From assembly GCF_900291975.1 (NCBI RefSeq), contig NZ_OMPN01000001.1, positions 1,798,001-1,862,000 of the forward strand: a DNA stretch of 64,000 nucleotides. The letters are read 5' to 3'. The DNA comes from Agathobaculum massiliense. Its GTDB lineage: Bacteria > Bacillota > Clostridia > Oscillospirales > Butyricicoccaceae. The translations under genes were made by a program, and so were the position numbers. Numbering within the stretch: the stretch's first letter is position 1; the number at the start of each line of letters is the position of its first letter. The notes under the pieces were generated by a model that did no database searches, had not been told where the DNA came from, and was given only the letters and a program-made list of their open reading frames with translations. This document shows, piece after piece, positions 1 through 64,000 of this stretch.

Positions 1-1
1 C

Positions 2-628
2 GAAATGGGCCACGCCATCCATTCCTACCTGTCCAATCGCACCCAGCCCACCGCGTATCAGGATTATGTGATTTTCGTAGCCGAGGTCGCTTCCACCTGC
101 AACGAAGCGCTGCTGATGGAATACCTGCTGTCGGTCACGCAGGACCGGAAGCAGCGCGCGTATCTTATCAACCATTTCCTCGAACAGTTCCGCGGCACGC
201 TGTACCGCCAGACCATGTTCGCGGAATTCGAGCTGGCGGTGAACGGGATGACCCAGCGCGGAGAGGGTACGACCGCCGAAGCGCTCTGCGCGCTGTACCG
301 GCGGCTCAACGAGCAGTATTTCGGCCCCGATATGGTCGTGGACGAGGAGATCGCGCTGGAATGGGCGCGTATCCCGCATTTCTATTATGATTACTATGTG
401 TACCAGTACGCCACCGGCTATGCGGCGGCGATCGCGCTGTCGCGCCGCATCCTGCGCGAGGGTGAAAGCGCGGTCAGCGATTACCTGGGTTTCCTGTCCG
501 GCGGCTGTTCGGCCGACCCGATCACGCTGCTGCGCGGCGCGGGCGTGGATATGGCAAGCCCCGTGCCCATCGAGGACGCGACCCGCCTGTTCGACGAGCT
601 GATTACGGAAATGGAGCGGCTGCTGTAA
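2..628 (+). CDS. pepF: Oligoendopeptidase F (M3 family), C-terminal part
   Basis: Cytoplasmic zinc metallopeptidase that degrades short peptides. The window cuts the gene inside its active site: the first readable residues EMGHAIHSY are the end of the HExxH zinc motif, and codons read in frame from base 2. The segment FVAEVASTCNEALL holds the third zinc-ligand glutamate typical of M3 peptidases. About 208 residues remain of a protein that is normally near 600. The rest, with the N-terminal lobe, lies to the left. A hairpin terminator follows the stop. The family call is firm; substrate preference cannot be read from this fragment. Confidence 0.93.
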   Translation, partial: EMGHAIHSYLSNRTQPTAYQDYVIFVAEVASTCNEALLMEYLLSVTQDRKQRAYLINHFLEQFRGTLYRQTMFAEFELAVNGMTQRGEGTTAEALCALYRRLNEQYFGPDMVVDEEIALEWARIPHFYYDYYVYQYATGYAAAIALSRRILREGESAVSDYLGFLSGGCSADPITLLRGAGVDMASPVPIEDATRLFDELITEMERLL

Positions 629-640
629 AGCGGCGGGGAA

Positions 641-670
641 GAGGGAAGCCGGACGGCTTCCCTCTTTTTC
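641..670 (+). terminator. Intrinsic terminator of pepF
   Basis: A 10-bp perfect stem (641-650 with 655-664), GGAC loop, followed by a run of five T. It separates pepF from the rimO promoter. Confidence 0.85.
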
Positions 671-695
671 TGCGCGCGCGGACGAAATACAACAG

Positions 696-724
696 ATGAC
701 AAAGGCGGGTTTGTGATGTATAAT
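696..724 (+). promoter_or_regulatory. Promoter of rimO-pgsA
   Basis: ATGACA (696-701), 17-bp spacer, perfect TATAAT (719-724). Start of transcription would fall near 731, about 30 bases before the chosen rimO start. Confidence 0.7.
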
Positions 725-761
725 ACCATTGGACAATAGTGGGACAAAAAAGGAGGATTCC

Positions 762-2093
762 ATGCCGAAAATAGGACTGATTTCGCTCGGCTGCGCCAAA
801 AACCTGGTGGACAGCGAGCATATGCTCGCCCTGCTGCGCGCGGCGGGCTGGGAGGTCGCCGAGGATATGGCCGAGGTGGACGTGGGCGTGGTCAACACCT
901 GCGGGTTTATTGAAGCCGCCAAGACCGAGGCGATCGAGACCATTCTCGAAACCGCGCAGTACAAGCAGAGCGGCAAAATGAAAGGCCTGGTCGTGACCGG
1001 CTGCCTGGTGCAGCGCTACGCGGAGGAGATGCGCGCGGAGCTGCCCGAGATCGACGCAATCTGCGGCACGGGCAGCTATGAGAGCATCGTGGACGCGGCG
1101 AACGCCGCGCTCGGCGGGCATAAGGCCGCGTACCTGGCGGATATGGCCAGCGCCGCGCTAGAGGGCGGCCGCGACCGCCTGACCCCGCCATATACGGCCT
1201 ATTTCAAAATCGCGGAGGGCTGCTCCAACCGCTGCGGCTACTGCATCATCCCCAAGCTGCGCGGGCCGTACCGCTCGCGCGGGATGGACGCGCTGCTCGC
1301 CGAAGCGCAGGCGCTGGCCGACGCTGGGGTGAAGGAGCTGATCGTCATTGCGCAGGACATCACCAAATACGGCATGGACCTGCCCGGGCATCAGCGCCTG
1401 CTGCCCGAGCTGCTGCGCCGCCTGTGCGAAATGGATTTCCATTGGGTGCGTCTGCACTACCTGTACCCCGACCAGATCACGGACGAGCTGGTGGAGGTCA
1501 TTGCGTCCGAGCCCAAGATCGTCAAGTACCTGGACATCCCGCTCCAGCATGTATCAAAGCGCATCCTGCGCGCGATGCACCGCCCAGGCGATGGGGAGGA
1601 ATTTGCCGCGCTGCTCCAAAGCCTGCGCGACCGCATCCCGGGCCTTGTGCTGCGCACCAGCCTGATTGTCGGCCTGCCGGGCGAGACCGAGGACGAATTT
1701 GCCGCGCTGTGTGCGTTTTTGCAGGACGTACAGATCGAGCGCGTGGGCGTGTTCGAGTTTTCGCCCGAGGAGGGTACCGAGGCCGCGGAATTACCCGACC
1801 AGATCGACGCTGCGGTCAAGGCCAACCGCCGCCTGATCGTGGAGGAGCTGCAGTCGGGCGTGCTGGACGATTACAACACCTCCCGCCACGGCGAGGTCAT
1901 GGAGGTGCTGTGCGAGGGGTTTGACGAGGAGCAGCAGCTCTGGTACGGCCGCACCTACGCGGACTCGGTCGAAGTGGACGGCCATGTGTACTTTGAGGCG
2001 GAGGACGCGCCCGTAGCGGGCGGGTTTGTCCCCGTCCGCATCACAGACAGCCTGGGACCCGACCTGCTCGGCGTCCGGCAAAAGGGGGAATAA
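762..2093 (+). CDS. rimO: Ribosomal protein S12 methylthiotransferase RimO
   Basis: Radical-SAM enzyme that methylthiolates the conserved aspartate of ribosomal protein S12. The N-terminal UPF0004 domain starts with ISLGCAKNLVDSEHML. The radical-SAM cluster motif CSNRCGYC (CX3CX2C) follows near residue 150, and a TRAM-like domain ends the protein. The 443-residue length is normal. The start at 762 is preferred over an in-frame ATG at 729 because a perfect AGGAGG lies at 751-756 with good spacing and the family begins MxxIGxISLGC. It is followed after two bases by pgsA, so the two are probably one transcript. Confidence 0.96.
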   Translation: MPKIGLISLGCAKNLVDSEHMLALLRAAGWEVAEDMAEVDVGVVNTCGFIEAAKTEAIETILETAQYKQSGKMKGLVVTGCLVQRYAEEMRAELPEIDAICGTGSYESIVDAANAALGGHKAAYLADMASAALEGGRDRLTPPYTAYFKIAEGCSNRCGYCIIPKLRGPYRSRGMDALLAEAQALADAGVKELIVIAQDITKYGMDLPGHQRLLPELLRRLCEMDFHWVRLHYLYPDQITDELVEVIASEPKIVKYLDIPLQHVSKRILRAMHRPGDGEEFAALLQSLRDRIPGLVLRTSLIVGLPGETEDEFAALCAFLQDVQIERVGVFEFSPEEGTEAAELPDQIDAAVKANRRLIVEELQSGVLDDYNTSRHGEVMEVLCEGFDEEQQLWYGRTYADSVEVDGHVYFEAEDAPVAGGFVPVRITDSLGPDLLGVRQKGE

Positions 2094-2095
2094 AA

Positions 2096-2776
2096 ATGAC
2101 CACAGCAAACAAGATCACGCTGACCCGTATTGCAATGATCCCATTTTTTCTGTATTTCGCGTCGCAGCCGATGTTTTCCGTGGATTATCAGGCAAGCGGT
2201 CTGTTGTTCCCAACGAATACGGTTATCGCATTGGTGCTGTTCTGCGTGGCGAGCTTCACGGACTTTCTGGACGGTTATGTCGCCCGCAAGTATAACCAGG
2301 TGACCGATTTTGGCAAATTTGTCGATCCGTTGGCGGATAAACTGCTGGTGACGAGCGCACTTGTGCTGTTCGTGGGGCAGGGCGCAATGGCGGGCTGGAT
2401 GGTGTGCGTCATTCTGGCGCGCGAGCTGATCATCACTTCGCTGCGCGTGGTGGCGGCCAACAAGGGCCGCGTGCTCGCCGCGACATGGACGGGCAAGGTC
2501 AAGACCTGTGTGCAGATTGGCGGTATTATTTTAATTTATCTGTATTATATCCTGATTGGTGCGGCCGGCAGCGGTGCATTCGACTCAATGATGGTGTCGT
2601 CTGACGGCAGTTTCACCAGTACCAGCACTGTTATGGTTATCAGTGGAACGGACGGCTATCCGATGTTCGCATACCTGGTCGGCTGGGTCGTGACGCTCGT
2701 CACTATCTACTCAGGCTTTGACTATTTGCGCAAAAACTGGGATATTATCAAGGATGGCGCGGTCAGGGAAAAATAA
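2096..2776 (+). CDS. pgsA: CDP-diacylglycerol-glycerol-3-phosphate 3-phosphatidyltransferase
   Basis: Integral membrane enzyme that makes phosphatidylglycerol phosphate, the first committed step to phosphatidylglycerol and cardiolipin. The full CDP-alcohol phosphotransferase signature D-x2-DG-x2-AR-x8-G-x3-D-x3-D is present (DFLDGYVARK, then GKFVDPLAD) near residues 55-85. Several hydrophobic segments follow. At 226 residues it is slightly longer than usual because of a serine/threonine-rich loop around residues 160-190. It lies two bases after rimO. Confidence 0.95.
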   Translation: MTTANKITLTRIAMIPFFLYFASQPMFSVDYQASGLLFPTNTVIALVLFCVASFTDFLDGYVARKYNQVTDFGKFVDPLADKLLVTSALVLFVGQGAMAGWMVCVILARELIITSLRVVAANKGRVLAATWTGKVKTCVQIGGIILIYLYYILIGAAGSGAFDSMMVSSDGSFTSTSTVMVISGTDGYPMFAYLVGWVVTLVTIYSGFDYLRKNWDIIKDGAVREK

Positions 2777-2798
2777 CGGCGCAATACGGCACAAAGGG

Positions 2799-2826
2799 GG
2801 AAGACCGTGGTCTTCCTCCTTTTTCC
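2799..2826 (+). terminator. Terminator of rimO-pgsA
   Basis: GGAAGACC (2799-2806) pairs with GGTCTTCC (2809-2816), extended outward by A/T-rich pairs, followed by a T-rich tail. Confidence 0.75.
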
Positions 2827-2858
2827 GAGCGGATGTCCCGTGCATGGGCGCAAAAACC

Positions 2859-2887
2859 TTGCGTCCGTGCCGGAAAAAGGGTATACT
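2859..2887 (+). promoter_or_regulatory. Promoter of nadE
   Basis: TTGCGT (2859-2864), exactly 17 bases, TATACT (2882-2887), 34 bases before the nadE start. Confidence 0.7.
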
Positions 2888-2920
2888 AACCATATCTGAA
2901 CTGTCTGGAGGAATACTGGA

Positions 2921-4828
2921 ATGCAGGATGGATTTGTCAAAATTGCCGCCGCGACGCCCGCGTTGCGGGTCGCGGACTGCGCCTATAACGCTTCCGAAAT
3001 CGTCAGGCTGGCGGAACAGGCCGCGGATAAGGGCGCGCGCCTGATCGTGTTTCCGGAGCTTTGCCTGACCGGCTATACCTGCGGCGACTTGTTTTTGCAG
3101 CAGACGCTGCTGGATGGGGCGCTGGAAGCGCTCCGCACCGTGCGGGACGCGACTGCGGCGCTGAACGCCGCCGTGGTGGTCGGCCTGCCCCTGATGCATC
3201 AGTGCAAGCTGTATAACGTGGCGGCGGTGCTGTGCCGCGGAGCGGTGGAAGGGCTGGTGCCGAAGCACAGCATCCCGAATTATTCCGAGTTTTACGAGCA
3301 GCGCCACTTTACGTCGGGCGCGGGGCTGGATATGGAGCCGGTCGAGCTGCTGGGCCAGACCACTATGTTCGGTGGTGTGCAGGTGTTCTCCAGCGCGGCG
3401 ATGCCGGATTTCGCGTTTGGCGTGGAGATCTGCGAGGACCTGTGGGTACCCGAACCGCCCTCCACGCGGCTGGCGCAGGCGGGCGCGACCGTGATCGTCA
3501 ACCTGTCCGCGTCGGATGAGATCATCGGTAAGACCGCCTACCGCCGCGACCTGGTACGGCAGCAGTCCGCGCGGCTGCTGTGCGCCTACGCCTATGCGGA
3601 CGCGGGCTTCGGGGAATCTACGCAGGACCTGGTGTTCTCCGGCCACGACCTGATCGCGGAAAACGGCGTGTTGCTGGCCGAGAGCCGCCCGTTCGAGAGC
3701 GGCGTGATCTACGCGGATATCGACGTGCAGCGGCTCGTGCATGAGCGCCGCCGCATGAACACGTTCACGGTATCGGGCGGCGGCTTTGCGGCCACGATGG
3801 AGGTAACGCCCGGCGAAAACGACCTCGCGGACCGCCGGTTCCCGCGCACGCCGTTCGTTCCCGCCAATAAGGCGCTGCGCAACGAGCGCTGCGAGGAGAT
3901 CCTCACGCTGCAGGCGACCGGCCTTGCCACCCGTCTGCGCCACACGCATGCCAGGGCTGCGGTTGTGGGTCTGTCCGGCGGGCTGGATTCCACGCTCGCG
4001 CTGATCGTGCTGGTGCATGCGTTCGACCTGCTCGGGCTGGACCGCAAGGGCATCCTGGCGGTGACCATGCCCTGTTTCGGCACGACCGCCCGCACGCGCG
4101 GCAATGCGGAAAAGCTGGCCGACGCCTATGGCGTGACGCTGCAGACCGTGGATATCAAGGCCGCGGTGGATCAGCATTTTCGCGATATCGGTCAGAGCAT
4201 GGACGACCTTTCGGTCACGTTTGAGAATGCGCAGGCGCGTATGCGCACGCTGGTGCTGATGAACCTGGCCAACAAGCTGGGCGGCATGGTGGTCGGCACG
4301 GGCGACCTGTCCGAGCTGGCGCTCGGCTGGGCGACCTATAACGGCGATCATATGTCGATGTACGGCGTCAACGCCTCCATCCCCAAAACGCTGGTGCGAT
4401 ATCTGGTCGCCTATGAGGCCGACTGTGCGCTCGGCGAGCTGTCCGACGTGCTGCAGGATGTGCTGGACACGCCGGTATCGCCCGAGCTGCTCCCGCCCAA
4501 GGATGGGGAGATCAGCCAGAAAACCGAGGATTTGGTCGGCCCGTATGAGCTGCACGACTTTTTCCTGTATTATATGCTGCGCTTCGGTTACCCGCCGCGC
4601 AAAATTTACCGCATTGCACGCAAGACCTTTGCGGGTGTGTACGACGATGCAACGGTGAAAAAATGGCTCGTGACCTTTGTCCGACGCTTTTTCACCCAGC
4701 AGTTCAAGCGCTCCTGCCTGCCAGACGGCCCCAAGGTCGGCACGGTCACACTCTCCCCGCGCGGCGACTGGCGCATGCCCTCGGATGCATGCGCGGCGTT
4801 GTGGCTTTCCGAGGCGGAGCGCCTGTAA
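2921..4828 (+). CDS. nadE: Glutamine-dependent NAD+ synthase
   Basis: Catalyses the last step of NAD synthesis, amidating deamido-NAD with ammonia taken from glutamine. The N-terminal nitrilase-like glutaminase domain (about residues 1-280) shows the catalytic glutamate in VFPELCLTGY and the nucleophilic cysteine in GVEICEDLW. The C-terminal synthetase domain has the PP-loop SGGLDSTLAL near residue 350 and the GTGDLSELALGW motif. The 635-residue length is typical of the two-domain form. It has its own promoter and a TGGAGG site upstream. Confidence 0.96.
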   Translation: MQDGFVKIAAATPALRVADCAYNASEIVRLAEQAADKGARLIVFPELCLTGYTCGDLFLQQTLLDGALEALRTVRDATAALNAAVVVGLPLMHQCKLYNVAAVLCRGAVEGLVPKHSIPNYSEFYEQRHFTSGAGLDMEPVELLGQTTMFGGVQVFSSAAMPDFAFGVEICEDLWVPEPPSTRLAQAGATVIVNLSASDEIIGKTAYRRDLVRQQSARLLCAYAYADAGFGESTQDLVFSGHDLIAENGVLLAESRPFESGVIYADIDVQRLVHERRRMNTFTVSGGGFAATMEVTPGENDLADRRFPRTPFVPANKALRNERCEEILTLQATGLATRLRHTHARAAVVGLSGGLDSTLALIVLVHAFDLLGLDRKGILAVTMPCFGTTARTRGNAEKLADAYGVTLQTVDIKAAVDQHFRDIGQSMDDLSVTFENAQARMRTLVLMNLANKLGGMVVGTGDLSELALGWATYNGDHMSMYGVNASIPKTLVRYLVAYEADCALGELSDVLQDVLDTPVSPELLPPKDGEISQKTEDLVGPYELHDFFLYYMLRFGYPPRKIYRIARKTFAGVYDDATVKKWLVTFVRRFFTQQFKRSCLPDGPKVGTVTLSPRGDWRMPSDACAALWLSEAERL

Positions 4829-4910
4829 ACGGGCATGGGGCGCTGGAAAAGCCCCGGTATAAAAGCCGCGCCGCTGGCGCGGGAATCCCCTCACAAAGGA
4901 GCAACTCCCT

Positions 4911-5573
4911 TTGAAAACCCTTGTCCGCAGGCTGGCGGCGGTCCTGACCGCCGTGCTGCTCTGCTTCAACCTGTATTATGAGCTGGCGCCCGGCTATATC
5001 GTGGGGCCGGAGCAAAAGCTCGCGGTCGCGGCGGCGTTCGCGCTGCTGCTCGGCACGGCGCTGTTTTACGGCGTGCCGGCCGGCGCGTGCGCCAAACGGC
5101 GGCACGACTATATGCTGCTTTTGTTCTGGTACTATCTGTGGGTGCTGGCGAACGTGCTGTTTTTTGATAATGCGTTCGGCCGCGGCTTCCACGCGGGCGC
5201 AGACCTCGGCGCGGTCAACCTGGAACCGCTGCGCACGATTAAAAATTATCTGATTGCCTACGGCTATGGCAATATCTCGCTGCGGCTGGTGGTACTCAAC
5301 CTGCTGGGCAACCTGGCGGCGTTTGCGCCCATGGGCGTGTTCCTGCCCGCGCTGTTCCGCTGGCAGAGGAGCATTTTCTTCTTTACCGCCACGCTGACGC
5401 TCGGCATCACGGCAGTCGAGGTGGCGCAGGTGTATACCGGCGCCGGCTCGTGCGATGTGGACGATCTGATCCTGAACCTCGCAGGCGCGCTGATTGTGTT
5501 CGTCCTCTGCCGGATTACACCAATCTGGAAGCAGCTCTGCCGGGTCAACCCAAGGCCGCAGAAGGAAGCATAA
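4911..5573 (+). CDS. VanZ-like membrane protein
   Basis: Predicted membrane protein of the VanZ family, named after a teicoplanin-resistance accessory protein; most chromosomal members have no known function. Hydrophobic segments appear near residues 10-30, 35-55, 68-85, 125-150 and 155-200, with the family-like loop NLEPLRTIKNYL near residue 105. A TTG start at 4911 is chosen because AAAGGAG lies just upstream. The 82-base gap after nadE shows no promoter, so it may be read through from nadE. It shares a bidirectional terminator with the opposite xre gene. Confidence 0.75.
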   Translation: MKTLVRRLAAVLTAVLLCFNLYYELAPGYIVGPEQKLAVAAAFALLLGTALFYGVPAGACAKRRHDYMLLLFWYYLWVLANVLFFDNAFGRGFHAGADLGAVNLEPLRTIKNYLIAYGYGNISLRLVVLNLLGNLAAFAPMGVFLPALFRWQRSIFFFTATLTLGITAVEVAQVYTGAGSCDVDDLILNLAGALIVFVLCRITPIWKQLCRVNPRPQKEA

Positions 5574-5575
5574 AA

Positions 5576-5610
5576 AAAGCAGGCTGGCATATGCCAGCCT
5601 GCTTTTTTGT
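5576..5610. terminator. Bidirectional terminator between vanZ-like gene and xre
   Basis: AGCAGGCTGGCAT (5578-5590) and ATGCCAGCCTGCT (5591-5603) form a 13-bp palindrome with A7 before it and T6 after it, so it can stop both convergent transcripts. Confidence 0.9.
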
Positions 5611-5620
5611 TACTTCCCGC

Positions 5621-5968
5621 CTATTCCTTTAAAAAAGGGACGCTTTCCTTCAGCATGTTCAGAATGACCGCCAGCTGGTTGTCCGTGCAGGGGCCGAGAA
5701 GCTCGTTGATTTCCCGCAGGTAGACGCTTTTTTCCCGGCTCCTGCCGTTCCCCTTGCCTGAAGCCGGTATGATATCATTGGCGGTGATGCCGAAATACTC
5801 AATCAGGTCAACCAGCTTATCTAGGCTGAACCGACGCTCGCCGCGCTCGCACTGTCCAAGATAATTGGTTTCCGTCTCCAGTACCTCTGCCAGCTTCTCC
5901 AGCGTCAGCCCTTTCAATTTCCGGTATTTTCGTATATTTTTACCGATCTCAAAGGATAAGTCATCCAT
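5621..5968 (-). CDS. XRE-family transcriptional regulator
   Basis: A 115-residue DNA-binding protein. The N-terminal helix-turn-helix (about residues 8-65) reads IGKNIRKYRKLKGLTLEKLA and continues through the recognition-helix region ETNYLGQCERGERRFSL. The C-terminal 45 residues may serve dimerisation or sensing. It is divergent from the PH/SHOCT gene, and two palindromes in the shared region (6030-6050 and 6074-6086) are likely operators. It probably controls itself and that membrane protein; the signal is unknown. Confidence 0.85.
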   Translation of the reverse strand: MDDLSFEIGKNIRKYRKLKGLTLEKLAEVLETETNYLGQCERGERRFSLDKLVDLIEYFGITANDIIPASGKGNGRSREKSVYLREINELLGPCTDNQLAVILNMLKESVPFLKE

Positions 5969-6029
5969 CCTTACAGCCCCTTTCCATGCTACATTTTATC
6001 GAGGCGGGACGATATTCACGAGTTACGCT

Positions 6030-6050
6030 TTGCAATGAAAAGCATTGCAA
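6030..6050. promoter_or_regulatory. Candidate XRE operator 1
   Basis: Perfect inverted repeat TTGCAATG-N5-CATTGCAA between the divergent xre and PH/SHOCT genes. The half-site resembles the second palindrome at 6074-6086. Confidence 0.6.
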
Positions 6051-6067
6051 ATTGCCAATAAAGCATA

Positions 6068-6096
6068 TTGACTATGCAATTTGCATGTAATATAAT
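6068..6096 (+). promoter_or_regulatory. Promoter of PH/SHOCT gene with embedded operator 2
   Basis: TTGACT (6068-6073), 17 bases, TATAAT (6091-6096). The spacer holds the palindrome ATGCAA-T-TTGCAT (6074-6086), so a bound regulator would block RNA polymerase. Confidence 0.7.
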
Positions 6097-6149
6097 AGCA
6101 ATAAGCATAGATTATTAATCCATGCCGGACAAAATAGGGAGGGGATTAC

Positions 6150-6764
6150 ATGGAAGAAAAAATCATTATCAAATCCGTACAGTACAATATCAAGCTGATC
6201 AGCCTGATCATCGTTGGTATTGGCGTCGTTCTTTTTATTTGGCTCGGTCTGCCCTTGGCGATCGATATTTCGAACAGGAGAGATGGATTAGACCTGTCCT
6301 ATTTTCTGACCAGCGCATTCCCGTATTATGCGTGCTTTACGCTGCTCCCATTCCTGATTCTCGCAGGGCTGTTCTATTGGTACTGCTCGCGGATCAGCAT
6401 AACGGTGAGCGATAAGCGTGTTTTCGGCACGGCTGTGTTCGGCCAACGCGTCGATCTGCCGTTTGATATGATTTCCGCAGTCAAAACCACCAGGCTTTGG
6501 CGGGGGATTGCGGTCGCCACGGCTTCCGGTTTTATCAGATTCGTTTGGATCAAAAACGCCGCTGAGATACATACTGAGATCAACCGGCTTCTGCTGGAAC
6601 GGCAGGACAAGCGGGCAGCATCCGCAGCGCGGCAGGAGGCTGCCCCGCAGTCCAACGCAACAGCCGGTGCGGAAGAACTGAAACGGTATAAGGAATTGCT
6701 TGACAGCGGTGTGATCACACAAGAGGAATTTGACGCAAAGAAAAAACAGATCCTGGGATTATAA
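6150..6764 (+). CDS. Membrane protein with PH-like and C-terminal SHOCT domains
   Basis: Two transmembrane segments (about residues 15-40 and 55-80) are followed by a bacterial PH-like segment (SDKRVFGTAVFGQRVDLPFD, then ISAVKTTRLWRGIAVAT). A charged linker leads to a C-terminal SHOCT motif (LKRYKELLDSGVITQEEFDA) from about residue 175. The role is unknown. SHOCT is a short oligomerisation motif common in membrane stress proteins. The start at 6150 has GGAGGGG just upstream. The divergent XRE regulator and the promoter-embedded palindrome suggest it is a regulated target. Confidence 0.75.
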   Translation: MEEKIIIKSVQYNIKLISLIIVGIGVVLFIWLGLPLAIDISNRRDGLDLSYFLTSAFPYYACFTLLPFLILAGLFYWYCSRISITVSDKRVFGTAVFGQRVDLPFDMISAVKTTRLWRGIAVATASGFIRFVWIKNAAEIHTEINRLLLERQDKRAASAARQEAAPQSNATAGAEELKRYKELLDSGVITQEEFDAKKKQILGL

Positions 6765-6769
6765 CAGCT

Positions 6770-6803
6770 GGCGGCCCGCATAGAGATGTGGACCGCCTTT
6801 TTC
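6770..6803 (+). terminator. Weak terminator after PH/SHOCT gene
   Basis: GGCGG (6770-6774) can pair with CCGCC (6793-6797), followed by T5. The stem is short with a long loop. Confidence 0.5.
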
Positions 6804-6804
6804 A

Positions 6805-6833
6805 TTGACAAACCTCGTTCGCCACGCTACAAT
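6805..6833 (+). promoter_or_regulatory. Promoter of tyrA
   Basis: Perfect TTGACA (6805-6810), 17 bases, TACAAT (6828-6833), 38 bases before the tyrA start. Confidence 0.8.
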
Positions 6834-6871
6834 TTAACTAAGTAAAACATCAAGACCAAGGGGATTGTATC

Positions 6872-7708
6872 ATGTTTGACACCGTACTTATTGCCGGCCT
6901 CGGCCTGATGGGCGGCTCGATGGCGAAAACCATCAAGGCGCGCACGCTCAGCCGTGTGCTGGGCTGGAACCGCACCCGCGCCACCGCCGAGCAGGCGCGC
7001 GCGGACGGCACGATCGACGCGGTCGCAACCGAGGCACTGTATAAGGAGGCCGACCTGGTCATCATCGGCCTGTATCCGCAGGCGACGGTGGACTGGCTGC
7101 TGGAAAACATGCCGAAAATGAAAAAGGGCTGCGTGGTGGTCGATATGGTCGGCGTCAAGCAGTTCATGGTCGAGCGGCTGGAGCAGGCTGCGCTCGACGC
7201 GGGCGTGCATTTTGTCGGCGGGCATCCGATGGCGGGGCGAGAGTTCTCCGGCCTGGATTTTGCGCTTCCGACCCTGTTCGACGGGGCGAGCATGATTTTC
7301 GTCCCCACCAGGAGCAGCACCGAGCGGGTGCTGGAGCAGCTCGAAGCGTATTTTACGGCGCTCGGCTTTGGGCAGACCGTGCGCTGCACGGCCGAACAGC
7401 ATGACCGGATGATCGCCTTCACCTCGCAGCTGGCGCATGTCGTGTCCTCGGCCTACATCAAAAGTCCGGAGGCGGATAAGCATAATGGCTATTCCGCGGG
7501 CAGCTATAAGGACCTGACGCGCGTGGCCAAGCTGAACGAAATCATGTGGAGCGAGCTGTTTCTGTGCAACGCCGAGCCGCTTGCGCGCGAGATCGACGAG
7601 ATCATCGGCCATCTGGACGAATACCGCCGCGCCATCCGCGCGCAAGATAGGGAAACCCTGACTTTGCTCCTGCGCGACGGCCGAGAACGAAAGGAACGCC
7701 TCGGTTGA
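6872..7708 (+). CDS. tyrA: Prephenate dehydrogenase
   Basis: NAD(P)-dependent oxidative decarboxylation of prephenate to 4-hydroxyphenylpyruvate, on the tyrosine pathway. The Rossmann motif GLGLMGGSMAKTIK lies at residues 10-23, GGHPMAGRE near residue 120 marks the prephenate-binding region, and the all-helical C-terminal half carries the HDRMIAFTSQLAHV helix. At 278 residues it is the short monofunctional form, without an ACT or chorismate mutase domain. It stands alone between its own promoter and terminator, not in an aromatic operon. Confidence 0.93.
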   Translation: MFDTVLIAGLGLMGGSMAKTIKARTLSRVLGWNRTRATAEQARADGTIDAVATEALYKEADLVIIGLYPQATVDWLLENMPKMKKGCVVVDMVGVKQFMVERLEQAALDAGVHFVGGHPMAGREFSGLDFALPTLFDGASMIFVPTRSSTERVLEQLEAYFTALGFGQTVRCTAEQHDRMIAFTSQLAHVVSSAYIKSPEADKHNGYSAGSYKDLTRVAKLNEIMWSELFLCNAEPLAREIDEIIGHLDEYRRAIRAQDRETLTLLLRDGRERKERLG

Positions 7709-7718
7709 CGGAGAGCGA

Positions 7719-7748
7719 AAAGGCGCCGCTGAAAAAGCGGCGCCTTTG
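7719..7748 (+). terminator. Terminator of tyrA
   Basis: A 12-bp perfect stem (7719-7730 with 7736-7747) with a GAAAA loop, ending in a short T run. Confidence 0.75.
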
Positions 7749-7823
7749 GCTTGTTCGCTCTTGCGCGGGAGCGGTTTCGGGTGTAAACTGAAAGGGCGAC
7801 AATGGGAAATGGGGGAGAACAGG

Positions 7824-8996
7824 ATGCAAGCATTGATGCGGCGCCGCTTGATGCGATGCGCTTACCGGACAATGCTGCTCGGCGGCCTGCTTGGGTCGAG
7901 CAGCGGCGTGGTGATGAGCCTGCTGCAGGACCGCTATGCGCTGGGGTACGAATGGGGCGGCGTGCTGCTCGCGGCGTTGAGCGTGGGAAATCTGCTGTCT
8001 GGCTTTACAACGGGTATGCTGACCGTGCGGCGCGGCATGCGCAACACGACGCTGCTGCTGTCGACCGGCGGTGCGGCCGGTTATTTCGCCATGGCGCTGA
8101 CAGGGAACCCCTGGCTGCTGGTGCTGGCGTTCGGGCTGGTCGGCGCGGCAAAGGGCTGCGTGCTGAATACGGACAGCGTGCTGGTTGCGATATCAGCGGA
8201 GGACCGCACCCAGGGAATGAACCTGGCGCATTCGCGCTTTGCGCTCGGCTCGCTGGTATGCCCGCTGCTGATCGCGGCGCTCGGCTTGCTGCACTGGCGC
8301 GCGCCGATGATCGGGCTAGGCCTGTGCGGCTGCCTGCTGTGGCTGAGTTATTACGCGGGCCGACTGCCGCGTCGGGCGAGCCGGACGGCGGACGGCGGGG
8401 GACAGTGGGACTTTTTCCATTCCCGCCGCTTCTGGCTGCTGACCGCGGTGCTGTTTTTCCAAAACTGCACCGAGATCGCGGTCACCGGCTGGATGGTTAC
8501 TTATTTCAAGGATACAGGCATCCTGTCCGGCACGGCCGGGCAGCTCACGGTCACGGTCATCTGGGGCGCAATGCTGGCCGCGCGGCTGGTGATCGCGTTG
8601 GTGCTGCATATCCGCAACGGCTTCCGTGCGCTGACCCTGATGACCGCCTGCTGCATCGGCGCGTACCTGCTTCTGCTACAGGCGGAAACGGCGGTCTCCG
8701 CGCTGGTGCTGCTGTTTGTGTTCGGCGTCTCGATCGCGGGCGTCAACCCGACCGCGGTTGCGAGCGCGGGTAAATCGCTGTCGAGCGCGGGCGTGGGCGT
8801 GATGTTGCCTGCGGCAGGTGTCGGGGCGATCCTGATGCCGTATATCACGGGCCTGGTCGCATCCGCCTGGGGGATCCATGCGGGGATGATGAGCATTACG
8901 TTTGCGGTCGCGGGCATGTTTGTCAGCTCGGCGCTGCTGCTGGTCGTGCGCGAGCGGGGCGAAGCGCACACAGGCTCCCGTGACGAGCGGCCCTGA
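7824..8996 (+). CDS. MFS transporter
   Basis: A 390-residue, roughly 12-segment major facilitator protein of the inner membrane. Runs such as LLGGLLGSSSGVVMSLL and repeated GxxxG-rich helices fill the length, with a polar central loop (SRTADGGGQWDFFHSRRF) between two six-helix halves. The order of segments and size recall the sugar/fucose-permease-like branch, but the substrate is unknown. Start 7824 has GGGGGAG six bases upstream; ATGs at 7809 and 7746 are in frame but poorly placed. A strong terminator follows. Confidence 0.8.
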   Translation: MQALMRRRLMRCAYRTMLLGGLLGSSSGVVMSLLQDRYALGYEWGGVLLAALSVGNLLSGFTTGMLTVRRGMRNTTLLLSTGGAAGYFAMALTGNPWLLVLAFGLVGAAKGCVLNTDSVLVAISAEDRTQGMNLAHSRFALGSLVCPLLIAALGLLHWRAPMIGLGLCGCLLWLSYYAGRLPRRASRTADGGGQWDFFHSRRFWLLTAVLFFQNCTEIAVTGWMVTYFKDTGILSGTAGQLTVTVIWGAMLAARLVIALVLHIRNGFRALTLMTACCIGAYLLLLQAETAVSALVLLFVFGVSIAGVNPTAVASAGKSLSSAGVGVMLPAAGVGAILMPYITGLVASAWGIHAGMMSITFAVAGMFVSSALLLVVRERGEAHTGSRDERP

Positions 8997-9009
8997 TGGA
9001 AAAGCGCGG

Positions 9010-9047
9010 CCGCCCGCCGGAATTCTTTCCGGCGGGCGGCTTTTTTA
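9010..9047 (+). terminator. Terminator of MFS gene
   Basis: A 14-bp perfect GC-rich stem (9010-9023 with 9028-9041), TTCT loop, T6. Confidence 0.9.
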
Positions 9048-9638
9048 ATTCTTTTGCGAGCTGTGCGCCAGATGGCGCGCGAACGAGGTGGACTGGAGCG
9101 CTTTTTGCAGCGCGGGCGTGAGCAGCATCGCGACGATCACACCGACCACGGCGTTGATTAGGCTGGAGGCGATGCTGGCCGCGCAGCCGGCCACCGCAGG
9201 GACAAAAGCCGAGCCAGCGAGCATCATGCCCATGATCTTGCCCCCGATATACAGGGTCGAATAGGTCAGCGCACCCGCGATGGCCGCGACAAGGTTGCGG
9301 ATCGTCCGGCGTCCGTTTGCCCCGCCCCAGTGCGAGATCAGCCCGCACAGGCCGGCCATGATAAAGTACCGGAGGAATGTGACATAGGCGGTGGGCGCGT
9401 ATTCCGGATCGGTCAGGTCGAACAGCGCGCAGCCGATGCCGGCGGCCAGGCCGCCGCGCCAGCCGCCCAGCAGCGTGCCTGCCAGCAGACAGATGCCGTT
9501 GCCCAGCTTGACCATGGTTGAGCCGCCGGGCGTCGGGATCTTGATTTTGAAAAAGAATGTGGCAATGAATACAAAGGCCGCGAGCAGCCCCACGGCCACG
9601 ATATCGTACAGCGTGATCTTTCGTTTGTTGTTTTCCAT
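9045..9638 (-). CDS. ECF transporter S component (substrate unknown)
   Basis: A 197-residue membrane protein with about six hydrophobic segments, matching the size and look of the substrate-binding S subunit of energy-coupling-factor vitamin transporters. Characteristic elements are LLAAFVFIATFFFKIKIP, VKLGNGICLLAGTLLGGWRG and an FDLTDPEYAPTAYVTFLRY loop. No ATPase or T subunit is encoded nearby, so it probably uses a shared ECF module elsewhere. I see no known riboswitch in its short upstream region, so the ligand cannot be inferred. The start is preceded by AAGGGGGAAA. Confidence 0.8.
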   Translation of the reverse strand: MENNKRKITLYDIVAVGLLAAFVFIATFFFKIKIPTPGGSTMVKLGNGICLLAGTLLGGWRGGLAAGIGCALFDLTDPEYAPTAYVTFLRYFIMAGLCGLISHWGGANGRRTIRNLVAAIAGALTYSTLYIGGKIMGMMLAGSAFVPAVAGCAASIASSLINAVVGVIVAMLLTPALQKALQSTSFARHLAHSSQKN

Positions 9639-9800
9639 AACGGTTTCCCCCTTTTCTTTCCTCAGATAGGATACGGCATATTTGACCTGTTTTAAATAGC
9701 CAAACTTTGATTATTTTATAAGGTCAGATGGATAAACGGCAAAAAAACCGCGCAAAATAGCAGAAACATGGGAGTAGCCTCCCGAAGAGGAGAGATGCGC

Positions 9801-10253
9801 ATGAAACTGGATAAGCAGAAATACCAGCAGATGTTGGAACAGAAAAGCCCGAATTCGCCGCTTTGGAAGGACTGTCTGAAGGCGTTCCTGTTCGGCGGGG
9901 CGATCTGCACGGTCGGCGAGGGCGTGAGCAATTTCTGGCAGTCGCGCGGCCTGGAGACAGCGGACGCGGCGGCGGCGACGGCCATCACCATGGTGTTCCT
10001 CGGCGCGCTGCTGACCTGCCTGCACCTGTATGAAAAGCTGGCCAAACACGCGGGCGCGGGAACGATCGTACCGATCACAGGCTTTGCCAACGCGATCGTG
10101 TCGCCGGCGATGGAATTCAAAAGCGAGGGGCTGGTGCTGGGCGTGGGGGCGAAGCTGTTTGTGATCGCCGGCCCTGTGCTGGTATACGGTATTTCGGCCA
10201 GCGTGCTCTATGGGCTGGCGCTGCTGCTGATGGGGGGAGGCGGCGCGGGATGA
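9801..10253 (+). CDS. spoVAC: Stage V sporulation protein AC
   Basis: Membrane subunit of the SpoVA channel that moves dipicolinic acid into the forming spore and out on germination. At 150 residues with several hydrophobic segments it fits the family; LKAFLFGGAICTVGEG and the following loop with a conserved HAGAGTIVPITGFAN motif are diagnostic. Start 9801 is chosen because AGGAG (9788-9792) lies eight bases upstream; the ATG at 9795 is too close. It overlaps spoVAD by four bases. Expression is expected in the forespore (sigma G), but I could not find a convincing sigma-G promoter. Confidence 0.93.
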   Translation: MKLDKQKYQQMLEQKSPNSPLWKDCLKAFLFGGAICTVGEGVSNFWQSRGLETADAAAATAITMVFLGALLTCLHLYEKLAKHAGAGTIVPITGFANAIVSPAMEFKSEGLVLGVGAKLFVIAGPVLVYGISASVLYGLALLLMGGGGAG

Positions 10254-11278
10254 TCCGGAGGATAGGGAAGCGCACGCTACAGTTTGCGGAGCGGCCGTTT
10301 CTGCTGTCGCATGCGGCGGCGGTCGGGAAAAAGGAGGGCGACGGCCCGTTGGGCGCGCAGTTCGACTTCGTGACCGAGGACGACCGCATGGGTCAGAAAT
10401 CGTGGGAGCTGGCGGAAAGCGAACTGCAAAAGACCGCGATCGACCTCGCGGTAAAAAAGGCGGGTCTGCAGAAGAGCGATTTGGATGTGATCCTCGCGGG
10501 CGACCTGCTCAACCAGTGCATCGGCTCGTTTTTGGCCTCGGTGGGGTCGGACGTGCCGTATCTCGGGCAATACGGTGCCTGTTCGACTATGGCGCAGGGG
10601 CTGGCGCTCGGCGGGTGTCTGGTGGAGGGGGGCGCGGCGCGGCGCCTGCTCGCTGCCGCGTCCTCGCATTTCTGCTCGGCCGAGCGGCAGTACCGGTTCC
10701 CGCTTGCCTACGGCGGCCAGCGCACGCCGACCGCCCAATGGACGGCCACAGCGGCCGGCGCGGCCGTGCTGTCCGCCGCGGACCCGCGGGGCGGCTCCTC
10801 CGGCATCCGTGTCACGCATGCGCTGTTCGGCAGGATGGTGGAGATGGGCGTTAAGGACGCGAATAACATGGGGGCGGCGATGGCACCCGCCGCTTACGAC
10901 ACGCTTTCTACGCTTTTGTCCGACCTTGGTGCGCAGCCGGCCGATTTCGACTGCATCGTGACCGGTGACCTCGGCCATGTGGGGGCGGATATCCTGCTCA
11001 CCCTGCTGCGGGAGGATAAGATCGACCTGTCGCCCGTGTACTCGGACTGCGGCAGCCTGCTGTTCGGGGATGAACAGGACGCACATGCGGGCGGTTCGGG
11101 CTGCGGCTGCTCGGCCGCGGTGCTGTGCGGCCCGCTGCTGCGGGATATGGAGGGCGGCCGGCTCCGGCGCCTGGTGTTCGCCGGCACGGGCGCAATGATG
11201 AGCCCGACCTCGGTGCAGCAGGGACAGCCCATCGCGGGCATCTGCCACGCGGTCGTGATCGAAAGGAGCGGCGCATGA
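10250..11278 (+). CDS. spoVAD: Stage V sporulation protein AD
   Basis: Soluble thiolase-fold protein of the SpoVA complex that binds dipicolinic acid. The 342-residue length is typical. Conserved segments include SHAAAVGKKEGDGPLG near residue 20, GACSTMAQGLALG near 110 and DCGSLLF near 265. It sits between spoVAC and spoVAE, with ATGA overlaps on both sides, so translation is coupled. Confidence 0.95.
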   Translation: MIRRIGKRTLQFAERPFLLSHAAAVGKKEGDGPLGAQFDFVTEDDRMGQKSWELAESELQKTAIDLAVKKAGLQKSDLDVILAGDLLNQCIGSFLASVGSDVPYLGQYGACSTMAQGLALGGCLVEGGAARRLLAAASSHFCSAERQYRFPLAYGGQRTPTAQWTATAAGAAVLSAADPRGGSSGIRVTHALFGRMVEMGVKDANNMGAAMAPAAYDTLSTLLSDLGAQPADFDCIVTGDLGHVGADILLTLLREDKIDLSPVYSDCGSLLFGDEQDAHAGGSGCGCSAAVLCGPLLRDMEGGRLRRLVFAGTGAMMSPTSVQQGQPIAGICHAVVIERSGA

Positions 11279-11640
11279 ACTGGATGGAATATGTCAATGC
11301 CTTTTGGGTGGGCGGCGCGATCTGCGCGGTCTGCCAGGTGTTCATTGACAAAACAAAGCTGACGCCCGCGCGCATTCTGGTTAGCTTGGTGGTGATCGGC
11401 GTGTTCCTGCAGGCGATCGGGGTGTATCAACCGCTCGTGGATTACGCGGGCGCGGGCGCGACCGTGCCGCTGCTCGGCTTCGGCTATTCGCTGGCCAAGG
11501 GCGTGGCGAAGGCGGTCGCGGAAAGCGGCCTGCTGGGCGTGTTCACCGGCGGCGTGACCGGCGCGGCGGGCGGCATCGCGGCGGCGATCGTGTTCGGCTG
11601 CCTGTTCGCCCTGCTGGCAAAGCCGAAATCCAAAAGCTGA
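11275..11640 (+). CDS. spoVAE: Stage V sporulation protein AE
   Basis: A 121-residue membrane protein, third gene of the clostridial-type spoVA operon. FWVGGAICAVCQVFIDKTKLTP and DYAGAGATVPLLGFG are family hallmarks and resemble parts of SpoVAC, with which it is paralogous. The start at 11275 overlaps the spoVAD stop (ATGA) and follows GAAAGGAG. spoVAA, AB and AF are not present here, which is normal for Clostridia. Confidence 0.93.
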   Translation: MNWMEYVNAFWVGGAICAVCQVFIDKTKLTPARILVSLVVIGVFLQAIGVYQPLVDYAGAGATVPLLGFGYSLAKGVAKAVAESGLLGVFTGGVTGAAGGIAAAIVFGCLFALLAKPKSKS

Positions 11641-11712
11641 GCCGCTTGCGGGCAAGGGAAAATCCCGTTATAATAGAACACAATGGGATCAATTGACAAA
11701 AGGGGTTTTTCC

Positions 11713-12675
11713 ATGCAGTATTATTTCGCCCCCATGGAGGGCGTGACCGGCGCGGTCTACCGCCGCGCGCATCATGCGTATTTCCCGGGGATAGACAAGT
11801 ATTTCATGCCATTTATCACGCCGACCGCGAACGGCCGTCTGACCCCGCGCCAGAAGCGCGACGTCGCGGCCGAGGCCAACGCGGGCGTGCCTGCGGTGCC
11901 GCAGCTGTTGACCAGGTCCGCTCCGGATTTCATCTGGGCGGCGAACGCCCTGGCGGAGATGGGCTATCCGGAGGTCAACCTGAACCTTGGATGCCCCTCG
12001 GGTACGGTAACGGCCAAGGGTAAGGGCGCGGGTTTCCTCGCCCATCCGGACGAGCTGGACCGGTTTTTTGACGCGGTATTCTCGGCGTGCAGGGCGGCGG
12101 TGTCGGTCAAAACGCGCCTGGGTGTGCGCGACCCCGCGGAATTTGACCGCCTGCTCGCGGTCTACAACCGCTATCCGATTGCCGAGTTGACCATCCACCC
12201 GCGCGTGCGGGTGGATTTTTATCGGGGCGGCGTGCGCGAGGCGGCGTTTGCCGCAGCCCTGCCGCAGTGCCGCATGCCGGTCTGCTATAATGGAGACGTT
12301 GTCAGCGAAGCGGTCGCCGCCGCGGTCGGCGCGCGGTACCCCGCGGTGCGGGCGGTGATGATAGGCCGCGGGCTGGTCGGTGACCCCTCGTTGGTCACGC
12401 GGCTGCGCGGCGGCCCGCGTGCGGATAAGACGGTGCTGGAGGCGTTCCACAATACCCTGTACGAGCGCTACTGCGCCGCGTTCGGCGACCGTCGGATCGC
12501 GATGCTGCGCATGAAAGAGGTCTGGTTTTACCACCTGAACCTGTTTGCAGACAGTGAAAAATACGGCAAGCGGCTGCGCAAGGCGGCAGGACCGGACGAT
12601 TTCCTCGCGGCAGCGGCGGCGGTGTTCCGCGATTTGCCGCTGCGCGAACAGGTGGAGCCGGGCTGGTTCCGCTAA
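11713..12675 (+). CDS. tRNA-dihydrouridine synthase family protein
   Basis: FMN-dependent reduction of uridine to dihydrouridine in tRNA D-loops. The N-terminal TIM barrel shows YFAPMEGVTGAVYRRA, the NLNLGCPSGTVTAKGKGAGF substrate/catalytic loop with its cysteine near residue 95, and MIGRGLVGDPSL near residue 215. The C-terminal helical domain closes the tRNA cleft. At 320 residues it fits the family; the closest subtype cannot be assigned by eye. The start at 11713 begins the conserved N-terminus; an upstream in-frame ATG (11683) is less likely. It follows spoVAE by 72 bases. Confidence 0.9.
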   Translation: MQYYFAPMEGVTGAVYRRAHHAYFPGIDKYFMPFITPTANGRLTPRQKRDVAAEANAGVPAVPQLLTRSAPDFIWAANALAEMGYPEVNLNLGCPSGTVTAKGKGAGFLAHPDELDRFFDAVFSACRAAVSVKTRLGVRDPAEFDRLLAVYNRYPIAELTIHPRVRVDFYRGGVREAAFAAALPQCRMPVCYNGDVVSEAVAAAVGARYPAVRAVMIGRGLVGDPSLVTRLRGGPRADKTVLEAFHNTLYERYCAAFGDRRIAMLRMKEVWFYHLNLFADSEKYGKRLRKAAGPDDFLAAAAAVFRDLPLREQVEPGWFR

Positions 12676-12682
12676 AAAAGGA

Positions 12683-12717
12683 AAGGCTCCTATCCCGAAA
12701 GGATAGGAGCCTTTTTT
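12683..12717 (+). terminator. Terminator of dus gene
   Basis: A 13-bp stem (12683-12695 with 12701-12713), then T-rich tail. Confidence 0.9.
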
Positions 12718-12752
12718 GCCGCCCCGCAGTACGGGGTAGTAAGGGGGGGGAT

Positions 12753-12775
12753 CGCCGTCCCCTTGGGGGACGGCG
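12753..12775 (-). terminator. Hairpin at the end of the sugar operon
   Basis: Perfect 10-bp inverted repeat CGCCGTCCCC / GGGGACGGCG with a 3-base loop, just downstream of the ROK stop on the minus strand. It has no clear T run, so it may be a 3' stabiliser instead of a true terminator. Confidence 0.45.
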
Positions 12776-12782
12776 GATTGTG

Positions 12783-13664
12783 TTACAGGGCTTGCTGCTG
12801 CAGCCAGCGGTACGCGCCCGCCATGCCCGCGCTGTTGCCCAGTTCGGCAAAGGCGAGACGGGTGTGTGCCAGCATGAACGGGTTGGCGAAGCGCTGCAAA
12901 TGGCTCTCGAGCAGAGGGCGCAGATAGGCACTCTGCCCCATGATGCCGCCGCCGAGCACGACCGCCGCGGGGTCCATCACGCACATGCACGCGGCGACGC
13001 CCTGCGCGAGCGTCCCGCACAGCGCGTCGATCGCCTGCGCGCAGACCGTGTCGCCCGCCTGCGCGCGGGCGAAGATCTGCCGCCCGTCCAGCGTTTCGCC
13101 GGTCTGCTCTGCAACGCGTCGGATGAGCGCGGTGGTCGAGGCCTGCTGCTCGAACGCACGGCCGTTTACCGGCATGTAGCCGATCTCGCCCGCGCTGCCC
13201 GCATGCCCGTGCCAGACCTTTCCGTCCAGCACGACCGCGCCGCCGATGCCCGTGCCGACGGTCAGGCAGAGCACGCTGTCCGCGCCCCGCCCCGCGCCGT
13301 AGGCGGCCTCGCCAAGCGCGGCGCAGTTGACGTCGTTTTCGACCGCGCAGGGCAGGCGGAACGCCTGCTCGACCGCGGTTTTGAGGTTGCGCCCCGTATA
13401 ACCGGGGATATTTTCATTGGCGTACAGGATCGCGCCCGTCCGGTGGTCCACCATGCCGGCGGTCGAGACCGCGATGCCAGACGGGTTGTACTTGCCGACC
13501 AGCCCGCCGATCAGGTCGAGCAGCTTGCGCTCCACGCCCGCGCCGCCGAGCGTTTTGGCGTCGGTCGGCGTTTCCCAGCGCGAGGAGAAAACGATTTCCC
13601 CGCCGGGATCGTGCGCGGCGCCGTATTTGATCGAGGTGCCGCCAATATCAAAGCATAGAACCAT
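12783..13664 (-). CDS. ROK-family sugar kinase
   Basis: ATP-dependent sugar kinase of the ROK family (293 residues). The ATP motif FDIGGTSIKYG is at the N-terminus; GTGIGGAVVLDG lies near residue 135. The segment HAGSAGEIGYMPVN corresponds to the catalytic/zinc region, but the cysteine-rich CxCGxxGC zinc motif of many ROK kinases is missing. It is the last gene of the five-gene operon and starts 27 bases after the PTS IIA gene. Substrate is unknown: N-acetylmannosamine or glucose are possibilities given nanE nearby, but this is inference. Confidence 0.85.
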   Translation of the reverse strand: MVLCFDIGGTSIKYGAAHDPGGEIVFSSRWETPTDAKTLGGAGVERKLLDLIGGLVGKYNPSGIAVSTAGMVDHRTGAILYANENIPGYTGRNLKTAVEQAFRLPCAVENDVNCAALGEAAYGAGRGADSVLCLTVGTGIGGAVVLDGKVWHGHAGSAGEIGYMPVNGRAFEQQASTTALIRRVAEQTGETLDGRQIFARAQAGDTVCAQAIDALCGTLAQGVAACMCVMDPAAVVLGGGIMGQSAYLRPLLESHLQRFANPFMLAHTRLAFAELGNSAGMAGAYRWLQQQAL

Positions 13665-13691
13665 TGCGTATCCATCCTTCCGGCGGCCGGT

Positions 13692-14129
13692 TCAGGCGAG
13701 CAGAGCGCAGAACTCCTCCGGCGTTTTGGCCGAGAAAAGCTGCTCCATGCGGCCGTCGTCCATCAGGACCTCGGCCAGCTCGCCGAGCAGGTCGATGTGG
13801 CTGTCAGGGTCGGTCGCGGCCAGGGTGATAATCAGGCGGACCGGATCGTTGTCGCCCGCGCCGAACGATACCGGCGGATTGAGCGTGGAAAAAGCGAGCG
13901 CCAGACGGTTGGCGCCGCATTCCGGCCGCGCATGCGCCAGCGCCAGGCCCTTTGCCAGCACGAAATACGGGCCGTTCTTGTGTACGGATTCGATCATGCC
14001 CTCGATATAGCTTTGCTCGATATCTCCCGCGTCCCGCAGGGGGGCCGCCGCCTGGCGGATCGCATCCTCCCAGTCCGCGGCCGCAAGGCCGATCTGCACA
14101 TCCTTTGCCGTGATCTTTTCTAACAGCAT
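13692..14129 (-). CDS. PTS EIIA, mannitol/fructose type
   Basis: Phosphocarrier protein that accepts phosphate from HPr and passes it to the EIIB domain encoded upstream. The 145-residue protein has the PTS_EIIA_2 fold pattern, with the phospho-accepting histidine in KGLALAHARPE near residue 70. The start at 14129 follows AGGAGG with correct spacing; upstream in-frame residues look non-coding. It lies 14 bases after the HAD gene and supplies the missing IIA function for the IICB protein. Confidence 0.88.
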   Translation of the reverse strand: MLLEKITAKDVQIGLAAADWEDAIRQAAAPLRDAGDIEQSYIEGMIESVHKNGPYFVLAKGLALAHARPECGANRLALAFSTLNPPVSFGAGDNDPVRLIITLAATDPDSHIDLLGELAEVLMDDGRMEQLFSAKTPEEFCALLA

Positions 14130-14143
14130 GGTAATGATTCCTC

Positions 14144-14791
14144 CTAAAACTCTGCGATCAGCGAGGGTACGTCCACGTCCGCGAGCGAATCGCACAGGCG
14201 GTACTGACCCTCAAAGGTACAATACTTGGTCACGTCGTTGGGTACGACCAGCACGCGCATATCCGCGTTGCGGCCGGCCAGCAGACCGTTGAGCGAATCC
14301 TCAACCACCAGGCACTCGGCCGGCGTGCAGCCGAGCTTTTCGGCCGCCTTGAGGAACAGGTCGGGGTTGGGCTTGATGCGTTCGACGTCTTCAGCCGTGA
14401 CCAGCAGGTCGAAATACTGCATTAGGTGCAGGCGTTCGAGGTGTACGGTCGGCTTTTTGCGGCCGGAGGAGGTCGCCAGCGCGACCGACAGGCCGTTTTC
14501 CCTGGCGCTTTTCAGGAAGTCCTCCACGCCGGGCTTTGCCGGCAGGCGGCCGCTTTCCTCGATGAAGCACGCCAGCGTGTCCTGCGCGAACTCGTCGCGG
14601 TCCACGTGGATGCCCTTGGCGTCCAGCTTGCGGAACAGGTCCTCCGCATTGGAGCCGACACAGGCCAGGAATTCCTGCACGGACAGGTCGTACTGCTTGT
14701 GTACACGGAACCATTCGACATAGATCCGGTACCATACGACCTCGGTATCGACGATCAGGCCGTCAAAATCCATGATAATCGTTTTCAGCAT
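14144..14791 (-). CDS. HAD-IA phosphatase / beta-phosphoglucomutase-like hydrolase
   Basis: Haloacid-dehalogenase superfamily enzyme (215 residues). Motif I is MDFDGLIVDTE with both aspartates, the threonine/serine motif is ALATSSGRKK, and the last motif is CLVVEDSLNGLLAG. The cap domain occupies about residues 18-85. It could dephosphorylate the PTS product or its oxidised derivative, or act as a sugar phosphomutase. It sits between the PTS permease and PTS IIA genes, so a role in the same pathway is likely. Confidence 0.85.
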   Translation of the reverse strand: MLKTIIMDFDGLIVDTEVVWYRIYVEWFRVHKQYDLSVQEFLACVGSNAEDLFRKLDAKGIHVDRDEFAQDTLACFIEESGRLPAKPGVEDFLKSARENGLSVALATSSGRKKPTVHLERLHLMQYFDLLVTAEDVERIKPNPDLFLKAAEKLGCTPAECLVVEDSLNGLLAGRNADMRVLVVPNDVTKYCTFEGQYRLCDSLADVDVPSLIAEF

Positions 14792-14866
14792 ACTGACTCT
14801 CTTTTCAATAAACGGGTAAAGGAAGCGCCGCCGCTGGACCAGCGGCGGCGCCGCCCTTACAGGCTG

Positions 14867-16273
14867 TTACTGCTTGTTTTCTCGGGCCTGCTTGATCTTT
14901 TCGATCAGCTCGTCATACTGGGGCGCGTTGATGAAGTCGGTCACTGCGATGCAGTAGGCGTCCTTCTGCACGTCCTTGACACGGTCGAGCAGCAGCTCCT
15001 GAGTGACGACTACCTGACATTCGGTCGGCAGGTTTTCGATTGCGATATGGAATACCGTAACGTCGTCCAGGCCGGCGGCCTTGCACTTTTTCTGCAGCAC
15101 GGTCGCGCCCATGGCGGAGGAACCGATGCCGGCGTCGCAGGCGTAGGCGATGCGGGTAACCTTGGAGAAGTCAAAGTCTTCGATGCTCTCGAATACGGAG
15201 GAAATGCGGCTCTTCTTGCCCTTCAGCTCGTTCATGGTCTGCGCCGCTTCCTTGAGCGAAGCGTCGTCGCCGCCGCCCGCGCGCTTAATCAGCGGGATGG
15301 ACAGCACGAACGTAATTGCGCACGCCACCAGGATGCCCAGGCAGATCTTGAGCTGGTCGCCGGGCGAGGACATCAGCATGATGGAGATGATGCTGCCGGG
15401 GGAGGCAACGCCGACCAGGCCGACGTTCAATATGGTGAACATCAGGGTGCCGCACGCGCCGCCGACGATCAGCGGGAGGATGAGGATCGGGTTCATCAGC
15501 ACGAACGGGAAGTATATCTCATGGATGCCGCCGAACAGGTGGATGATGGAAGCGCCCCACGCGGAGGACTTGGAAGAGCCCTTGCCGAAGAACATGTAAG
15601 CGAGCAGCACGCCCAAGCCGGGGCCGGGGTTGGATTCGAGCAGGAACAGGACGGATTTGCCCAGGCTTTCCAGCTGCAGCGTACCCATCGGGGTCAGGAT
15701 GCCCTGGCCGATGGCGTTGTTGAGGAAGAGCGGCTTGGCCGGCTCGATCAGGATTGCGGTCAGCGGCAGCAGATTGTTCTGCACCAGGAAATCCACGCCA
15801 GCGGCGAACACGCCGGTCAGGGAGGCGATCGCCGGCCCAAGCCATACGCATCCGATCACGGCGATGATCGCGCCGATGATGCCGACCGAATAGTTGTTGA
15901 CGATCAGCTCGAAGCCCATCGGGATCTTGCCGTCGATCAGCTTGTCAAACTGCTTGAGGATCCAGGCGGAAAGCGGGCCGAGGATCATTGCGCCGATGAA
16001 CATGGTCACGCTGGAGCCGATGATGACGCCGATGGTGGCGACCGTGCCGATCACGCCGCCGCGGTAGTCATAGACCATCTTGCCGCCCGCAAATGCGATC
16101 AGGAGCGGGAGCAGGTAGTTGAGCATCGGGGTGATGAAGCTGCGGAGCATGTCGTTGTCGATGGCGATGCCGACTGCGGTCAGCAGGCCCCAGGCAATGA
16201 ACGCGCCCAGATTCGGGATGACCATGCTGCTGAGCTTGCTACCAAATTTCTGCACCTTTACTCGTACTGACAT
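14867..16273 (-). CDS. mtlA: PTS mannitol-type EIICB permease
   Basis: Sugar-alcohol permease that imports and phosphorylates its substrate. The EIIC membrane domain (residues 1-340) carries the family motif HLFGGIHEIYFPFVLMNP near residue 250. The EIIB domain at the C-terminus (about 375-468) has the phospho-cysteine loop CDAGIGSSAMGA, identical in style to mannitol EIIB. The 468-residue length matches an IICB protein, with IIA separate. No mannitol-1-phosphate dehydrogenase (mtlD) or MtlR is found nearby; instead the operon has a Gfo/Idh oxidoreductase, so the true substrate may differ from mannitol. Confidence 0.9.
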   Translation of the reverse strand: MSVRVKVQKFGSKLSSMVIPNLGAFIAWGLLTAVGIAIDNDMLRSFITPMLNYLLPLLIAFAGGKMVYDYRGGVIGTVATIGVIIGSSVTMFIGAMILGPLSAWILKQFDKLIDGKIPMGFELIVNNYSVGIIGAIIAVIGCVWLGPAIASLTGVFAAGVDFLVQNNLLPLTAILIEPAKPLFLNNAIGQGILTPMGTLQLESLGKSVLFLLESNPGPGLGVLLAYMFFGKGSSKSSAWGASIIHLFGGIHEIYFPFVLMNPILILPLIVGGACGTLMFTILNVGLVGVASPGSIISIMLMSSPGDQLKICLGILVACAITFVLSIPLIKRAGGGDDASLKEAAQTMNELKGKKSRISSVFESIEDFDFSKVTRIAYACDAGIGSSAMGATVLQKKCKAAGLDDVTVFHIAIENLPTECQVVVTQELLLDRVKDVQKDAYCIAVTDFINAPQYDELIEKIKQARENKQ

Positions 16274-16347
16274 TCTTTTGCCCTCCTTAAAATCCGTGAA
16301 ATGAGTCTCTACCGTTTCTCTTTATGTGGAAAAGCGCGGGGGAATGC

Positions 16348-17349
16348 TTACAGGGAAACCTCCTTGCCCTCCGCGATCGAGCGCTCGATCGCGTCGACCA
16401 CGCGGAGCGTGTTGAGGGCGTCCTCCGGCGTGATGATGGACTTGGTGCCGCTCAGGATGTTGCCGATAAAGGCCATGATCTCCTCGGACAGGTCGCCGGA
16501 CGGCGCGCCGTTGCAGTTGTACCAGTGGCGCGAATCCGGATACAGGACGCCGCTGCCGGTCACGAAGCGTACGCCGTTGTCGCACGCATCGACATAGGCC
16601 ACGCCCTTGGTGCCGACCAGCTCGACCTTGTCGTCGATGATCGTGGGCGAATTCTCCGGCAGCACCCAGCATGCCTCAAGGCACGCGACCGCGCCGTTTT
16701 CATAGGTGACGAGCGCGTAAATCACATCGTCCATGCCGTATTCCTTGAGCAGCACGCTGCGGGCCTTGGCGAACACCTTGACCGGCTTGCAGCCCATGAA
16801 CCAGTTGACATAGTCGATGTCGTGGATCATGACGTGCATGGACAGGTCGGACGCGCCGATGTAGCGGCGGGGGCCGACGATCGGGCTGTTGCGGCGGCAG
16901 TACATATGGATGATGTCGCCCAGCTCGCCGGCGTCCAGGCGCTGCTTGATCATGTTGAAGCGCGGGTCAAAGCGGAGCAGGAAGCCCAGCGAGAACACCT
17001 TGTCGTAATCCTTGAGGATCTCGTACATTGCCTCCCCGTCGGCCAGCTCCTTGGCGAGCGGCTTTTCGAGCAGGATGTGCTTTTTGTTGGCGACCGCGAT
17101 CTCGACCGCCTCGCGGTGCATGTTGTCGGGCAGGACGATCGAAACCGCGTCGATCTCCGGATTTTCGAGCAGGTCCTTATAGTTCTTATAAGTCTGACAG
17201 CCGTACTCCTTTTCCGCCTCCGCGCGGCGCTCGTCGTTAAATTCGCATACCGCGACGAGGTCTACGCCGGGCAGCTTGTTATAAATGCCTGCATGGATCT
17301 GGCCCATCTGGCCGAAGCCAATGACGCCTACTTTGAGGTTCTTGTTCAT
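16348..17349 (-). CDS. Gfo/Idh/MocA-family oxidoreductase
   Basis: NAD(P)-dependent sugar or polyol dehydrogenase, first gene of the operon (333 residues). The Rossmann motif GVIGFGQMGQIHAG lies at residues 8-21, the EKPLAKE motif that includes the catalytic lysine near residue 97, and an HDIDYVNWFMG segment near residue 180. It resembles inositol 2-dehydrogenases and related enzymes. Placed directly before a mannitol-type PTS permease, it may oxidise the imported polyol phosphate in place of MtlD. This is inference from context. Confidence 0.88.
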   Translation of the reverse strand: MNKNLKVGVIGFGQMGQIHAGIYNKLPGVDLVAVCEFNDERRAEAEKEYGCQTYKNYKDLLENPEIDAVSIVLPDNMHREAVEIAVANKKHILLEKPLAKELADGEAMYEILKDYDKVFSLGFLLRFDPRFNMIKQRLDAGELGDIIHMYCRRNSPIVGPRRYIGASDLSMHVMIHDIDYVNWFMGCKPVKVFAKARSVLLKEYGMDDVIYALVTYENGAVACLEACWVLPENSPTIIDDKVELVGTKGVAYVDACDNGVRFVTGSGVLYPDSRHWYNCNGAPSGDLSEEIMAFIGNILSGTKSIITPEDALNTLRVVDAIERSIAEGKEVSL

Positions 17350-17449
17350 GATGCATTCTCCTTTTCTATGTTGGACCTTTTTGTGGAAGGTTTGCCCACG
17401 GGTTGGGGGGACGGCGCCGCGTTTTTTTCGGCGTTTTTGCGTTTGCCTG

Positions 17450-17478
17450 TTGCAAAATCGCGACGGTTATACTATGAT
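17450..17478 (+). promoter_or_regulatory. Promoter of the RpiR regulator gene
   Basis: TTGCAA (17450-17455), 17 bases, TATGAT (17473-17478), 34 bases before the start and followed by AGGAGG. It lies in the region shared with the divergent sugar operon. Confidence 0.65.
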
Positions 17479-17511
17479 TGTTAAAGAATAAACTATCTTC
17501 AGGAGGAAACC

Positions 17512-18321
17512 ATGGCTGATCTGAGTTTTCAAAACCGGCTGCAGTTTTTCGGCTTCCGGCTCAGCAAAAGTGAACAGAAGATCGCCGCTTATATCGTCGC
17601 CCATCCGGAGCAGGCAGCGTCGATCGCCAGCCAGGAGCTTGCGCAGGCCATCGGCACGTCCAACTCCACGCTGACCCGCTTCTGCAAAAAGCTGGATTAC
17701 CGGAATTATATCGAATTCCAGACCCTGCTGGCAGCCGAGGGGACGCCGGGCCAGACGCCCGACCAGACCATTCGCCGCATCGACCATTATTACGAGCGCA
17801 CGCTGGACGCGGCCTGCGAGCTGGTGCAGCCCGAGGACTTGGACGCGTTTGTCGACCGAATTCACCAGGCGGACAAAATCCTGATCTTCGGCCTGGGCAG
17901 CTCGGGCCTGACCGCGAGCGAGTTCAACATGCGGCTGGTGCAGATGGGCTTTACCTCAAGCGTGATGACCGATACGTTCCTGATGCGCGTGCAGTCCAGC
18001 CTGTTCTCGCCGAAGGACCTGATTATCGCGGTGTCCAACTCCGGCGAAACGCCCGAGGTGGTCAGCGCGTGCCGGATCGCGAAATCGGCGGGCGTGCAGA
18101 TATGCCTGCTTACGCAGAGTAGCCGCACCGAGCTGGCGAAGATGGCGGATGCCATCCTGCTGGCCGGGGACATCGGGCAGGTGGGGGACGAGAAGTTCAT
18201 CAATTCCCAGATGCCCCTGGTGTTCCTGATCGATGCGATTACCTACCGGCTGTTGGAGGACCCGAAATGCAGGGAAAACCGCGACCGCGCGCTGTATACC
18301 CTGTTCCACCGGAATTTTTGA
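17512..18321 (+). CDS. RpiR/MurR-family transcriptional regulator
   Basis: A 269-residue sugar-phosphate-responsive regulator. The N-terminal HTH_6 domain (about residues 8-80) reads LSKSEQKIAAYIVAHPEQAA, then TSNSTLTRFCKKL. The C-terminal SIS domain (about 120-255) has ILIFGLGSSGLTASEF and VSNSGETPEVV, which bind phosphosugars. It is divergent from the Gfo/Idh-PTS operon and convergent with nanE, so it most likely controls the local carbohydrate genes with a phosphorylated intermediate as effector. Confidence 0.9.
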   Translation: MADLSFQNRLQFFGFRLSKSEQKIAAYIVAHPEQAASIASQELAQAIGTSNSTLTRFCKKLDYRNYIEFQTLLAAEGTPGQTPDQTIRRIDHYYERTLDAACELVQPEDLDAFVDRIHQADKILIFGLGSSGLTASEFNMRLVQMGFTSSVMTDTFLMRVQSSLFSPKDLIIAVSNSGETPEVVSACRIAKSAGVQICLLTQSSRTELAKMADAILLAGDIGQVGDEKFINSQMPLVFLIDAITYRLLEDPKCRENRDRALYTLFHRNF

Positions 18322-18327
18322 ATCGGA

Positions 18328-18351
18328 AGAGCGCTCCGGCGCTCTTTTTTT
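18328..18351 (+). terminator. Terminator of rpiR gene
   Basis: AGAGCGC (18328-18334) pairs with GCGCTCT (18339-18345), followed by T-rich tail. Confidence 0.85.
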
Positions 18352-18360
18352 GCGCCCGCT

Positions 18361-19044
18361 TTACGTTGCGTAAATCGCGTCGGTAAAGGCTTTGGTGATC
18401 AGCTGGGGACGGGTGATCGCGCCGCCGGTGACAACCGCGTGCGCGCCCAGTTCGATGCAGCGGCGCGCCTTGGCCGGGGTATCGACGTGGCCCTCCGCGA
18501 TGACCGGAATATGTACCGCGGCGAGAATGGCCTTGAGGCGGGAGAAATCGTCGTCCGCGATATTGTGTCCCGCGGACTGGGCGGTATAGCCCATGAGCGT
18601 GGTGGAAACGCAGTCAAAGCCGAGCCGCTCCGCGCGGACCGCCTCCTCCAGCGTGGCGATATCCGCCATCAGCAGCTTGCCGGGCGCGGCGGCGCGGGCC
18701 TTTTGGAAAAAGTCCCCGAGCGTCTCGCCTTGATAGCGGGGGCGGTCGGTTGCGTCAAACGCGATCATGGCGCAGCCCGTTCCGGCCAGCTCTTCTATTT
18801 CGCGGAGCGTGGGGGTGATATAGATGGGGGAACCCTCGTAGTCCCGCTTGACGATGCCGATGATCGGCAGGTCGGTGTTTTGGGCGATTTCGTTGATATC
18901 AGCCGCGGTGTTGGCGCGGATGCCTACGGCGCCGCCCTCGGCCGCTGCGCGTGCCATGCGCCCCATGATGAACGAGGAGTGCAGGGGTTCGTTTTCCAGC
19001 GCCTGACAGGATACGATCAACCCGCCTTTGACCTGATCGAGCAT
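18361..19044 (-). CDS. nanE: N-acetylmannosamine-6-phosphate 2-epimerase
   Basis: Converts ManNAc-6-phosphate to GlcNAc-6-phosphate in sialic acid and N-acetylmannosamine catabolism. It is a TIM-barrel protein of 227 residues; GGLIVSCQALENEPLHSS at the N-terminus, LPIIGIVKRDYEGSPIYITP near residue 75 and VIAEGHVDTPAKA near residue 180 are characteristic. No nanA, nanK or nagAB are next to it, though the ROK kinase of the neighbouring operon could phosphorylate ManNAc. It has its own strong promoter with a central palindrome, and AGGAGG before the start. Confidence 0.93.
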   Translation of the reverse strand: MLDQVKGGLIVSCQALENEPLHSSFIMGRMARAAAEGGAVGIRANTAADINEIAQNTDLPIIGIVKRDYEGSPIYITPTLREIEELAGTGCAMIAFDATDRPRYQGETLGDFFQKARAAAPGKLLMADIATLEEAVRAERLGFDCVSTTLMGYTAQSAGHNIADDDFSRLKAILAAVHIPVIAEGHVDTPAKARRCIELGAHAVVTGGAITRPQLITKAFTDAIYAT

Positions 19045-19079
19045 ACTGTCATCCTCCTATCGGTATTGTTTTCATTTTT

Positions 19080-19108
19080 ATTATACAAAGTGAAAATATT
19101 TTCGTCAA
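19080..19108 (-). promoter_or_regulatory. Promoter of nanE with palindromic operator candidate
   Basis: On the minus strand: TTGACG (19103-19108), 17 bases, TATAAT (19080-19085). The spacer holds the perfect palindrome GAAAATATTTTC (19092-19103), an obvious regulator-binding candidate. Confidence 0.7.
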
Positions 19109-19280
19109 GACGATGGAACAATTTGGATGGACAAATTTCAAAGGGATTTTTGAGCAGTTTGACCATATGTTCGTCTGTTTGAATAGGAAAGCAATAGTTA
19201 AATTGACATATATGGAAAAAGCGTGACAAAAAGGCGTATTCCGGCCGCGCCTGCCGCAAAATTACCGTCTCTATAGGAAA

Positions 19281-19313
19281 GTCCGTTTTAACGGACAAGC
19301 AATCCGCTATACT
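19281..19313 (+). promoter_or_regulatory. Inverted repeat and -10 element before the small membrane gene
   Basis: GTCCGTT-TT-AACGGAC (19281-19296) lies where the -35 region would be, upstream of TATACT (19308-19313). The rest of the 19045-19345 gap holds only the nanE promoter and AT-rich sequence, including an unpaired TTGACA at 19203-19208. Confidence 0.45.
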
Positions 19314-19345
19314 GAAGCCATCAAAAGGAAGCGGAGGAATACCGG

Positions 19346-19567
19346 ATGAAAAAAAGACTGGGCAGTGCCCTGCAGGCAGCGGGGGGCGCGATCTTATTTC
19401 TGGCGGCGGGGGCGTCGGACACGGGCGCGGTTTCGGCCGGCGGGCTGGCCTTTTCTATCTTATGCGCCGCGCTTCTGTTTTTCACAGGCCGCGCGCTGCG
19501 CCGCCGGAAAAAGCCTGCATCCTGCCGCCGCATGGGGCGGGCGCTGCCTGCCGCCGCGGGACGGTAA
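19346..19567 (+). CDS. Small two-segment membrane protein, unknown
   Basis: A 73-residue protein with two hydrophobic stretches (about residues 8-24 and 30-49), the second ending in FFTGRALRRRKK, and a basic arginine-rich tail. A good ribosome site (AGCGGAGG) and an upstream -10 with a palindrome make it likely to be real. I do not recognise the family. It is followed by a strong terminator and is convergent with the cell-wall operon. Confidence 0.5.
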   Translation: MKKRLGSALQAAGGAILFLAAGASDTGAVSAGGLAFSILCAALLFFTGRALRRRKKPASCRRMGRALPAAAGR

Positions 19568-19579
19568 GGGGGACGGCAA

Positions 19580-19620
19580 GGGGCGCCGAAAGCATGTGCT
19601 TTCGGCGCCCCTGTGTTTTT
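19580..19620 (+). terminator. Terminator of the small membrane gene
   Basis: About 15-bp GC-rich stem (19580-19594 with 19597-19611), then a T-rich tail to 19620. Confidence 0.85.
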
Positions 19621-19651
19621 TCCTATCCGTATGTCCGTCCGCTGCGGAGAG

Positions 19652-21025
19652 TTAATAGCCCTTTTCGACCGCTGCGGTCAACACTCTGGAGGCCACTGTA
19701 CCCGCGACCGACGAGCCGCCGCCGCCGTTTTCCACCAGCACGATGAACGCGTAAGGGGTCGCCTCGTCGCGCAGGAAGCCGGTGAACCAGGCGTTTGGGG
19801 TCTTGCCCCCGCCGACCTCGGCCGTGCCGGACTTGGCGCAGATGTCCATGCCCGGGAAGCGGTCCTGTCCATAGGTTTCGATCACGTTGTTGTGCATCAT
19901 ATCCGCGATGGTATCCGCAGTGTCCGCGTCGATCAGCTTATCCGACTTATGGGCGAAGTAAAGACCGGTCGGCAAACCGTAGTCCGTGGTGGTTTTTTCG
20001 ATCAGGCGCGGCAGGGCGGCCTTGCCGCCGTTGGCGATTGCGCCCATATACAGCATCATATTGATCGGACACATGGTATCCTCGCCCTGGCCGACACCCG
20101 CCCAGGCGAGCTGGTTGTCGTTTCCGTCAAAGTTGAAGCGGCCCTCCGAGGTGCGGATGCCGTCCACCCGTATGGCGGTGGTCAGGCCGGCCGCGTCCGT
20201 ATATTTCTGCATGGTATTCCCACCCAGTTCGACCGCGAGCTGGCCGAACACGCCGTTGCAGGAGTTCGCCAGCGCATCCTCAATGTCCATCTGCCCATGC
20301 GCATACGGGCAGGTGACCGTATCGCCCCCGATTTCGACCGAACCGGTGCAGTTCCAAGTGCGGGAAAACAGGTCGGGCAGGTTCTCGACCGCCGCGTTGA
20401 GTGTGACCACCTTGAAGATCGAGCCGGGGATGGAGTTCGCGGACAGCAGGCGGTTGACGTACACACCCTCCCACGAGGGGTCGTCCGGATCGATGGCCGG
20501 CGGGTCGGCGGGGTCGAACGACGGCGTGGATACCATGCACAGGATCTCGCCCGTCTTATAGTTGTACACGCCCACCGTGCCGTTCATGCCGCCGAGCGCC
20601 TGATAAGCGATATTGTTAAGATAGGCGTCGATCGTCAGGTACAGGTTGTTGCCCGTGCCGAGCGGAGAATACACGCCGGTCAGCAGGTTATAGCCGGAAA
20701 GCTTGTCCGCGAACGCGGTCAGCGCACCCGCGCCGATGTTGCCGGCCGGATCACCGACCGCGTGCAGGGTGGCGCGGCGCACGGCGCTGTCCGGATAATA
20801 GGTGCGGTTTCCGTTTTCATCCAGCGAGGAAAGCACGTCGCCGTCCCGATCGAGGATGGTGCCGCCCTTGAGCTGGCCGGAATTGCTGTACAGGTGGCGG
20901 TTATAGGGATAGGAGGCCCAGTCGCCGCCATCCACCACGAAACGGAAGCAGAACAGCAGCAGCCCGACGCCCAGCAGAGCCGCGAGGATCAGGCAGAACA
21001 CGCCGCGTTTTTCGATTTTCCGCAC
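19652..21025 (-). CDS. Penicillin-binding transpeptidase (PbpA/class B-like)
   Basis: Peptidoglycan D,D-transpeptidase anchored by one N-terminal membrane helix (residues 9-28). The active-site serine motif is SIFK (near residue 205), the second motif SCN (near residue 250) and the third KSGT (near residue 400). At 457 residues with only a short N-terminal region it resembles the compact PbpA/SpoVD-like class B enzymes. Its GTG start follows the TGA of the FtsW/RodA gene directly, with GGGAGG upstream, so the polymerase-type partner and the transpeptidase are translated together. Confidence 0.9.
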   Translation of the reverse strand: MRKIEKRGVFCLILAALLGVGLLLFCFRFVVDGGDWASYPYNRHLYSNSGQLKGGTILDRDGDVLSSLDENGNRTYYPDSAVRRATLHAVGDPAGNIGAGALTAFADKLSGYNLLTGVYSPLGTGNNLYLTIDAYLNNIAYQALGGMNGTVGVYNYKTGEILCMVSTPSFDPADPPAIDPDDPSWEGVYVNRLLSANSIPGSIFKVVTLNAAVENLPDLFSRTWNCTGSVEIGGDTVTCPYAHGQMDIEDALANSCNGVFGQLAVELGGNTMQKYTDAAGLTTAIRVDGIRTSEGRFNFDGNDNQLAWAGVGQGEDTMCPINMMLYMGAIANGGKAALPRLIEKTTTDYGLPTGLYFAHKSDKLIDADTADTIADMMHNNVIETYGQDRFPGMDICAKSGTAEVGGGKTPNAWFTGFLRDEATPYAFIVLVENGGGGSSVAGTVASRVLTAAVEKGY

Positions 21026-22777
21026 TCAATCCACCTCCCCGCGCAGCTCGCGCCGGCTGGGCAGCCGAACCGCGAACGAAGCGTTTTGGCGCGTGTCCGT
21101 GGCCTTCAAAAAGGCGAGCATGCCCCACGCGGACAGCATGGACGAGCCGCCGTTCGAGACAAACGGCAGGGTCACGCCCGTGAACGGCAGGATATCCACC
21201 GCGCCGAATACGTTCAGGCAGGTCTGGAACACGAGCAGGCTGGTCGCGGCGCAGGCCGCGATTGTGTAAAAGCTCGACCGTCCCGCGCGGCAGGCACGCA
21301 CCGCAAACACAGCCAGCGTGATGATGCACAGCACGGTCAGCACAGCGATTACCAGCCCCCACTCCTCGCACAGCATGCCGAACACGATATCCGTGTCCGC
21401 CGCGGCCAGACCGGAGAGCCAGCCCTTGCCCGCGCCCACGCCGATCATGCCGCCCGAAGCAGCGGCGGTCAGCGTGTGGGTCTGCTGGAAGCCCGCGCCG
21501 TACACATCCTCCCAGATATGGCCCCAAGAGGCAAAGCGCGCCGCAACATGCCCCTTGACGGTCAGCAGCACCATGCCGCCGGCGAAGCAGCCCGCGCAGA
21601 TCAGGCCGAGCGTCGCGAAGTCGCCCGAGCGCAGGTAGGCGATGACCAGGAAGGTGACGAAAAACACCAGCGCGGTGCCGAAGTCGTTCTGCAGCGCCAG
21701 ACACGCGCCGCAGATGCCGGTCAGGCCGATGAACAGCCACAGGTTGCGCTTGTTGAACAGGCGGTCGAGTGTGGCCGCGCCCGCGAAGATATAGCAGATT
21801 TTGGCCAGCTCGGAGGGCTGGAGCGACAGGCCGCCCAGCCGGATCCATGCCTTGGCGCCGCCCTCGCTTGACCCGATCAGCAGCGTGATCACCAGCATGC
21901 CGACCGCCGCCGCGCCCATGATCCAGCGCACCCTCTGCGCACGGGTCAGGTCGCGCAGGAAAAAGCCGAGGACCAGGAAGATCGCCAGCCCCATCAGGAT
22001 GGCGACGAGCTGCTTGGGGCATTCGTCCGGCACGGTCGAGCCGGTCACGGCCAGCGACAGCGTGCACAGGAAAAAGGCGATGGTTTCCATCTCAAAGCCG
22101 ATGCGTCGGAACGAGCGCAGCACGATAAAATAGCCCCAGCACACGGCCGTGAATGTGAGGAACGTGAGCGGGACGGTAACGGAGGCGTTCTCGCCCGCGG
22201 CAACGATGAGCTGCAGCGCGGTCAGCACCTGGAACAGCGTCAGCAGCACAAGCGAGCCCCACATGCCGGCCGGCCGGCCCTCCACGCGGCGCTCGGCCAT
22301 TTGCTCGCGCTTTTCCTCGGCCGAGATCGGCACCAGCATGGTCGGGATGCCGCCGAACGAGAGCGTGTCCCCATCCTCGACGACCGCGTATTCGTCCACC
22401 GGCAGGTCGTTTACCTTGACGCCGCCCTTGGAGCCGAGGTCGTATACCGTCCACGAGCCGTCGTCCTCGCGGATGAGCGCGGCGTGCTGGCGGGACACCG
22501 AGGGGTATTCGAGCTGCACGTCGCACGCGGGCGCGCGGCCGATGATGTTTTCCCAGTGGGTGATGGGCAGGCGCACGCCGTTGGCCATGCCGAGATAGCC
22601 CCAGACCTCGTCCGGATGCTTGACTTTCCACAGCGAGCGGATCGCGCCGACCAGGATCATCAGCGCCAGCAGCGGGAACACAAAACGGACGACCGTTGTG
22701 TACCACGCGCCGACGAGCGGGTTTTCCGCCAGAAAGACGGTCAGCGTATCCAGAAGGCGCTGTAAAGCGTCGGTCAT
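21026..22777 (-). CDS. FHA domain fused to FtsW/RodA/SpoVE-type glycan polymerase
   Basis: A 583-residue protein. One membrane helix (about residues 28-48) leads to a cytoplasmic FHA domain (about 65-155) with the phosphothreonine-binding pattern IIGRAPACD, SVSRQHAALI and DLGSKGGVKVN. The SEDS domain (about 175-570) has roughly ten helices and the signatures AKAWIRLGGLSLQPSELAK and LQNDFGTALV. SEDS proteins polymerise lipid II into glycan; the FHA domain suggests control by a Ser/Thr kinase. It is coupled to the transpeptidase gene after it. A -10 TATAAT lies at 22822-22827 on the minus strand. Confidence 0.9.
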   Translation of the reverse strand: MTDALQRLLDTLTVFLAENPLVGAWYTTVVRFVFPLLALMILVGAIRSLWKVKHPDEVWGYLGMANGVRLPITHWENIIGRAPACDVQLEYPSVSRQHAALIREDDGSWTVYDLGSKGGVKVNDLPVDEYAVVEDGDTLSFGGIPTMLVPISAEEKREQMAERRVEGRPAGMWGSLVLLTLFQVLTALQLIVAAGENASVTVPLTFLTFTAVCWGYFIVLRSFRRIGFEMETIAFFLCTLSLAVTGSTVPDECPKQLVAILMGLAIFLVLGFFLRDLTRAQRVRWIMGAAAVGMLVITLLIGSSEGGAKAWIRLGGLSLQPSELAKICYIFAGAATLDRLFNKRNLWLFIGLTGICGACLALQNDFGTALVFFVTFLVIAYLRSGDFATLGLICAGCFAGGMVLLTVKGHVAARFASWGHIWEDVYGAGFQQTHTLTAAASGGMIGVGAGKGWLSGLAAADTDIVFGMLCEEWGLVIAVLTVLCIITLAVFAVRACRAGRSSFYTIAACAATSLLVFQTCLNVFGAVDILPFTGVTLPFVSNGGSSMLSAWGMLAFLKATDTRQNASFAVRLPSRRELRGEVD

Positions 22778-23008
22778 GTTTGGTTTCCTCCCTTCAGGGA
22801 ACTTGGGTTGATAACCTATATATTATAGCACGGCTTGTCAAGCGAAGCGTGAACGGACGGTAAAAAACGGGGCTTTCAGCCGTTTTCCGCTCCTTCCCGC
22901 CGGAAAAATGCCGTGCGGCCGCGGGCTTCGTTTCGGAGGCTGCTGAATATTTTTCCTTTCGACTGTTTTTTTCCCAATTGGACGGATTCCAGCTTACCTG
23001 ATAATGCA

Positions 23009-23071
23009 CTCGTTAAATGGATGGAGCTGAAATTCATAAAGCTAAATGAAAGAACGGAGGGCAGAGGCTCC
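23009..23071 (+). repeat. Degenerate direct repeat, copy A
   Basis: Aligns without gaps to 23699-23761, identical at about two thirds of positions by hand count. Read in one frame the copies give similar peptides (LVKWMELKFIKLNE and LVKMMELKPISPN). The two copies flank the low-GC membrane gene at 23180-23539. Confidence 0.5.
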
Positions 23072-23130
23072 CTTTTACCCTTTGGACTGATCTAGGCTTA
23101 CCGAATAATTTCTTCGTCGAAATGCACAGA

Positions 23131-23165
23131 AAAAGCTCCACCCTTTGAATAGGCGGAGCTTTTAT
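23131..23165. terminator. Terminator of the low-GC membrane gene
   Basis: AAAAGCTCC (23131-23139) and GGAGCTTTT (23155-23163), with A/T runs on both sides, so it can act in either direction. Confidence 0.75.
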
Positions 23166-23179
23166 GATATAATTATGTT

Positions 23180-23539
23180 TTATTTAACAGGTCGGGACTT
23201 AACTTTTTCTTTATTCGCAAATGCACTAACCAACATTGCAATAATGCTAATTAAGAGATAACATCCGCCATACAATAAAAACGCCGGCTCACCCATTTCA
23301 AAGAATGTCCATGTACCTGCTAAGAAAATGATAATTGTAACAATTGGCAGCCACCATAAAGTTTTAACATTCTTGCCTGCAAATACGCCAACGATTATAG
23401 AATAAATAGGATTAACAGTAAAAAGCAAAAAAACAGTGGTAATCATTCCAGCGTCATTTGGTACTAATGTAACAGCAAGCCACGGTAAAATAAACATGAG
23501 GAAAACCGATGCTATTAGATAATAAATAATCTTCTTCAT
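23180..23539 (-). CDS. Four-helix membrane protein, unknown, low GC
   Basis: A 119-residue protein with four hydrophobic segments (about residues 4-24, 32-52, 60-80, 88-108) and a lysine-rich C-terminus (ANKEKVKSRPVK). Codon and base use are much more AT-rich than the surrounding genes, suggesting recent acquisition. AAGGAGG lies just before the start. It is bracketed by the two copies of a degenerate repeat. I do not recognise the family. Confidence 0.65.
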   Translation of the reverse strand: MKKIIYYLIASVFLMFILPWLAVTLVPNDAGMITTVFLLFTVNPIYSIIVGVFAGKNVKTLWWLPIVTIIIFLAGTWTFFEMGEPAFLLYGGCYLLISIIAMLVSAFANKEKVKSRPVK

Positions 23540-23698
23540 ATAGACCTCCTTAACTTGAACTGTCGTTCTGTATCTTTTGTATCATTTTATTAAATTTTCT
23601 ATTTATTTTACAATACTTTAGTGTTTCTTTCAACGTATGAAAAGATGCCGAAGTTGCCTTTGGTTCTTTTCGAGCCTTGTATTGGTCGAGCAGTGAAT

Positions 23699-23761
23699 TT
23701 AGTGAAAATGATGGAGTTGAAGCCCATCAGTCCAAATGTAAAAAGGGAGCGCAGGGGACCG
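23699..23761 (+). repeat. Degenerate direct repeat, copy B
   Basis: Second copy of the repeat seen at 23009-23071, in the same orientation, ending just before the promoter of the glycine-riboswitch transcript. Confidence 0.5.
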
Positions 23762-23764
23762 CGC

Positions 23765-23793
23765 TTGACAGATGCACCGCGAAATGGTACACT
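23765..23793 (+). promoter_or_regulatory. Promoter of glycine-riboswitch/AGCS transcript
   Basis: Perfect TTGACA (23765-23770), 17 bases, TACACT (23788-23793). Transcription would start near 23800, about 30 bases before the first aptamer. Confidence 0.8.
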
Positions 23794-23830
23794 AATATTC
23801 TAAGATTATATCGCGACAAACGAAGTTTGC

Positions 23831-24003
23831 AGGAAAAAGCCGCGCGGCTTGCCGAAGGAGCAAAACTCTCAGGTGTCCGGTTTTCCGGATGAGGACTGTA
23901 AACGGATGCGGCTCTGGAGAACGCCCCGCAGGGGGGCTGCCGAAGGTGCAACGCGTGCGGCTGGGGGCCGCGCGCCAATCTCTCAGGCAAAAGGACAGAG
24001 TTT
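23831..24003 (+). promoter_or_regulatory. Tandem glycine riboswitch (gcvT motif)
   Basis: Two glycine aptamers in series. The first holds GCCGAAGGAGCAA and ACTCTCAGGT (about 23831-23908). The second holds GCTGCCGAAGGTGCAA and TCTCTCAGGCAAAAGGACAG (about 23910-24003), with the usual CTCTGGAGA at its 5' side. An intrinsic terminator lies downstream before the start codon. Tandem glycine aptamers usually switch genes on when glycine is plentiful. Here they control an AGCS amino-acid symporter. Confidence 0.93.
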
Positions 24004-24065
24004 GGGGACTAATCGGGCACGGGCCGGCGCTTTGCGCGCGGCGCGGCGTCCGTTCGTTTTCTGTG

Positions 24066-24098
24066 AGCCGGAACCCTTGGTGGTTCTGGCTTTTTTGT
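24066..24098 (+). terminator. Riboswitch expression-platform terminator
   Basis: AGCCGGAACC (24066-24075) pairs with GGTTCTGGCT (24082-24091; one G-U), followed by T6. It lies 34 bases before the AGCS start, placed for transcription attenuation by the glycine aptamers. Confidence 0.8.
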
Positions 24099-24131
24099 TT
24101 GCCGCGGAAAGAAAAAGGGGATTGTAAGACA

Positions 24132-25505
24132 ATGTCAATGGATCAACTGGCTGATCTGGTAAGCAAGGTCAGCGACATCGTGTGGAACAGCGTGCTGCTG
24201 TATCTGCTGGTCGGCACGGGTGTCATTTTCACCATCCGCACGCGCTTTGTGCAGGTGCGCAAGTTCGGCGCGGGCTGGAAGCGGCTGTTCGGCAGCTTCT
24301 CGCTCAAGGGCGAAAAGGCGGGCAAGGACGGCATGAGCCCGTTCCAGGCGCTCACCACCGCGATTGCGGCGCAGGTCGGCACGGGCAACATCGCGGGCGC
24401 GGCCACCGCGCTGTACTCGGGCGGCCCGGGCGCGATCTTCTGGATGTGGCTTTCCGCGTTCTTCGGCATGTCCACCATCTACGGCGAGGCCGTGCTTGCG
24501 CAGAAGTATAAAACCGTGGACAAAAACGGCCATGTGACCGGCGGCCCGATCTATTACATCAGGGCGCGCTTCACCGGCAGGTTCGGCAAGTTCCTGGCCG
24601 GCTTCTTCTCGCTGGCGATCATCTTTGCGCTGGGCTTCACCGGCAACATGGTGCAGGCCAACTCGATCAGCGTGGCGTTTAAGACTGCGTTCGGCACGCC
24701 CCAGGTCGTCATCGGCGTGATCTGCGCGGTGATCGCGGGCTTCATCTTCCTGGGCGGCGTGGGCCGTATCGCGGCGTTCACCGAAAAGGTCGTACCCGTC
24801 ATGGCGATCTTTTACATGATCGGCTGCATCGGCATCCTGTGCGTCAACCACGCGGCGATCCTCCCCGCGCTCAAGTCCATTTTCGTGGCGGCGTTCGACC
24901 CACAGGCGATCCTGGGCGGCGCGGTCGGCATCACCGTGCGCGAGGCGATGCGCTACGGCGTGGCACGCGGCCTGTTCTCCAACGAGGCCGGTATGGGCTC
25001 CACCCCGCACGCGCATGCGCTGGCCAAGGTCGAAAAGCCGCAGGACCAGGGCGAGATCGCGATTGTCTCGGTGTTCATCGACACCTTTATTGTACTCACG
25101 CTCACCGCTATGGTTATTTTGACCTCGGGCCAGCTTCAGTCCGGCGTGCCGGACGGCCTGCAGGGTACTGAGCTGGCGCAGGCGGCGTTCAATGTCACGC
25201 TCGGCTCGGTCGGCAACGCGTTTGTGGCGGTGTGCATGCTGTTCTTCGCGTTCTCAACCCTCATCGGTTGGTACTTCTTCGGCGAGACCAACGTCAAGGC
25301 GTTGTTCGGCCAGAAGGCCACCAAGGTCTACGCGGCGATCGTCGTGGTGTGCATCGTGATCGGCTCGGCGCTCAAGGTCGATCTGGTGTGGAACCTGTCC
25401 GACCTGTTCAACGCCCTGATGGTGTTCCCCAACCTGATCGCGCTGCTGTTCCTGTCCGGCATTGTCGCCCGGGCGGCGCACGGCGAGGATATCACAAAAA
25501 AATAA
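24132..25505 (+). CDS. Sodium:alanine/glycine symporter (AGCS family), glycine-regulated
   Basis: Sodium-coupled uptake, or possibly export, of alanine or glycine across the cytoplasmic membrane. The 457-residue protein has about ten to eleven membrane segments, with family motifs QALTTAIAAQVGTGNIAGAA near residue 75 and GLFSNEAGMGSTPHAHALA near residue 280. The start at 24132 follows AAAAGGGG; longer in-frame extensions run back into the riboswitch and are rejected. Direct control by the tandem glycine riboswitch makes glycine the likely substrate. Confidence 0.93.
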   Translation: MSMDQLADLVSKVSDIVWNSVLLYLLVGTGVIFTIRTRFVQVRKFGAGWKRLFGSFSLKGEKAGKDGMSPFQALTTAIAAQVGTGNIAGAATALYSGGPGAIFWMWLSAFFGMSTIYGEAVLAQKYKTVDKNGHVTGGPIYYIRARFTGRFGKFLAGFFSLAIIFALGFTGNMVQANSISVAFKTAFGTPQVVIGVICAVIAGFIFLGGVGRIAAFTEKVVPVMAIFYMIGCIGILCVNHAAILPALKSIFVAAFDPQAILGGAVGITVREAMRYGVARGLFSNEAGMGSTPHAHALAKVEKPQDQGEIAIVSVFIDTFIVLTLTAMVILTSGQLQSGVPDGLQGTELAQAAFNVTLGSVGNAFVAVCMLFFAFSTLIGWYFFGETNVKALFGQKATKVYAAIVVVCIVIGSALKVDLVWNLSDLFNALMVFPNLIALLFLSGIVARAAHGEDITKK

Positions 25506-25519
25506 ACCCGCGGTTTTCC

Positions 25520-25554
25520 GGAGGCGCGCTTGCCAGCGCGCCTCCTTTTATTTT
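25520..25554 (+). terminator. Terminator of the AGCS gene
   Basis: GGAGGCGCGC (25520-25529) and GCGCGCCTCC (25536-25545), then a T-rich tail. Confidence 0.9.
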
Positions 25555-25581
25555 ACCGCTTTGCCGTGTTAGTGTGCGTAT

Positions 25582-25610
25582 TTGCGCGGAAATGGGAAAC
25601 ATAGTATAAT
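25582..25610 (+). promoter_or_regulatory. Promoter of brnQ
   Basis: TTGCGC (25582-25587), 17 bases, perfect TATAAT (25605-25610). Confidence 0.75.
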
Positions 25611-25644
25611 AAAGCTTATGAAAAGAAGGAAAAGGGGGAGGCTT

Positions 25645-26946
25645 ATGCAGCGGCTGCGCGGGAAGAACCTGCTGCTGGTCGGGTTCACATTGTTTTCCAT
25701 GTTCTTTGGGGCGGGCAACCTGATCTTCCCGCCCTTCCTCGGCGCGCAGGCGGGTACGAACACCTGGCCGGCCATGGCGGGCTTTATCCTCAGCGCGATC
25801 GGCTTTCCGGTGCTGGGCGTGATCGCGGTGGCGAAGGCGGACGGCCTGCGCCGCTTGGCGGGGCGGGGGCATCCGGGCTTTGCGGCGGTGTTCACGCTGC
25901 TGGTGTACCTGTCGATCGGGCCGGGGCTTGCCATACCGCGCACGGCGAGCACCTCGTTCGAGATGGTCGCGCCGCTGGCCGGCGGCGGAGGAAGCGCGTT
26001 GCAGGCAGGCTACTCGGCCGTGTTTTTCGCCGTGGCGCTGCTGGTCGCGCTGCGGCCGGAAAAGCTGACCGACCGCCTGGGCAAGCTGCTCTGCCCGACG
26101 CTGATCGTGCTGATCGTGGCGCTGTTCCTGGGCTGTGTGGCCAGGCCGGTCGCCGCGCACTACGGCACGCCCGGGGCGGCGTATGCCTCCCTGCCAGCGG
26201 TCGAGGGCTTCCTCGGCGGGTATCAGACCATGGACACGATCGCGGCACTCAATTTCGGCGCGGTGATTGCGCTCAACATCCGCGCCAAGGGCATTGAGGA
26301 GGAGAAGCAGGTCGTGCGCGGAACGATCCGCGCGGGCTGGGTCGCGGGCGCGCTGCTGCTGGCGATTTATTCCATGCTCGCGCATGTAGGTGCGCTATCT
26401 GGAGCGGCGTTCCCCGGCGGCGAAACCGGCGCGGACACGCTGACGCGCATGGTTTCCGCGCTATTCGGCGCGCCGGGCAGCGTGCTGCTGGCGGCGATCT
26501 TTGTGATCGCGTGCCTGAACACCTGTATCGGCCTGCTGTCCTGCTGCAGCGAGTATTTCCACGGACTGATGCCGCGCGTCTCTTACCGGATGTGGGTCGT
26601 CTTTTTCGCGGCGGTCAGCATGGCCATTTCCAATATCGGGCTGGCGGGCATCCTTAAGCTGTCCACGCCGGTCCTAAACGCGATCTATCCCGCGGCGCTC
26701 GCGCTGATCCTGCTGTCGTTCGCACCCGGCCTGCACCGGCGGCGGCTGGTCTATCCGCTCACCATCGGCTTTGTGAGCGTGCAGAGCGTGGCCGCGGCGC
26801 TCGCGCAGGCGGGCGTGTCCATCCCGTGCGTCACAGCGCTGCTGGACAAGATACCGCTCGCGCCGCTCGGCTTCGGCTGGGTGCTGCCGGGCTTGGCGGG
26901 GCTTCTGCTTGGGCTTCTGCTGTCCGGCCGGCCGGAGGAGGCGTAA
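25645..26946 (+). CDS. brnQ: Branched-chain amino acid:cation symporter BrnQ
   Basis: Imports leucine, isoleucine and valine with sodium or protons. The 433-residue membrane protein begins with the family signature LVGFTLFSMFFGAGNLIFPP and has about twelve hydrophobic segments, with YQTMDTIAALNFGAVIALN near residue 195. The start at 25645 follows GGGGGAGG; an in-frame ATG at 25618 falls almost on the expected transcription start and is less likely. No T-box or other leader fits in the short 5' region. Confidence 0.93.
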   Translation: MQRLRGKNLLLVGFTLFSMFFGAGNLIFPPFLGAQAGTNTWPAMAGFILSAIGFPVLGVIAVAKADGLRRLAGRGHPGFAAVFTLLVYLSIGPGLAIPRTASTSFEMVAPLAGGGGSALQAGYSAVFFAVALLVALRPEKLTDRLGKLLCPTLIVLIVALFLGCVARPVAAHYGTPGAAYASLPAVEGFLGGYQTMDTIAALNFGAVIALNIRAKGIEEEKQVVRGTIRAGWVAGALLLAIYSMLAHVGALSGAAFPGGETGADTLTRMVSALFGAPGSVLLAAIFVIACLNTCIGLLSCCSEYFHGLMPRVSYRMWVVFFAAVSMAISNIGLAGILKLSTPVLNAIYPAALALILLSFAPGLHRRRLVYPLTIGFVSVQSVAAALAQAGVSIPCVTALLDKIPLAPLGFGWVLPGLAGLLLGLLLSGRPEEA

Positions 26947-26948
26947 AA

Positions 26949-26991
26949 AATAAAGAGGAGGAGGGGTGGAACGCCCCTCCTCCTCTTTATT
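26949..26991. terminator. Bidirectional terminator
   Basis: An 18-bp perfect inverted repeat (26949-26966 with 26974-26991) with A and T runs, shared by brnQ and the convergent hydrolase gene. Confidence 0.9.
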
Positions 26992-28358
26992 CAGAACCCT
27001 TTTTCCTTTAGCCCTTTAACCAGCCCGATGTAAAATTCGCGCACATCAAAGCCGGGGATGTCCTCGCGCATCAGATCCACCACATCGCCATGCGACACGC
27101 CGCGCCGGCCGGACGCGGAAAGATTGCCGAGGAAATGCCCCCATTCTGCGGAGGAGCGGGCAACCAGCCCGTCGTTTGCCTCGCGGTCGTATTTGCGCAC
27201 CAGATGCCAGGTCAGGTTGAGGGGGAAGCCCGCGCTCGACGGCTTTTGCATCGTGCTCATCACGCTCTGGTAAAACACGCCCTCCTGGTCGGGCGTTTCG
27301 CGGTTAAAGCACAGGCAGTTCTCCCGCGTGAGATCGCGCACGCCGCCGAGGAAATCCGGCGAGGCGTCGCCGAGCGTGCGGAACAGGCCGTTGTACCGGC
27401 GCTCCATCCAGGCGATCACGCCTTTCGGCAGGGTGCGTAGCAGCTCCTCCGCGAAGATGCAGCCGCGGTGCGGGGTGTTGACCGTGGTCAGGGACGCGAC
27501 GTGCGGCGCAAGCCCCAGACGGGTGATCGCGTAGCGGCTGTCCAGTCCGCCCTTGGAGTGGGCGATCAGGTTGACCTTTTCCGCGCCGGTTTCCCGCAGA
27601 ACGGCCCGCAGGCGTTCCGCCAGCTCGGCGGCGCTCTGCGCCACCGGCAGGGCGGACTGCTGCCCGCCGTAAAAAACGGTCGCGCCGCAGCGGGTCAGTG
27701 CCCGCGGGATGCGGCCCCAGTAGTTGACCAGCTGCCAGTCGCGGAAAAAGATGCCGTGAACCAGCACGATCGGGTAGCGCGTTTCACAGTCGCGGTTTTC
27801 CGCGTGGACGGCCTCGTTTTCCAGGCGGGAAAGCTCGAAATAATACTCATGCCGCACGGCTTTGAGCACGCGGTAGAACAGGTACAGATTGAAAAGCGGC
27901 ACCCACCAGCACAGCAGGAGCAGCACCCGCCAGACCACGCGCAAGTGCTTGGAGGTGAGCAGCACGCGGAAAAAGCCGTTGACGAGCAGCGCGCCCACCA
28001 GCGGCACGAAAAGCAGCAGGTTCGCGGCGAGGAATACCCAGTCCGGCGCGGCGCCCAGCGCCGGGACCGCGCGGTGCAGCGCGCCCGTCGCCAGAAGAAG
28101 CGGGTAAAACGCCATTTCCGCCAGGATCACAAAAAATGCCACAAACAGCAGCTCGTAGCCGCCGAGCAGCGCGCGCAGGCGGTGCGTCGCCCCCTTGGCG
28201 CGCCGCGGACGGATATGGAACCAAAGATAGTACGCCAGCAGGCCGAACAGCAGCGGCAGCGTCAGCCAGTCGGGCGGTGGCGCCAGCGTTTCCAGCAGCG
28301 CTAGGTTTGCCAGCACGAACACCAGCAGCACCCGCAGAAAGCGTTTGCAGTACTCCAT
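26991..28358 (-). CDS. Membrane-anchored alpha/beta hydrolase (lipase-like)
   Basis: A 455-residue protein with about four to five N-terminal hydrophobic segments (residues 5-175), then an alpha/beta-hydrolase domain. VLVHGIFFRDW near residue 205 forms the oxyanion-hole strand and NLIAHSKGGLDSRYAI near residue 280 holds the nucleophile serine in an AHSKGG elbow, a variant of GHSxGG. TVNTPHRGC follows as in triacylglycerol lipases and PGAP1-like proteins. Substrate is unknown; the fusion to a membrane domain suggests lipid or lipoprotein turnover at the membrane. Confidence 0.82.
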   Translation of the reverse strand: MEYCKRFLRVLLVFVLANLALLETLAPPPDWLTLPLLFGLLAYYLWFHIRPRRAKGATHRLRALLGGYELLFVAFFVILAEMAFYPLLLATGALHRAVPALGAAPDWVFLAANLLLFVPLVGALLVNGFFRVLLTSKHLRVVWRVLLLLCWWVPLFNLYLFYRVLKAVRHEYYFELSRLENEAVHAENRDCETRYPIVLVHGIFFRDWQLVNYWGRIPRALTRCGATVFYGGQQSALPVAQSAAELAERLRAVLRETGAEKVNLIAHSKGGLDSRYAITRLGLAPHVASLTTVNTPHRGCIFAEELLRTLPKGVIAWMERRYNGLFRTLGDASPDFLGGVRDLTRENCLCFNRETPDQEGVFYQSVMSTMQKPSSAGFPLNLTWHLVRKYDREANDGLVARSSAEWGHFLGNLSASGRRGVSHGDVVDLMREDIPGFDVREFYIGLVKGLKEKGF

Positions 28359-28406
28359 CGATCATCTTTCCCCCTTGCCAGGCCAGTATACCATAAAATG
28401 CTGCAG

Positions 28407-28441
28407 AAAAAAAGCCGGGAGGCCGTAAATGGCCACCCGGC
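28407..28441 (-). terminator. Terminator of the zinc-ribbon gene
   Basis: GCCGGGAGGCC (28414-28424) pairs with GGCCACCCGGC (28431-28441, one mismatch). On the minus strand it is followed by T7. Confidence 0.85.
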
Positions 28442-28456
28442 GGCGGGTGCTTCCGC

Positions 28457-29755
28457 TTACATCAGGTCGAGCAGCTTGTAGCAGCGCGCCTTGGTATAGC
28501 TCTGCTTGAAGCTGGCCGCGGCGAGCTGGCCCGCAGTCTCGTCCTCGCTCTGGGCGGCGGCGTTTTCTGCGCCCTTGTCGCGCTCCTCCACCCAGGTCTT
28601 ATAGCTGGCTTCCTCGGAGGCGTACTGGTCCGCGTTGAGGACGGTCGCCAGATAGTCGTACATCTCGCTGAGCAGGGTGTCCCAAGCCTCGAACGAGGTG
28701 GAGGTCAGCTCCAGCTCCTCCTCCGGCGTCGCGGCAGCAGAGATCTTCTGGTCGTTTGCCTCCTGCTCGTCGATGCGGTTGCTGAACATCTGCTTCTGCT
28801 GTTCCTGCTTCTGCTGGGTCTCCTCCTGGCGCTGGGCGGCCTCCTGCGCCTCGGTCAGCTGCTTTTGCAGGTCTTCGACCTGCTTTTTCTGGTCGTCGGT
28901 CAGGGTGTCGTCCGCGGCGAGCGAATCCAGCTTGCCCGCGGCTGCGTCATATTTCTGATCGCTCAGGTAGCTCTGCGCTTCCTGGATATCCGCGGCGAAC
29001 TGATTGTCAGCCTGCGCGGTCTGCGCCTTCTGGATCATTTCCTCGATCGCGGCGTACAGCGTGGAATCCGGATCGGTGACGCGGTTCTGCAGCTGCTTGA
29101 GCGCGGCGACCGCTTCCGTGTACTGGCCGTTGTCCATGTAATCCTGTGCGTCTTGATAATCGCGCAGAAGCTGGATGGTCGCGTCCAGCGCGGATGGGTC
29201 CTTGGCCTCGGCCTGCGCGGCGAGGTAGTATTCGAGCGCTTGGTCGAAATCGCCGCGGTTCATATACTTTTCCGCCAGAGTAAGGTTTTCGTCCGGCTGG
29301 CGGGACAGGAAAAACCAGACGCCGCCCCCGATCAGGGCGAGCACCAGGATGACGACCAGGGCGATCACCGCGCCCTTTTTGCCCTTGCTGGGCTTGCGGT
29401 AGGGCCGGTAGTCCGGCTCATCGCGGCGCTCAAAGCGCGTGGTGTGCGGGTCGTCCGGCGTACCCGCCGCGCGGCGGACGGGCGGCATGTCGATGGGCGG
29501 CAGCTCGTCGGGCGCGGGGGCGCGCGGGTCGGTCGCGCCGAGCGGGTCGGAAGACGCCGCGCCGCCGGCCGAGGGGTGCGCGTCGCGCATGGCGGCGTCA
29601 AAGGCCGAGGTGTCGATCGGGCCGTTCAGCTCCTCCGGCAGGGTGGTGAAAACGGCGGTTTCGTCGTTCACGCCGGCCTGCTCGACGGGCGCGCCGCAGA
29701 AAGGACAGAATTTGCCCGCGATGGGCAGCTCCTTGCCGCAGTTCTTGCAAAGCAT
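28457..29755 (-). CDS. Zinc-ribbon membrane protein with coiled-coil repeat region
   Basis: A 432-residue protein, unknown function. The N-terminal zinc ribbon has Cys3, Cys6, Cys17 and Cys20 (CKNC...CPFC). An acidic proline-rich linker leads to one membrane helix near residues 125-145 (GAVIALVVILVLALIGGGVW). A TPR-like helical part follows (MNRGDFDQALEYYLAAQAEA), then a glutamine/glutamate-rich coiled coil around 290-330 and a helical C-terminus. The start at 29755 follows GAGGAGG; the upstream extension lacks a site. A separate promoter drives it, divergent from the L,D-transpeptidase gene. Confidence 0.75.
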   Translation of the reverse strand: MLCKNCGKELPIAGKFCPFCGAPVEQAGVNDETAVFTTLPEELNGPIDTSAFDAAMRDAHPSAGGAASSDPLGATDPRAPAPDELPPIDMPPVRRAAGTPDDPHTTRFERRDEPDYRPYRKPSKGKKGAVIALVVILVLALIGGGVWFFLSRQPDENLTLAEKYMNRGDFDQALEYYLAAQAEAKDPSALDATIQLLRDYQDAQDYMDNGQYTEAVAALKQLQNRVTDPDSTLYAAIEEMIQKAQTAQADNQFAADIQEAQSYLSDQKYDAAAGKLDSLAADDTLTDDQKKQVEDLQKQLTEAQEAAQRQEETQQKQEQQKQMFSNRIDEQEANDQKISAAATPEEELELTSTSFEAWDTLLSEMYDYLATVLNADQYASEEASYKTWVEERDKGAENAAAQSEDETAGQLAAASFKQSYTKARCYKLLDLM

Positions 29756-29797
29756 AGGTGGGTTCCTCCTCTGAAACAATACGATTCAATACACTTT

Positions 29798-29826
29798 AGT
29801 ATAGCACGGGGGAAAAAGGTTGTAAA
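29798..29826 (-). promoter_or_regulatory. Promoter of the zinc-ribbon gene
   Basis: Minus strand: TTTACA (29821-29826), 17 bases, TATACT (29798-29803). Confidence 0.7.
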
Positions 29827-29979
29827 CCTCCCTCTGCGTTGGACGGTCGGGGGGATTGGGTTCCGGCGGGCGGCCGGGAAAAACGGAAGCCTTTCCAGCG
29901 GATACCGCCTCCAGCGGGGCGGGGCATAGGGGAAAATATGGAAATGCGCATTGTAGCGAAACTGAAACCGCGCTTTCGC

Positions 29980-30008
29980 TTGACAAGCCCGCCGGTCAAC
30001 CGTAAAAT
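29980..30008 (+). promoter_or_regulatory. Promoter of the L,D-transpeptidase gene
   Basis: Perfect TTGACA (29980-29985), 17 bases, TAAAAT (30003-30008), with GGGGGA before the TTG start at 30045. Confidence 0.75.
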
Positions 30009-30044
30009 GAAGATATTACGGTTCATACAGGGGGAAGCATTACC

Positions 30045-32789
30045 TTGAAAAGACGTGTTTTGAGCGGCCTGTTGGCCGCGGTCCTGCTTTTTACGACCGC
30101 CTTTGCCGCGGGCGCCGATCCGGTGCCGGAGGAGGAGACCCAACCAGCCGTGCTGACCTATGCGGTCGCGCTGCCCGAAGGCGCGGACGACAGTCGGATG
30201 GACGATGAGACAATGGAGCGGGTGCGCGCCGTATTGGAGCGGCGGCTGGCACAGCTCGACCTGGCGCAGGCGGAGGTGTCGTTCTCGGACGATCGGGCGG
30301 CGGTCACCGTGACCCTGCCCGTGGACGCACCCGACGAAGGCGTGGCGGAATTCCTTGCCCTGCAAGGCCGGCTTTCCTTCACGGACGCGGACGGGAAAGC
30401 ATGGCTGACCGGCGCGGACGTATCCGCGGCCGAAGCGGGGCTGTCCGCGTCTGCCGAAGGGGAAGAGGCGCAGACTGCATACATATTGCTGACGCTGACG
30501 GATGAGGGACGGCGGGCATATGCCGAAGCGCAGGCCGCATTGGATGCGCGAGAGGATGGCAGCAGCACGCTGTCCGCTGTGCTTGACGGCGCAACCATCG
30601 CACAGGCGGCGCCCGGGGAGCAGGAGGGCGGCGACCTGCTGCTGACCGGCGATTTTACCGAGGACGAGGCGAAGCTGCTCGTCGCCCGCATCATGGCGGG
30701 CGAGCTACCCGTTGCGCTTACGCTGACGGACGCACCCAGCCAGCCCGCTGTGCCGGAGGAGCCGTCCGAGCCGTCCTTCCCCGATATCGCGGGCCACTGG
30801 GCGGCCGCAGAGCTGGAACGCGCGGTCGAGCTGGGGCTGCTCAACGGCGTGGACGGGAAAATGCTGCCTGACAATCCGGTTAAGCGCTCGGAGGCCATCG
30901 TCATCCTCAACCGGACGCTCGGCGCGTCGGTGCAGGACGCTACTGCGGGCCTGAAAAACGTGCCGCAGAACGCCTGGTATGCGGCCGATCTGGGAAAAGC
31001 GATCCATCTGGGGCTGATCGGCGCGGACGACAGCCGGAATTTCGACGCTGCCGCGACCCGCGCGGAGGCGTTCGTGCTGCTCGCCCGCGCGTTTGCCTAT
31101 GACAGGGCGGAAGCCGCGTCCGATGTGCTGGACGCCTTTACGGATACCGCCTCCATGACCGCGGAGCAGAAGCAGGCGGCCGCAGCGCTGGTCGCGGCGG
31201 GGGTCGTCAACGGCGACACCGAAACCACGCTTGCGCCGTCCGGCGCGCTGACCCGCGCGCAGTTCGTGACCATGCTGCTGCGCATCGTCCCCTACTTCCC
31301 GACTGAGGACGCGGACCTGTCCGCGCTGACCGGCGGCGCGCTGCTGACCGGTAGCACGGTCGAGCTGTCCGGCTCCGCGCCGGCGGGCGACCGTGTGTTT
31401 GCCTGCGGCACAGAGGAAGTGACGCTCTCGGGCGTGACGGCGGACGGCCGCGTCGTACTCAAGGGCGCGGAGGCGGTCAAGCTGACCGCTTCAAAGGATA
31501 CCGCGCTGTCCGTCCTTGCCGTCGATCCGGCGGGTACGGCCGAGGTGACGCTGCGGGACGATTCGCACGCGGATACACTGGTAATCGCGGGTACTGGCGG
31601 CGCGGTAGCCTGCCAGGGCGAGGCGTCCAACATCGAGATCACCGCCTCGAACCGCACGATCGACCTGTCCGGCATGGAAGCGGACACGCTCACCGTCACC
31701 GGCAGCGGCAACACCATCGTGGTGGACGGCGCGGTGCGCGCGGTATCGGTCAACGCAGGCGCGGCGGGCAACACGCTGACCCTGAATAAGAAGGTGGAGA
31801 CGCTGCTTGTTGCGGGTGTCGGCACTAAGGTAGACGGAAAGGGAAAAGCGGAATCGGTCGATATCCGCGCCGTGGATTGCGAGGTTTCGCTCAGCGCGGA
31901 CTCCAAGATCGAAAACATCGACACGGGCCTGGCGGGGGTCACAATCGAAATGGACGTGCCGGCTTCGGTCAAGGCGGGCGGTTCGCTGCTGACCAAGGTC
32001 AGCTTCACGGGCGTGAGCGAGGAAAAGCTCTGCTCGGCCCAGTGGTATCAGAACGGCCAGCCGCTGGAGGCGTACCGCAACAGCCGGTTCGCGCTGACCG
32101 CGGACAAGACTTCCAGCCATACAACCTATTTCACCTTTACCAAGGATATGGAAACCAGCGTAACGATTGGCTTCCGGCTGACCTACGACAACCCTTCCAC
32201 CGGCGAAACCGAGGAACTGTACGCGGAAAAGACCGTGCCGATCGAGAATTACTCGGACGAATGGTATTACCAGCGGGACGTTAACCGCGTGCTGAATCTG
32301 GTGTCCTCCACCTATCGGGGCAACTACACCACGGCCTATGCGGTCAATAACGACTATGAAACCTATGAAAAAGAGGTCTGGGTCAACGCGAAGGGCTATT
32401 CGAGCAGCACCAAATACCTGCTCTGGATCAACCGCGCCTACCAGCATGTCAACGTGTTTGAAGGCTCGAAGGGCAACTGGAAGCTGATAAAATCTTTCCT
32501 GGTCGGCACGGGCGCGGCCAGCACCCCGACCCCGACCGGCCTGACCACGGTTTCCTACAAGTCCGCGGGAGGCTGGACGACCAGCACCTATACCGTGCGG
32601 CCGGTGGTCGGCTTCTATCCGGGAACGGGCTATGCCTTCCATTCGCGCCTGTGCTATCCGGGAACGGATACCGAATATGATTACAGCGCGGGCTATCCGA
32701 TCTCGCACGGGTGCGTGCGCATGTACAAGAGCGATATCTGGTGGATTTACAACAATATTCCGGTCGGCACGACGGTCGCGATATTCTGA
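30045..32789 (+). CDS. Secreted SecD-P1-head / SLH / L,D-transpeptidase protein
   Basis: A 914-residue secreted protein with an unusual domain order. A signal peptide (residues 1-26) precedes a region like the extracellular P1 part of SecD/SecDF (about 35-235): VRAVLERRLAQLDL, LQGRLSFTDADGKAWLTGAD and LTGDFTEDEAKLLVARIMAG. Three SLH repeats follow (about 243-420; first FPDIAGHWAAAELERAVELG), then a beta-rich repeat region (425-640) and an Ig-like segment. The C-terminal YkuD domain (about 770-914) ends with SHGCVRMYKSD, the catalytic cysteine being near residue 890. SLH repeats bind secondary wall polymer, and YkuD makes 3-3 peptidoglycan crosslinks. Why a SecD-like head is present is unknown. 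Confidence 0.88.
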   Translation: MKRRVLSGLLAAVLLFTTAFAAGADPVPEEETQPAVLTYAVALPEGADDSRMDDETMERVRAVLERRLAQLDLAQAEVSFSDDRAAVTVTLPVDAPDEGVAEFLALQGRLSFTDADGKAWLTGADVSAAEAGLSASAEGEEAQTAYILLTLTDEGRRAYAEAQAALDAREDGSSTLSAVLDGATIAQAAPGEQEGGDLLLTGDFTEDEAKLLVARIMAGELPVALTLTDAPSQPAVPEEPSEPSFPDIAGHWAAAELERAVELGLLNGVDGKMLPDNPVKRSEAIVILNRTLGASVQDATAGLKNVPQNAWYAADLGKAIHLGLIGADDSRNFDAAATRAEAFVLLARAFAYDRAEAASDVLDAFTDTASMTAEQKQAAAALVAAGVVNGDTETTLAPSGALTRAQFVTMLLRIVPYFPTEDADLSALTGGALLTGSTVELSGSAPAGDRVFACGTEEVTLSGVTADGRVVLKGAEAVKLTASKDTALSVLAVDPAGTAEVTLRDDSHADTLVIAGTGGAVACQGEASNIEITASNRTIDLSGMEADTLTVTGSGNTIVVDGAVRAVSVNAGAAGNTLTLNKKVETLLVAGVGTKVDGKGKAESVDIRAVDCEVSLSADSKIENIDTGLAGVTIEMDVPASVKAGGSLLTKVSFTGVSEEKLCSAQWYQNGQPLEAYRNSRFALTADKTSSHTTYFTFTKDMETSVTIGFRLTYDNPSTGETEELYAEKTVPIENYSDEWYYQRDVNRVLNLVSSTYRGNYTTAYAVNNDYETYEKEVWVNAKGYSSSTKYLLWINRAYQHVNVFEGSKGNWKLIKSFLVGTGAASTPTPTGLTTVSYKSAGGWTTSTYTVRPVVGFYPGTGYAFHSRLCYPGTDTEYDYSAGYPISHGCVRMYKSDIWWIYNNIPVGTTVAIF

Positions 32790-32799
32790 CGACGCCGGT

Positions 32800-32837
32800 A
32801 ACAGGAAAGCGCCTGCGGGCGCTTTCCTGTTTTTTTC
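32800..32837 (+). terminator. Terminator of the L,D-transpeptidase gene
   Basis: A 14-bp perfect stem (32800-32813 with 32818-32831), then a T-rich tail. Confidence 0.9.
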
Positions 32838-33003
32838 ATGCGCCCGCCCTCTCCCTGCGGGCTGGACGAGGAAAGGGTTTTTCTTGGTTCAGCGCGGGAA
32901 AGGACGCTGCACAATACGGGCAGGACACTTGCGTGCAAGCATGTTGAACAAGCGGACAAAAGGGATAAAATACGCTTTTGTGGGTTTCAACAAGCGACGG
33001 TAT

Positions 33004-33032
33004 TTGACATTTTTGCAGGACAGGAGTAAAAT
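33004..33032 (+). promoter_or_regulatory. Promoter of citrate synthase
   Basis: TTGACA (33004-33009), 17 bases, TAAAAT (33027-33032). The 170 bases between the preceding terminator and this promoter show nothing recognisable. Confidence 0.75.
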
Positions 33033-33074
33033 ATATGCATAATGAACGATTCAAGCGGAAGGAGCAAGCCCGAT

Positions 33075-34442
33075 ATGACGACACAGCCGTCCTTTGTCAA
33101 CCCAGTGCTTTTGCAGGAGCTCAGCGAGAGCTTCCGCCTGCATAACCAGATCCCGTCGGATCTGTATACCCGCTTCCGCATCAAGCGCGGCCTGCGCAAC
33201 GCGGACGGCACGGGCGTCCTGGTCGGCGCGAGCCGCCTGGGCAACGTTCACGGCTACATACTCAACGAGGGCGAGCGCGAGCCGATCGAGGGCCGCCTGA
33301 CCTACCGCGGCTATAATGTGTACGACCTGATCCACGGCCTGGAGCAGGAGGACCGCTTCGGGTTTGAGGAGGTCGGCTACCTGCTGATGTGCGGCGCGCT
33401 GCCCACCCGCCGCCAGCTGGACGAATTCCAGCGCTCGATCGGCCTGGAACGCGCGCTGCCCGATAATTTTACCGAGGATATGATTATGCGCGCGCCGAGT
33501 CGGGACATTATGAACAAGCTCGCGGGCGCCACGCTCGCGCTTTACTCCTACGACCCCAATCCGGACGAGACGACGGTCGAAAACATCATGCGGCAGGGCA
33601 TCAGCCTGATGGCCAAGTTTCCGGTTATCATTTCGCATGCGTATCAGGCCAAGCGCCGGTATTTCGACGGGGATTCCATGTTTCTGCATGTACCCGACCC
33701 TGACCGCTCCACGGCGGAGAACATTCTGCATCTGGTTCGGCCGAACGGCAAGTATTCGGACGACGAGGCCAAGCTGCTCGACCGCTGCCTGATTCTGCAC
33801 GCCGAGCATGGCGGCGGCAACAACTCCTCCTTCACTGTGCGTGTCACCTCCTCGTCGGGTACGGATACCTATTCCGCGATCGCGGCGGCGGTTTCCGCGC
33901 TCAAGGGGCCGCGGCACGGCGGCGCTAACCTGCGCGTCGTGCGGCAGTTTGAGGAGATGAAAGAAAACATCAGCGACTGGACGGACGAGGGCGCGGTCGC
34001 GGACTACCTCTGCAAGATCCTGGACGGGGAAGCGGGCGACGGGTCCGGCCTGATCTACGGTATGGGCCACGCCATCTATACATTGAGCGACCCGCGCGCG
34101 GTGGCGCTCAAAAAAGCCGCGCGCCCCCTGGCGGAGAGCAAGGGCTTCAGTCGGGAAATGGATCTGATCGAGTTGGTTGAAAAGCTCACGCCGGCCATTT
34201 TCGCGGAGAAAAAAGGCAGCGACAAGCCCATGTGCGCCAATGTGGACATGTATTCCGGCCTGGTGTATAAAATGCTCGGCCTGCCGAAGTCGCTGTATAC
34301 GCCGCTGTTTGCAACCGCGCGTATCGTCGGCTGGATGGCGCACCGCCTGGAGGAGGTCACCACGGGCGGCAAGATCATCCGTCCGGCTTACAAGCCGCTC
34401 TGCAAATCCGTGGTATACAAAAATCTGGACGAACGCGGATAA
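33075..34442 (+). CDS. gltA: Citrate synthase
   Basis: Condenses oxaloacetate and acetyl-CoA to citrate; in anaerobes this usually feeds 2-oxoglutarate and glutamate synthesis. The 455-residue protein carries active-site regions LHAEHGGGNNSSFTVRV, GPRHGGAN and GMGHAIYTLSDPRA. The N-terminal ~60 residues before GVLVGAS and the length are as in the long clostridial type. The start at 33075 follows GGAAGGAG; an in-frame ATG at 33042 lies only ten bases after the -10 box and is unlikely. No aconitase or isocitrate dehydrogenase is adjacent. Confidence 0.95.
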   Translation: MTTQPSFVNPVLLQELSESFRLHNQIPSDLYTRFRIKRGLRNADGTGVLVGASRLGNVHGYILNEGEREPIEGRLTYRGYNVYDLIHGLEQEDRFGFEEVGYLLMCGALPTRRQLDEFQRSIGLERALPDNFTEDMIMRAPSRDIMNKLAGATLALYSYDPNPDETTVENIMRQGISLMAKFPVIISHAYQAKRRYFDGDSMFLHVPDPDRSTAENILHLVRPNGKYSDDEAKLLDRCLILHAEHGGGNNSSFTVRVTSSSGTDTYSAIAAAVSALKGPRHGGANLRVVRQFEEMKENISDWTDEGAVADYLCKILDGEAGDGSGLIYGMGHAIYTLSDPRAVALKKAARPLAESKGFSREMDLIELVEKLTPAIFAEKKGSDKPMCANVDMYSGLVYKMLGLPKSLYTPLFATARIVGWMAHRLEEVTTGGKIIRPAYKPLCKSVVYKNLDERG

Positions 34443-34449
34443 GGCGATT

Positions 34450-34488
34450 AAAAAAGCGTGTTTCCCCAAGAGGGAAACACGCTTTTTT
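34450..34488. terminator. Bidirectional terminator between gltA and dfx
   Basis: A 17-bp perfect inverted repeat (34450-34466 with 34472-34488), bounded by A6 and T6. Confidence 0.92.
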
Positions 34489-34526
34489 CAAATGGATGCG
34501 TGGCGGGCGCGGGGGAAAGGGCGCGC

Positions 34527-34907
34527 TCAGAGCGAAGCCTTCCAAAGCCCGTGCAGGTTGCAGAATTCGTAAACCGCTTCCGCTTTTTCGCCCTCGGCAA
34601 GGCGGAACACGGCCTCCGGCGCTCCAGTGTGGTCGAGTACGGCGCGGTGTACGGCCTTATCGGTCACCAGCCAGATGAACGCGATGTGATGCTCCTCGGT
34701 CATGGGATGGGTCACCTCGCCGACGCAGGCACGGATCACATCGCCCTCGGCCTTGACGACCGGAACGTGCTTCTCCATGGCGCCGTCGGTCTCGCCGGCC
34801 TTGAATTCCTTCATTGGCTCGCCGCAGCAGATCACTGGAACGCCGTGATCCTCGATCTTCTCAATGATGTTGCCGCAGTGCATGCACTTGTAAATTTTTA
34901 ACTCCAT
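34527..34907 (-). CDS. dfx: Desulfoferrodoxin (superoxide reductase)
   Basis: Reduces superoxide to peroxide without making oxygen, an anaerobe's defence. The short N-terminal desulforedoxin domain binds Fe(Cys)4 through Cys8, Cys11, Cys27 and Cys28. The catalytic Fe(His)4Cys site is in EKHVPVV, THPMTEEHH and FCNLHGLW at the C-terminus. At 126 residues it is the usual two-iron form. A -10 like CATAAT and AAGGAGGAG lie upstream. It is monocistronic. Confidence 0.95.
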   Translation of the reverse strand: MELKIYKCMHCGNIIEKIEDHGVPVICCGEPMKEFKAGETDGAMEKHVPVVKAEGDVIRACVGEVTHPMTEEHHIAFIWLVTDKAVHRAVLDHTGAPEAVFRLAEGEKAEAVYEFCNLHGLWKASL

Positions 34908-35026
34908 AACGAAACTCCTCCTTTGCGTGTCTATTATGCCACGCGGTCCTGTGTTTACGCGCGCGGGAGGGGAAAAATACCCGCGCCGCGCGCCCGATGA
35001 GAGCAGCCGTTTCCGGCGGCCCGCTA

Positions 35027-35052
35027 TAAAAAGCCGGCCAGTGCGTCCGGCT
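35027..35052 (-). terminator. Terminator of dCMP deaminase gene
   Basis: AGCCGG (35032-35037) pairs with CCGGCT (35047-35052); minus strand continues into T5. Confidence 0.7.
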
Positions 35053-35087
35053 CCTTATCCTGGTGAAGATACCCCTGTCCAGCCGCG

Positions 35088-35576
35088 TCAATAGCCGCGT
35101 CGGCCGTCCAAAACGTCGTCGTGGTAGATCCAGTCGCGCACGCTGATGGTATCGTATGTATCGTTGTCGCGCCGGATGACCACCCGTTCGATACCCGCGT
35201 TGATAATCAGGCGCTTGCACATGGTGCAGGAATTGGCGTCGGGCATGATTTCGCCGGTGGACATGTCCCGCCCGACCAGATAGAGCGTCGCGCCGAGCAT
35301 CTGTTCGCGCGGCGCCGCGATGATGGCGTTGGCCTCGGCATGGACCGAGCGGCAGAACTCGTACCGTTCGCCGCGCGGGATGCCCAGCTTCTGCCGGATG
35401 CAGGTGCCGATGTCGATGCAGTTCTCGCGGCCGCGCGGCGCGCCGGTGTAGCCGGTGGAAACGATCACGTCGTTTTTGACGATCACCGCGCCGAAATTGC
35501 GCCGCAGGCAGGTGCCGCGCTCGAGCGCGACCTGCGCCATATCCAGATAATAGTTGTCCTTATCCCGCCGGTTCAT
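35088..35576 (-). CDS. dCMP deaminase (ComEB-like)
   Basis: Zinc hydrolase converting dCMP to dUMP for thymidylate synthesis. The 162-residue protein carries the cytidine-deaminase signature HAEANAI near residue 78 with the catalytic glutamate, and the paired cysteines in SCTMCKRLI near residue 118. An extra zinc site is likely through the CIDIGTC region, as in T4-type dCMP deaminases. It starts 28 bases after the ABC ATPase gene, so the two may be cotranscribed. Confidence 0.92.
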   Translation of the reverse strand: MNRRDKDNYYLDMAQVALERGTCLRRNFGAVIVKNDVIVSTGYTGAPRGRENCIDIGTCIRQKLGIPRGERYEFCRSVHAEANAIIAAPREQMLGATLYLVGRDMSTGEIMPDANSCTMCKRLIINAGIERVVIRRDNDTYDTISVRDWIYHDDVLDGRRGY

Positions 35577-35603
35577 AACATGCCTCCTGGAATAAATACG
35601 GAT

Positions 35604-36260
35604 TCAGCCGGAAAGCACGCCGCCCTCCAGATACAGCCGCCGCGCGGCGCGGGCGGCCGCCGTATGGTCATGCGTGATGAGTACGACCGTGTTGCCCCGC
35701 TCATGCAGCCCGTCGAGCAGGGAAAGCACCTCGGCCGCCGCTTCCGGGTCGAGTCCGGCCGTGGGCTCGTCCGCCAGAACGACGCAGGGGCGCGTGACCA
35801 CCGCGCGCGCGATCGCGACGCGCTGCTGCTGGCCGCCGGAAAGCTGGTTTGGCTTGTGTGCCGTGCGGTGGGACAGGCCGACCGCACGCAGAGCCTCCGC
35901 GGCGCGCGCCAGCCGCTCCGGCCGCGCCACGCCCTGCAGGGTGAGCGGCAGGGCGACGTTCTCCAGCGCGGTCATGCCTGGGATGAGCTGGAAGCGCTGG
36001 AACACAAAGCCGATCTTCTCGCCGCGCAGGCGGGCGAGTGCCTGCGGCGGCAGGTCGGAAACGTCGGTCCCGCCGAGCAGGTAGCGGCCCTCGGTCAGCG
36101 TATCGAGCAGGCCGAGAATGTGCATCAGCGTGGACTTGCCCGAGCCGGACGCGCCGGTGATCGAAACATAGTCGCCGCGCCGGACGGACAGGTTGACGCC
36201 GCGCAGCGCGCAAACGCCGCTTCTGTCATATATTTTACTCGCATGGACAAGCTTTAGCAA
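35604..36260 (-). CDS. Orphan ABC transporter ATPase (LolD/MacB type)
   Basis: A 218-residue ATP-binding cassette. Walker A GASGSGKS is near residue 40, the signature [15 protein letters not shown] near 138, and Walker [11 protein letters not shown] near 160, followed by the H-loop LITHDH. The layout matches the LolD/MacB/FtsE branch that works with FtsX-like permeases. A TTG start at 36260 is preferred because GGGGGAAA lies just upstream and the conserved N-terminus begins here; the longer frame runs into terminator and non-coding DNA. No permease gene is adjacent on either side. Confidence 0.88.
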
Positions 36261-36336
36261 GGCATTTCCCCCTTTTTCTTTTTTATTTTGGGAGGAAAAG
36301 CGCAAACTATACGCCGGCGGGACGCAGGGGGACGGA

Positions 36337-36376
36337 AAAGCCCGCCGGCAGACACGCCGCCGGCGGGCTTTTTTTC
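36337..36376. terminator. Terminator between MATE and ABC genes
   Basis: A 13-bp GC-rich inverted repeat (36337-36349 with 36359-36371), with A4 on one side and T7 on the other. It ends the MATE transcript. Confidence 0.85.
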
Positions 36377-36388
36377 TCTGGCCGGGCG

Positions 36389-37744
36389 TTACAGCTCCGG
36401 TAGGTTCTTTTTCCAGAGGCCGCTCCGGTAAAACCAGAAGGAGATGCCGGTACCCAGTAGCCAGCCGATCGGCCAGGAGAGCCAGATGCCAAGCTCCTGC
36501 CAGAACCGGAACAGCAAAACCGAGAAGCCCACGCGCAGGATCAGGTCGGAGAACGTCGTCACCATGAACAGCCGCATGGCGCCCGCGCCGCGCAGCACGC
36601 TGTCGCACACGAATTTGACGCATAGCAGGCCGTAGAACGGCGCTACGATAAACAGGAACTGCCGCCCCACGCCGATCACGCCCGACGCGCTGCCCGCGGG
36701 GACGAACAGGCCGACGAGCGGGTTGGCCAGCAGCATGTAAAGCGCGGTGAAAATCATCGCGAGGCCGATGGAATAGCAGGCACCCGCCCTAAGTCCGGGC
36801 GGGATGCGGTCCAGCCTGCGCGCGCCGATGTTCTGCGCCACATAGCTTGACAGGCCGGAGGAGAACGACATGCAGCAGGTCAGCGCGAACATATTGACCT
36901 TGGTTGCGGCGGAAAAGCCCGCGATGACCGTCGCGCCGCACAGGTTGACATAATACTGGATGATGACGTTGCCGACCGAGACAAAGCTCTGCTGGGCGAT
37001 CGAGGGGATGCCGTAGCCCACCAGCCGGCGCAGCATATCGAACGAAAAAAGCAGGAAATGGCCGCCCGTATCGAACGCATGCACGCGGCGCAGGAGCAAC
37101 AGGAACGCCAGCACGCCCGCGCAGCCCTGGGCGATGAACGTCGCCCAGGCGACACCTGCGACGCCCCAGTGGAAAACCGCGACAAAAACCAGGTCGAGGA
37201 TCACGTTGCTCACCGAGGACAGGATCAGCAGGACCAGCGGTGTGCGGCTGTCGCCCATGGCGTTGAAGATGCCCGTACACACATTGTAGAGGAACAGGAA
37301 CAGCAGGCCGAAAACGTAAACGCGTAGGTAGAGCGCGCCGTCGGAAAAAATATCGGCCGGCGTTTTCAGCGCGTCCATGACCGTGTCCGTTCCCAGTGCG
37401 CCGGCCAGCGTCAGCAGCAGCGCGACCGCAGTTGTGGTCAGCAACGCGGTAGAAACCGCGCTTTTCATGCGCACATAGCGCCTGGCGCCGAACAACTGGG
37501 AAACCAGTACGCTTGTGCCGATGTTGATGCCGGTCGCCACGGCCATGAAAAGCTGGGTGACCGGATAGCTCGCGCCCACTGCGGCGAGCGCCAGCTCGCC
37601 CGCCTGGACGGAAACGGCGAAACGGCCGACAATGACCGAGTCGGCCATCTGGTAGAGCTGCTGGAACGCCACGCTGAGAAGAAGCGGTAGCGAGAACCAG
37701 AACAGCTTTTGCGAGGGCTTGCCCTCGGTCAGATCAGTAGTCAA
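36389..37744 (-). CDS. MATE-family efflux transporter
   Basis: Sodium- or proton-driven exporter of drugs or metabolites with twelve membrane segments (451 residues). The N-terminal half has FSLPLLLSVAFQQLYQMADSV and VGASYPVTQLFMAVATGINI; the second half has GIPSIAQQSFVSVGNVIIQ. These are typical of the NorM/DinF-like MATE group of Firmicutes. It uses a TTG start at 37744 with GGAAGGTG upstream. Substrate is unknown. Confidence 0.92.
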   Translation of the reverse strand: MTTDLTEGKPSQKLFWFSLPLLLSVAFQQLYQMADSVIVGRFAVSVQAGELALAAVGASYPVTQLFMAVATGINIGTSVLVSQLFGARRYVRMKSAVSTALLTTTAVALLLTLAGALGTDTVMDALKTPADIFSDGALYLRVYVFGLLFLFLYNVCTGIFNAMGDSRTPLVLLILSSVSNVILDLVFVAVFHWGVAGVAWATFIAQGCAGVLAFLLLLRRVHAFDTGGHFLLFSFDMLRRLVGYGIPSIAQQSFVSVGNVIIQYYVNLCGATVIAGFSAATKVNMFALTCCMSFSSGLSSYVAQNIGARRLDRIPPGLRAGACYSIGLAMIFTALYMLLANPLVGLFVPAGSASGVIGVGRQFLFIVAPFYGLLCVKFVCDSVLRGAGAMRLFMVTTFSDLILRVGFSVLLFRFWQELGIWLSWPIGWLLGTGISFWFYRSGLWKKNLPEL

Positions 37745-37772
37745 AAGGATACACCTTCCAAGGTAGAGAAAT

Positions 37773-37798
37773 GGAATCCCCCGAAATCGGGGGATTCC
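37773..37798 (-). terminator. Hairpin after the NhaC gene
   Basis: A 12-bp perfect inverted repeat (37773-37784 with 37787-37798) without a good T run. It lies between nhaC and the MATE gene. Confidence 0.5.
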
Positions 37799-37810
37799 TG
37801 CGTTTTGTTT

Positions 37811-39307
37811 TCAGTTTTGCGCGCGTTTTTTCTGCTGGGCGGAGATCACAAGAATCGCGCAGAACAGCAGGATCACGCCGACGACCAGGGCGACGAAGCC
37901 GTTGCCGCAGAAGCCACCGACCAAATAACCGATGAAGCAGAACACCGCTACCATCAGCGCGTAGGGAATCTGCGTGGAGACGTGGTCGATATGGTTGCAC
38001 TGCGCGCCCGCCGAGGCAAGGATGGTCGTGTCCGAGATCGGGGAGATGTGGTCGCCGCAGACCGCGCCGGACAGGCAGGCCGCGACTGTCATGACCAGCA
38101 TGGTGCTGGGTGCGTCGCCGAAGACCGCGACCGCGATCGGGATCAGGATGCCGAACGTACCCCAGGAGGTGCCGGTGGCGAATGCGAGGCCGAGCGCGAT
38201 CAGGAAGAAGATCGCGGGCATCAGCACGGATACCATGGAATCGCCGTTGACAATCGAGGATACATAGCCGCCGATGTTGAGATAATCCTCCGAGCAGACG
38301 CCGGACAGCGTCCACGCTAGCGTCAGGATCATGATGGCAGGCACCATGGCCTTGAAGCCTTCGGTGAACGCCTCGCAGAACTGGCTGAACGTCAGGATCT
38401 TGCGCGGGATATACAGCAGGAAGGTGAATATCAGCGTAAAGAACGAGCCGAGTACCAGCGAGGTCGAGGAGGAGCAGTTGGCGAACGCGTCGATGATGTT
38501 CGCGCCCTCCAGAATGCCGCCCGTGTACAGCATGGCCGAAATGCACAGGACGATCAGCACACAGATCGGCAGGATCAGGTCGTATACCTTGCCCGTGCCG
38601 CCGACCACATGGTTTTCCTCCACGCTGGAAAGCTCGTCCTTCTTATGCTCGGCCTCATATTTACCCATGGGACCGAAGTCGAAGTCCGCCGCCATCAGCC
38701 ATATCAGGAACATGAGCGTCAGGAGTGCGTACAGGTTCATCGGGATGGTCTGAAGGAACAGTGAGAAGCCGTCCATCGAGCTGGATTCAGGCAGCGAGGA
38801 GCCGACCGCGGCGGCCCAGCTGGAGATCGGCGCGATGATGCAGACCGGCGCGGCGGTCGCGTCGATGATGTACGCGAGCTTGGCGCGCGTGATGCGGTAC
38901 TTGTCCGTGACCGGCCGCATGACCGTGCCGACGGTCAGGCAGTTGAAATAGTCGTCCACAAAAATGAAAACGCCCAAAAACGAAGTTGCGAACGCCGCGC
39001 CGCGTCGGGTACGGATGGTCTTGACCGCCCAGTTTCCGTATGCGCGGGAAGCGCCCGATTTTGTGACGAGCGATACCAGTATGCCGAGCAGCACCAGGAA
39101 AATACAGATCTCGATATTGTCCCCCAGCTTGCTGCCCATGACCTCAAACGTGGTTTCGACCGCGTGCAGCGGGTTGAAGCCGGTGAGCAGCAGCGCGCCC
39201 GAAAGGATACCGATCAGCAGAGACGAATATACTTCCTTGGTGATGAGCGCCAGCGCGATCGCAATGACCGGCGGCAGCAATGTCCAGACGGTGGATGTCA
39301 GGTCCAT
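37811..39307 (-). CDS. NhaC-family Na+/H+ antiporter
   Basis: A 498-residue membrane protein of the NhaC antiporter family. About eleven hydrophobic segments are visible. Conserved pieces include AALTKEVYSSLLIGI-like opening (IALALITKEVYSSLLIGIL), FIFVDDYFNCLTVGTVMRPV near residue 110, ATAAPVCIIAPISSWAA near 145 and CGDHISPISDTTILASAGAQ near 425. Some relatives exchange malate/lactate or tyrosine for sodium, so the substrate stays open. Start 39307 follows GAGGGGG; an in-frame upstream ATG is less well placed. Confidence 0.9.
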   Translation of the reverse strand: MDLTSTVWTLLPPVIAIALALITKEVYSSLLIGILSGALLLTGFNPLHAVETTFEVMGSKLGDNIEICIFLVLLGILVSLVTKSGASRAYGNWAVKTIRTRRGAAFATSFLGVFIFVDDYFNCLTVGTVMRPVTDKYRITRAKLAYIIDATAAPVCIIAPISSWAAAVGSSLPESSSMDGFSLFLQTIPMNLYALLTLMFLIWLMAADFDFGPMGKYEAEHKKDELSSVEENHVVGGTGKVYDLILPICVLIVLCISAMLYTGGILEGANIIDAFANCSSSTSLVLGSFFTLIFTFLLYIPRKILTFSQFCEAFTEGFKAMVPAIMILTLAWTLSGVCSEDYLNIGGYVSSIVNGDSMVSVLMPAIFFLIALGLAFATGTSWGTFGILIPIAVAVFGDAPSTMLVMTVAACLSGAVCGDHISPISDTTILASAGAQCNHIDHVSTQIPYALMVAVFCFIGYLVGGFCGNGFVALVVGVILLFCAILVISAQQKKRAQN

Positions 39308-39367
39308 ATTCAGTTCCCCCTCATTCTTTTTGCAGGATCCGCAGGCTCCATGCAAGTCTATTTTATT

Positions 39368-39396
39368 ATTCTATATGCATTTCTCTGGCTTGACAA
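39368..39396 (-). promoter_or_regulatory. Promoter of the NhaC gene
   Basis: Minus strand: TTGTCA (39391-39396), 17 bases, TAGAAT (39368-39373). Confidence 0.65.
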
Positions 39397-39478
39397 GATG
39401 GAATCCGGCATTTACAAAACGGATTGTGTAAATTTGTGCAATCTGTGCGGAAAGAGCGGGGGAGAAAAGGGGGATTTG

Positions 39479-40882
39479 TCAAATATCCTTCGCACGGCGG
39501 TAGCGGCGCCACTCCGCGAGCGCTTCCCGCCGCAGGGCGAACACGCCGACCAGGTTGGGCAGCGCCATCAGCCCGTTGAACGTATCCGAAAGCGCCCAGG
39601 CCAGGTCGAGCCGCATCGTGCAGCCGAGAGCAGCCGCGGCGATGAACAGTGCCTTGTAAAGCAGCGCGGACCGGCTGCCGAACAGGTACTCAGCCGCCCG
39701 CTGTCCATAATAGGACCAGCCGAGCAGGGTGGAAAACGCGAACAGCACCAGCGATACCGCGACAAAGCCGCCGCCGAGCGGGCCGAACACGGTAGAGAAC
39801 GCCGCGGCGGTGAGCGCGGCGCCGGTCTGGAGTTGGGCGAGCAGCGGCGTACCCGCGGCAAGGCCGTACTGCGCGGCGTCGTAAACGCCGGAGGTCAGGA
39901 TGACCAGCGCGGTCACGGTACACATCACGATCGTGTCGAAAAACACCTCGAATACCGCCCACATCCCCTGCTCGCACGGCTCTTTGGCATCCGCCGCAGC
40001 ATGCACCATGACGGAAGAACCCAAGCCGGCCTCGTTGGAAAACACGCCGCGCGATACGCCGATGCGGATGGCCTGCGCCATGCCGTAGCCCAGCACGCCG
40101 CCCGCGCCCGCCTGCCAGTCGAACGCGCAGGCGACGATTTGTCCACAGGCCTGTGGAAGCGCAGCGCGGCCGTGCCACAGCACGGCCAGCGCACCGGCCA
40201 TATAGAACAGCGCCATAAACGGGACCAGGGCTTCGGTCACGCGGGAGATACGCTTCAGCCCGCCCAGCATGACTGCGCCGAGCAACACGGCGGTCGCCAG
40301 ACCGGTCGCGGGGGGCGGCACGCGGAACACGTTGGACAGGCCGCTGGCGATCGAGTTGCACTGGCTCATATTGCCGATGCCGAACGAGGCAAGGACGCAG
40401 AAAAGCGCGAACGCCGCGGCAAGGAACGGGCTGTGCAGCCCGTTCTTGAGATACAGCATGGGGCCGCCGCGCCAGGCCCCGTCCGGTCCGCGCTCGCGGT
40501 ACAGCATGCCGAGCGTGTTCTCCGCGAACGCGGTCATCATGCCGAAAAAGGCGGATACCCACATCCAGAACACCGCGCCCGGCCCGCCAATGGTCAGGGC
40601 GGTGGCCACGCCCGCGATATTGCCCGTACCGACCGTCGCGGCCAGCGCGGTACACATGGTCGCAAAGGGGGAGACCGCGTTTTTCGAGCTGGTGCGCCGC
40701 GCCGCACCGGAAAAGCAGGAGAGCAGCGTCTTGCGCAGCCACAGGCCGGTATAGCGCACCTGGAACAGGCCGGTGCGCACGGTGAAATAGATGCCCGTAC
40801 CGGTGAGCAGCACCAGCATGGGTACGCCCCATACAAATGCGCGCACCATTTCGTTCATCAGCGCGATTTTGTCAAGCATCAT
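39479..40882 (-). CDS. Sodium:alanine/glycine symporter (AGCS family), second copy
   Basis: A 467-residue paralogue of the symporter at 24132. It keeps the AGCS motifs TALAATVGTGNIAGVATAL near residue 80 and GVFSNEAGLGSSVMVHAAA near residue 285. Unlike the first copy it has no glycine riboswitch: its start is only about 60 bases from the divergent queuosine-operon promoter. The two copies are clearly diverged, so they probably differ in substrate or regulation. Confidence 0.92.
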   Translation of the reverse strand: MMLDKIALMNEMVRAFVWGVPMLVLLTGTGIYFTVRTGLFQVRYTGLWLRKTLLSCFSGAARRTSSKNAVSPFATMCTALAATVGTGNIAGVATALTIGGPGAVFWMWVSAFFGMMTAFAENTLGMLYRERGPDGAWRGGPMLYLKNGLHSPFLAAAFALFCVLASFGIGNMSQCNSIASGLSNVFRVPPPATGLATAVLLGAVMLGGLKRISRVTEALVPFMALFYMAGALAVLWHGRAALPQACGQIVACAFDWQAGAGGVLGYGMAQAIRIGVSRGVFSNEAGLGSSVMVHAAADAKEPCEQGMWAVFEVFFDTIVMCTVTALVILTSGVYDAAQYGLAAGTPLLAQLQTGAALTAAAFSTVFGPLGGGFVAVSLVLFAFSTLLGWSYYGQRAAEYLFGSRSALLYKALFIAAAALGCTMRLDLAWALSDTFNGLMALPNLVGVFALRREALAEWRRYRRAKDI

Positions 40883-40921
40883 GGAATTCCCCCTTGTTCA
40901 GCGTCCATCCTAACTATATGC

Positions 40922-40949
40922 TTGACTTTCCGGTGAAATCCGCTATAAT
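40922..40949 (+). promoter_or_regulatory. Promoter of the queuosine-salvage operon
   Basis: TTGACT (40922-40927), 16 bases, perfect TATAAT (40944-40949). Transcription would begin near 40956, a dozen bases before the riboswitch. Confidence 0.75.
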
Positions 40950-40968
40950 GGAAAAGCAACTGAAGAAC

Positions 40969-41009
40969 AGACAGTTCGGAACCATCCTGTCTATAAACAA
41001 AACTACGGG
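40969..41009 (+). promoter_or_regulatory. preQ1-I-type riboswitch candidate
   Basis: Stem AGACAG (40969-40974) and CTGTCT (40987-40992) enclose a 12-base loop TTCGGAACCATC, followed by the A-rich tail ATAAACAAAACTACGGG (40993-41009). The layout matches class I preQ1 aptamers: short P1, 12-base loop opening with UUC, then an AUAAAxAAACUA-like tail that folds back as a pseudoknot; loop UUCG could pair with CGGG. The downstream genes (radical SAM plus YhhQ transporter) fit queuosine-precursor control. The match was made by eye from the known consensus. Confidence 0.78.
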
Positions 41010-41279
41010 AAAGGCTTCGATCGAAACGGAGTTCCGGTCGGGGCGGGCTGCGCCGCACAGTGCAGTACGCGGGAAAAGCCCAAGCGCGATTTTGCACGCC
41101 GCAAAAACGGCATGCAGAACCGTTGCCTTGTATCAAAAATCAGGCGCACGTCCTGGCTTTTGATGAAAATTTGTATGCTGCGCAAATATGCAAATTTTCT
41201 GTCGGATATGCGCCTTGCGGCGCGGTGATGGTGTACCGTTACGGTGCGCCTTATTTTTTTGCAAAAGGGAGGGGGATCG
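41010..41279 (+). other. Long structured leader between riboswitch and start codon
   Basis: About 270 bases without a credible gene. It holds two strong hairpins, 41133-41144 with 41152-41163 (12 positions, one mismatch) and 41165-41177 with 41187-41199 (13 pairs). A GC hairpin with T7 follows (GGCGC 41219-41223, GCGCC 41246-41250, T-run 41254-41260), resembling a terminator seven bases before the GGGAGGGGG ribosome site. preQ1-I switches usually act within about 50 bases, so the length is unusual. Confidence 0.6.
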
Positions 41280-41993
41280 GTGGAACTGACCCGCTATTCG
41301 GTGATCGAGGGCAAGAACCCGCGCGAGATCGTGCTGCTGCGCGGCCGCGGCTGCGCGTGGCGGCGCTGCAAGTTCTGCGATTACCATTTGGACGCATCGC
41401 GCGATGAGCAGGCCAATCTTGCGCTCAACCGGAAGGCATTGTCTCAGGTCATGGGTGTGTTCGGCCGGCTGGAGGCAATCAACTCCGGCTCATTCGCGGA
41501 GCTGGACGAATCCACTGTGCGCGAGATCGAGCGCGTCTGCCGCGAAAAAGGCGTCCGCGACCTGCACATCGAGAGCCATTGGCTGTTCCGAAGGACGCTT
41601 CCCGCCCTGCGCGCGCGGTTTTCAGCGCAGGGCGTGCGGCTGCACGTCAAGATCGGTGTCGAGACGTTCGACGCGGACTACCGCGAGCGCGTGCTGGACA
41701 AGGGCATCGATGCGGCCGATCCCGCTGAAATCGCGGCCGATTTCGATGACTGCTGCCTGCTGTTCGGCCTGGCCGGACAGACCGCGGAGAGCATGGCGCG
41801 CGATATCCGCACGGGCCTTGCCTATTTCGACCGAGTATGCGTCAACATCATGGTTCCGAACACCACGTCTGTCAAGCCGGATCAGGCGGCACGGGACGCC
41901 TTTATCCATCAGGTGTATCCGCTCTATCGGGATGAGCCCCGCGTGGACATCCTGCTGGACAACACGGACTTTGGTGTAGGAGAACTGGAATGA
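41280..41993 (+). CDS. Radical-SAM protein with CX4CX2C motif, QueL-like candidate
   Basis: A 237-residue protein. Near residue 25 it has GCAWRRCKFCDY, three cysteines spaced CX4CX2C, not the canonical CX3CX2C. The rest looks like a compact radical-SAM barrel (LEAINSGSFAELD, DLHIESHW, VKIGVETFD, LLFGLAGQT). The GTG start at 41280 follows GGGAGGGGG. It overlaps the YhhQ-type transporter gene by four bases and lies behind a preQ1-I-type riboswitch. It may therefore be QueL, the radical-SAM enzyme reported to convert queuine to preQ1 in gut Clostridia. The family is visible; the QueL assignment is inference from context. Confidence 0.7.
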   Translation: MELTRYSVIEGKNPREIVLLRGRGCAWRRCKFCDYHLDASRDEQANLALNRKALSQVMGVFGRLEAINSGSFAELDESTVREIERVCREKGVRDLHIESHWLFRRTLPALRARFSAQGVRLHVKIGVETFDADYRERVLDKGIDAADPAEIAADFDDCCLLFGLAGQTAESMARDIRTGLAYFDRVCVNIMVPNTTSVKPDQAARDAFIHQVYPLYRDEPRVDILLDNTDFGVGELE

Positions 41994-42706
41994 CAAATGA
42001 AATTTTACTGGCGGTTTCGCTCGTTGTGCTGTATGGGACGGTGCTTCTGTGGTTTTACCTGTTCGGTACGGGCGGGATGATGGCGTTCACGGTGTTTGCG
42101 ACGATCGCGGCAAACATCGAGGTGATGATTTTGGTGGATGCGTTCGGCATGGAGATGACGCTCGGCAACATCCTGTTCGCAACGACGTTCCTTGTGACCG
42201 ATATCCTGAGCGAGGTCGCGGGGAAAAAGACCGCGCAGCGTGCGGTTTGGGCGGGCATCGCGGCAAACGTGCTGTTTATCCTCGTCTCGCAGTCCTGGCT
42301 GCTGTATGCGCCGTCGGTGAACGACTGGGCGCAGGAGCCGATGCGGGCGGTGTTTTCCAATACGCCGCGCATGATGCTTTCCTCGCTTGCGGTATACGCG
42401 GTCGCGCAGATCTTCGACGTCTGGCTTTACCATAAATGGTGGGCCTTTACTGAAAAGCGCACGGGCGACCACCGCGCGTTCCTCTGGCTGCGCAACAATG
42501 GTTCGACGCTGGTTTCCCAGCTCGTCAACACGGTTCTGTTTACCGCGCTGGCATTCTGGGGAACGTATGACATGCCGACGCTGCTGTCAGTCGCGCTGTC
42601 GAGCTATGTAATCTTTATTTTTACCTCGCTGCTGGATACGCCGGTCGTATACGCGGCGCGGCGGCTGTATGAGAAAAAAATGGGCCGCGCGGCGCAGGAG
42701 GATTGA
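41990..42706 (+). CDS. yhhQ: Queuosine-precursor transporter, YhhQ/VUT family
   Basis: Membrane protein of 238 residues with about six hydrophobic segments. Family features are TLGNILFATTFLVTDILSEVAGKKTAQRAV (positions about 58-87), with the conserved DILSE, and LRNNGSTLVSQLVNTVLFTA near residue 165. YhhQ proteins import preQ0, preQ1 or queuine. Its ATG overlaps the stop of the radical-SAM gene (ATGA), so they are translated together. Both stand under the preQ1-I-type leader. Confidence 0.9.
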   Translation: MTNEILLAVSLVVLYGTVLLWFYLFGTGGMMAFTVFATIAANIEVMILVDAFGMEMTLGNILFATTFLVTDILSEVAGKKTAQRAVWAGIAANVLFILVSQSWLLYAPSVNDWAQEPMRAVFSNTPRMMLSSLAVYAVAQIFDVWLYHKWWAFTEKRTGDHRAFLWLRNNGSTLVSQLVNTVLFTALAFWGTYDMPTLLSVALSSYVIFIFTSLLDTPVVYAARRLYEKKMGRAAQED

Positions 42707-42770
42707 CTGGTTTGCGTTTCCGCTTTGGCGAAAGCGGGGAAGCTGCGCCTGCGCGGCGCGGGCGGACAAG

Positions 42771-42801
42771 AGGGGAGAAACCAACGGTTTCTCCCCTTTT
42801 C
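42771..42801 (+). terminator. Terminator of the queuosine-salvage operon
   Basis: AGGGGAGAAACC (42771-42782) pairs with GGTTTCTCCCCT (42786-42797), then T-rich tail. It marks the last host feature before the mobile element. Confidence 0.9.
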
Positions 42802-42850
42802 ACTCAAAATCCCCTATTTTTGCGGCTCTTGAGGTACTTTGCAGATGGTA

Positions 42851-42868
42851 TACACCATTGTTACACCA
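42851..42868. repeat. Short direct repeat near the element end
   Basis: TACACCA occurs twice, at 42851-42857 and 42862-42868, an 11-base (one helical turn) period, between the integrase stop and the host. It could be an integrase-binding site; chance cannot be excluded. Confidence 0.3.
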
Positions 42869-42873
42869 ATCCG

Positions 42874-44049
42874 CTACATGGCTTCAAGCAGCCTTTCCGC
42901 CTCGGCCCTCTCACTTTCAAGCGCATGGATATAGGTATTATAAGTGGTTGAAATATTCGCATGCCCCATCCACTTGCTTACCACGCTGATCGCAACGCCC
43001 GCTTTTAATGCGCGGGTCGCAAATGTGTGCCTGAGCTGATGGATTGTCAGCGGCTTGTCGATACCAGCGTGCTTTAACATACGGGCCAGCAGGCGGTGTA
43101 TCCGTTCGTTGTTCAAAGGCGTATTGTTTTTTGAACTCGCTACATTGTCACTTGTAATACCATACTTTTTATAAATGGCTTTCAGATTTTTCAGCGCTTG
43201 TACAGCCTTACTATTTAATGGGACGGTGCGTTTACCGCTTTCTGTTTTTGTGCTTTTTACATGGTTAATATGCCTGGAACCGCTTTTACCCTGTCCGCGG
43301 TCTTTGATCCGCGCCAAATTCCTGCTTACTGTCACTGTTTTCCGCTTAAAGTCTATATCAGACCATTTGAGAGCAAGCACCTCGCCGCACCGCAGGCCGG
43401 TATGGACGATAAATATAATCAAATTGGCATGGGTCAGTACCGGCCGGCCGTTTTTGTTTTTCAAATTTGCGGTTTCTTCCAGCCTGCAGACTTCTTCATC
43501 TTCCAGCACAAGGATTTTCCTGGGCGGCTTGAAAAGCCCCTTTTTCAGCATAACCACATTATTTACAGGATTTTTGGCTATATCACCCTCTGTATAAGCG
43601 TACCGGAACACCTCGGCAAGCAGCGCACGGATTTTCTTTACGACTGTGTAGGAATACTGGCCGCTTTTTGTGTTCAGAAGCCTTTGAATATCAGCCGCTT
43701 TTATACTTCCAAGCTGGCAATATCCCAATACTGGTTCGATATGGTTTCTGTAAACTGCTTCGTACTGGTCAAAGGTGCTGCGCTCTACGGCATGGAACTT
43801 AAATGTATAAAGCCATTTCTCCATATACTCCCTGAAAAAGACTTTTTTACATTCAGAAATACCGCGCGCTGCATCCCGCTTCAACTCCCGCAGCCTGCGC
43901 TTTACTTCAGCTTCGGTTTTTCCATACAGGTACCGCGGTTTGGACATTGCTTCATCACGGTATTTTGCAACCCAGCGGCCGTCTTTCCGCTGGTAGATAC
44001 TTCCCTCCCCATAACTACGGCTTTTCTGCTTTTTATCTGTTGTACTCAT
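42874..44049 (-). CDS. int: Tyrosine integrase of Tn916 type
   Basis: Site-specific recombinase that excises and inserts the element (391 residues). An N-terminal AP2-like arm-binding domain (GEGSIYQRKDGRWVAKYRD) is followed by a SAM-like core-binding domain (about 75-165). The catalytic domain has arginine in TGLRCGEVLAL, histidine-arginine in HQLRHTFATRA, and the WMGHANISTTYNTYIH end with the nucleophilic tyrosine. Start 44049 follows GAGCGGA; the in-frame ATG at 44091 is less likely. The stop lies about 70 bases from the host terminator. Confidence 0.94.
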   Translation of the reverse strand: MSTTDKKQKSRSYGEGSIYQRKDGRWVAKYRDEAMSKPRYLYGKTEAEVKRRLRELKRDAARGISECKKVFFREYMEKWLYTFKFHAVERSTFDQYEAVYRNHIEPVLGYCQLGSIKAADIQRLLNTKSGQYSYTVVKKIRALLAEVFRYAYTEGDIAKNPVNNVVMLKKGLFKPPRKILVLEDEEVCRLEETANLKNKNGRPVLTHANLIIFIVHTGLRCGEVLALKWSDIDFKRKTVTVSRNLARIKDRGQGKSGSRHINHVKSTKTESGKRTVPLNSKAVQALKNLKAIYKKYGITSDNVASSKNNTPLNNERIHRLLARMLKHAGIDKPLTIHQLRHTFATRALKAGVAISVVSKWMGHANISTTYNTYIHALESERAEAERLLEAM

Positions 44050-44146
44050 ATTTATCCGCTCCTGTTCAGCAAAGGCGGCAGCGTACAACAACTAACATAG
44101 TTATTATACGCCATGCAGCCCTTTCAAAGCAACGCCCATGCCCCAA

Positions 44147-44332
44147 TCAGTAGAAAATTTCACGTCCCTTGTTCCGTTCAAACCACCGGTCAAGCTCTTT
44201 TTCGCTTATCAGATAGTCCCTGCCCACTTTTACTACCGGCAGGACGCCGGAACGCAGCAACTGCCCCAGCTTGCTTTTTCCAAACGGGAATATTTCCAGC
44301 AAATCATCCTGTGTTAAAACCTTATAATCCAT
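44147..44332 (-). CDS. xis: Excisionase-family DNA-binding protein
   Basis: A 61-residue winged-helix protein of the MerR/excisionase type. LTQDDLLEIFPFGKSKLGQL is the helix-turn-helix and LPVVKVGRDYLISEKELDRW the wing. It lies directly upstream of the integrase gene on the same strand, as in Tn916, and should direct the integrase toward excision. AGGAGGG precedes the start. Confidence 0.88.
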   Translation of the reverse strand: MDYKVLTQDDLLEIFPFGKSKLGQLLRSGVLPVVKVGRDYLISEKELDRWFERNKGREIFY

Positions 44333-44404
44333 AGCTTTACAAACCCTCCTGTTCCTGCCTTGGATTGATATAGCATAATTCCTTTATTTTTGTGCGCTAT
44401 GCCC

Positions 44405-44435
44405 GCTGTCTGAACAGACAGCAGCATGATATAAT
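44405..44435 (+). promoter_or_regulatory. Palindrome and -10 element before the SLH-CAP gene
   Basis: Perfect inverted repeat GCTGTCTG-AA-CAGACAGC (44405-44422) overlaps the place of the -35 box, and TATAAT lies at 44430-44435. The arrangement suggests repression or activation by a dimeric regulator. Confidence 0.55.
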
Positions 44436-44481
44436 GAAACCGTAATAACCGTTTCTGTTTTCCATTGTGGGGTATGACTTT

Positions 44482-45669
44482 ATGAAAAAACAAATCGTTT
44501 CTATCCTGTGTGCGGCGGCTGTCACCTGTTCGGCTGGGGCCGCCAGTGTTTCAGACCTTTCAGACGTCCGGCCTTCGGACTGGTATTATGACGCGGTCAA
44601 CCATGTTTTTGAAAACGGCCTGATGAATGGCACATCAGATACGGCTTTCAGCCCGAACGCCACCACCAGCCGCGGCATGATCGTGACCATCCTGTACCGG
44701 CTGGCGGGAACACCCGATATGCCGGAAAGCAGCTGGGGCTATCCGTATGCGGATGTAGATGCAGCAGCGTATTATGGCACGCCGGTTTACTGGGCTCGTA
44801 TGAATTCCCTTGTCACTGGATACAGTGACGAACAGTTTGGCCCGAATGACGCTGTTACCCGTGAGCAGCTGGCGGCCATCCTGTACCGATACGCGGACAG
44901 TCTGGGTCTTGATACGGATACTGGCTTCATACCGGATAAATACTACGATTTTTCGGACTATCAAACAGTCTCCCGTTACGCTTCGCAGGCCATGAACTGG
45001 TGCGTCAACAAGGGTATTATCAACGGCTCGGACGGAAAGCTGAACCCGCAGGGGACAGCCACCCGCGCCGAAGCCGCAACAATGCTGATGAACGCGGAAA
45101 GCATTTTACAGGCTGGAAGCGGAACGGAGACGCCGGACAAAACGCCCGCACCAGAGGACAATACCGGCAATGAGCCGGCCGGCGATCACGAAACCGTCAC
45201 GGATGAAACCAGCCAGCGCCCAACCGGAAAATCAGCAGTAGACGAATACGGCGGTTATTGGGACTATGACCTCGCGAACGCCACATTCGATGCGATCAAC
45301 GGCCTGCGCGAGCAGAACGGCTTAGACCGTCTTGCGTACTCTTTGCAGGTGCAGGAATGGGCGGATATTCGTTCCCGCGAGCTTTGGATAGTGGATGAAC
45401 GGGACGGGGATATTTCGCATACCCGTCCAGATGGTTCAATGTTTGCAACCGTAGGAAAAGGCTGCAATACCGAAAATGCGCTGTTAGGTATACTCCCCAT
45501 AGATGCGCAGGAAAACTTAAACAAATGGTACGCTTCCCCTGGACATAGAGAAAACATGTTGAATACACGTTCCAAAACAGCAGCAGTCTCCCTCTATGTG
45601 CAGGGCGAAAAGGTTTACGCTGTCCAGCTTTTCAATATCCTTTCCGCGGAAGAACTGAACCAGTTATGA
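44482..45669 (+). CDS. SLH-anchored CAP/SCP-domain protein
   Basis: A 395-residue secreted cargo protein. A signal peptide (residues 1-22) leads to three SLH repeats (about 25-205: DVRPSDWYYDAVNHVFENGL, YADVDAAAYYGTPVYWARMN, FSDYQTVSRYASQAMNWCVN) that bind wall polymer. A threonine/proline linker follows, and a CAP domain closes the protein (about 255-390: FDAINGLREQNGLDRLAYS, and SPGHRENML). CAP proteins of bacteria are poorly understood. Start 44482 begins a normal signal peptide. It is transcribed opposite to the rest of the element. Confidence 0.85.
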   Translation: MKKQIVSILCAAAVTCSAGAASVSDLSDVRPSDWYYDAVNHVFENGLMNGTSDTAFSPNATTSRGMIVTILYRLAGTPDMPESSWGYPYADVDAAAYYGTPVYWARMNSLVTGYSDEQFGPNDAVTREQLAAILYRYADSLGLDTDTGFIPDKYYDFSDYQTVSRYASQAMNWCVNKGIINGSDGKLNPQGTATRAEAATMLMNAESILQAGSGTETPDKTPAPEDNTGNEPAGDHETVTDETSQRPTGKSAVDEYGGYWDYDLANATFDAINGLREQNGLDRLAYSLQVQEWADIRSRELWIVDERDGDISHTRPDGSMFATVGKGCNTENALLGILPIDAQENLNKWYASPGHRENMLNTRSKTAAVSLYVQGEKVYAVQLFNILSAEELNQL

Positions 45670-45673
45670 CATT

Positions 45674-45706
45674 GGAAATCCCCCGTTTGGAACGGGGGAT
45701 TTCCTT
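45674..45706. terminator. Terminator between SLH-CAP and DUF11 genes
   Basis: A 14-bp perfect inverted repeat (45674-45687 with 45691-45704). The T run is short. It lies between two convergent genes. Confidence 0.65.
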
Positions 45707-45718
45707 TGCCCTGGACTA

Positions 45719-48700
45719 TCAAATCCAGTATTCTTTGCCGTCTGTATCCAGCACATAGTCGTGCTCGTGCGAAACCTCAGTCACGATGCTTACAGACGAA
45801 CCGCTTACATCAGGATAGCTTTGGATATGCCCGCTGAAGCCGGAGGTATCAGGGGCGGTATCGCGGCCGGTAAGCTGGCAGATCAGCTTCGCAAACGTCA
45901 GACGGGATACATTACCGCTCAGCCCCGCGCTGTTTCCCGTGACATACCGTACCAGCGTGTTAAGCTGGCCGTCCGTCGCCCAAATCCGCAGATACCCTTT
46001 TTCCGTAATCTCGTAATTTACTTCGTAATCTGTATCTTCGGTCATTTGCGTCGTATCGAACGAGCTTTGCGGCAGTACGCCGATGGAAACGAAATACTTC
46101 GCTTCTTCCGCGATATTGTACTCGTAATCCGGTACGGTCACAGTGCCGCGGTCCAGCCATGTGTTGCCGCCGTTTGAAATCAGGCGGTACGCTACGGTAC
46201 ACGCTTCCTGCAAAGAGATACGGTCCGAGGGACGCCAAAGCCCGTCCTCATACCCGTTGAATAGCTGGTAGTGGATACCTGTGAGCGGGTCAAGAACCGA
46301 ACTGACAATCGCAATTTCAGGAGCTTTACCCACAGCATTTCCGTTATCACCCTCACCGGCTGCATAGTTGACATAGGTTTTCCCGCCCGCATCAGGCTTG
46401 AATTGAACGGTAAGCACAACCGTATGCACCTGTCCTGGTGCAATATCGCCCAGTTCCAAGGTGAAAACCTTATTGGCGAAGCTCCATTGATCGCTCAGGA
46501 CGCCATCCACATAAACATTGTTTTGTAAAACAGGCGTCAGCATGGAGGTGTCCAGCGTATCTTTCAGCACAACGTTTTCCCATGTTTCGGAGCTGTTGTT
46601 GCCTGCCGTTATCGTGAAAGTTGCCGTCTGCTTTTCTTTCGATGCACCTCTGCTTACATCAACTACCGTCTTGTCCACGTCCTTTGCTACATAAAAGCCG
46701 GCAGGGCCAGCAGGATTTTTGTCCATCTCCGGCACGGTCACTCCACCGTCAGCCGCGGTATCGCCGCCGTTGTCGCCGGTCACATCCACGCTGTTTTGCA
46801 GCGTCGTACCGGCTGCGTTATCCATTACCTGGACTTCAAACGACACCACCACGCTTTCACCCGCAGCGAGATCGCCAACCAGTACAGACAGCGCGCTTCC
46901 GTTTAGCTTATACAGCGCCGACCTGTTATCGATATACACGCCGCCCACCAGTTTAACGCCTGCGGGAAGCGTGTCGTACACCACGACATTTTTCCAGGGT
47001 GCGGTTGCATGGTTGCCGTTCTTCACCGTGATCTCATAGGCGAACGTACCGCCTACCTCCGCTTCGGTCACACTTGCAGTTTTGTTCACAATCGGGTCCG
47101 CTTCGCCCCCGTCAATCTGTACACCGGCGTCCGGCAGGGGCGTTTGTTTATCACCGTCTGTCAGGATTGCAGTATTGACGATATATGCGCCCTGCATCCC
47201 CTCGTCTATGGTCACATCAAAGGTGTAAACGGCCTGTGTGTCCGGCGCAATCGCGTAGGGCGTAAGCGTCAGGGTACGGGCCGCGGAATCATAGGAATAT
47301 TCCGTGGTCGCCCGCCCGTCTTTCCGGACGTTGCCTGCAAAGGTTACGCCGTCCGGCAGGGCGTCGGTCACAGACGCGCCCGTCCAGTCCGCCGTTGCAA
47401 GCGCGCTGTTTTCCAGCGTGACAGAATATGTGACCGTATCGCCCACGCGCGCCGTCGTCCGGTTTGCGGACTTTGCGCCCGCGTGTCCATCCGCCGCGCC
47501 GTCCTCTATGGTCACGCCATCGTCCGTACCCTCTGCATCTGGTGTGTTGCTGCCGGATGCAGCCGCCGTGTTCTCAATCGTCATGCCATAAGCAGTGCTG
47601 TTCACCAGCACATCAAAGCAAATGGTCTTTGTCTGGCTGGGTGCGATGCTGTCCAGCGGGACAGTCAGCGTATGGGCCGTATTATCAAACTGATAAGCCG
47701 CCGCATACCCGTCTACCGTGACATTACCCGAAAAAGTCAGGCCGTCAGGGACGGTATCCCGCATTACCACGTCGCGGATATTGACCTGCGCGCCCGCGCC
47801 GTTGGACACCTGCACCGTGTAGGTCAACCGGTCGCCCACTTTTGCCACCGGCGTATTGACTGACTTCACGACCGACAGGTCGGTGCGGCCGTCCGCGATC
47901 ACAACGCCATCATCCTTATCCTGTACCGGCTCGGTGTTATCCGAAGTCAGGGTGGCAAGGTTCTGGATGGTACTGTTATAGGCGTCCCCGTTCACCGTCG
48001 CGGCGAAAGAAACCGTCTGGCTGGCGTCAGGGTCAATACTGCCAACATGCACGGTCAGCAGGCGGGCCGCTTCGTCATAGGTGTAACCGCTTGTCGGGCG
48101 GCCATCCAGCATAACCGAACCGTACTCGAACGTCAGGCCGGAAGGGATACTGTCAGAAACGGCCGCATTTTCCATCGGCACCGTTGCCGTTTCACTGTTT
48201 GAGAGCGTCAGGGTATAGATGATCTTATCGCCTACGCTGGCGGAGGACTTGTCCGCCGTCTTTTCGATACTGGGGCGGGCTTTGCCGTCACCCACTGCAA
48301 TACCCTCGTCTGTGTCCTCAACATCTGGAATATTGTCGCCTGTCATAACTGCCGTGTTGTAAACCATCTTGCCATAGGCTGTATCATTCACGGCCGCCGA
48401 GAACGTGACAACCTTTTCCGTCGCCGGTTCAATGCTGCCCAGCGGCACGGTTAGGATGCGTGTTTCATTATCGAAAGAATACCTTGCCGCTGCGCCGTCC
48501 ACCTGCACGCTGCCATCCACGAAATCAAGTCCGGCGGGGATAACGTCGGTCATGGCCGCGCCCTCGATCTTGTAGACCGCACCCTCCGCATTGCCATGCG
48601 TGACCGTATAGGTGAGCTTGTCGCCAACCATGGCAGAGGGCTTGTCCGCTGTCTTGGTGACATAGGGCGCGGTATCGCCTTTATTGATATGCACGCCGTC

Positions 48701-50149
48701 GTCCGTGTCCTCATACTTGCCGGTCTCGCTGCCGTTCCCGTCCTCCACGGTGCCGTTTTTACCCTGGGCAACAGCGGTGTTGAAGATTGTCTGGTTGTAC
48801 ATATCCGCATTGACCGCGGCTTTGAATGTTACCGTTACCGTCTGTCCCGCGGCAATGTCACCCAACTTGACGGTAAGCTGGCTATTTTCAAACGAGTGCT
48901 GCGCCGCCTTGTTATCTGCGTACACGCTGCCATCTATGAATGTCAGCCCATTCGGTAGTGTATCCGTAAGCACGACCTCTTTCCACGCGGAAGAAGCCGC
49001 TTTATCATTGGATAACTTCACGGTGTAAGTCAGGGTATCGCCCACGTTGGCGGTTTTGACATTCGCTGTTTTTTCGATGGAGGGGATTGCATCCCCGTTC
49101 GTGTATTGATAGGTGATCGTGCGGATATAGCCGCGGTACTCATAGGCGGGAATGGCCCTGGGCGAAGTCTCGGCCCTGCCTGCCGTCGTGACAGTCTCGG
49201 CCAGTTCCCTGCCGCCGGAGTCCACAAACTTCTCGATGATGATGTTATATTTGCCGTCATGGTAAGACAGGCCATGCCATTCTTCCGCGCTGTGCGGAAC
49301 GGTAGCTTCCATCAGGCCGCAGTAGCCCCAATGCTTTTCCGCCAGATCGTTGTACGGGCATTTCACGCCCAATTCTTTCAGCTTGTCCAGTGTAACGCTG
49401 CGGTTTATCATACCGTTTACCAGCCGCACGACTTCGGCTCGGCTGATTGGTTCGTCCGGCCGGAAAGTGCCGTCTGGATAGCCCTCCGCCCAGCCTGCAC
49501 CCGCAGCGGCATTGATATAGCTGTACGCCCAATGACCGGCCGGAACATCCTCAAAGATGTTGCCGCCCTTGTAGTCCAGTCCGGCAAAGCGCGCGGCCAT
49601 GACTGCAAACTCGGCGCGGGTAACAGGTGCGTCCGGCTCGAATCTGTGTTCATTCGTACCGTCTACAATGCCAATATTATACAGCGTTTCCACTTCCTTG
49701 TAGAACCAGCGGCCGGTTTTTACGTCGTCAAACGTATTGTTTGACATGCGCCGTTCAAACGCCGGATATTCGCTGTCATAGAGGCGGTAAAACACCGCTG
49801 CGGCTTCCGCGCGGGTCATGGACGCATCCGCGCGCACGCTTTCGTCTGGATAGCCGATAATATACGTCAGGTCCTTGTGGGAGTAGATATATTCGACACT
49901 TTCCGTGTAATCGGTGTAGGTGTAGTTTGCTATCTTCTGCGGATGCCGTTCCTCATGCGTGACACGGTACGTTTCCGGTTCGGTGATTGCTTTTCCGTTC
50001 TCCGCGTCAAGAAACTTTGCGGTGACCTCGGCAAGCGTACTGGCGTTATCCTGCGCGGCAAACGCCGTGGCCGGAAGCGCCGGTACTGAAAAGAGCAGGG
50101 CCAGCCACATAGATATGGCCCGTTTCAAGTGTTTTTTCAAAAATGCCAT
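45719..50149 (-). CDS. Giant SLH/DUF11-repeat surface protein
   Basis: A secreted 1476-residue protein. Signal peptide ends near AFAAQ (about residue 32). Three SLH repeats occupy about residues 85-280 (IIGYPDESVRADASMTRAEA, GRWFYKEVETLYNIGIVDGT, GHWAYSYINAAAGAGWAEGY). From about 345 to 1260 there are seven tandem DUF11-type repeats of roughly 120 residues, each opening like ANVGDTLTYTVKLSN and containing a DTLPNGLTF-like turn. A C-terminal part has a further SLH-like stretch (YQLFNGYEDGLWRPSDRISL). DUF11 domains are Ig-like stalks; the likely role is surface display or cell contact. Start 50149 follows AAAGGGATGGG and begins a proper signal peptide. Confidence 0.88.
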   Translation of the reverse strand: MAFLKKHLKRAISMWLALLFSVPALPATAFAAQDNASTLAEVTAKFLDAENGKAITEPETYRVTHEERHPQKIANYTYTDYTESVEYIYSHKDLTYIIGYPDESVRADASMTRAEAAAVFYRLYDSEYPAFERRMSNNTFDDVKTGRWFYKEVETLYNIGIVDGTNEHRFEPDAPVTRAEFAVMAARFAGLDYKGGNIFEDVPAGHWAYSYINAAAGAGWAEGYPDGTFRPDEPISRAEVVRLVNGMINRSVTLDKLKELGVKCPYNDLAEKHWGYCGLMEATVPHSAEEWHGLSYHDGKYNIIIEKFVDSGGRELAETVTTAGRAETSPRAIPAYEYRGYIRTITYQYTNGDAIPSIEKTANVKTANVGDTLTYTVKLSNDKAASSAWKEVVLTDTLPNGLTFIDGSVYADNKAAQHSFENSQLTVKLGDIAAGQTVTVTFKAAVNADMYNQTIFNTAVAQGKNGTVEDGNGSETGKYEDTDDGVHINKGDTAPYVTKTADKPSAMVGDKLTYTVTHGNAEGAVYKIEGAAMTDVIPAGLDFVDGSVQVDGAAARYSFDNETRILTVPLGSIEPATEKVVTFSAAVNDTAYGKMVYNTAVMTGDNIPDVEDTDEGIAVGDGKARPSIEKTADKSSASVGDKIIYTLTLSNSETATVPMENAAVSDSIPSGLTFEYGSVMLDGRPTSGYTYDEAARLLTVHVGSIDPDASQTVSFAATVNGDAYNSTIQNLATLTSDNTEPVQDKDDGVVIADGRTDLSVVKSVNTPVAKVGDRLTYTVQVSNGAGAQVNIRDVVMRDTVPDGLTFSGNVTVDGYAAAYQFDNTAHTLTVPLDSIAPSQTKTICFDVLVNSTAYGMTIENTAAASGSNTPDAEGTDDGVTIEDGAADGHAGAKSANRTTARVGDTVTYSVTLENSALATADWTGASVTDALPDGVTFAGNVRKDGRATTEYSYDSAARTLTLTPYAIAPDTQAVYTFDVTIDEGMQGAYIVNTAILTDGDKQTPLPDAGVQIDGGEADPIVNKTASVTEAEVGGTFAYEITVKNGNHATAPWKNVVVYDTLPAGVKLVGGVYIDNRSALYKLNGSALSVLVGDLAAGESVVVSFEVQVMDNAAGTTLQNSVDVTGDNGGDTAADGGVTVPEMDKNPAGPAGFYVAKDVDKTVVDVSRGASKEKQTATFTITAGNNSSETWENVVLKDTLDTSMLTPVLQNNVYVDGVLSDQWSFANKVFTLELGDIAPGQVHTVVLTVQFKPDAGGKTYVNYAAGEGDNGNAVGKAPEIAIVSSVLDPLTGIHYQLFNGYEDGLWRPSDRISLQEACTVAYRLISNGGNTWLDRGTVTVPDYEYNIAEEAKYFVSIGVLPQSSFDTTQMTEDTDYEVNYEITEKGYLRIWATDGQLNTLVRYVTGNSAGLSGNVSRLTFAKLICQLTGRDTAPDTSGFSGHIQSYPDVSGSSVSIVTEVSHEHDYVLDTDGKEYWI

Positions 50150-50298
50150 TTTCCCATCCCTTTCTGTTCTGGTCTCGTTTCGGGCTTGCTGCATGGGCAC
50201 CCCATGCGCGGAACAGCACATGGGAACCACCCCCTTTTTTCAAATTTGGCTTATCTATGACAAAACCGCGTGGAAGCCCACGCGGTACAAGCTGGGCT

Positions 50299-51180
50299 TT
50301 ATCCGTGAAAGCCCTCGATTTTCATTTGCCCGTCTATATTCCGGTCCTGCATCCACCAGCGGAATACATCCTCGCCGGTCGTCCCTGCCCGCCATGAACC
50401 GTCCAGTTTACCGCGCGCCGCACGTTCTGACAGCATCCGGTCAAATGCGCGGATGTAGGCGCGCTGATACGTTGGGTACCGCCCAAACTCAAAAAAGCGC
50501 TTCCGCCGCCCTGCCATGGGGCAGCCGACACAGCCGACACGATGAAAACCGTAGCCATACAGCGGATTGACGGTGATCCTCTCCGCTCGGATATAGGACC
50601 ATACATCATAGTCCGTCCAATCTACGATAGGGTTGCAGACCCGTTTCGCCTGTATTTTGCAGTTTTCAAACAGGCGGCGGGTATCCGTGTTATCGTTATT
50701 AATAATGACCTTTTTGCTTATATCATGCGGCACGCTTTCGTAGACACCGCGATTGTTCCGGCGCTTGACGCTTTCAGACCAGCGGACGCCGGTCACGATC
50801 ATGCGTCCGACGCCGCCCGTTTCTTTCAGGACCGCACAACAGTAACGCACTGTCCTTGTAGGCGGCATGAGCTTTTGCGGGATAAGCGTCCACATATTGA
50901 CCGGTACGCCCTTGTAAACCGGATAATTGACAGTGCATTTCACTCCCGCAAGTTCCAGGCGCCGAAACGTATCCCGCACATGGTACATGGTTTCCGGCGC
51001 GTCCACGCTGGTATGATTGTGCATGACCTCGTATCGGATACCGGAAGCGGCGGCAAGGTGCAGGCATACGTCTGAATCCTTGCCGCCGCTCGTGGCAATT
51101 ACCAGAGGCTGGCCGTAATATGTTTCACTCATTTGCGCTGCCAGACGCAAACGGTCTACCGCTTTGTGCGTCAGGTCCAT
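50299..51180 (-). CDS. PAPS-reductase-superfamily ATP-PPase with cysteine cluster
   Basis: A 293-residue enzyme with the PP-loop SGGKDS at residues 31-36. It carries Cys114-Cys115 (RYCCAVLKE) and Cys217-Cys220 (GCVGCPM), the CC...CxxC arrangement that binds an iron-sulfur cluster in assimilatory APS reductases. No sulfate-activation genes are nearby. Related proteins occur widely in phages and mobile elements with unknown substrates, and in DndC-type DNA sulfur modification, but no other dnd genes are seen here. It overlaps almost end to end with the DUF551-like gene upstream (two bases apart). Confidence 0.82.
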   Translation of the reverse strand: MDLTHKAVDRLRLAAQMSETYYGQPLVIATSGGKDSDVCLHLAAASGIRYEVMHNHTSVDAPETMYHVRDTFRRLELAGVKCTVNYPVYKGVPVNMWTLIPQKLMPPTRTVRYCCAVLKETGGVGRMIVTGVRWSESVKRRNNRGVYESVPHDISKKVIINNDNTDTRRLFENCKIQAKRVCNPIVDWTDYDVWSYIRAERITVNPLYGYGFHRVGCVGCPMAGRRKRFFEFGRYPTYQRAYIRAFDRMLSERAARGKLDGSWRAGTTGEDVFRWWMQDRNIDGQMKIEGFHG

Positions 51181-51182
51181 GA

Positions 51183-51374
51183 CTACCGCCTGCGGTTATA
51201 AAACTCTTTCGGCCTGGGCGGTATTTCCGACCAGAAGATACACGCCCCGTAAAGCTCATGCCGGAAGCTGTCCCTGCCAAGGTACAACTGCACGTCCATT
51301 TTGCCGTTTGGGTACAGGCACAGGACCTTGGAATACTGTTCCGGCAGTTTCTTATTTACACTAACCCATTTCAT
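51183..51374 (-). CDS. Small DUF551-like protein
   Basis: A 63-residue protein beginning MKWVSVNKKLPEQYSKVL and ending FWSEIPPRPKEFYNRR, the tryptophan-bracketed layout of DUF551 proteins common in phages and mobile elements. It lies two bases upstream of the PAPS-reductase-like gene and is probably cotranscribed. Function unknown. Confidence 0.65.
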   Translation of the reverse strand: MKWVSVNKKLPEQYSKVLCLYPNGKMDVQLYLGRDSFRHELYGACIFWSEIPPRPKEFYNRRR

Positions 51375-51582
51375 TTGATTTCCCTCATTAAATCGTTATG
51401 GAACAGGAAAGGCCGGAGTGGGAACAGGGCGCCCCCCGTTTCCGCTTCCGGCCTTTCCTGTATTTACCTGCAATTATTTTATGCAATCATATATATCATC
51501 AACTGCCTTTCGACGGGGAGAAAAACTCCCTCTACTTATAAGGTCACTTACACGGCAAATGCGAATACCCTGAACAGGGAAA

Positions 51583-51987
51583 TTAGAAATATTTTCGCAT
51601 GGCTTTCAGGCCGCGCTGGATAGACGCCTGTACCGCACGGCAGGTAACGGCTTCTTCTGCGGCGATATCCTGTACCGACTGTCCCAGCAAATAATGTGCT
51701 TCAATACGGCGTCCCTGAGCATCCGGCAAAGCATTAAGGGCGTGGCATAATTTTTGGTATTCTTCCATCAGCACAAGGCATTGCTCCGGTGACAGTTCAT
51801 GCAAAGAAATAAATCGTTCGGTATTCGTTGATGCATCCAGAGAAATGACTTTGTTGCGTTTCATGCGCCGGCTGTATACGGATTCATACCGCTTACCTGC
51901 ACAAAGCTCTGCGGCAATTTCCTCCGAAACATTAATCAATTCATCTGTTATGTACCAGTAATAATAGTCCTTTAAGTTGATTTCCAC
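51583..51987 (-). CDS. Sigma-70-like small regulator (Tn916 orf7 position)
   Basis: A 134-residue protein resembling the sigma factor-like Orf7 of Tn916. The C-terminal sigma-4-type helix-turn-helix is in AHYLLGQSVQDIAAEEAVTC, then VQASIQRGLKAMRKYF. A GTG start at 51987 is chosen because GGAGG (51996-52000) lies eight bases upstream and relatives begin with xxxNLKDYYYW; the ATG at 52002 has no ribosome site. A 9-bp inverted repeat (52001-52026) lies right before it. Likely controls element genes. Confidence 0.78.
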   Translation of the reverse strand: MEINLKDYYYWYITDELINVSEEIAAELCAGKRYESVYSRRMKRNKVISLDASTNTERFISLHELSPEQCLVLMEEYQKLCHALNALPDAQGRRIEAHYLLGQSVQDIAAEEAVTCRAVQASIQRGLKAMRKYF

Positions 51988-52000
51988 CTTTTTATCCTCC

Positions 52001-52026
52001 ATTTCGATTGTTTGTTGAATCGAAAT
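52001..52026. promoter_or_regulatory. Inverted repeat at the sigma-like gene
   Basis: Perfect ATTTCGATT-N8-AATCGAAAT. It overlaps the expected 5' end of the sigma-like transcript; possible operator. Confidence 0.45.
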
Positions 52027-52224
52027 GAAGCGGGTGGGCCGCGGCAATGAAACCAAGAGCTATAAATACTTGTTGCGCTGCTGCTGAATACAGATAATTT
52101 ATGCAGCCTATCGAATAGAACGCATAAGGACAAAAAGTAGCACAATAAAAAAACAGGAGTTAACGCATTGTCGCAATAGATAAGGAAAAGATTATCTTAT
52201 TGATACCTCCACGCTGTTTACCTA

Positions 52225-52263
52225 AAAATAAAGCGCCCAGAGAGTTAACCTCTCTGGGCGCTT
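52225..52263 (-). terminator. Terminator of the anti-sigma/secreted-protein transcript
   Basis: A 14-bp perfect stem (52231-52244 with 52250-52263); minus strand continues into a T-rich run. Confidence 0.9.
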
Positions 52264-52288
52264 ATAAATTTTACTTGACAATTAGCAA

Positions 52289-52669
52289 TCAGAACGTAAT
52301 TGTATTTGTTTTGATCTGCTTTGTGTAACCATCAGCATAGAACGTAACATTTGCATAATAGCGATGACCCTTGGTAGCGGGCACGGCGCAGCTATCCTGA
52401 TACTCAATCCCCGAAGACATGGGGCCGGCATAAATTTTGTTGCTGCCTGTCGTTACATCATACAGCTTAATGGATTTAATGCCAAGCTGGCTGTTGATAG
52501 TGTTGGTCTTTACATAAAAATCCAAATACAGGGTAGACGACGTAGCACTAAGCGATGCTTCCGTTTTCCTAAATTCTTTGCTTTCATATACCGCAGCCTG
52601 TGCGCTAAAAGACAACGCACATACGACCAGTAAAAGAACCGAAACCATTCTCTTAATCTTGTTTTTCAT
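52289..52669 (-). CDS. Small secreted protein, unknown
   Basis: A 126-residue protein with a signal peptide (residues 1-25, cut near AQAAV) and a mature part rich in serine, threonine and alternating hydrophobic residues, probably all-beta (YLDFYVKTNT, YYANVTFYADGYTKQ). Three bases separate it from the anti-sigma-like gene before it, so it is the last gene of the sigma-factor operon. It has no cysteine pair or known motif apart from one cysteine. AT-rich like its neighbours. Confidence 0.7.
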   Translation of the reverse strand: MKNKIKRMVSVLLLVVCALSFSAQAAVYESKEFRKTEASLSATSSTLYLDFYVKTNTINSQLGIKSIKLYDVTTGSNKIYAGPMSSGIEYQDSCAVPATKGHRYYANVTFYADGYTKQIKTNTITF

Positions 52670-52672
52670 TTT

Positions 52673-53776
52673 TTAATTCCTTTCGTAAACGGAATCCACG
52701 ATCTGTTTCATTTTTTCAACCGATACTGGGCCGCCGAACGAAACCTCACGATTTCCTATGAGCGCCACAGCATATACATTCTCCAAATTATGCATGATGT
52801 ACCAATCGATGTCTCCTACCGTATAGGTTATTACCGGCCTGTCGTCCTTTTCGAATACTCCGTTGCTGGCTCCTGTCATCATCATAGCGTCAACCGAAAA
52901 AACATATTCGCTTTCAGGGTTTGTGTAATAGGCAGAGAAATCCGTTGTATTGTCTCTATAATCTTTGGTTACGCGAACCTCTGCCTGAACAAATCCCTCT
53001 GGAAAGACGGTCGGAAAAAGCTTTTCCGAAACGCCAAATGCCTCAGCCGTTTCAATGATATCGCTATTGACGATATAGATATATTCCATCGTATGGGCTT
53101 GATTCCATTCAGAAGATTCTTTTTCCAAACCCAAAGCGGCAACATCTGTATCTGGTATGTTGGCAAATTGGGACTCTGATTCGGCTGCCGGAAGCGGAAG
53201 TGGGTTCTCGTTCGAACCAAGCGTCGCATTCTGGTCGTATAATGGCTGTTTTTCCTGCGGAATCTCCGTATAGGTTCCGCGATCGTATTCCGGCATGCCG
53301 GTACGATTCTGCGATGAGCCATCAGGATAGTAAACGATATTTCCATCTTCGGATGTTTCAAAATCAGATTTACGGAAAAATCCGAAAGTTTCTTCACCCC
53401 ATTTTGCGGCATAACTGAACATGCTATGTCCAAAAGCTGCTATACACATAGCATTTAAGATTATAATTACCGCAGCAACTACGACCAAGCGGTACCCCCA
53501 TCGTTTCCGGCGAGAGTTCTTGGCTGTTTTTGCAGACTGAGCTTTCTTCTTTTCATCCAGTCTCGCAATCAGCAGCGCATGTTTACTGCGAAAACGATCT
53601 AAAGAGGCTTCCACATCAATTGGTTCTTTCGGTTTGGCAGCATCACCTAAAGCATCTAAATACTCATGGAATATCTTTTCATCAAAATTAGATTCATCCA
53701 TTTGATTTACTTTTGCTTTCAGTTCTGCTAAATGCTCATGGTCCGGTAAGGAGTTATTCTGTCTGGGGTTCTCCAT
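52673..53776 (-). CDS. Membrane anti-sigma-like protein with DUF4367-type domain
   Basis: A 367-residue protein, presumed partner of the ECF sigma factor encoded just upstream. The cytoplasmic N-terminal half (1-95) is charged and helical; one membrane helix lies near residues 95-118 (RLVVVAAVIIILNAMCIAAF). The extracellular part (120-367) ends with a DUF4367-like fold (ITYTVGDIDWYIMHNLENVY, ALIGNREVSFGGPVSVEKMK). Such proteins often hold sigma factors at the membrane. Start 53776 follows GGGAGG. Confidence 0.8.
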   Translation of the reverse strand: MENPRQNNSLPDHEHLAELKAKVNQMDESNFDEKIFHEYLDALGDAAKPKEPIDVEASLDRFRSKHALLIARLDEKKKAQSAKTAKNSRRKRWGYRLVVVAAVIIILNAMCIAAFGHSMFSYAAKWGEETFGFFRKSDFETSEDGNIVYYPDGSSQNRTGMPEYDRGTYTEIPQEKQPLYDQNATLGSNENPLPLPAAESESQFANIPDTDVAALGLEKESSEWNQAHTMEYIYIVNSDIIETAEAFGVSEKLFPTVFPEGFVQAEVRVTKDYRDNTTDFSAYYTNPESEYVFSVDAMMMTGASNGVFEKDDRPVITYTVGDIDWYIMHNLENVYAVALIGNREVSFGGPVSVEKMKQIVDSVYERN

Positions 53777-53850
53777 CCCATAGCACCTCCCATATTTTCT
53801 TTCATCTGAATAACACGGAAACACAAAAAATTGTGACGGACATTTTTCTA

Positions 53851-54345
53851 TCAGCCTAATTTTTTTCGTTCCCGTTCCATGAGTTTAGCGCAACGCTTTT
53901 TCGCTCTATGCATCTGCGCACGAGTCGCATCATAGGAGCGGCCAAGCCTTTTAGCAATTTCCTCATATTCCATGCGTTCTTCATACCGCCAAGTGAGGAG
54001 TTGACGATCTTCCGGTTTCAAATCCTTTGGTAACGAATCTTGAAAAGAAACCATATCCTGCTGTTCCGCAGCGATTTGCGGGACCTCATCTAAAGATACT
54101 TCATTATGACTTTTCTGTTCACGCAATTCGTTATATGATTGATTCCGCACTACTGTAACAAGCCATGCAAAGATATTGGTATGGTTTTGAAGGTTGTCCT
54201 GTTCTGTAAGTAAAATGAGGAACGCTTCATGTACTATTTCCTCCGCTAATGCATCGCTTTTGACAATGGACTTTGCATAACCGAAAAGGTCTAAATAATA
54301 TTTGCCATACAGATCATCAAAATAAGACTTGTTTTGATTATCCAA
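53851..54345 (-). CDS. ECF-type RNA polymerase sigma factor
   Basis: A 164-residue sigma-70-family factor. Region 2 spans about residues 8-75 (YYLDLFGYAKSIVKSDALAE, then NIFAWLVTVVRNQSYNELRE). Region 4 spans about 105-155 (EDRQLLTWRYEERMEYEEIA, KRLGRSYDATRAQMHRAKKR). It precedes the DUF4367-type membrane protein by about 75 bases, the usual sigma/anti-sigma order. Targets may be the secreted-protein genes on either side. Confidence 0.9.
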   Translation of the reverse strand: MDNQNKSYFDDLYGKYYLDLFGYAKSIVKSDALAEEIVHEAFLILLTEQDNLQNHTNIFAWLVTVVRNQSYNELREQKSHNEVSLDEVPQIAAEQQDMVSFQDSLPKDLKPEDRQLLTWRYEERMEYEEIAKRLGRSYDATRAQMHRAKKRCAKLMERERKKLG

Positions 54346-54368
54346 AATCCAGTTCCCCCCTTAAATGC

Positions 54369-54722
54369 TTATGTAGATTCGCCGCTTTGAAGTGCTTGAA
54401 TTTGTTTCACCAGCAAAACAATCTGTTCCAAGACTCCAACATCAAATTGCTTGGCCGCAAGTATCCCCAAAAGCTGATTAAGATGCGCAACTTTAACTGT
54501 ATTAGGCAGGTTTGCACCTACAATACTGTTGGCATCGGCTCCCAATGCATAGCAGATCGACAGCAATGCAGGCAAACTGACTACCGTACCTCTTTCTACA
54601 TTACTGATATGCTGCACAGAAAGACCTGTTTTCTCAGCAAGCTTGGACTGTGACCAACCTTTTTGTTCCCTGAACAGGCTGATGTTTCGACCGATTTCTG
54701 CATAGTCAACCGTAAATTCCAT
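54369..54722 (-). CDS. XRE-family regulator
   Basis: A 117-residue DNA-binding protein. Helix-turn-helix at about residues 10-65: ISLFREQKGWSQSKLAEKTG, then LSVQHISNVERGTVVSLPAL. The C-terminal half (LLGILAAKQFDVGVLEQIVL) is helical. The start at 54722 has AAAGG at moderate distance; an in-frame ATG at 54734 is too close to that site. It is cotranscribed with the ECF sigma gene (23 bases apart). The inverted-repeat-rich region before it may hold its operators. Confidence 0.8.
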   Translation of the reverse strand: MEFTVDYAEIGRNISLFREQKGWSQSKLAEKTGLSVQHISNVERGTVVSLPALLSICYALGADANSIVGANLPNTVKVAHLNQLLGILAAKQFDVGVLEQIVLLVKQIQALQSGEST

Positions 54723-55264
54723 AGATGTGTTCATCCTTTCGAGCGTCGAAACAATTTTAAAATAGTCTCGCTCGGCGGAAAACAATCTATACCAATAATA
54801 CTATTATTGCAGTTCTATTTTACGGCGTTTTTCAAAAATTTTCAATAAAATAAAATTTAAGCCTGTTTTGCGTAACCCATCCAATTAAATAACACATAAA
54901 TCGACTATTTGTGACGAAAAATTCAAAAAAATATTTCTGGAGAAATTTAAGTTTTTCGTCACAAATGAGGATAACTTGGTGTTATTTAGATAGAGGGGGA
55001 GAAAACATTCATTATCTTTTCGAGCGTCAAGAAAGATTATCTAAATATTCTCCCTCTCTACGTTAGAGAATAAAGTTCCAGATTTTTTGTTGGCGCGAAA
55101 ATACTTGGAACAATTCTTAATACCTACAGAAAGAAGGGATATTTTAATTCAAAAAGCTAAACATTTGATCGCAAAAACGAGAGTTAAAGTAGTATGAATT
55201 TTATTTAAGAGTCTAGTTCATTTTGCAACTCAATTCTCTATTGTCAAAACGGGAGGCTCGTAAC
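54723..55264. other. Intergenic region with nested inverted repeats
   Basis: About 540 AT-rich bases between divergent transcripts, without a convincing gene. Contents: an 11-base direct repeat TTTCGAGCGTC at 54737-54747 and 55018-55028; 10-bp arms 54886-54895 / 54979-54988; 15-bp arms 54907-54921 / 54952-54966; and 13-bp arms 54991-55003 / 55048-55060 with one mismatch. Confidence 0.8.
54886..55060. repeat. Nested and adjacent inverted repeats
   Basis: Perfect 15-bp arms ATTTGTGACGAAAAA (54907-54921) and its complement (54952-54966) lie inside perfect 10-bp arms TAAATAACAC (54886-54895) and GTGTTATTTA (54979-54988). A third pair, 54991-55003 and 55048-55060, matches at 12 of 13. Transcribed, these would give two consecutive large hairpins. 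No transposase is nearby. Could be a regulatory RNA, a set of operators or a transfer-origin-like site. Confidence 0.75.
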
Positions 55265-55873
55265 ATGAAGCAGATAAAAGATATGTTTTTAATTCGCAAA
55301 GCAATGTCATTTATATTAATTCTATCCCTATTAACCGTCCCTGCTTTTGCCGCTACAAATACTAAAAGCGCCAATTTTAGTTGTAATAGCACACCACCGT
55401 CGGGATTTAATCTTTTTCACCCGACTACAGGATCGATCACTGGCACCTATAATTCTGCCTCTACAACCGTTTCCACTAAGGTTAACTTCAGCTATACCAC
55501 AGCAGCAGTGTCTAAAATCAATGCATACAATACTTCTAAAAAGTATACTGGTATTGATATAAAGGATGTCGGGAATTCTTTCCATGCGTATTCGGTTACA
55601 AGTACCGCGCCAAATATTAAAACAGACATTGAAACGAATAGTGGCCATGACTATTACAATGAAGCCGAAATTGTCATATTTGGCTCTTTAACTGCTGGAA
55701 AAACCTATAGCATGACAGCTTCCTGGACCGACTATCGCAAGGGTTTTCTCAGCAACGTATTTAGAGTACATGCCGAGCTGAGCGAAAAAGGTGTTTCAGA
55801 TTATAACGTTATTGCGGGAGGCTATAAACAATTGGCCGATCTATCTTATGGTAAAACCGCAGGGTATCCTTGA
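55265..55873 (+). CDS. Secreted protein, unknown
   Basis: A 202-residue protein with a signal peptide (residues 1-30, cut near AFAAT). The mature part is serine/threonine/asparagine-rich and looks beta-stranded (TTVSTKVNFSYTTAAVSK, YSMTASWTDYRKGF). GGGAGG precedes the ATG at 55265. It is the first of three same-strand genes in the AT-rich island and is divergent from the sigma-factor operon. Family not recognised; the style resembles the small secreted protein at 52289. Confidence 0.65.
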   Translation: MKQIKDMFLIRKAMSFILILSLLTVPAFAATNTKSANFSCNSTPPSGFNLFHPTTGSITGTYNSASTTVSTKVNFSYTTAAVSKINAYNTSKKYTGIDIKDVGNSFHAYSVTSTAPNIKTDIETNSGHDYYNEAEIVIFGSLTAGKTYSMTASWTDYRKGFLSNVFRVHAELSEKGVSDYNVIAGGYKQLADLSYGKTAGYP

Positions 55874-55921
55874 ACTGTTCAACTAACTTATCACGCTTAG
55901 ACAGAAACGGAGGTTTTATTC

Positions 55922-56536
55922 ATGAAAAAGTTTTGGGGATTAAGTATTGTTGCGCTATTGCTTTGTCCAACTATACTATTTGGCAGCTTCGCAAGTGCAG
56001 ATAGCACCTCTCCCATAATACAGCCGCAAAATATCCAAACTCGTAATCAATTGGCAGAATACGTTGATAACATAAATAATATCAATCACACAATAGATCA
56101 AACAGTGGAATCCTCTTCCCACATTGCGGCTACTATTACTTTTTCCCAATACCTCTCTTTTGATGAACTGCAAACTTATATCAGCAATTATGATGTTGAA
56201 TTACAACAAATTCAACTCAGGGGTATAATGGAAGATGGCACACGAGTAACTATCGCAACGCTTACCGATAAGGGTATGGAATATACCGAGAATTTGATGT
56301 ATACTCAAGCGGCAGAACAAAACTTTAATCTGGTTGGGATTACAGATGTATACGCATACATTTCTCCTAATCAAATTGATGAATTATCAAATGATAATTT
56401 AACATATCTGGTCGATACCTCGGGAAACGATTCTGGTAATGGAATTACAGCCGTAAATGACGAGAGTGGAGCGACTTCGTCTTCGGTATTCCCGAAATCC
56501 TTAACTTGGGAGCTTGAAGAACTGGGTTTGCTGTAA
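55922..56536 (+). CDS. Secreted protein, unknown
   Basis: A 204-residue protein with a signal peptide (residues 1-26, FGSFASADS). The mature region has FDELQTYISNYDVELQQIQL and a segment rich in asparagine and serine near the C-terminus. ACGGAGG lies before the start. It is 48 bases after the preceding gene and 12 before the next, so the three are likely one operon. Function unknown. Confidence 0.65.
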   Translation: MKKFWGLSIVALLLCPTILFGSFASADSTSPIIQPQNIQTRNQLAEYVDNINNINHTIDQTVESSSHIAATITFSQYLSFDELQTYISNYDVELQQIQLRGIMEDGTRVTIATLTDKGMEYTENLMYTQAAEQNFNLVGITDVYAYISPNQIDELSNDNLTYLVDTSGNDSGNGITAVNDESGATSSSVFPKSLTWELEELGLL

Positions 56537-56548
56537 AAAGGTAGCATC

Positions 56549-56968
56549 ATGCGGACAAAAATTATCATAGGCTTAGTAATTCTTGTTTTTATCTTTTCCG
56601 GATACTGGTTATTGAGTCCCGTCGAATATCAGGTTCCTCCTGAATATGATTGCTTGCATATTTCTGTTTCCGGTGCGCCAGCATTTGAAATCAGCGATCC
56701 TGATACAGTAGAATCTCTAGTTGAAGCTATTAACTCTACTACCTACAGGAAACGAATGCAGCGTATTACAGATGCTCCAGAGAACTTAGCGGCAGTAATT
56801 CAACTCGTAGATCGTGATACAAACACATCCGTGGTCGATGTAATTGTCCTGTCGACATATGAAGGGAATCATTCTTTTGGAATATCTGATGGGGACAAGG
56901 ATTTGATAGCGGTTTCCCCTGATCTGTTAGAAACCTGTATTGATTCTCTGATAGACAGGGTTCAATAA
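56549..56968 (+). CDS. Membrane-anchored extracellular protein, unknown
   Basis: A 139-residue protein with one N-terminal hydrophobic helix (residues 4-24, IIIGLVILVFIFSGYWLL) and an extracellular part of about 115 residues with alternating beta and helical pattern (AVIQLVDRDTNTSVVDVIVL). The start follows AAAAGGTAG. Last gene of the small operon; a strong terminator follows. No recognised family. Confidence 0.65.
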   Translation: MRTKIIIGLVILVFIFSGYWLLSPVEYQVPPEYDCLHISVSGAPAFEISDPDTVESLVEAINSTTYRKRMQRITDAPENLAAVIQLVDRDTNTSVVDVIVLSTYEGNHSFGISDGDKDLIAVSPDLLETCIDSLIDRVQ

Positions 56969-57020
56969 GCACCGGTTCTACAAAGCCCTTAACCGAATCG
57001 CATGCTAACGTAACGTCAGA

Positions 57021-57072
57021 CAAGCAACACATCTGCCTTATGATATGCAGATGTGTTGCTTGCTGTTTTTAT
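57021..57072 (+). terminator. Terminator of the three-gene secreted-protein operon
   Basis: A 16-bp perfect stem (57021-57036 with 57047-57062) followed by a T-rich tail. Confidence 0.92.
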
Positions 57073-57076
57073 TTTG

Positions 57077-57988
57077 TTATACGAATGAACGGTTTATTTT
57101 CCAATTGCCGCTCGCTTTTTCAAGCTGCAGCTTGAACTGAGAAACCAGCGTCATACCCGTGCGCCGGTCAAGGTACTGCACCGCTGTATCGGCCGTCACA
57201 GTATCGTCCTGTCTGGTGTAGACCGGATTTACCAGCCCCGCGAATACATAGCTTTCATTTTCAATCACCGGCAGTACGCCGCCGCTTGCATAGTAAGAAA
57301 GCTCCTGCCCGCTGGCCGCAGGATACAGCTTGAAAAACGCAGTCAAAAACTCCGTGATCTCGGCGCTTTCCTGCGCGGATACCGTGCCGTCCGGCTCGGC
57401 TACTTTGGGTGCATAGCCGGACTTTGCAGGCTTGCCCGTTATCGTCGGGTTCCGGATAATCACCATATCGCCCGAATCATCTGCATAAACGCAAACCTCG
57501 TATGCAGATGTTACAAGCCTGCTTTCCGTCCCATCCGTAATATCCTGCGATACCGTAAAGATAACGGAATACGCGCTGTCCCCAGCTTGTTCCACAGACC
57601 AGACCTGTACATCCTGTACCTTAGAGGATACCGGTATGTCGCTGCGCACCGTATCCGCGTTCAGTGCCTGCAGCCCGTCCGTGAGGTAGTATTTCAGGTT
57701 TTCCGTCCGTTGCTCTATTGCAGCCGCAGATTTTTCCCACGAGTAATATACCCTGGCAAAGTTGGTTGTAAAGCTCTCGATTGCATTTGTGTCCGTGACT
57801 TCCGCCTGCACCACCGTCGTTTCATGGACGGTGTGCGTATCCACCGCGGTAAAATCCTTATACACCGCGAAAGCAAACGCGCAGACAAGCAGCGCCCACA
57901 GCGCGGTCACCACCGGCCGCCGCGTCCCGATATGCAGGACGCGCGGCTTTTTTTCTTCTGCCTGCTTTTTGTCTCTATTCTGGAACAT
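57077..57988 (-). CDS. Conjugative transfer protein TcpC (Tn916 Orf13-like)
   Basis: A 303-residue bitopic membrane protein of the conjugation channel, resembling VirB8. One membrane helix lies near residues 28-45 (PVVTALWALLVCAFAFAVYK). Two NTF2-like extracellular domains follow (about 70-185 and 195-300). In Tn916 and pCW3, TcpC-type proteins interact with other channel parts. It is the last transfer gene reading leftward and starts 24 bases after the hydrolase gene. Confidence 0.87.
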   Translation of the reverse strand: MFQNRDKKQAEEKKPRVLHIGTRRPVVTALWALLVCAFAFAVYKDFTAVDTHTVHETTVVQAEVTDTNAIESFTTNFARVYYSWEKSAAAIEQRTENLKYYLTDGLQALNADTVRSDIPVSSKVQDVQVWSVEQAGDSAYSVIFTVSQDITDGTESRLVTSAYEVCVYADDSGDMVIIRNPTITGKPAKSGYAPKVAEPDGTVSAQESAEITEFLTAFFKLYPAASGQELSYYASGGVLPVIENESYVFAGLVNPVYTRQDDTVTADTAVQYLDRRTGMTLVSQFKLQLEKASGNWKINRSFV

Positions 57989-58012
57989 ATCATTTCCCTG
58001 CCTTTCTTAAAT

Positions 58013-59011
58013 TCATTGCCTTACCCGTCCGGCGCAGACGAGATGCGCCTGCCAATAGGCGCCCGTCAAATCCGCGTAACCGATCGGATTGCCCGCATGG
58101 TACATCCGGTTACCGCCAGCATAAATTCCAACATGCGTGATATAATCCCCGCAGTGGTACGTCCCCTGAAAGAACACCAGATCGCCCGGCTTTGCATCCT
58201 CAAACGGGATGTGCTGGGCCGCGTCATACTGCGCCTGCGCGGTGCGCGGCAGCGTGATACCCACCGTACCGAAGCACCATTGCGTCAGGCCGGAGCAGTC
58301 AAAGGAGGAGGCGGGAGACGCGCCGCCATAGACATAAGCCCACCCCTGGTACTTTAACGCTTCATTCATAATGGCCTGCACGGCCGCATCATCAAAGTGC
58401 GCGGCATACAAATACTGCGATACCAGCCGGACATAAAACATATTGCCGTAGTTATACCGCCAGCCGCCGTTTTCCGCTACCGAAATTTCATTCTCATAAG
58501 GTACGCGCACCCCGCCGGACTTTTCCTCCGCGAAAGCCTGTGCCAACTGGAAGCTGTACCTGCCGCCGCGTGCCGCAGCATAATCCAGAAAGCCGCCGCC
58601 GTAGTTGTACGCCTGTATCGCGCTGTCCAGATCACAGCCGAGCCGGTCTGCTTTAGCGAGCAGTTCTGCAAAATACCTGCACCCCTGACGGATAGAGCTT
58701 TCCGCATCCAGCGAGTTCGGGGGCAGCCCCATGGATTCCGAGGATTGCATCACATCCTCCAGCATGCCGCCGGATTCCACCTGCATGATCGCCAGCAGGA
58801 CGTTTACATACTCGGATATCCCGTACTGCGCCGCGTACCGTTCCACCATCGGCCTGTATGCCAGCACCTCCGCAGACAGGTCTGCGCCGCCATAATAAAC
58901 GCCGCCCCCGCCGTTGTCGTCAGATGCAAACAGGATGGCAGCCAGCAGGGGCAGGCAGAAAAGGGCGGCGAGCATCCCTGCAAATGGCAGCGCCAGATAT
59001 TTCAGCTTCAT
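58013..59011 (-). CDS. CwlT-like peptidoglycan hydrolase (Tn916 Orf14-like)
   Basis: Bifunctional wall hydrolase opening the cell wall for conjugation. An N-terminal membrane segment (residues 7-28) leads to a lysozyme-like domain (about 45-170; AIMQVESGGMLEDVMQSSES with the catalytic glutamate, YNYGGGFLDYA). The NlpC/P60 endopeptidase domain follows (about 210-332) with catalytic cysteine in SFDCSGLTQW near residue 235 and histidine in DYITHVGIYAGG. It overlaps the orf15-type gene by four bases. Confidence 0.92.
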   Translation of the reverse strand: MKLKYLALPFAGMLAALFCLPLLAAILFASDDNGGGGVYYGGADLSAEVLAYRPMVERYAAQYGISEYVNVLLAIMQVESGGMLEDVMQSSESMGLPPNSLDAESSIRQGCRYFAELLAKADRLGCDLDSAIQAYNYGGGFLDYAAARGGRYSFQLAQAFAEEKSGGVRVPYENEISVAENGGWRYNYGNMFYVRLVSQYLYAAHFDDAAVQAIMNEALKYQGWAYVYGGASPASSFDCSGLTQWCFGTVGITLPRTAQAQYDAAQHIPFEDAKPGDLVFFQGTYHCGDYITHVGIYAGGNRMYHAGNPIGYADLTGAYWQAHLVCAGRVRQ

Positions 59012-61269
59012 TTGCCCCCGCCTTTCTCCGCGCCGCCTGCGCGGCTTTCAGGAGAAGCGCCCTTTTTCCCCTGTGTTATCCGGCCGGCCTTGTTGTACGC
59101 CTCCTGCCTGTGCGGGGGCGCAGCTTTCATCCGCGCGGCGGGCTTTACTGCGGGCCGTGATACAACGGGCCTGTCCTGCTCCGGTGCGGACGCTTTTCCC
59201 TGTCCCGCCGCGGGCTTGTCCGGCGTATCCCGCCGCACCGCAGGACGGTCCGCGGCAGGCGCAGGGGGATGGCCTGTGCGGGCGGGCGCCGCCGCCCGTT
59301 CCTGTGCTTTCCCCGTCAGCCGCCGCACCGCACCGCTGGCTTTCCCCTCCACTGGAATAACCGCCGGCCGCTCATGCGGTCCTGTCTCGGGTTGGCGTGC
59401 GGCATGTCCCGCAGCAGTCGCCTTTTGCTGGTTATCCTCTGCTGCCGGCCGCGCCTGTCTGGGTGGAGCGGGGGGCTGGGCCTGTACCCCTGGCGCCTGC
59501 CCCGTCTGGGAAACATCAGGCACAATGGCCGGCCTTTCATGCGTCTGCGGCGCTGTCTGCCGCTTTGCCGGTTCCGACTGTGCGGGTACTTCCGTCCCGC
59601 CATACGCTGCGCCCTGTCCCGCAATACGGCTTTCACGGGCTGCGCCGTCCGGCCTGTCCGGCTGTCCGGCAGGGGAGGCCGGACCGCTGCCCTGCGGCGG
59701 CATACCCGTCCCGCCCGCTGCCCCTTTTACAGGCGGTTCCGGCAGCGTCGGTTCGGTATTTCCCGTCCACGCCCTGGCACTGTCCGGCCGGTTCCTCCGT
59801 CCGCCGCTGTACCGGCTGCCCGCTGTGTATCCGGCATGGCCGTTTTGCTTACCGCCGCTTTCATTGGCCCTGCCCGCCGCACGCATCGTCCGGTTGAGCC
59901 TGTGGAGCTGGTGGTACAGGAACATCCGCGGGCGGTGCATGATATACCGCCCCATGCCGCGCGCGCCGTCGTCATGCAGGGAAAACATGCTGAGCAGATC
60001 GCCCAGCTTGAAATAGACGCCCGCGAACACGACCACCTGCAAAAATGCGATAATAAAGAACGGGTAACCGCTGGAAATCCGGTACAGCATGGAAGAAATG
60101 CTGAAAGCAATTGTAATGACCAGCGTAATGCCCGCCCTTGCAAATATGGTATTGAACAGCTTGATAACCGCCCTGCGGCCTGTCCCCTCAAACGTCGGCG
60201 CCATGCTCAAAACAAACGCTGCGGGCAGGAACATGGCATAGATGATAAAAAGCACCTGCGAAAAGAGCATCATACCGGTAAGCAGGAACACGAAAAACGA
60301 AATACCGATATTGAACAGGAACAGGAAAAACACCGTTCCCAGCCGGTTCACCGCTTTCGTGACCGTGAGGTTGGTGTTCCCGTTGTCCTCGATCTCGGCT
60401 TTTACGGCGTTTTCTCTGCTTTCTCCGTTGTTTTCACTGGGGCTGGCTGAAATCAGGCTTTCAACACGGTCCGCGCCGATCATGTCCGTATCCGTATCCC
60501 CGAATTGCAGGAGCAGCCACGGTTGCTTTACCTGGATGGAAAACAGGCTGTCCCGTATCAGGGAGACGCTGTCCCCGCCGCTGTTATCCGTATCCGGCAT
60601 GACGATTTTTGTCCCCACGGAAAGGCTCGCCGTACTGATATCCTCGGAAAACTCGTTGAGCCGCCTGACACAGTCCGGCGCATAGGCGATCAACGCGCCG
60701 GACAGGACAAAGACCAGCACCATATTGAGCGCCGCACGCACGGCTTTGGTCGTCTCGCGCCTGATAATGCCCGTGTATGCAGCATACGCACCCACAATCA
60801 GGATAATCAGCAGGAGGAAGCCCGCGTAAAACCCATCCGAGGAAAGCCCGCTGGGCGAGATACCTGCGATAGCCTGGATATTCCGGCCAACTGCATCCGC
60901 CGCATCCGAAATAAAGTCGAGGCTGTACGCTTCCTGCACCAGATAGCCGGACGCGCTGGACAGATACAGGTTTATCGTCCAGATAAAATTCGTGATGCAG
61001 TACAGGCCGTACATGACCTGCCTGCCGATACCGTCTATCCAGTTCCACGGCAGCCAGTCCCACCCGTTGTCTACATAAAAATCAAGCTGGTAATTTTCCA
61101 GAGGGTAGCGGCTGTACTCGTGCGCTGCGTCCACGGTATCCTCCACCAGCCCTGCCGCGCCCGCGGACGGGCAGAGCGCCGCAAACAGTAAAACGGCGGC
61201 CACAAGGAGCAAAACACCCGTGGCGGCCGTCTTTCTGAATAATGCCTTATCCGCTTTTTTGCATGTCAT
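59008..61269 (-). CDS. VirB6-like conjugation membrane protein with proline-rich tail (Orf15-like)
   Basis: A 753-residue channel component. After a signal-like segment (12-38), membrane helices occur around residues 85-110, 150-170, 180-205, 310-360 and 380-430. From about residue 470 to the end the protein is a long hydrophilic tail rich in proline, alanine, glutamine and arginine, about 280 residues. It is coupled by ATGA overlaps to virB4 before it and the hydrolase gene after it. Confidence 0.87.
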   Translation of the reverse strand: MTCKKADKALFRKTAATGVLLLVAAVLLFAALCPSAGAAGLVEDTVDAAHEYSRYPLENYQLDFYVDNGWDWLPWNWIDGIGRQVMYGLYCITNFIWTINLYLSSASGYLVQEAYSLDFISDAADAVGRNIQAIAGISPSGLSSDGFYAGFLLLIILIVGAYAAYTGIIRRETTKAVRAALNMVLVFVLSGALIAYAPDCVRRLNEFSEDISTASLSVGTKIVMPDTDNSGGDSVSLIRDSLFSIQVKQPWLLLQFGDTDTDMIGADRVESLISASPSENNGESRENAVKAEIEDNGNTNLTVTKAVNRLGTVFFLFLFNIGISFFVFLLTGMMLFSQVLFIIYAMFLPAAFVLSMAPTFEGTGRRAVIKLFNTIFARAGITLVITIAFSISSMLYRISSGYPFFIIAFLQVVVFAGVYFKLGDLLSMFSLHDDGARGMGRYIMHRPRMFLYHQLHRLNRTMRAAGRANESGGKQNGHAGYTAGSRYSGGRRNRPDSARAWTGNTEPTLPEPPVKGAAGGTGMPPQGSGPASPAGQPDRPDGAARESRIAGQGAAYGGTEVPAQSEPAKRQTAPQTHERPAIVPDVSQTGQAPGVQAQPPAPPRQARPAAEDNQQKATAAGHAARQPETGPHERPAVIPVEGKASGAVRRLTGKAQERAAAPARTGHPPAPAADRPAVRRDTPDKPAAGQGKASAPEQDRPVVSRPAVKPAARMKAAPPHRQEAYNKAGRITQGKKGASPESRAGGAEKGGGK

Positions 61270-63713
61270 ACTCCCACCCCTGCTTTCAGCGGCGGTCTGG
61301 TGTCAAAGCTGTGGAACAGGTCTGCAAATATCGGATGGAATTGCACGACGCCCACATGCCCGTATAAGTCCTGCATCAGGCATTGGCCGTTTTCCAAATT
61401 CCGCAGCCGCTTTTGACTGTTTTCATCCCCGGTATCCAGGCCGAAAAACTCCAGTGTCTTTTTAATCTCCGCGATATCCGTACTGCGGAACGCGAATTTC
61501 AGGCCGATGTTGTTTTTCAGGCTTTCGTCCGCAAGGTCCGCCGCGTTCTGCGTCACAAAATAGACCGCCGCGTTCATGGCGCGGCCCGCGCGCACCAGCT
61601 TGTTTGCCAGCGTCTTGCCCTGCGCCACGTTCAGGAACGACCATGCTTCATCAAGGTCTACAATCTTGAATACGCTTCGGTCCATATGGATAAAGTCCAG
61701 CGCAAAGGTGCTGATAACGATAAGCATAGCGACAGATAAAAGCTCCATCGTCGTATATTCTTCAAAGCGCGTGTCCCTGTCCGGCAGCACCAGACCGGCC
61801 ACCTGTACGATATTAAGCTGTTTTTCAAGGCTGATAGAACGCTTTACATCACCTGCAGAAAACAGCAAATGCGCAAAATCGTAGTCCGTGAAGCTCTCGA
61901 TATGGTCTGCGATACTCACCGCAAGCGGCGAGCCCTCCCTGCGTAATTCCTCAATGACACAGAGCAGGCCGCGCCGCCCGCTGTTCGTCACCGTGCGCAC
62001 CGCCCGCCGCAGGACAGGGAAGCGCCCGCCGTCCCGCGAAGAAATACCGGTTAAGAACGTAAGAATATCTATCGCAAGGCTTTCCGCGTCCTTGGGGCGG
62101 CGCATGATGACATAGGGGTCCAGCATACCCCTGTTCTGCCCGTCCGAACACAGGTTTACAATGTTGACCTCGTCCGCGATCTCCGGCAGGTCGTGCTTCC
62201 AGTTCCCACGCTCGGCTTTCGGGTCTACAATGAGCGCCCGCGCACCGTTCAGCACTGCGTAGTACACCAGCAGGTTATTGGCAAAGCTCTTGCCGCCGCC
62301 GAGCGAGCCGAGGAACGCCGCGGACAGTGCGTTTGTAACCGAGCCTTTCACGCCCTGGCTGGCAAGCGCGGGCTGCAAATACACGTTCCGGCCGGTATCC
62401 ACGCCATAGCCGATATAGATACCGTCCTTTTCGCCCAGCATTTGCGCCGCGCCGAAGCCGAGGCCGGCAAGAAAGTCGCTCGTCACATACTGGATATAAT
62501 CATTCATATACCGCCTGCCCGCAGGGATAAACTCATGGTGCAGGCCGGCCATATCGCCCACCGGACGCACTAACTTGACGTTCATATCGTCATAGAAGTC
62601 CCGTACCGCATCGCACCGGCGCTTGAGTTCTTCCGCGTCCGGCGCGGTGACGCGCACCACATAGGACAGCTTGTACATGGCCTCCCTGCTTTGCCCAAGT
62701 TCGGTTTCCAGTTCGTTTACGCTGTCCAGCGCTTCCGCGACCGTTGTGCCGGTCTCGTCCCCGCTTTCCCATGCGTGGCTGTCCAAATCTTTCAGTTCTT
62801 TCTTTTTGTTCCGCACCGTGGACAGGGCTTTCCTGTTGGCGATAATCTCAACGTTCATAGACGTATCCACCGGAAAGGAAAACTGCTGCTGCTGGTAATA
62901 GAAAATCTCGGACGACGGGAAATCCAGTTCCCCGACCACATCTGAGACGGTAAAACAGGCGGCAAAGGTTTCCGCATCCTCCCGCACGATACGCAGGTAA
63001 CGCCCGTGTTCTTCCATGAGGCAGCGTGCGGGCTTGATCAGGTCGTACCGCTTGACGATGGTTTCCCCCTTTAACTTCTTTTTTGGCAATTGGAAGCTGT
63101 AACCCTCATACGCGGCGCCGCTCTTTCCGTACAGGTGTTCGAGCAGATAGCCGAAATCGTTTTTATCCAGCCGCCGCACCTTGAAGCGGCGGGAAATCCT
63201 GCTTTCCAGCAATTTTTCCATCTTCTGATACCGCAGGATTTCATCATCCGGCATGGACATGAAATCACCCATCAGGGTATGGTTTACATCCCGCAGGAAA
63301 CCGGAAAAGATATTCGCCGCCTGACGGCCAATATTCCCGCTGTCCTGTTCGTTGAGCAGCAGCTTGAAGCCGATATAAAACCGGTAGTCCGCCTGATTTT
63401 CCCCGATCATGGAGATAAGCGCTTCGGTCTGGCCGTCTATGCGCCGCAGGGCGGCCCCGCGCAGCTTGCCGGAAGCGTGCGTTCCGGAACGCTCCTGCGC
63501 TGCACGGATACTGGATTCCGTGCTGATCTGCAAGGCGTGTATCCTGCCGTCCCTGTTCTGCGCGATAAGCTGACGGAACGCATCGTGTACCGCTTCTTTC
63601 TGCTCCACGCTTAAAAACGAGTAATTATAGGGGATAAGCTCATAGTAAGCGAAGCATTCCCCGTCATGGTTCCACACAAGGTTGTTTTCAATATATTTAA
63701 TCGGATACTGCAT
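61266..63713 (-). CDS. VirB4-type conjugation ATPase (Tn916 Orf16-like)
   Basis: The main energy-supplying ATPase of the transfer apparatus (815 residues). The C-terminal motor domain has Walker A GSLGGGKSFANN near residue 470, Walker B IVDLDEAWSFL near 690 and a VTQNAADLADESLKNN sensor-like part. The N-terminal half resembles the TcpF/VirB4 N domain. Start 63713 follows TGAGG with better spacing than the in-frame ATG at 63725. It overlaps the preceding tcpE-like gene by 17 bases. Confidence 0.94.
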   Translation of the reverse strand: MQYPIKYIENNLVWNHDGECFAYYELIPYNYSFLSVEQKEAVHDAFRQLIAQNRDGRIHALQISTESSIRAAQERSGTHASGKLRGAALRRIDGQTEALISMIGENQADYRFYIGFKLLLNEQDSGNIGRQAANIFSGFLRDVNHTLMGDFMSMPDDEILRYQKMEKLLESRISRRFKVRRLDKNDFGYLLEHLYGKSGAAYEGYSFQLPKKKLKGETIVKRYDLIKPARCLMEEHGRYLRIVREDAETFAACFTVSDVVGELDFPSSEIFYYQQQQFSFPVDTSMNVEIIANRKALSTVRNKKKELKDLDSHAWESGDETGTTVAEALDSVNELETELGQSREAMYKLSYVVRVTAPDAEELKRRCDAVRDFYDDMNVKLVRPVGDMAGLHHEFIPAGRRYMNDYIQYVTSDFLAGLGFGAAQMLGEKDGIYIGYGVDTGRNVYLQPALASQGVKGSVTNALSAAFLGSLGGGKSFANNLLVYYAVLNGARALIVDPKAERGNWKHDLPEIADEVNIVNLCSDGQNRGMLDPYVIMRRPKDAESLAIDILTFLTGISSRDGGRFPVLRRAVRTVTNSGRRGLLCVIEELRREGSPLAVSIADHIESFTDYDFAHLLFSAGDVKRSISLEKQLNIVQVAGLVLPDRDTRFEEYTTMELLSVAMLIVISTFALDFIHMDRSVFKIVDLDEAWSFLNVAQGKTLANKLVRAGRAMNAAVYFVTQNAADLADESLKNNIGLKFAFRSTDIAEIKKTLEFFGLDTGDENSQKRLRNLENGQCLMQDLYGHVGVVQFHPIFADLFHSFDTRPPLKAGVGV

Positions 63714-64000
63714 GAATGACCTCACTCCTTACCGTGGTGATCTCGGGCCTGATATGCACCCGCTTCAACTTGACCGGCTTGCCAGCAAAGGTCTGTTTGG
63801 GGCGCAGCAGATAGGCCGTATAGGACCTGACAAAGCGGAACGGCTTTTTGCCGTCCCATGTTTTCCGGCTCATAAACCATGTGATACCGGCGGGGACGCC
63901 AAAATATTTAAGCAGCGCGCCGTCTATCATGGAAAGCGGCGGCAGCCCGCCCAGCGCCAGCACCGCAAATTCGCACGCGACAAACCATGCCATTTGCGAA
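63697..64000 (-). CDS. TcpE-family conjugation membrane protein (Orf17-like), partial
   Basis: At least 101 residues; the N-terminus lies outside the window, because the frame stays open to the edge and TcpE proteins are normally about 120-130 residues. Visible: hydrophobic ACEFAVLALGGLPPLSMIDG and GVPAGITWFMSRKTWDGKKP, then KPFRFVRSYTAYLLRPKQTF, a typical TcpE end. It overlaps virB4 at its 3' end. Confidence 0.85.
   Translation of the reverse strand, partial: SQMAWFVACEFAVLALGGLPPLSMIDGALLKYFGVPAGITWFMSRKTWDGKKPFRFVRSYTAYLLRPKQTFAGKPVKLKRVHIRPEITTVRSEVIHAVSD

Follow-up and report, generated by a model that had tools for sequence, protein, structure and literature searches.

A putative queuine salvage operon of Agathobaculum massiliense behind a preQ1-I aptamer below the Rfam threshold

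PreQ1 riboswitches have been reported to control yhhQ, queT, qrtT, queL and queK (PMC12519234), and the closest described counterpart of the locus studied here is the queK-qrtT-queL operon of Clostridioides difficile, which lies behind a preQ1-I riboswitch (PMC11477304). QueL, as described in citing papers, converts queuine into preQ1 by removing the cyclopentenediol side chain. Transporters of the YhhQ/QPTR family vary in cargo, which is preQ0/preQ1 in Escherichia coli, q in Chlamydia trachomatis and mixed in Bartonella henselae (PMC11570991), and the bacterial preQ1-type tRNA-guanine transglycosylase (TGT) is marked by Val233 and Cys158 (PMC3660597). Type I preQ1-I aptamers, such as that of Carnobacterium antarcticum, carry UU after the 5′ strand of P1, UC before its 3′ strand and a conserved C in the tail (PMC11625349, PMC8752633). 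PreQ1-III has been described from related Oscillospiraceae; further background was taken from PMC11130926, PMC6593275 and PMC7694415.

The locus lies within a 64,000-nucleotide stretch of the A. massiliense genome, hereafter the window, in whose coordinates all positions are given. It comprises the following features.

40922–40949, forward strand: sigma-70-type promoter, TTGACT-16-TATAAT, with 11/12 consensus matches.
40969–40992, forward strand: P1 hairpin of the preQ1-I aptamer, AGACAG / 12-nt loop UUCGGAACCAUC / CUGUCU (sequence, covariance model and a match to Rfam RF00522 below its cut-off).
40981–40986, forward strand: ACCAUC in the aptamer loop, proposed 5′ strand of an anti-terminator, complementary to 41227–41232.
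40993–41008, forward strand: A-rich loop 3 and CUA tail of the aptamer, with A41002 C41003 U41004 A41005 as the 3′ half of the pseudoknot (sequence, alignment and the type I residues given in PMC8752633).
41013–41226, forward strand: hairpin-rich leader segment, in which 41130–41169 is a copy of a genus repeat (genome copies, covarying stem).
41227–41232, forward strand: GAUGGU, proposed anti-aptamer or anti-terminator strand, overlapping the 5′ arm of the terminator (GATGG enrichment).
41230–41260, forward strand: terminator-like hairpin GGTGTACCGTTACGGTGCGCC (41230–41250) and T tract (9 base pairs including 6 G-C, by terminator scan).
41264–41275, forward strand: Shine-Dalgarno-like sequence AAAGGGAGGGGG for queL (sequence).
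41280–41993, forward strand: queL, queuine lyase of the radical-SAM type, 237 aa, with CX4CX2C at residues 25–33 (phmmer to 6p78).
41990–41993, forward strand: ATGA, in which the stop of queL and the start of yhhQ overlap by 4 nt (sequence).
41990–42706, forward strand: yhhQ (QPTR, COG1738), queuosine-precursor importer, 238 aa (PF02592, TIGR00697).

The original prediction, made from the letters of this DNA, had named the promoter, a 6-bp stem with a 12-base loop and an A-rich tail, and a radical-SAM gene overlapping a YhhQ-family gene, all of which recurred in the present analysis; it had not mentioned the terminator-like hairpin and the leader of ~270 nt between aptamer and queL. As in the C. 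difficile operon described in PMC11477304, a preQ1-I aptamer, QueL and a transporter are combined in one operon, and salvage would replace de novo synthesis. The transporter differs, QrtT being an ECF component and that of the present locus belonging to YhhQ/QPTR, as does the layout, which is a two-gene unit with an ATGA overlap and no queK beside the pair, as judged from the neighbours by Pfam. The operon is a further, well-supported example of an already known type of system.

The radical-SAM protein matched the solved queuine lyase 6p78 over residues 3–235 of 237 (phmmer, E 4.9e-50, ~40% identity) and differs from it in sequence divergence only, with the shared CX4CX2C motif and with C25, C30 and C33 invariant across 13 QueL sequences. 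The full-length homology to the characterised enzyme and the cysteine motif identify it as QueL, in keeping with what had been foreseen, and clustering with another function was not seen. The Pfam Radical_SAM model itself scored below its cut-off (12.9 vs 29.5 bits). Translation most likely starts at the GTG at 41280, the longer reading beginning at 41244. YhhQ exceeded the thresholds of PF02592 (E 1e-45, 156.3 vs 27.2 bits) and of TIGR00697, the NCBIfam queuosine precursor transporter (169.3 vs 50.95 bits); it fell short of the equivalog for the E. coli preQ0/preQ1 transporter (39.4 vs 252 bits), which therefore does not fix its cargo. Directly downstream of queL, yhhQ was found in 74 of 79 QueL loci, and 38 of these 74 have ATGA where queL stops. 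Although yhhQ has its own Shine-Dalgarno-like sequence, translational coupling of the two genes is plausible. Elsewhere in the genome, a TGT was found (E 4.7e-161) whose motifs GGLAVGE and FDECIE were read as Val233 and Cys158 of the preQ1 type, following a residue mapping made in this analysis. Searches for QueF, QueC and QueD in this genome found none at E 0.001; the same searches were positive in 8, 12 and 9, respectively, of 14 control genomes. A preQ1-type TGT in a genome in which none of these three proteins was found is the gene content expected of indirect queuine salvage, and the bacterium apparently cannot make preQ1.

The locus thus very probably represents a preQ1-repressed queuine salvage operon, consisting of import by YhhQ, QueL, a preQ1-type TGT and an aptamer/terminator switch. 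The queuosine precursor that YhhQ would bring in is most likely the queuine base; from it QueL would remove the cyclopentenediol side chain to regenerate preQ1, which the TGT would insert into tRNA. When preQ1 is plentiful, the type I aptamer would fold at the transcript's 5′ end, the terminator would form before queL and both genes would be off; when it is scarce, ACCAUC or the CUA tail would pair with GAUGGU in the 5′ arm of the terminator and permit read-through. Gene identities, conserved neighbourhood, aptamer with its signature residues, terminator-like hairpin and conserved GAUGG were all read from sequence; the ligand, the direction of control, the anti-terminator helix and queuine as cargo of YhhQ are inferences. 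The two-gene queuine salvage unit proposed at the outset is supported by the 6p78 match, TIGR00697, the neighbourhood and the TGT in a genome where QueC, QueD and QueF were not found. A possible but less probable arrangement is that YhhQ imports preQ1 (or preQ0), that QueL recycles only queuine freed inside the cell, of which QueK would be a source, and that the genes adjoin because both feed preQ1. The differing cargoes within the family (PMC11570991) agree with this, as does the presence of yhhQ behind the aptamer with no preceding queL at three loci (L174, L186 and L042, in the last of which yhhQ is separated from queL); the position of yhhQ directly after queL in nearly all QueL loci fits instead a common imported substrate, and queuine is retained as the most likely cargo.

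The aptamer spans 40969–41008. Its match to the Rfam preQ1-I model (RF00522, 40966–41012) reached 19.4 bits and E 0.75 against a gathering score of 39 bits, and a search of the whole window at gathering scores listed solely a glycine riboswitch (23904–24008). Between 40700 and 42900, no match to preQ1-III was found in Rfam up to E 10, and in the leader this search gave none to a second known riboswitch. Among 28 relatives' loci, 15 gave sub-threshold preQ1-I matches of 20.3–26.8 bits and 13 gave none even at E 10. A covariance model was built on 22 aptamers taken from other genomes, seven of them with other P1 sequences, leaving out the window copy and all copies labelled Agathobaculum or Butyricicoccus, with some of the records being metagenome-assembled genomes of no known family. 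This model recovered the window aptamer (40968–41011) with 64.5 bits and E 2.4e-19, the E-values being rough due to a short calibration, and its runner-up in the window reached 13.6 bits (E 0.014). In the 22-aptamer alignment, 98.5% of P1 cells were paired, the covariation score was 0.488 compared with 0.112 after shuffling (equalled in 0/500 shuffles), and the CUA tail was strongly conserved. The preQ1-I assignment initially put forward thus failed at the Rfam threshold and was decided in its favour by the model from more distant copies, the window RNA sharing P1, the 12-nt loop, the A-rich loop 3 and the CUA-containing tail with other preQ1-I members.

Rfam was rejected as the sole judge because its threshold misses this aptamer's lineage: its preQ1-I cut-off was passed in 5 of 291 Clostridia-class genomes, yet an exact-pattern search found the window's aptamer type in 64 of 391. 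Judged by these comparisons, the window aptamer is a preQ1-I lineage beyond the Rfam threshold, and the cut-off is a limit set for annotation and not a trait of the RNA itself. Its loop UUCGGAACCAUC and ACUA tail carry the type I signature, and the residues of the two-ligand type I pocket (U6 U7 C8, A12, U16 C17, A30 C31 U32, in a numbering mapped in this analysis) are present. It resembles the C. antarcticum switch (PMC8752633, PMC11625349) in the UU...UC loop, the tail C and the A-rich loop 3.

A promoter scan of 40800–42900 found two promoter-like sites versus 0.8 ± 1.0 expected; by eye, a similar promoter precedes the aptamer in many relatives' leaders. Terminator-like hairpins numbered five in the region compared with 2.7 ± 1.8 expected, which is weak alone, and 48 of 49 dereplicated queL leaders have TTTTT in the stretch from the aptamer to queL. 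GATGG was the commonest non-T-rich 5-mer (32/49), and GRTGG occurred in 33 of these leaders, versus 10.7 ± 2.8 expected, and was absent from 16; across leaders of all genes, it stood at the terminator arm in only 66 of 141. When the window transcript was folded up to the end of GAUGGU, with the terminator incomplete, ACCAUC and GAUGGU paired with probabilities of 0.37–0.87. The CCAUC-GAUGG helix was a minority state before termination in three of four leaders folded (0.0, 0.16 and 0.05), so the anti-terminator partner is uncertain and, with folding support mixed, the helix is a tentative assignment. P1 was missing when the whole leader was folded for minimum energy, a calculation that models neither pseudoknot nor ligand.

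As a feature that had not been foreseen, the leader carries an inserted, genus-specific array of hairpins. Segment 41130–41169 has a second copy in the same genome at 93% identity; the repeat core, from which the window copy is one base off, was found at 48 places in 19 of 25 genus genomes, and its stem covaries. In three queL leaders, L016, L017 and L018, the segment was not seen. A strict orientation of the repeated hairpin was rejected, the core lying on the opposite strand in L214 and L032.

It is improbable that the switch acts on translation and that the terminator-like hairpin is incidental. The type I examples in Table 1 of PMC11625349 are ascribed indirect occlusion of the Shine-Dalgarno sequence only, and some GACAG-type aptamers (L160, L161) lead straight into a Shine-Dalgarno-like sequence. 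In the window, however, the aptamer ends ~255 nt upstream of that of queL, with the T-tract hairpin in between, and the TTTTT count in related leaders likewise speaks against it. In contrast to the listed examples, the window thus has a terminator-like hairpin and a proposed anti-terminator, and control is probably transcriptional.

Of 79 QueL loci, 69 carry the same aptamer, at a distance of 111–433 nt upstream of the gene. Of the ten loci in which none was found, L073 and L094 have <150 nt of upstream DNA, and a model with other P1s revealed no alternative P1 upstream of queL in these ten. P1, in a regularity likewise not foreseen, was GACAG/CUGUC in 70 of 70 QueL-linked aptamers tallied, which sets them apart from the C. 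antarcticum type I switch (PMC8752633, PMC11625349). Most other preQ1-I switches met in this analysis also have a different P1. An artefact of the strict search pattern was discarded as the cause, as a scan admitting any 5-bp P1 at 30 loci that had no strict match found 20 aptamers, all GACAG/CUGUC. Anti-terminator pairing is not supported as the reason for the invariance either, because GAUGG pairs with the loop and not with P1. Scanning of other loci with their downstream proteins placed the same aptamer before queT, queC, a queD-containing operon and queT-queF.

That the ligand is queuine or another queuosine derivative instead of preQ1 is highly unlikely. The aptamer would indeed control a queuine-consuming enzyme, and its QueL-linked copies have the distinctive fixed P1; against this, the residues of the preQ1-recognition pocket are retained, and queT, queC and queT-queF, which it also precedes, are unrelated to queuine cleavage. 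Least probable of all is that the radical-SAM protein is another deazapurine enzyme akin to archaeosine RaSEA, given that its TIGR01210 match is weak (E 5.7e-8, 32.3 bits vs a cut-off of 212), the full-length 6p78 match is far stronger and the operon context is that of queuosine salvage.

The wider regulon of the aptamer pointed to a pair of genes encoding an HGD-D protein and an activase as a candidate new preQ0 reductase. Among 38 QueC-positive Clostridia-class genomes, the HGD-D protein of the pair was present in 18 and QueF in 20, with no genome having both or neither. No paper linking HGD-D/activase or double-cubane proteins to queuosine was listed in the open-licence library searched. 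We consider it reasonably probable, as a joint proposal, that Clostridia possess a large type I, probably two-ligand preQ1-I lineage missed by the Rfam cut-off, with P1 fixed in QueL-linked copies; that in queL operons it acts through a transcription terminator tolerating an insertion of ~150–180 nt; and that the regulon leads to a preQ0 reductase so far unrecognised, an ATP-dependent iron-sulfur enzyme (HGD-D plus a BadF/HgdC-type activase) replacing QueF in anaerobes.

Most of the copies met in this analysis fall below the Rfam preQ1-I cut-off, and regulons derived from it would therefore be incomplete. The conserved operon illustrates how scavenged queuine, a nutrient required by animal hosts as well, could sustain Clostridia whose genomes yielded no genes for preQ1 synthesis when searched. 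If the proposed reductase is real, it would fill a gap in the queuosine synthesis of anaerobes as a second preQ0 reductase, and a nitrile would be reduced by an activase-driven iron-sulfur enzyme.

The operon at 40922-42706 is made up of two genes behind a promoter and a leader of ~320 nt, and the original prediction of a queuine salvage unit preceded by a preQ1-I-type riboswitch was right in substance. The promoter was recovered where it had been placed, in a scan over 2.1 kb that returned 2 sites against 0.8 +/- 1.0 expected, and the terminator scan gave 5 terminator-like sites in the region against 2.7 +/- 1.8 expected.

Features of the operon (window coordinates, strand, feature; those below the promoter were read in the sequence, except the terminator-like hairpin, which came from the terminator scan)
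40922-40949, +, promoter TTGACT-16-TATAAT, agreeing with the consensus at 11/12 positions
40969-41008 (leader start), +, aptamer hairpin AGACAG/12-nt loop/CUGUCU, then an A-rich tail to ACUA
41230-41260, +, terminator-like hairpin and T tract
between terminator-like hairpin and queL, +, Shine-Dalgarno-like sequence
41280, +, GTG start codon of queL
41990-41993, +, ATGA overlap of queL and yhhQ

The radical-SAM protein gave one strong match among solved structures, the queuine lyase 6p78_A (E 4.9e-50, residues 3-235 of 237), and its CX4CX2C cysteines (C25, C30 and C33) are invariant across 13 aligned sequences, 6p78 included, which bears out its identification as QueL. It scored below the cut-off of the general radical-SAM model of Pfam, and its only NCBIfam match was a weak one to RaSEA, an archaeosine enzyme, at 32.3 bits where the cut-off is 212. 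The overlapping second gene, expected to be of the YhhQ family, encodes a protein that passed the queuosine precursor transporter model of NCBIfam (169.3 bits, cut-off 50.95) and failed the equivalog for the E. coli preQ0/preQ1 transporter (39.4 bits against a cut-off of 252). Immediately after the operon, on the opposite strand, lies a phage-type integrase gene (42874-44091; PF00589, E 3.2e-32), possibly at the boundary of an integrated element.

The genome of the window encodes a TGT with the motifs GGLAVGE and FDECIE, which we read from sequence as the valine and cysteine characteristic of bacterial preQ1-type enzymes, as given in PMC3660597. QueF, QueC and QueD were not found in this genome by searches that were positive in 8, 12 and 9 of 14 control genomes, respectively.

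The predicted stem, loop and A-rich tail were all present, and it was the match to the Rfam preQ1-I model (RF00522) that fell short: aligned to 40966-41012, the model scored 19.4 bits, below its cut-off of 39. Among the loci of 28 relatives, it matched 15 at 20.3-26.8 bits, every one below cut-off, and gave no match at E 10 in the other 13. A new covariance model was built from 22 aptamers, excluding the window copy and any labelled Agathobaculum or Butyricicoccus, the labels carried by relatives in the genus of the window; with it, the window copy scored 64.5 bits (E 2.4e-19) and the runner-up in the window 13.6 bits. In the 22-aptamer alignment, 98.5% of cells in the stem helix P1 are paired, and the helix has a covariation score of 0.488 against 0.112 in shuffles, none of which attains 0.488, with slid controls at <=0.10; 4/6 of its pairs show changes at both sides, a count attained by 50/500 shuffles. 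The loop UUCGGAACCAUC and the tail ACUA contain U6, U7, C8, A12, U16, C17, A30, C31 and U32 (Carnobacterium structure numbering, transferred by loop length), the residues that PMC8752633 and PMC11625349 describe for the type I pocket, which binds two ligands. The sole Rfam match over cut-off in the window was a glycine riboswitch (23904-24008, 56.8 bits).

Across the class, the exact pattern GACAGTTYGNNACCATCCTGTC occurs at 71 places in 64/391 genomes, and its reversed control in none of the 391. RF00522 exceeded its cut-off in 5/291 genomes and matched at E 0.001 in 24/291, in a filtered search that lost some weak matches. Judged by these sequence searches, Rfam misses the aptamer lineage to which the window copy belongs. 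P1 is GACAG/CUGUC in 70/70 QueL-linked aptamers (the window and 69 loci among L031-L110, extracted from relatives), a scan permitting any P1 having been applied to queL loci where the strict pattern failed; the 24 RF00522 matches of the class, read by eye, contain at least 7 other P1 sequences, with GACAG in 7/24. Ten proteins encoded 3' of the aptamer at 6 loci were QueT (three), HGD-D (two), a BadF/HgdC-type activase, QueD, a YhhQ relative, a short-chain dehydrogenase and QueF, and an eleventh, from a seventh locus, was QueC; provided the HGD-D/activase pair belongs to the Q pathway, ten of the eleven do so, the dehydrogenase being the exception. At the other aptamer loci, downstream genes were judged solely by likeness to QueL or YhhQ, or left without identification. 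Four class genomes (G145, G286, G327 and G379) have two aptamers each, one containing UAACC in its loop and the other UGACC, fronting different genes; in G379, the first copy precedes an HGD-D gene and the second queT. At L187:433-1829, the aptamer precedes a gene for a distantly related YhhQ protein (PF02592, 74 bits) and one for a short-chain dehydrogenase, not a familiar companion of Q genes; L129:30-1458 has the same arrangement as judged by sequence likeness.

Of 87 family genomes, 38 gave QueL matches, including one weak match, in G083 (E 1.6e-5, 29% identity). The best 80 of 233 relatives were kept from the named-genome scan, and 79 loci were examined after omission of L059, which is cut at the start of the gene. 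The aptamer lies 111-433 nt 5' of queL in 69/79, and yhhQ is immediately 3' of queL in 74/79, with ATGA at the queL stop in 38 of these 74, but not in the other 5. In the Agathobaculum relative L042, queL is without an upstream aptamer, and yhhQ stands apart with its own copy (L042:4579-4622, 62.2 bits).

Among 49 dereplicated queL leaders, TTTTT occurs in 48/49 and the commonest non-T-rich 5-mer is GATGG (32/49), while GRTGG is present in 33/49 against 10.7 +/- 2.8 expected from Markov simulations, which over 300 runs never exceeded 20. When leaders of other genes are counted too, GRTGG lies at the terminator 5' arm in 66/141. The window's GAUGGU (41227-41232) complements ACCAUC (40981-40986) in the aptamer loop, and folding of the transcript ended right after GAUGGU predicts five CCAUC-GAUGG pairs with probabilities of 0.37-0.87. 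Against this pairing stand the helix probabilities in three other folded leaders (0.0, 0.16 and 0.05), the pairing of GAUGGU with the ACUAU tail of the aptamer instead in one of them, L046, and the absence of P1 from the minimum-energy fold of the full window leader. GAUGG can safely be called a putative anti-aptamer strand common to the terminator: shared by the terminator 5' arm, it would pair with one strand or another of the aptamer, and switching would probably occur at transcription. Such a transcriptional type I platform would depart from Table 1 of PMC11625349, which lists type I switches as translational.

Most Agathobaculum-labelled queL leaders exceed those of L016-L018 by ~150-180 nt of hairpins. 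In the fold of the shortened window transcript, this array closes on itself, and both proposed anti-terminator strands end up adjacent. One hairpin, TNAGGCGCAYGTCCTNA (window 41130-41169, L200, L201-L220), is a genus-specific repeat with a covarying stem, usually within an array of ~200 nt that, by eye, often stops just ahead of a start codon. Its second copy in the genome of the window (L200, G000:C2:2043288-2043327, 93% identity) lies 3' of the large SRP RNA and 5' of an apparent dnaX, called by eye. The hairpin core, from which the window copy differs by one base, occurs at 48 places in 19/25 genus genomes, and its reversed control at none in the 25; five stem pairs show both-side changes among 24 distinct contexts, and no Rfam family reached cut-off over the hairpin in 18 scanned loci.

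Several aptamer operons of other genomes start with a 330-aa HGD-D protein and the activase. Such pair loci (L178:530-2747, L221-L234, L113 and others, in Clostridia-class genomes outside the window) are often near queC or queD. Single-protein searches of 291 class genomes found QueC in 38 (E 1e-30), HGD-D in 19 (E 1e-40) and QueF in 29 (E 1e-15); the 38 QueC-positive genomes contain HGD-D in 18, QueF in 20, both in 0 and neither in 0 (Fisher 3e-11, relatedness ignored). The author-set thresholds may miss some genes, since G142 has HGD-D and nine genomes have QueF with no QueC match. QueC lies <=5 kb from HGD-D in 13/18 genomes holding both, and a GACAG aptamer is directly 5' of HGD-D in 9/19. 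The curated QueF profile matched none of 14 genomes, 13 of them picked for having the pair, and QueC was strong in 12 of these 14. In 14 further pair loci, HGD-D and activase were read in 14/14 and the aptamer in 4/14, and cysteines 52, 78 and 282 are invariant in 15 sequences (these loci and L178). The closest solved relatives are 7yyl and 6eno (E ~1e-5), listed as dehydratase family proteins, which we take to be double-cubane proteins; the NCBIfam double-cubane model scored 50 bits, far below its cut-off of 350. For the reduction of preQ0 to preQ1 in genomes without QueF, the obvious candidate is this HGD-D/activase pair.

The kind of operon is already known: according to PMC12519234, queL and yhhQ are under the control of preQ1 riboswitches in bacteria that rely on salvage. 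Worth following are the lineage of the switch, its putative terminator platform and the candidate replacement of QueF.
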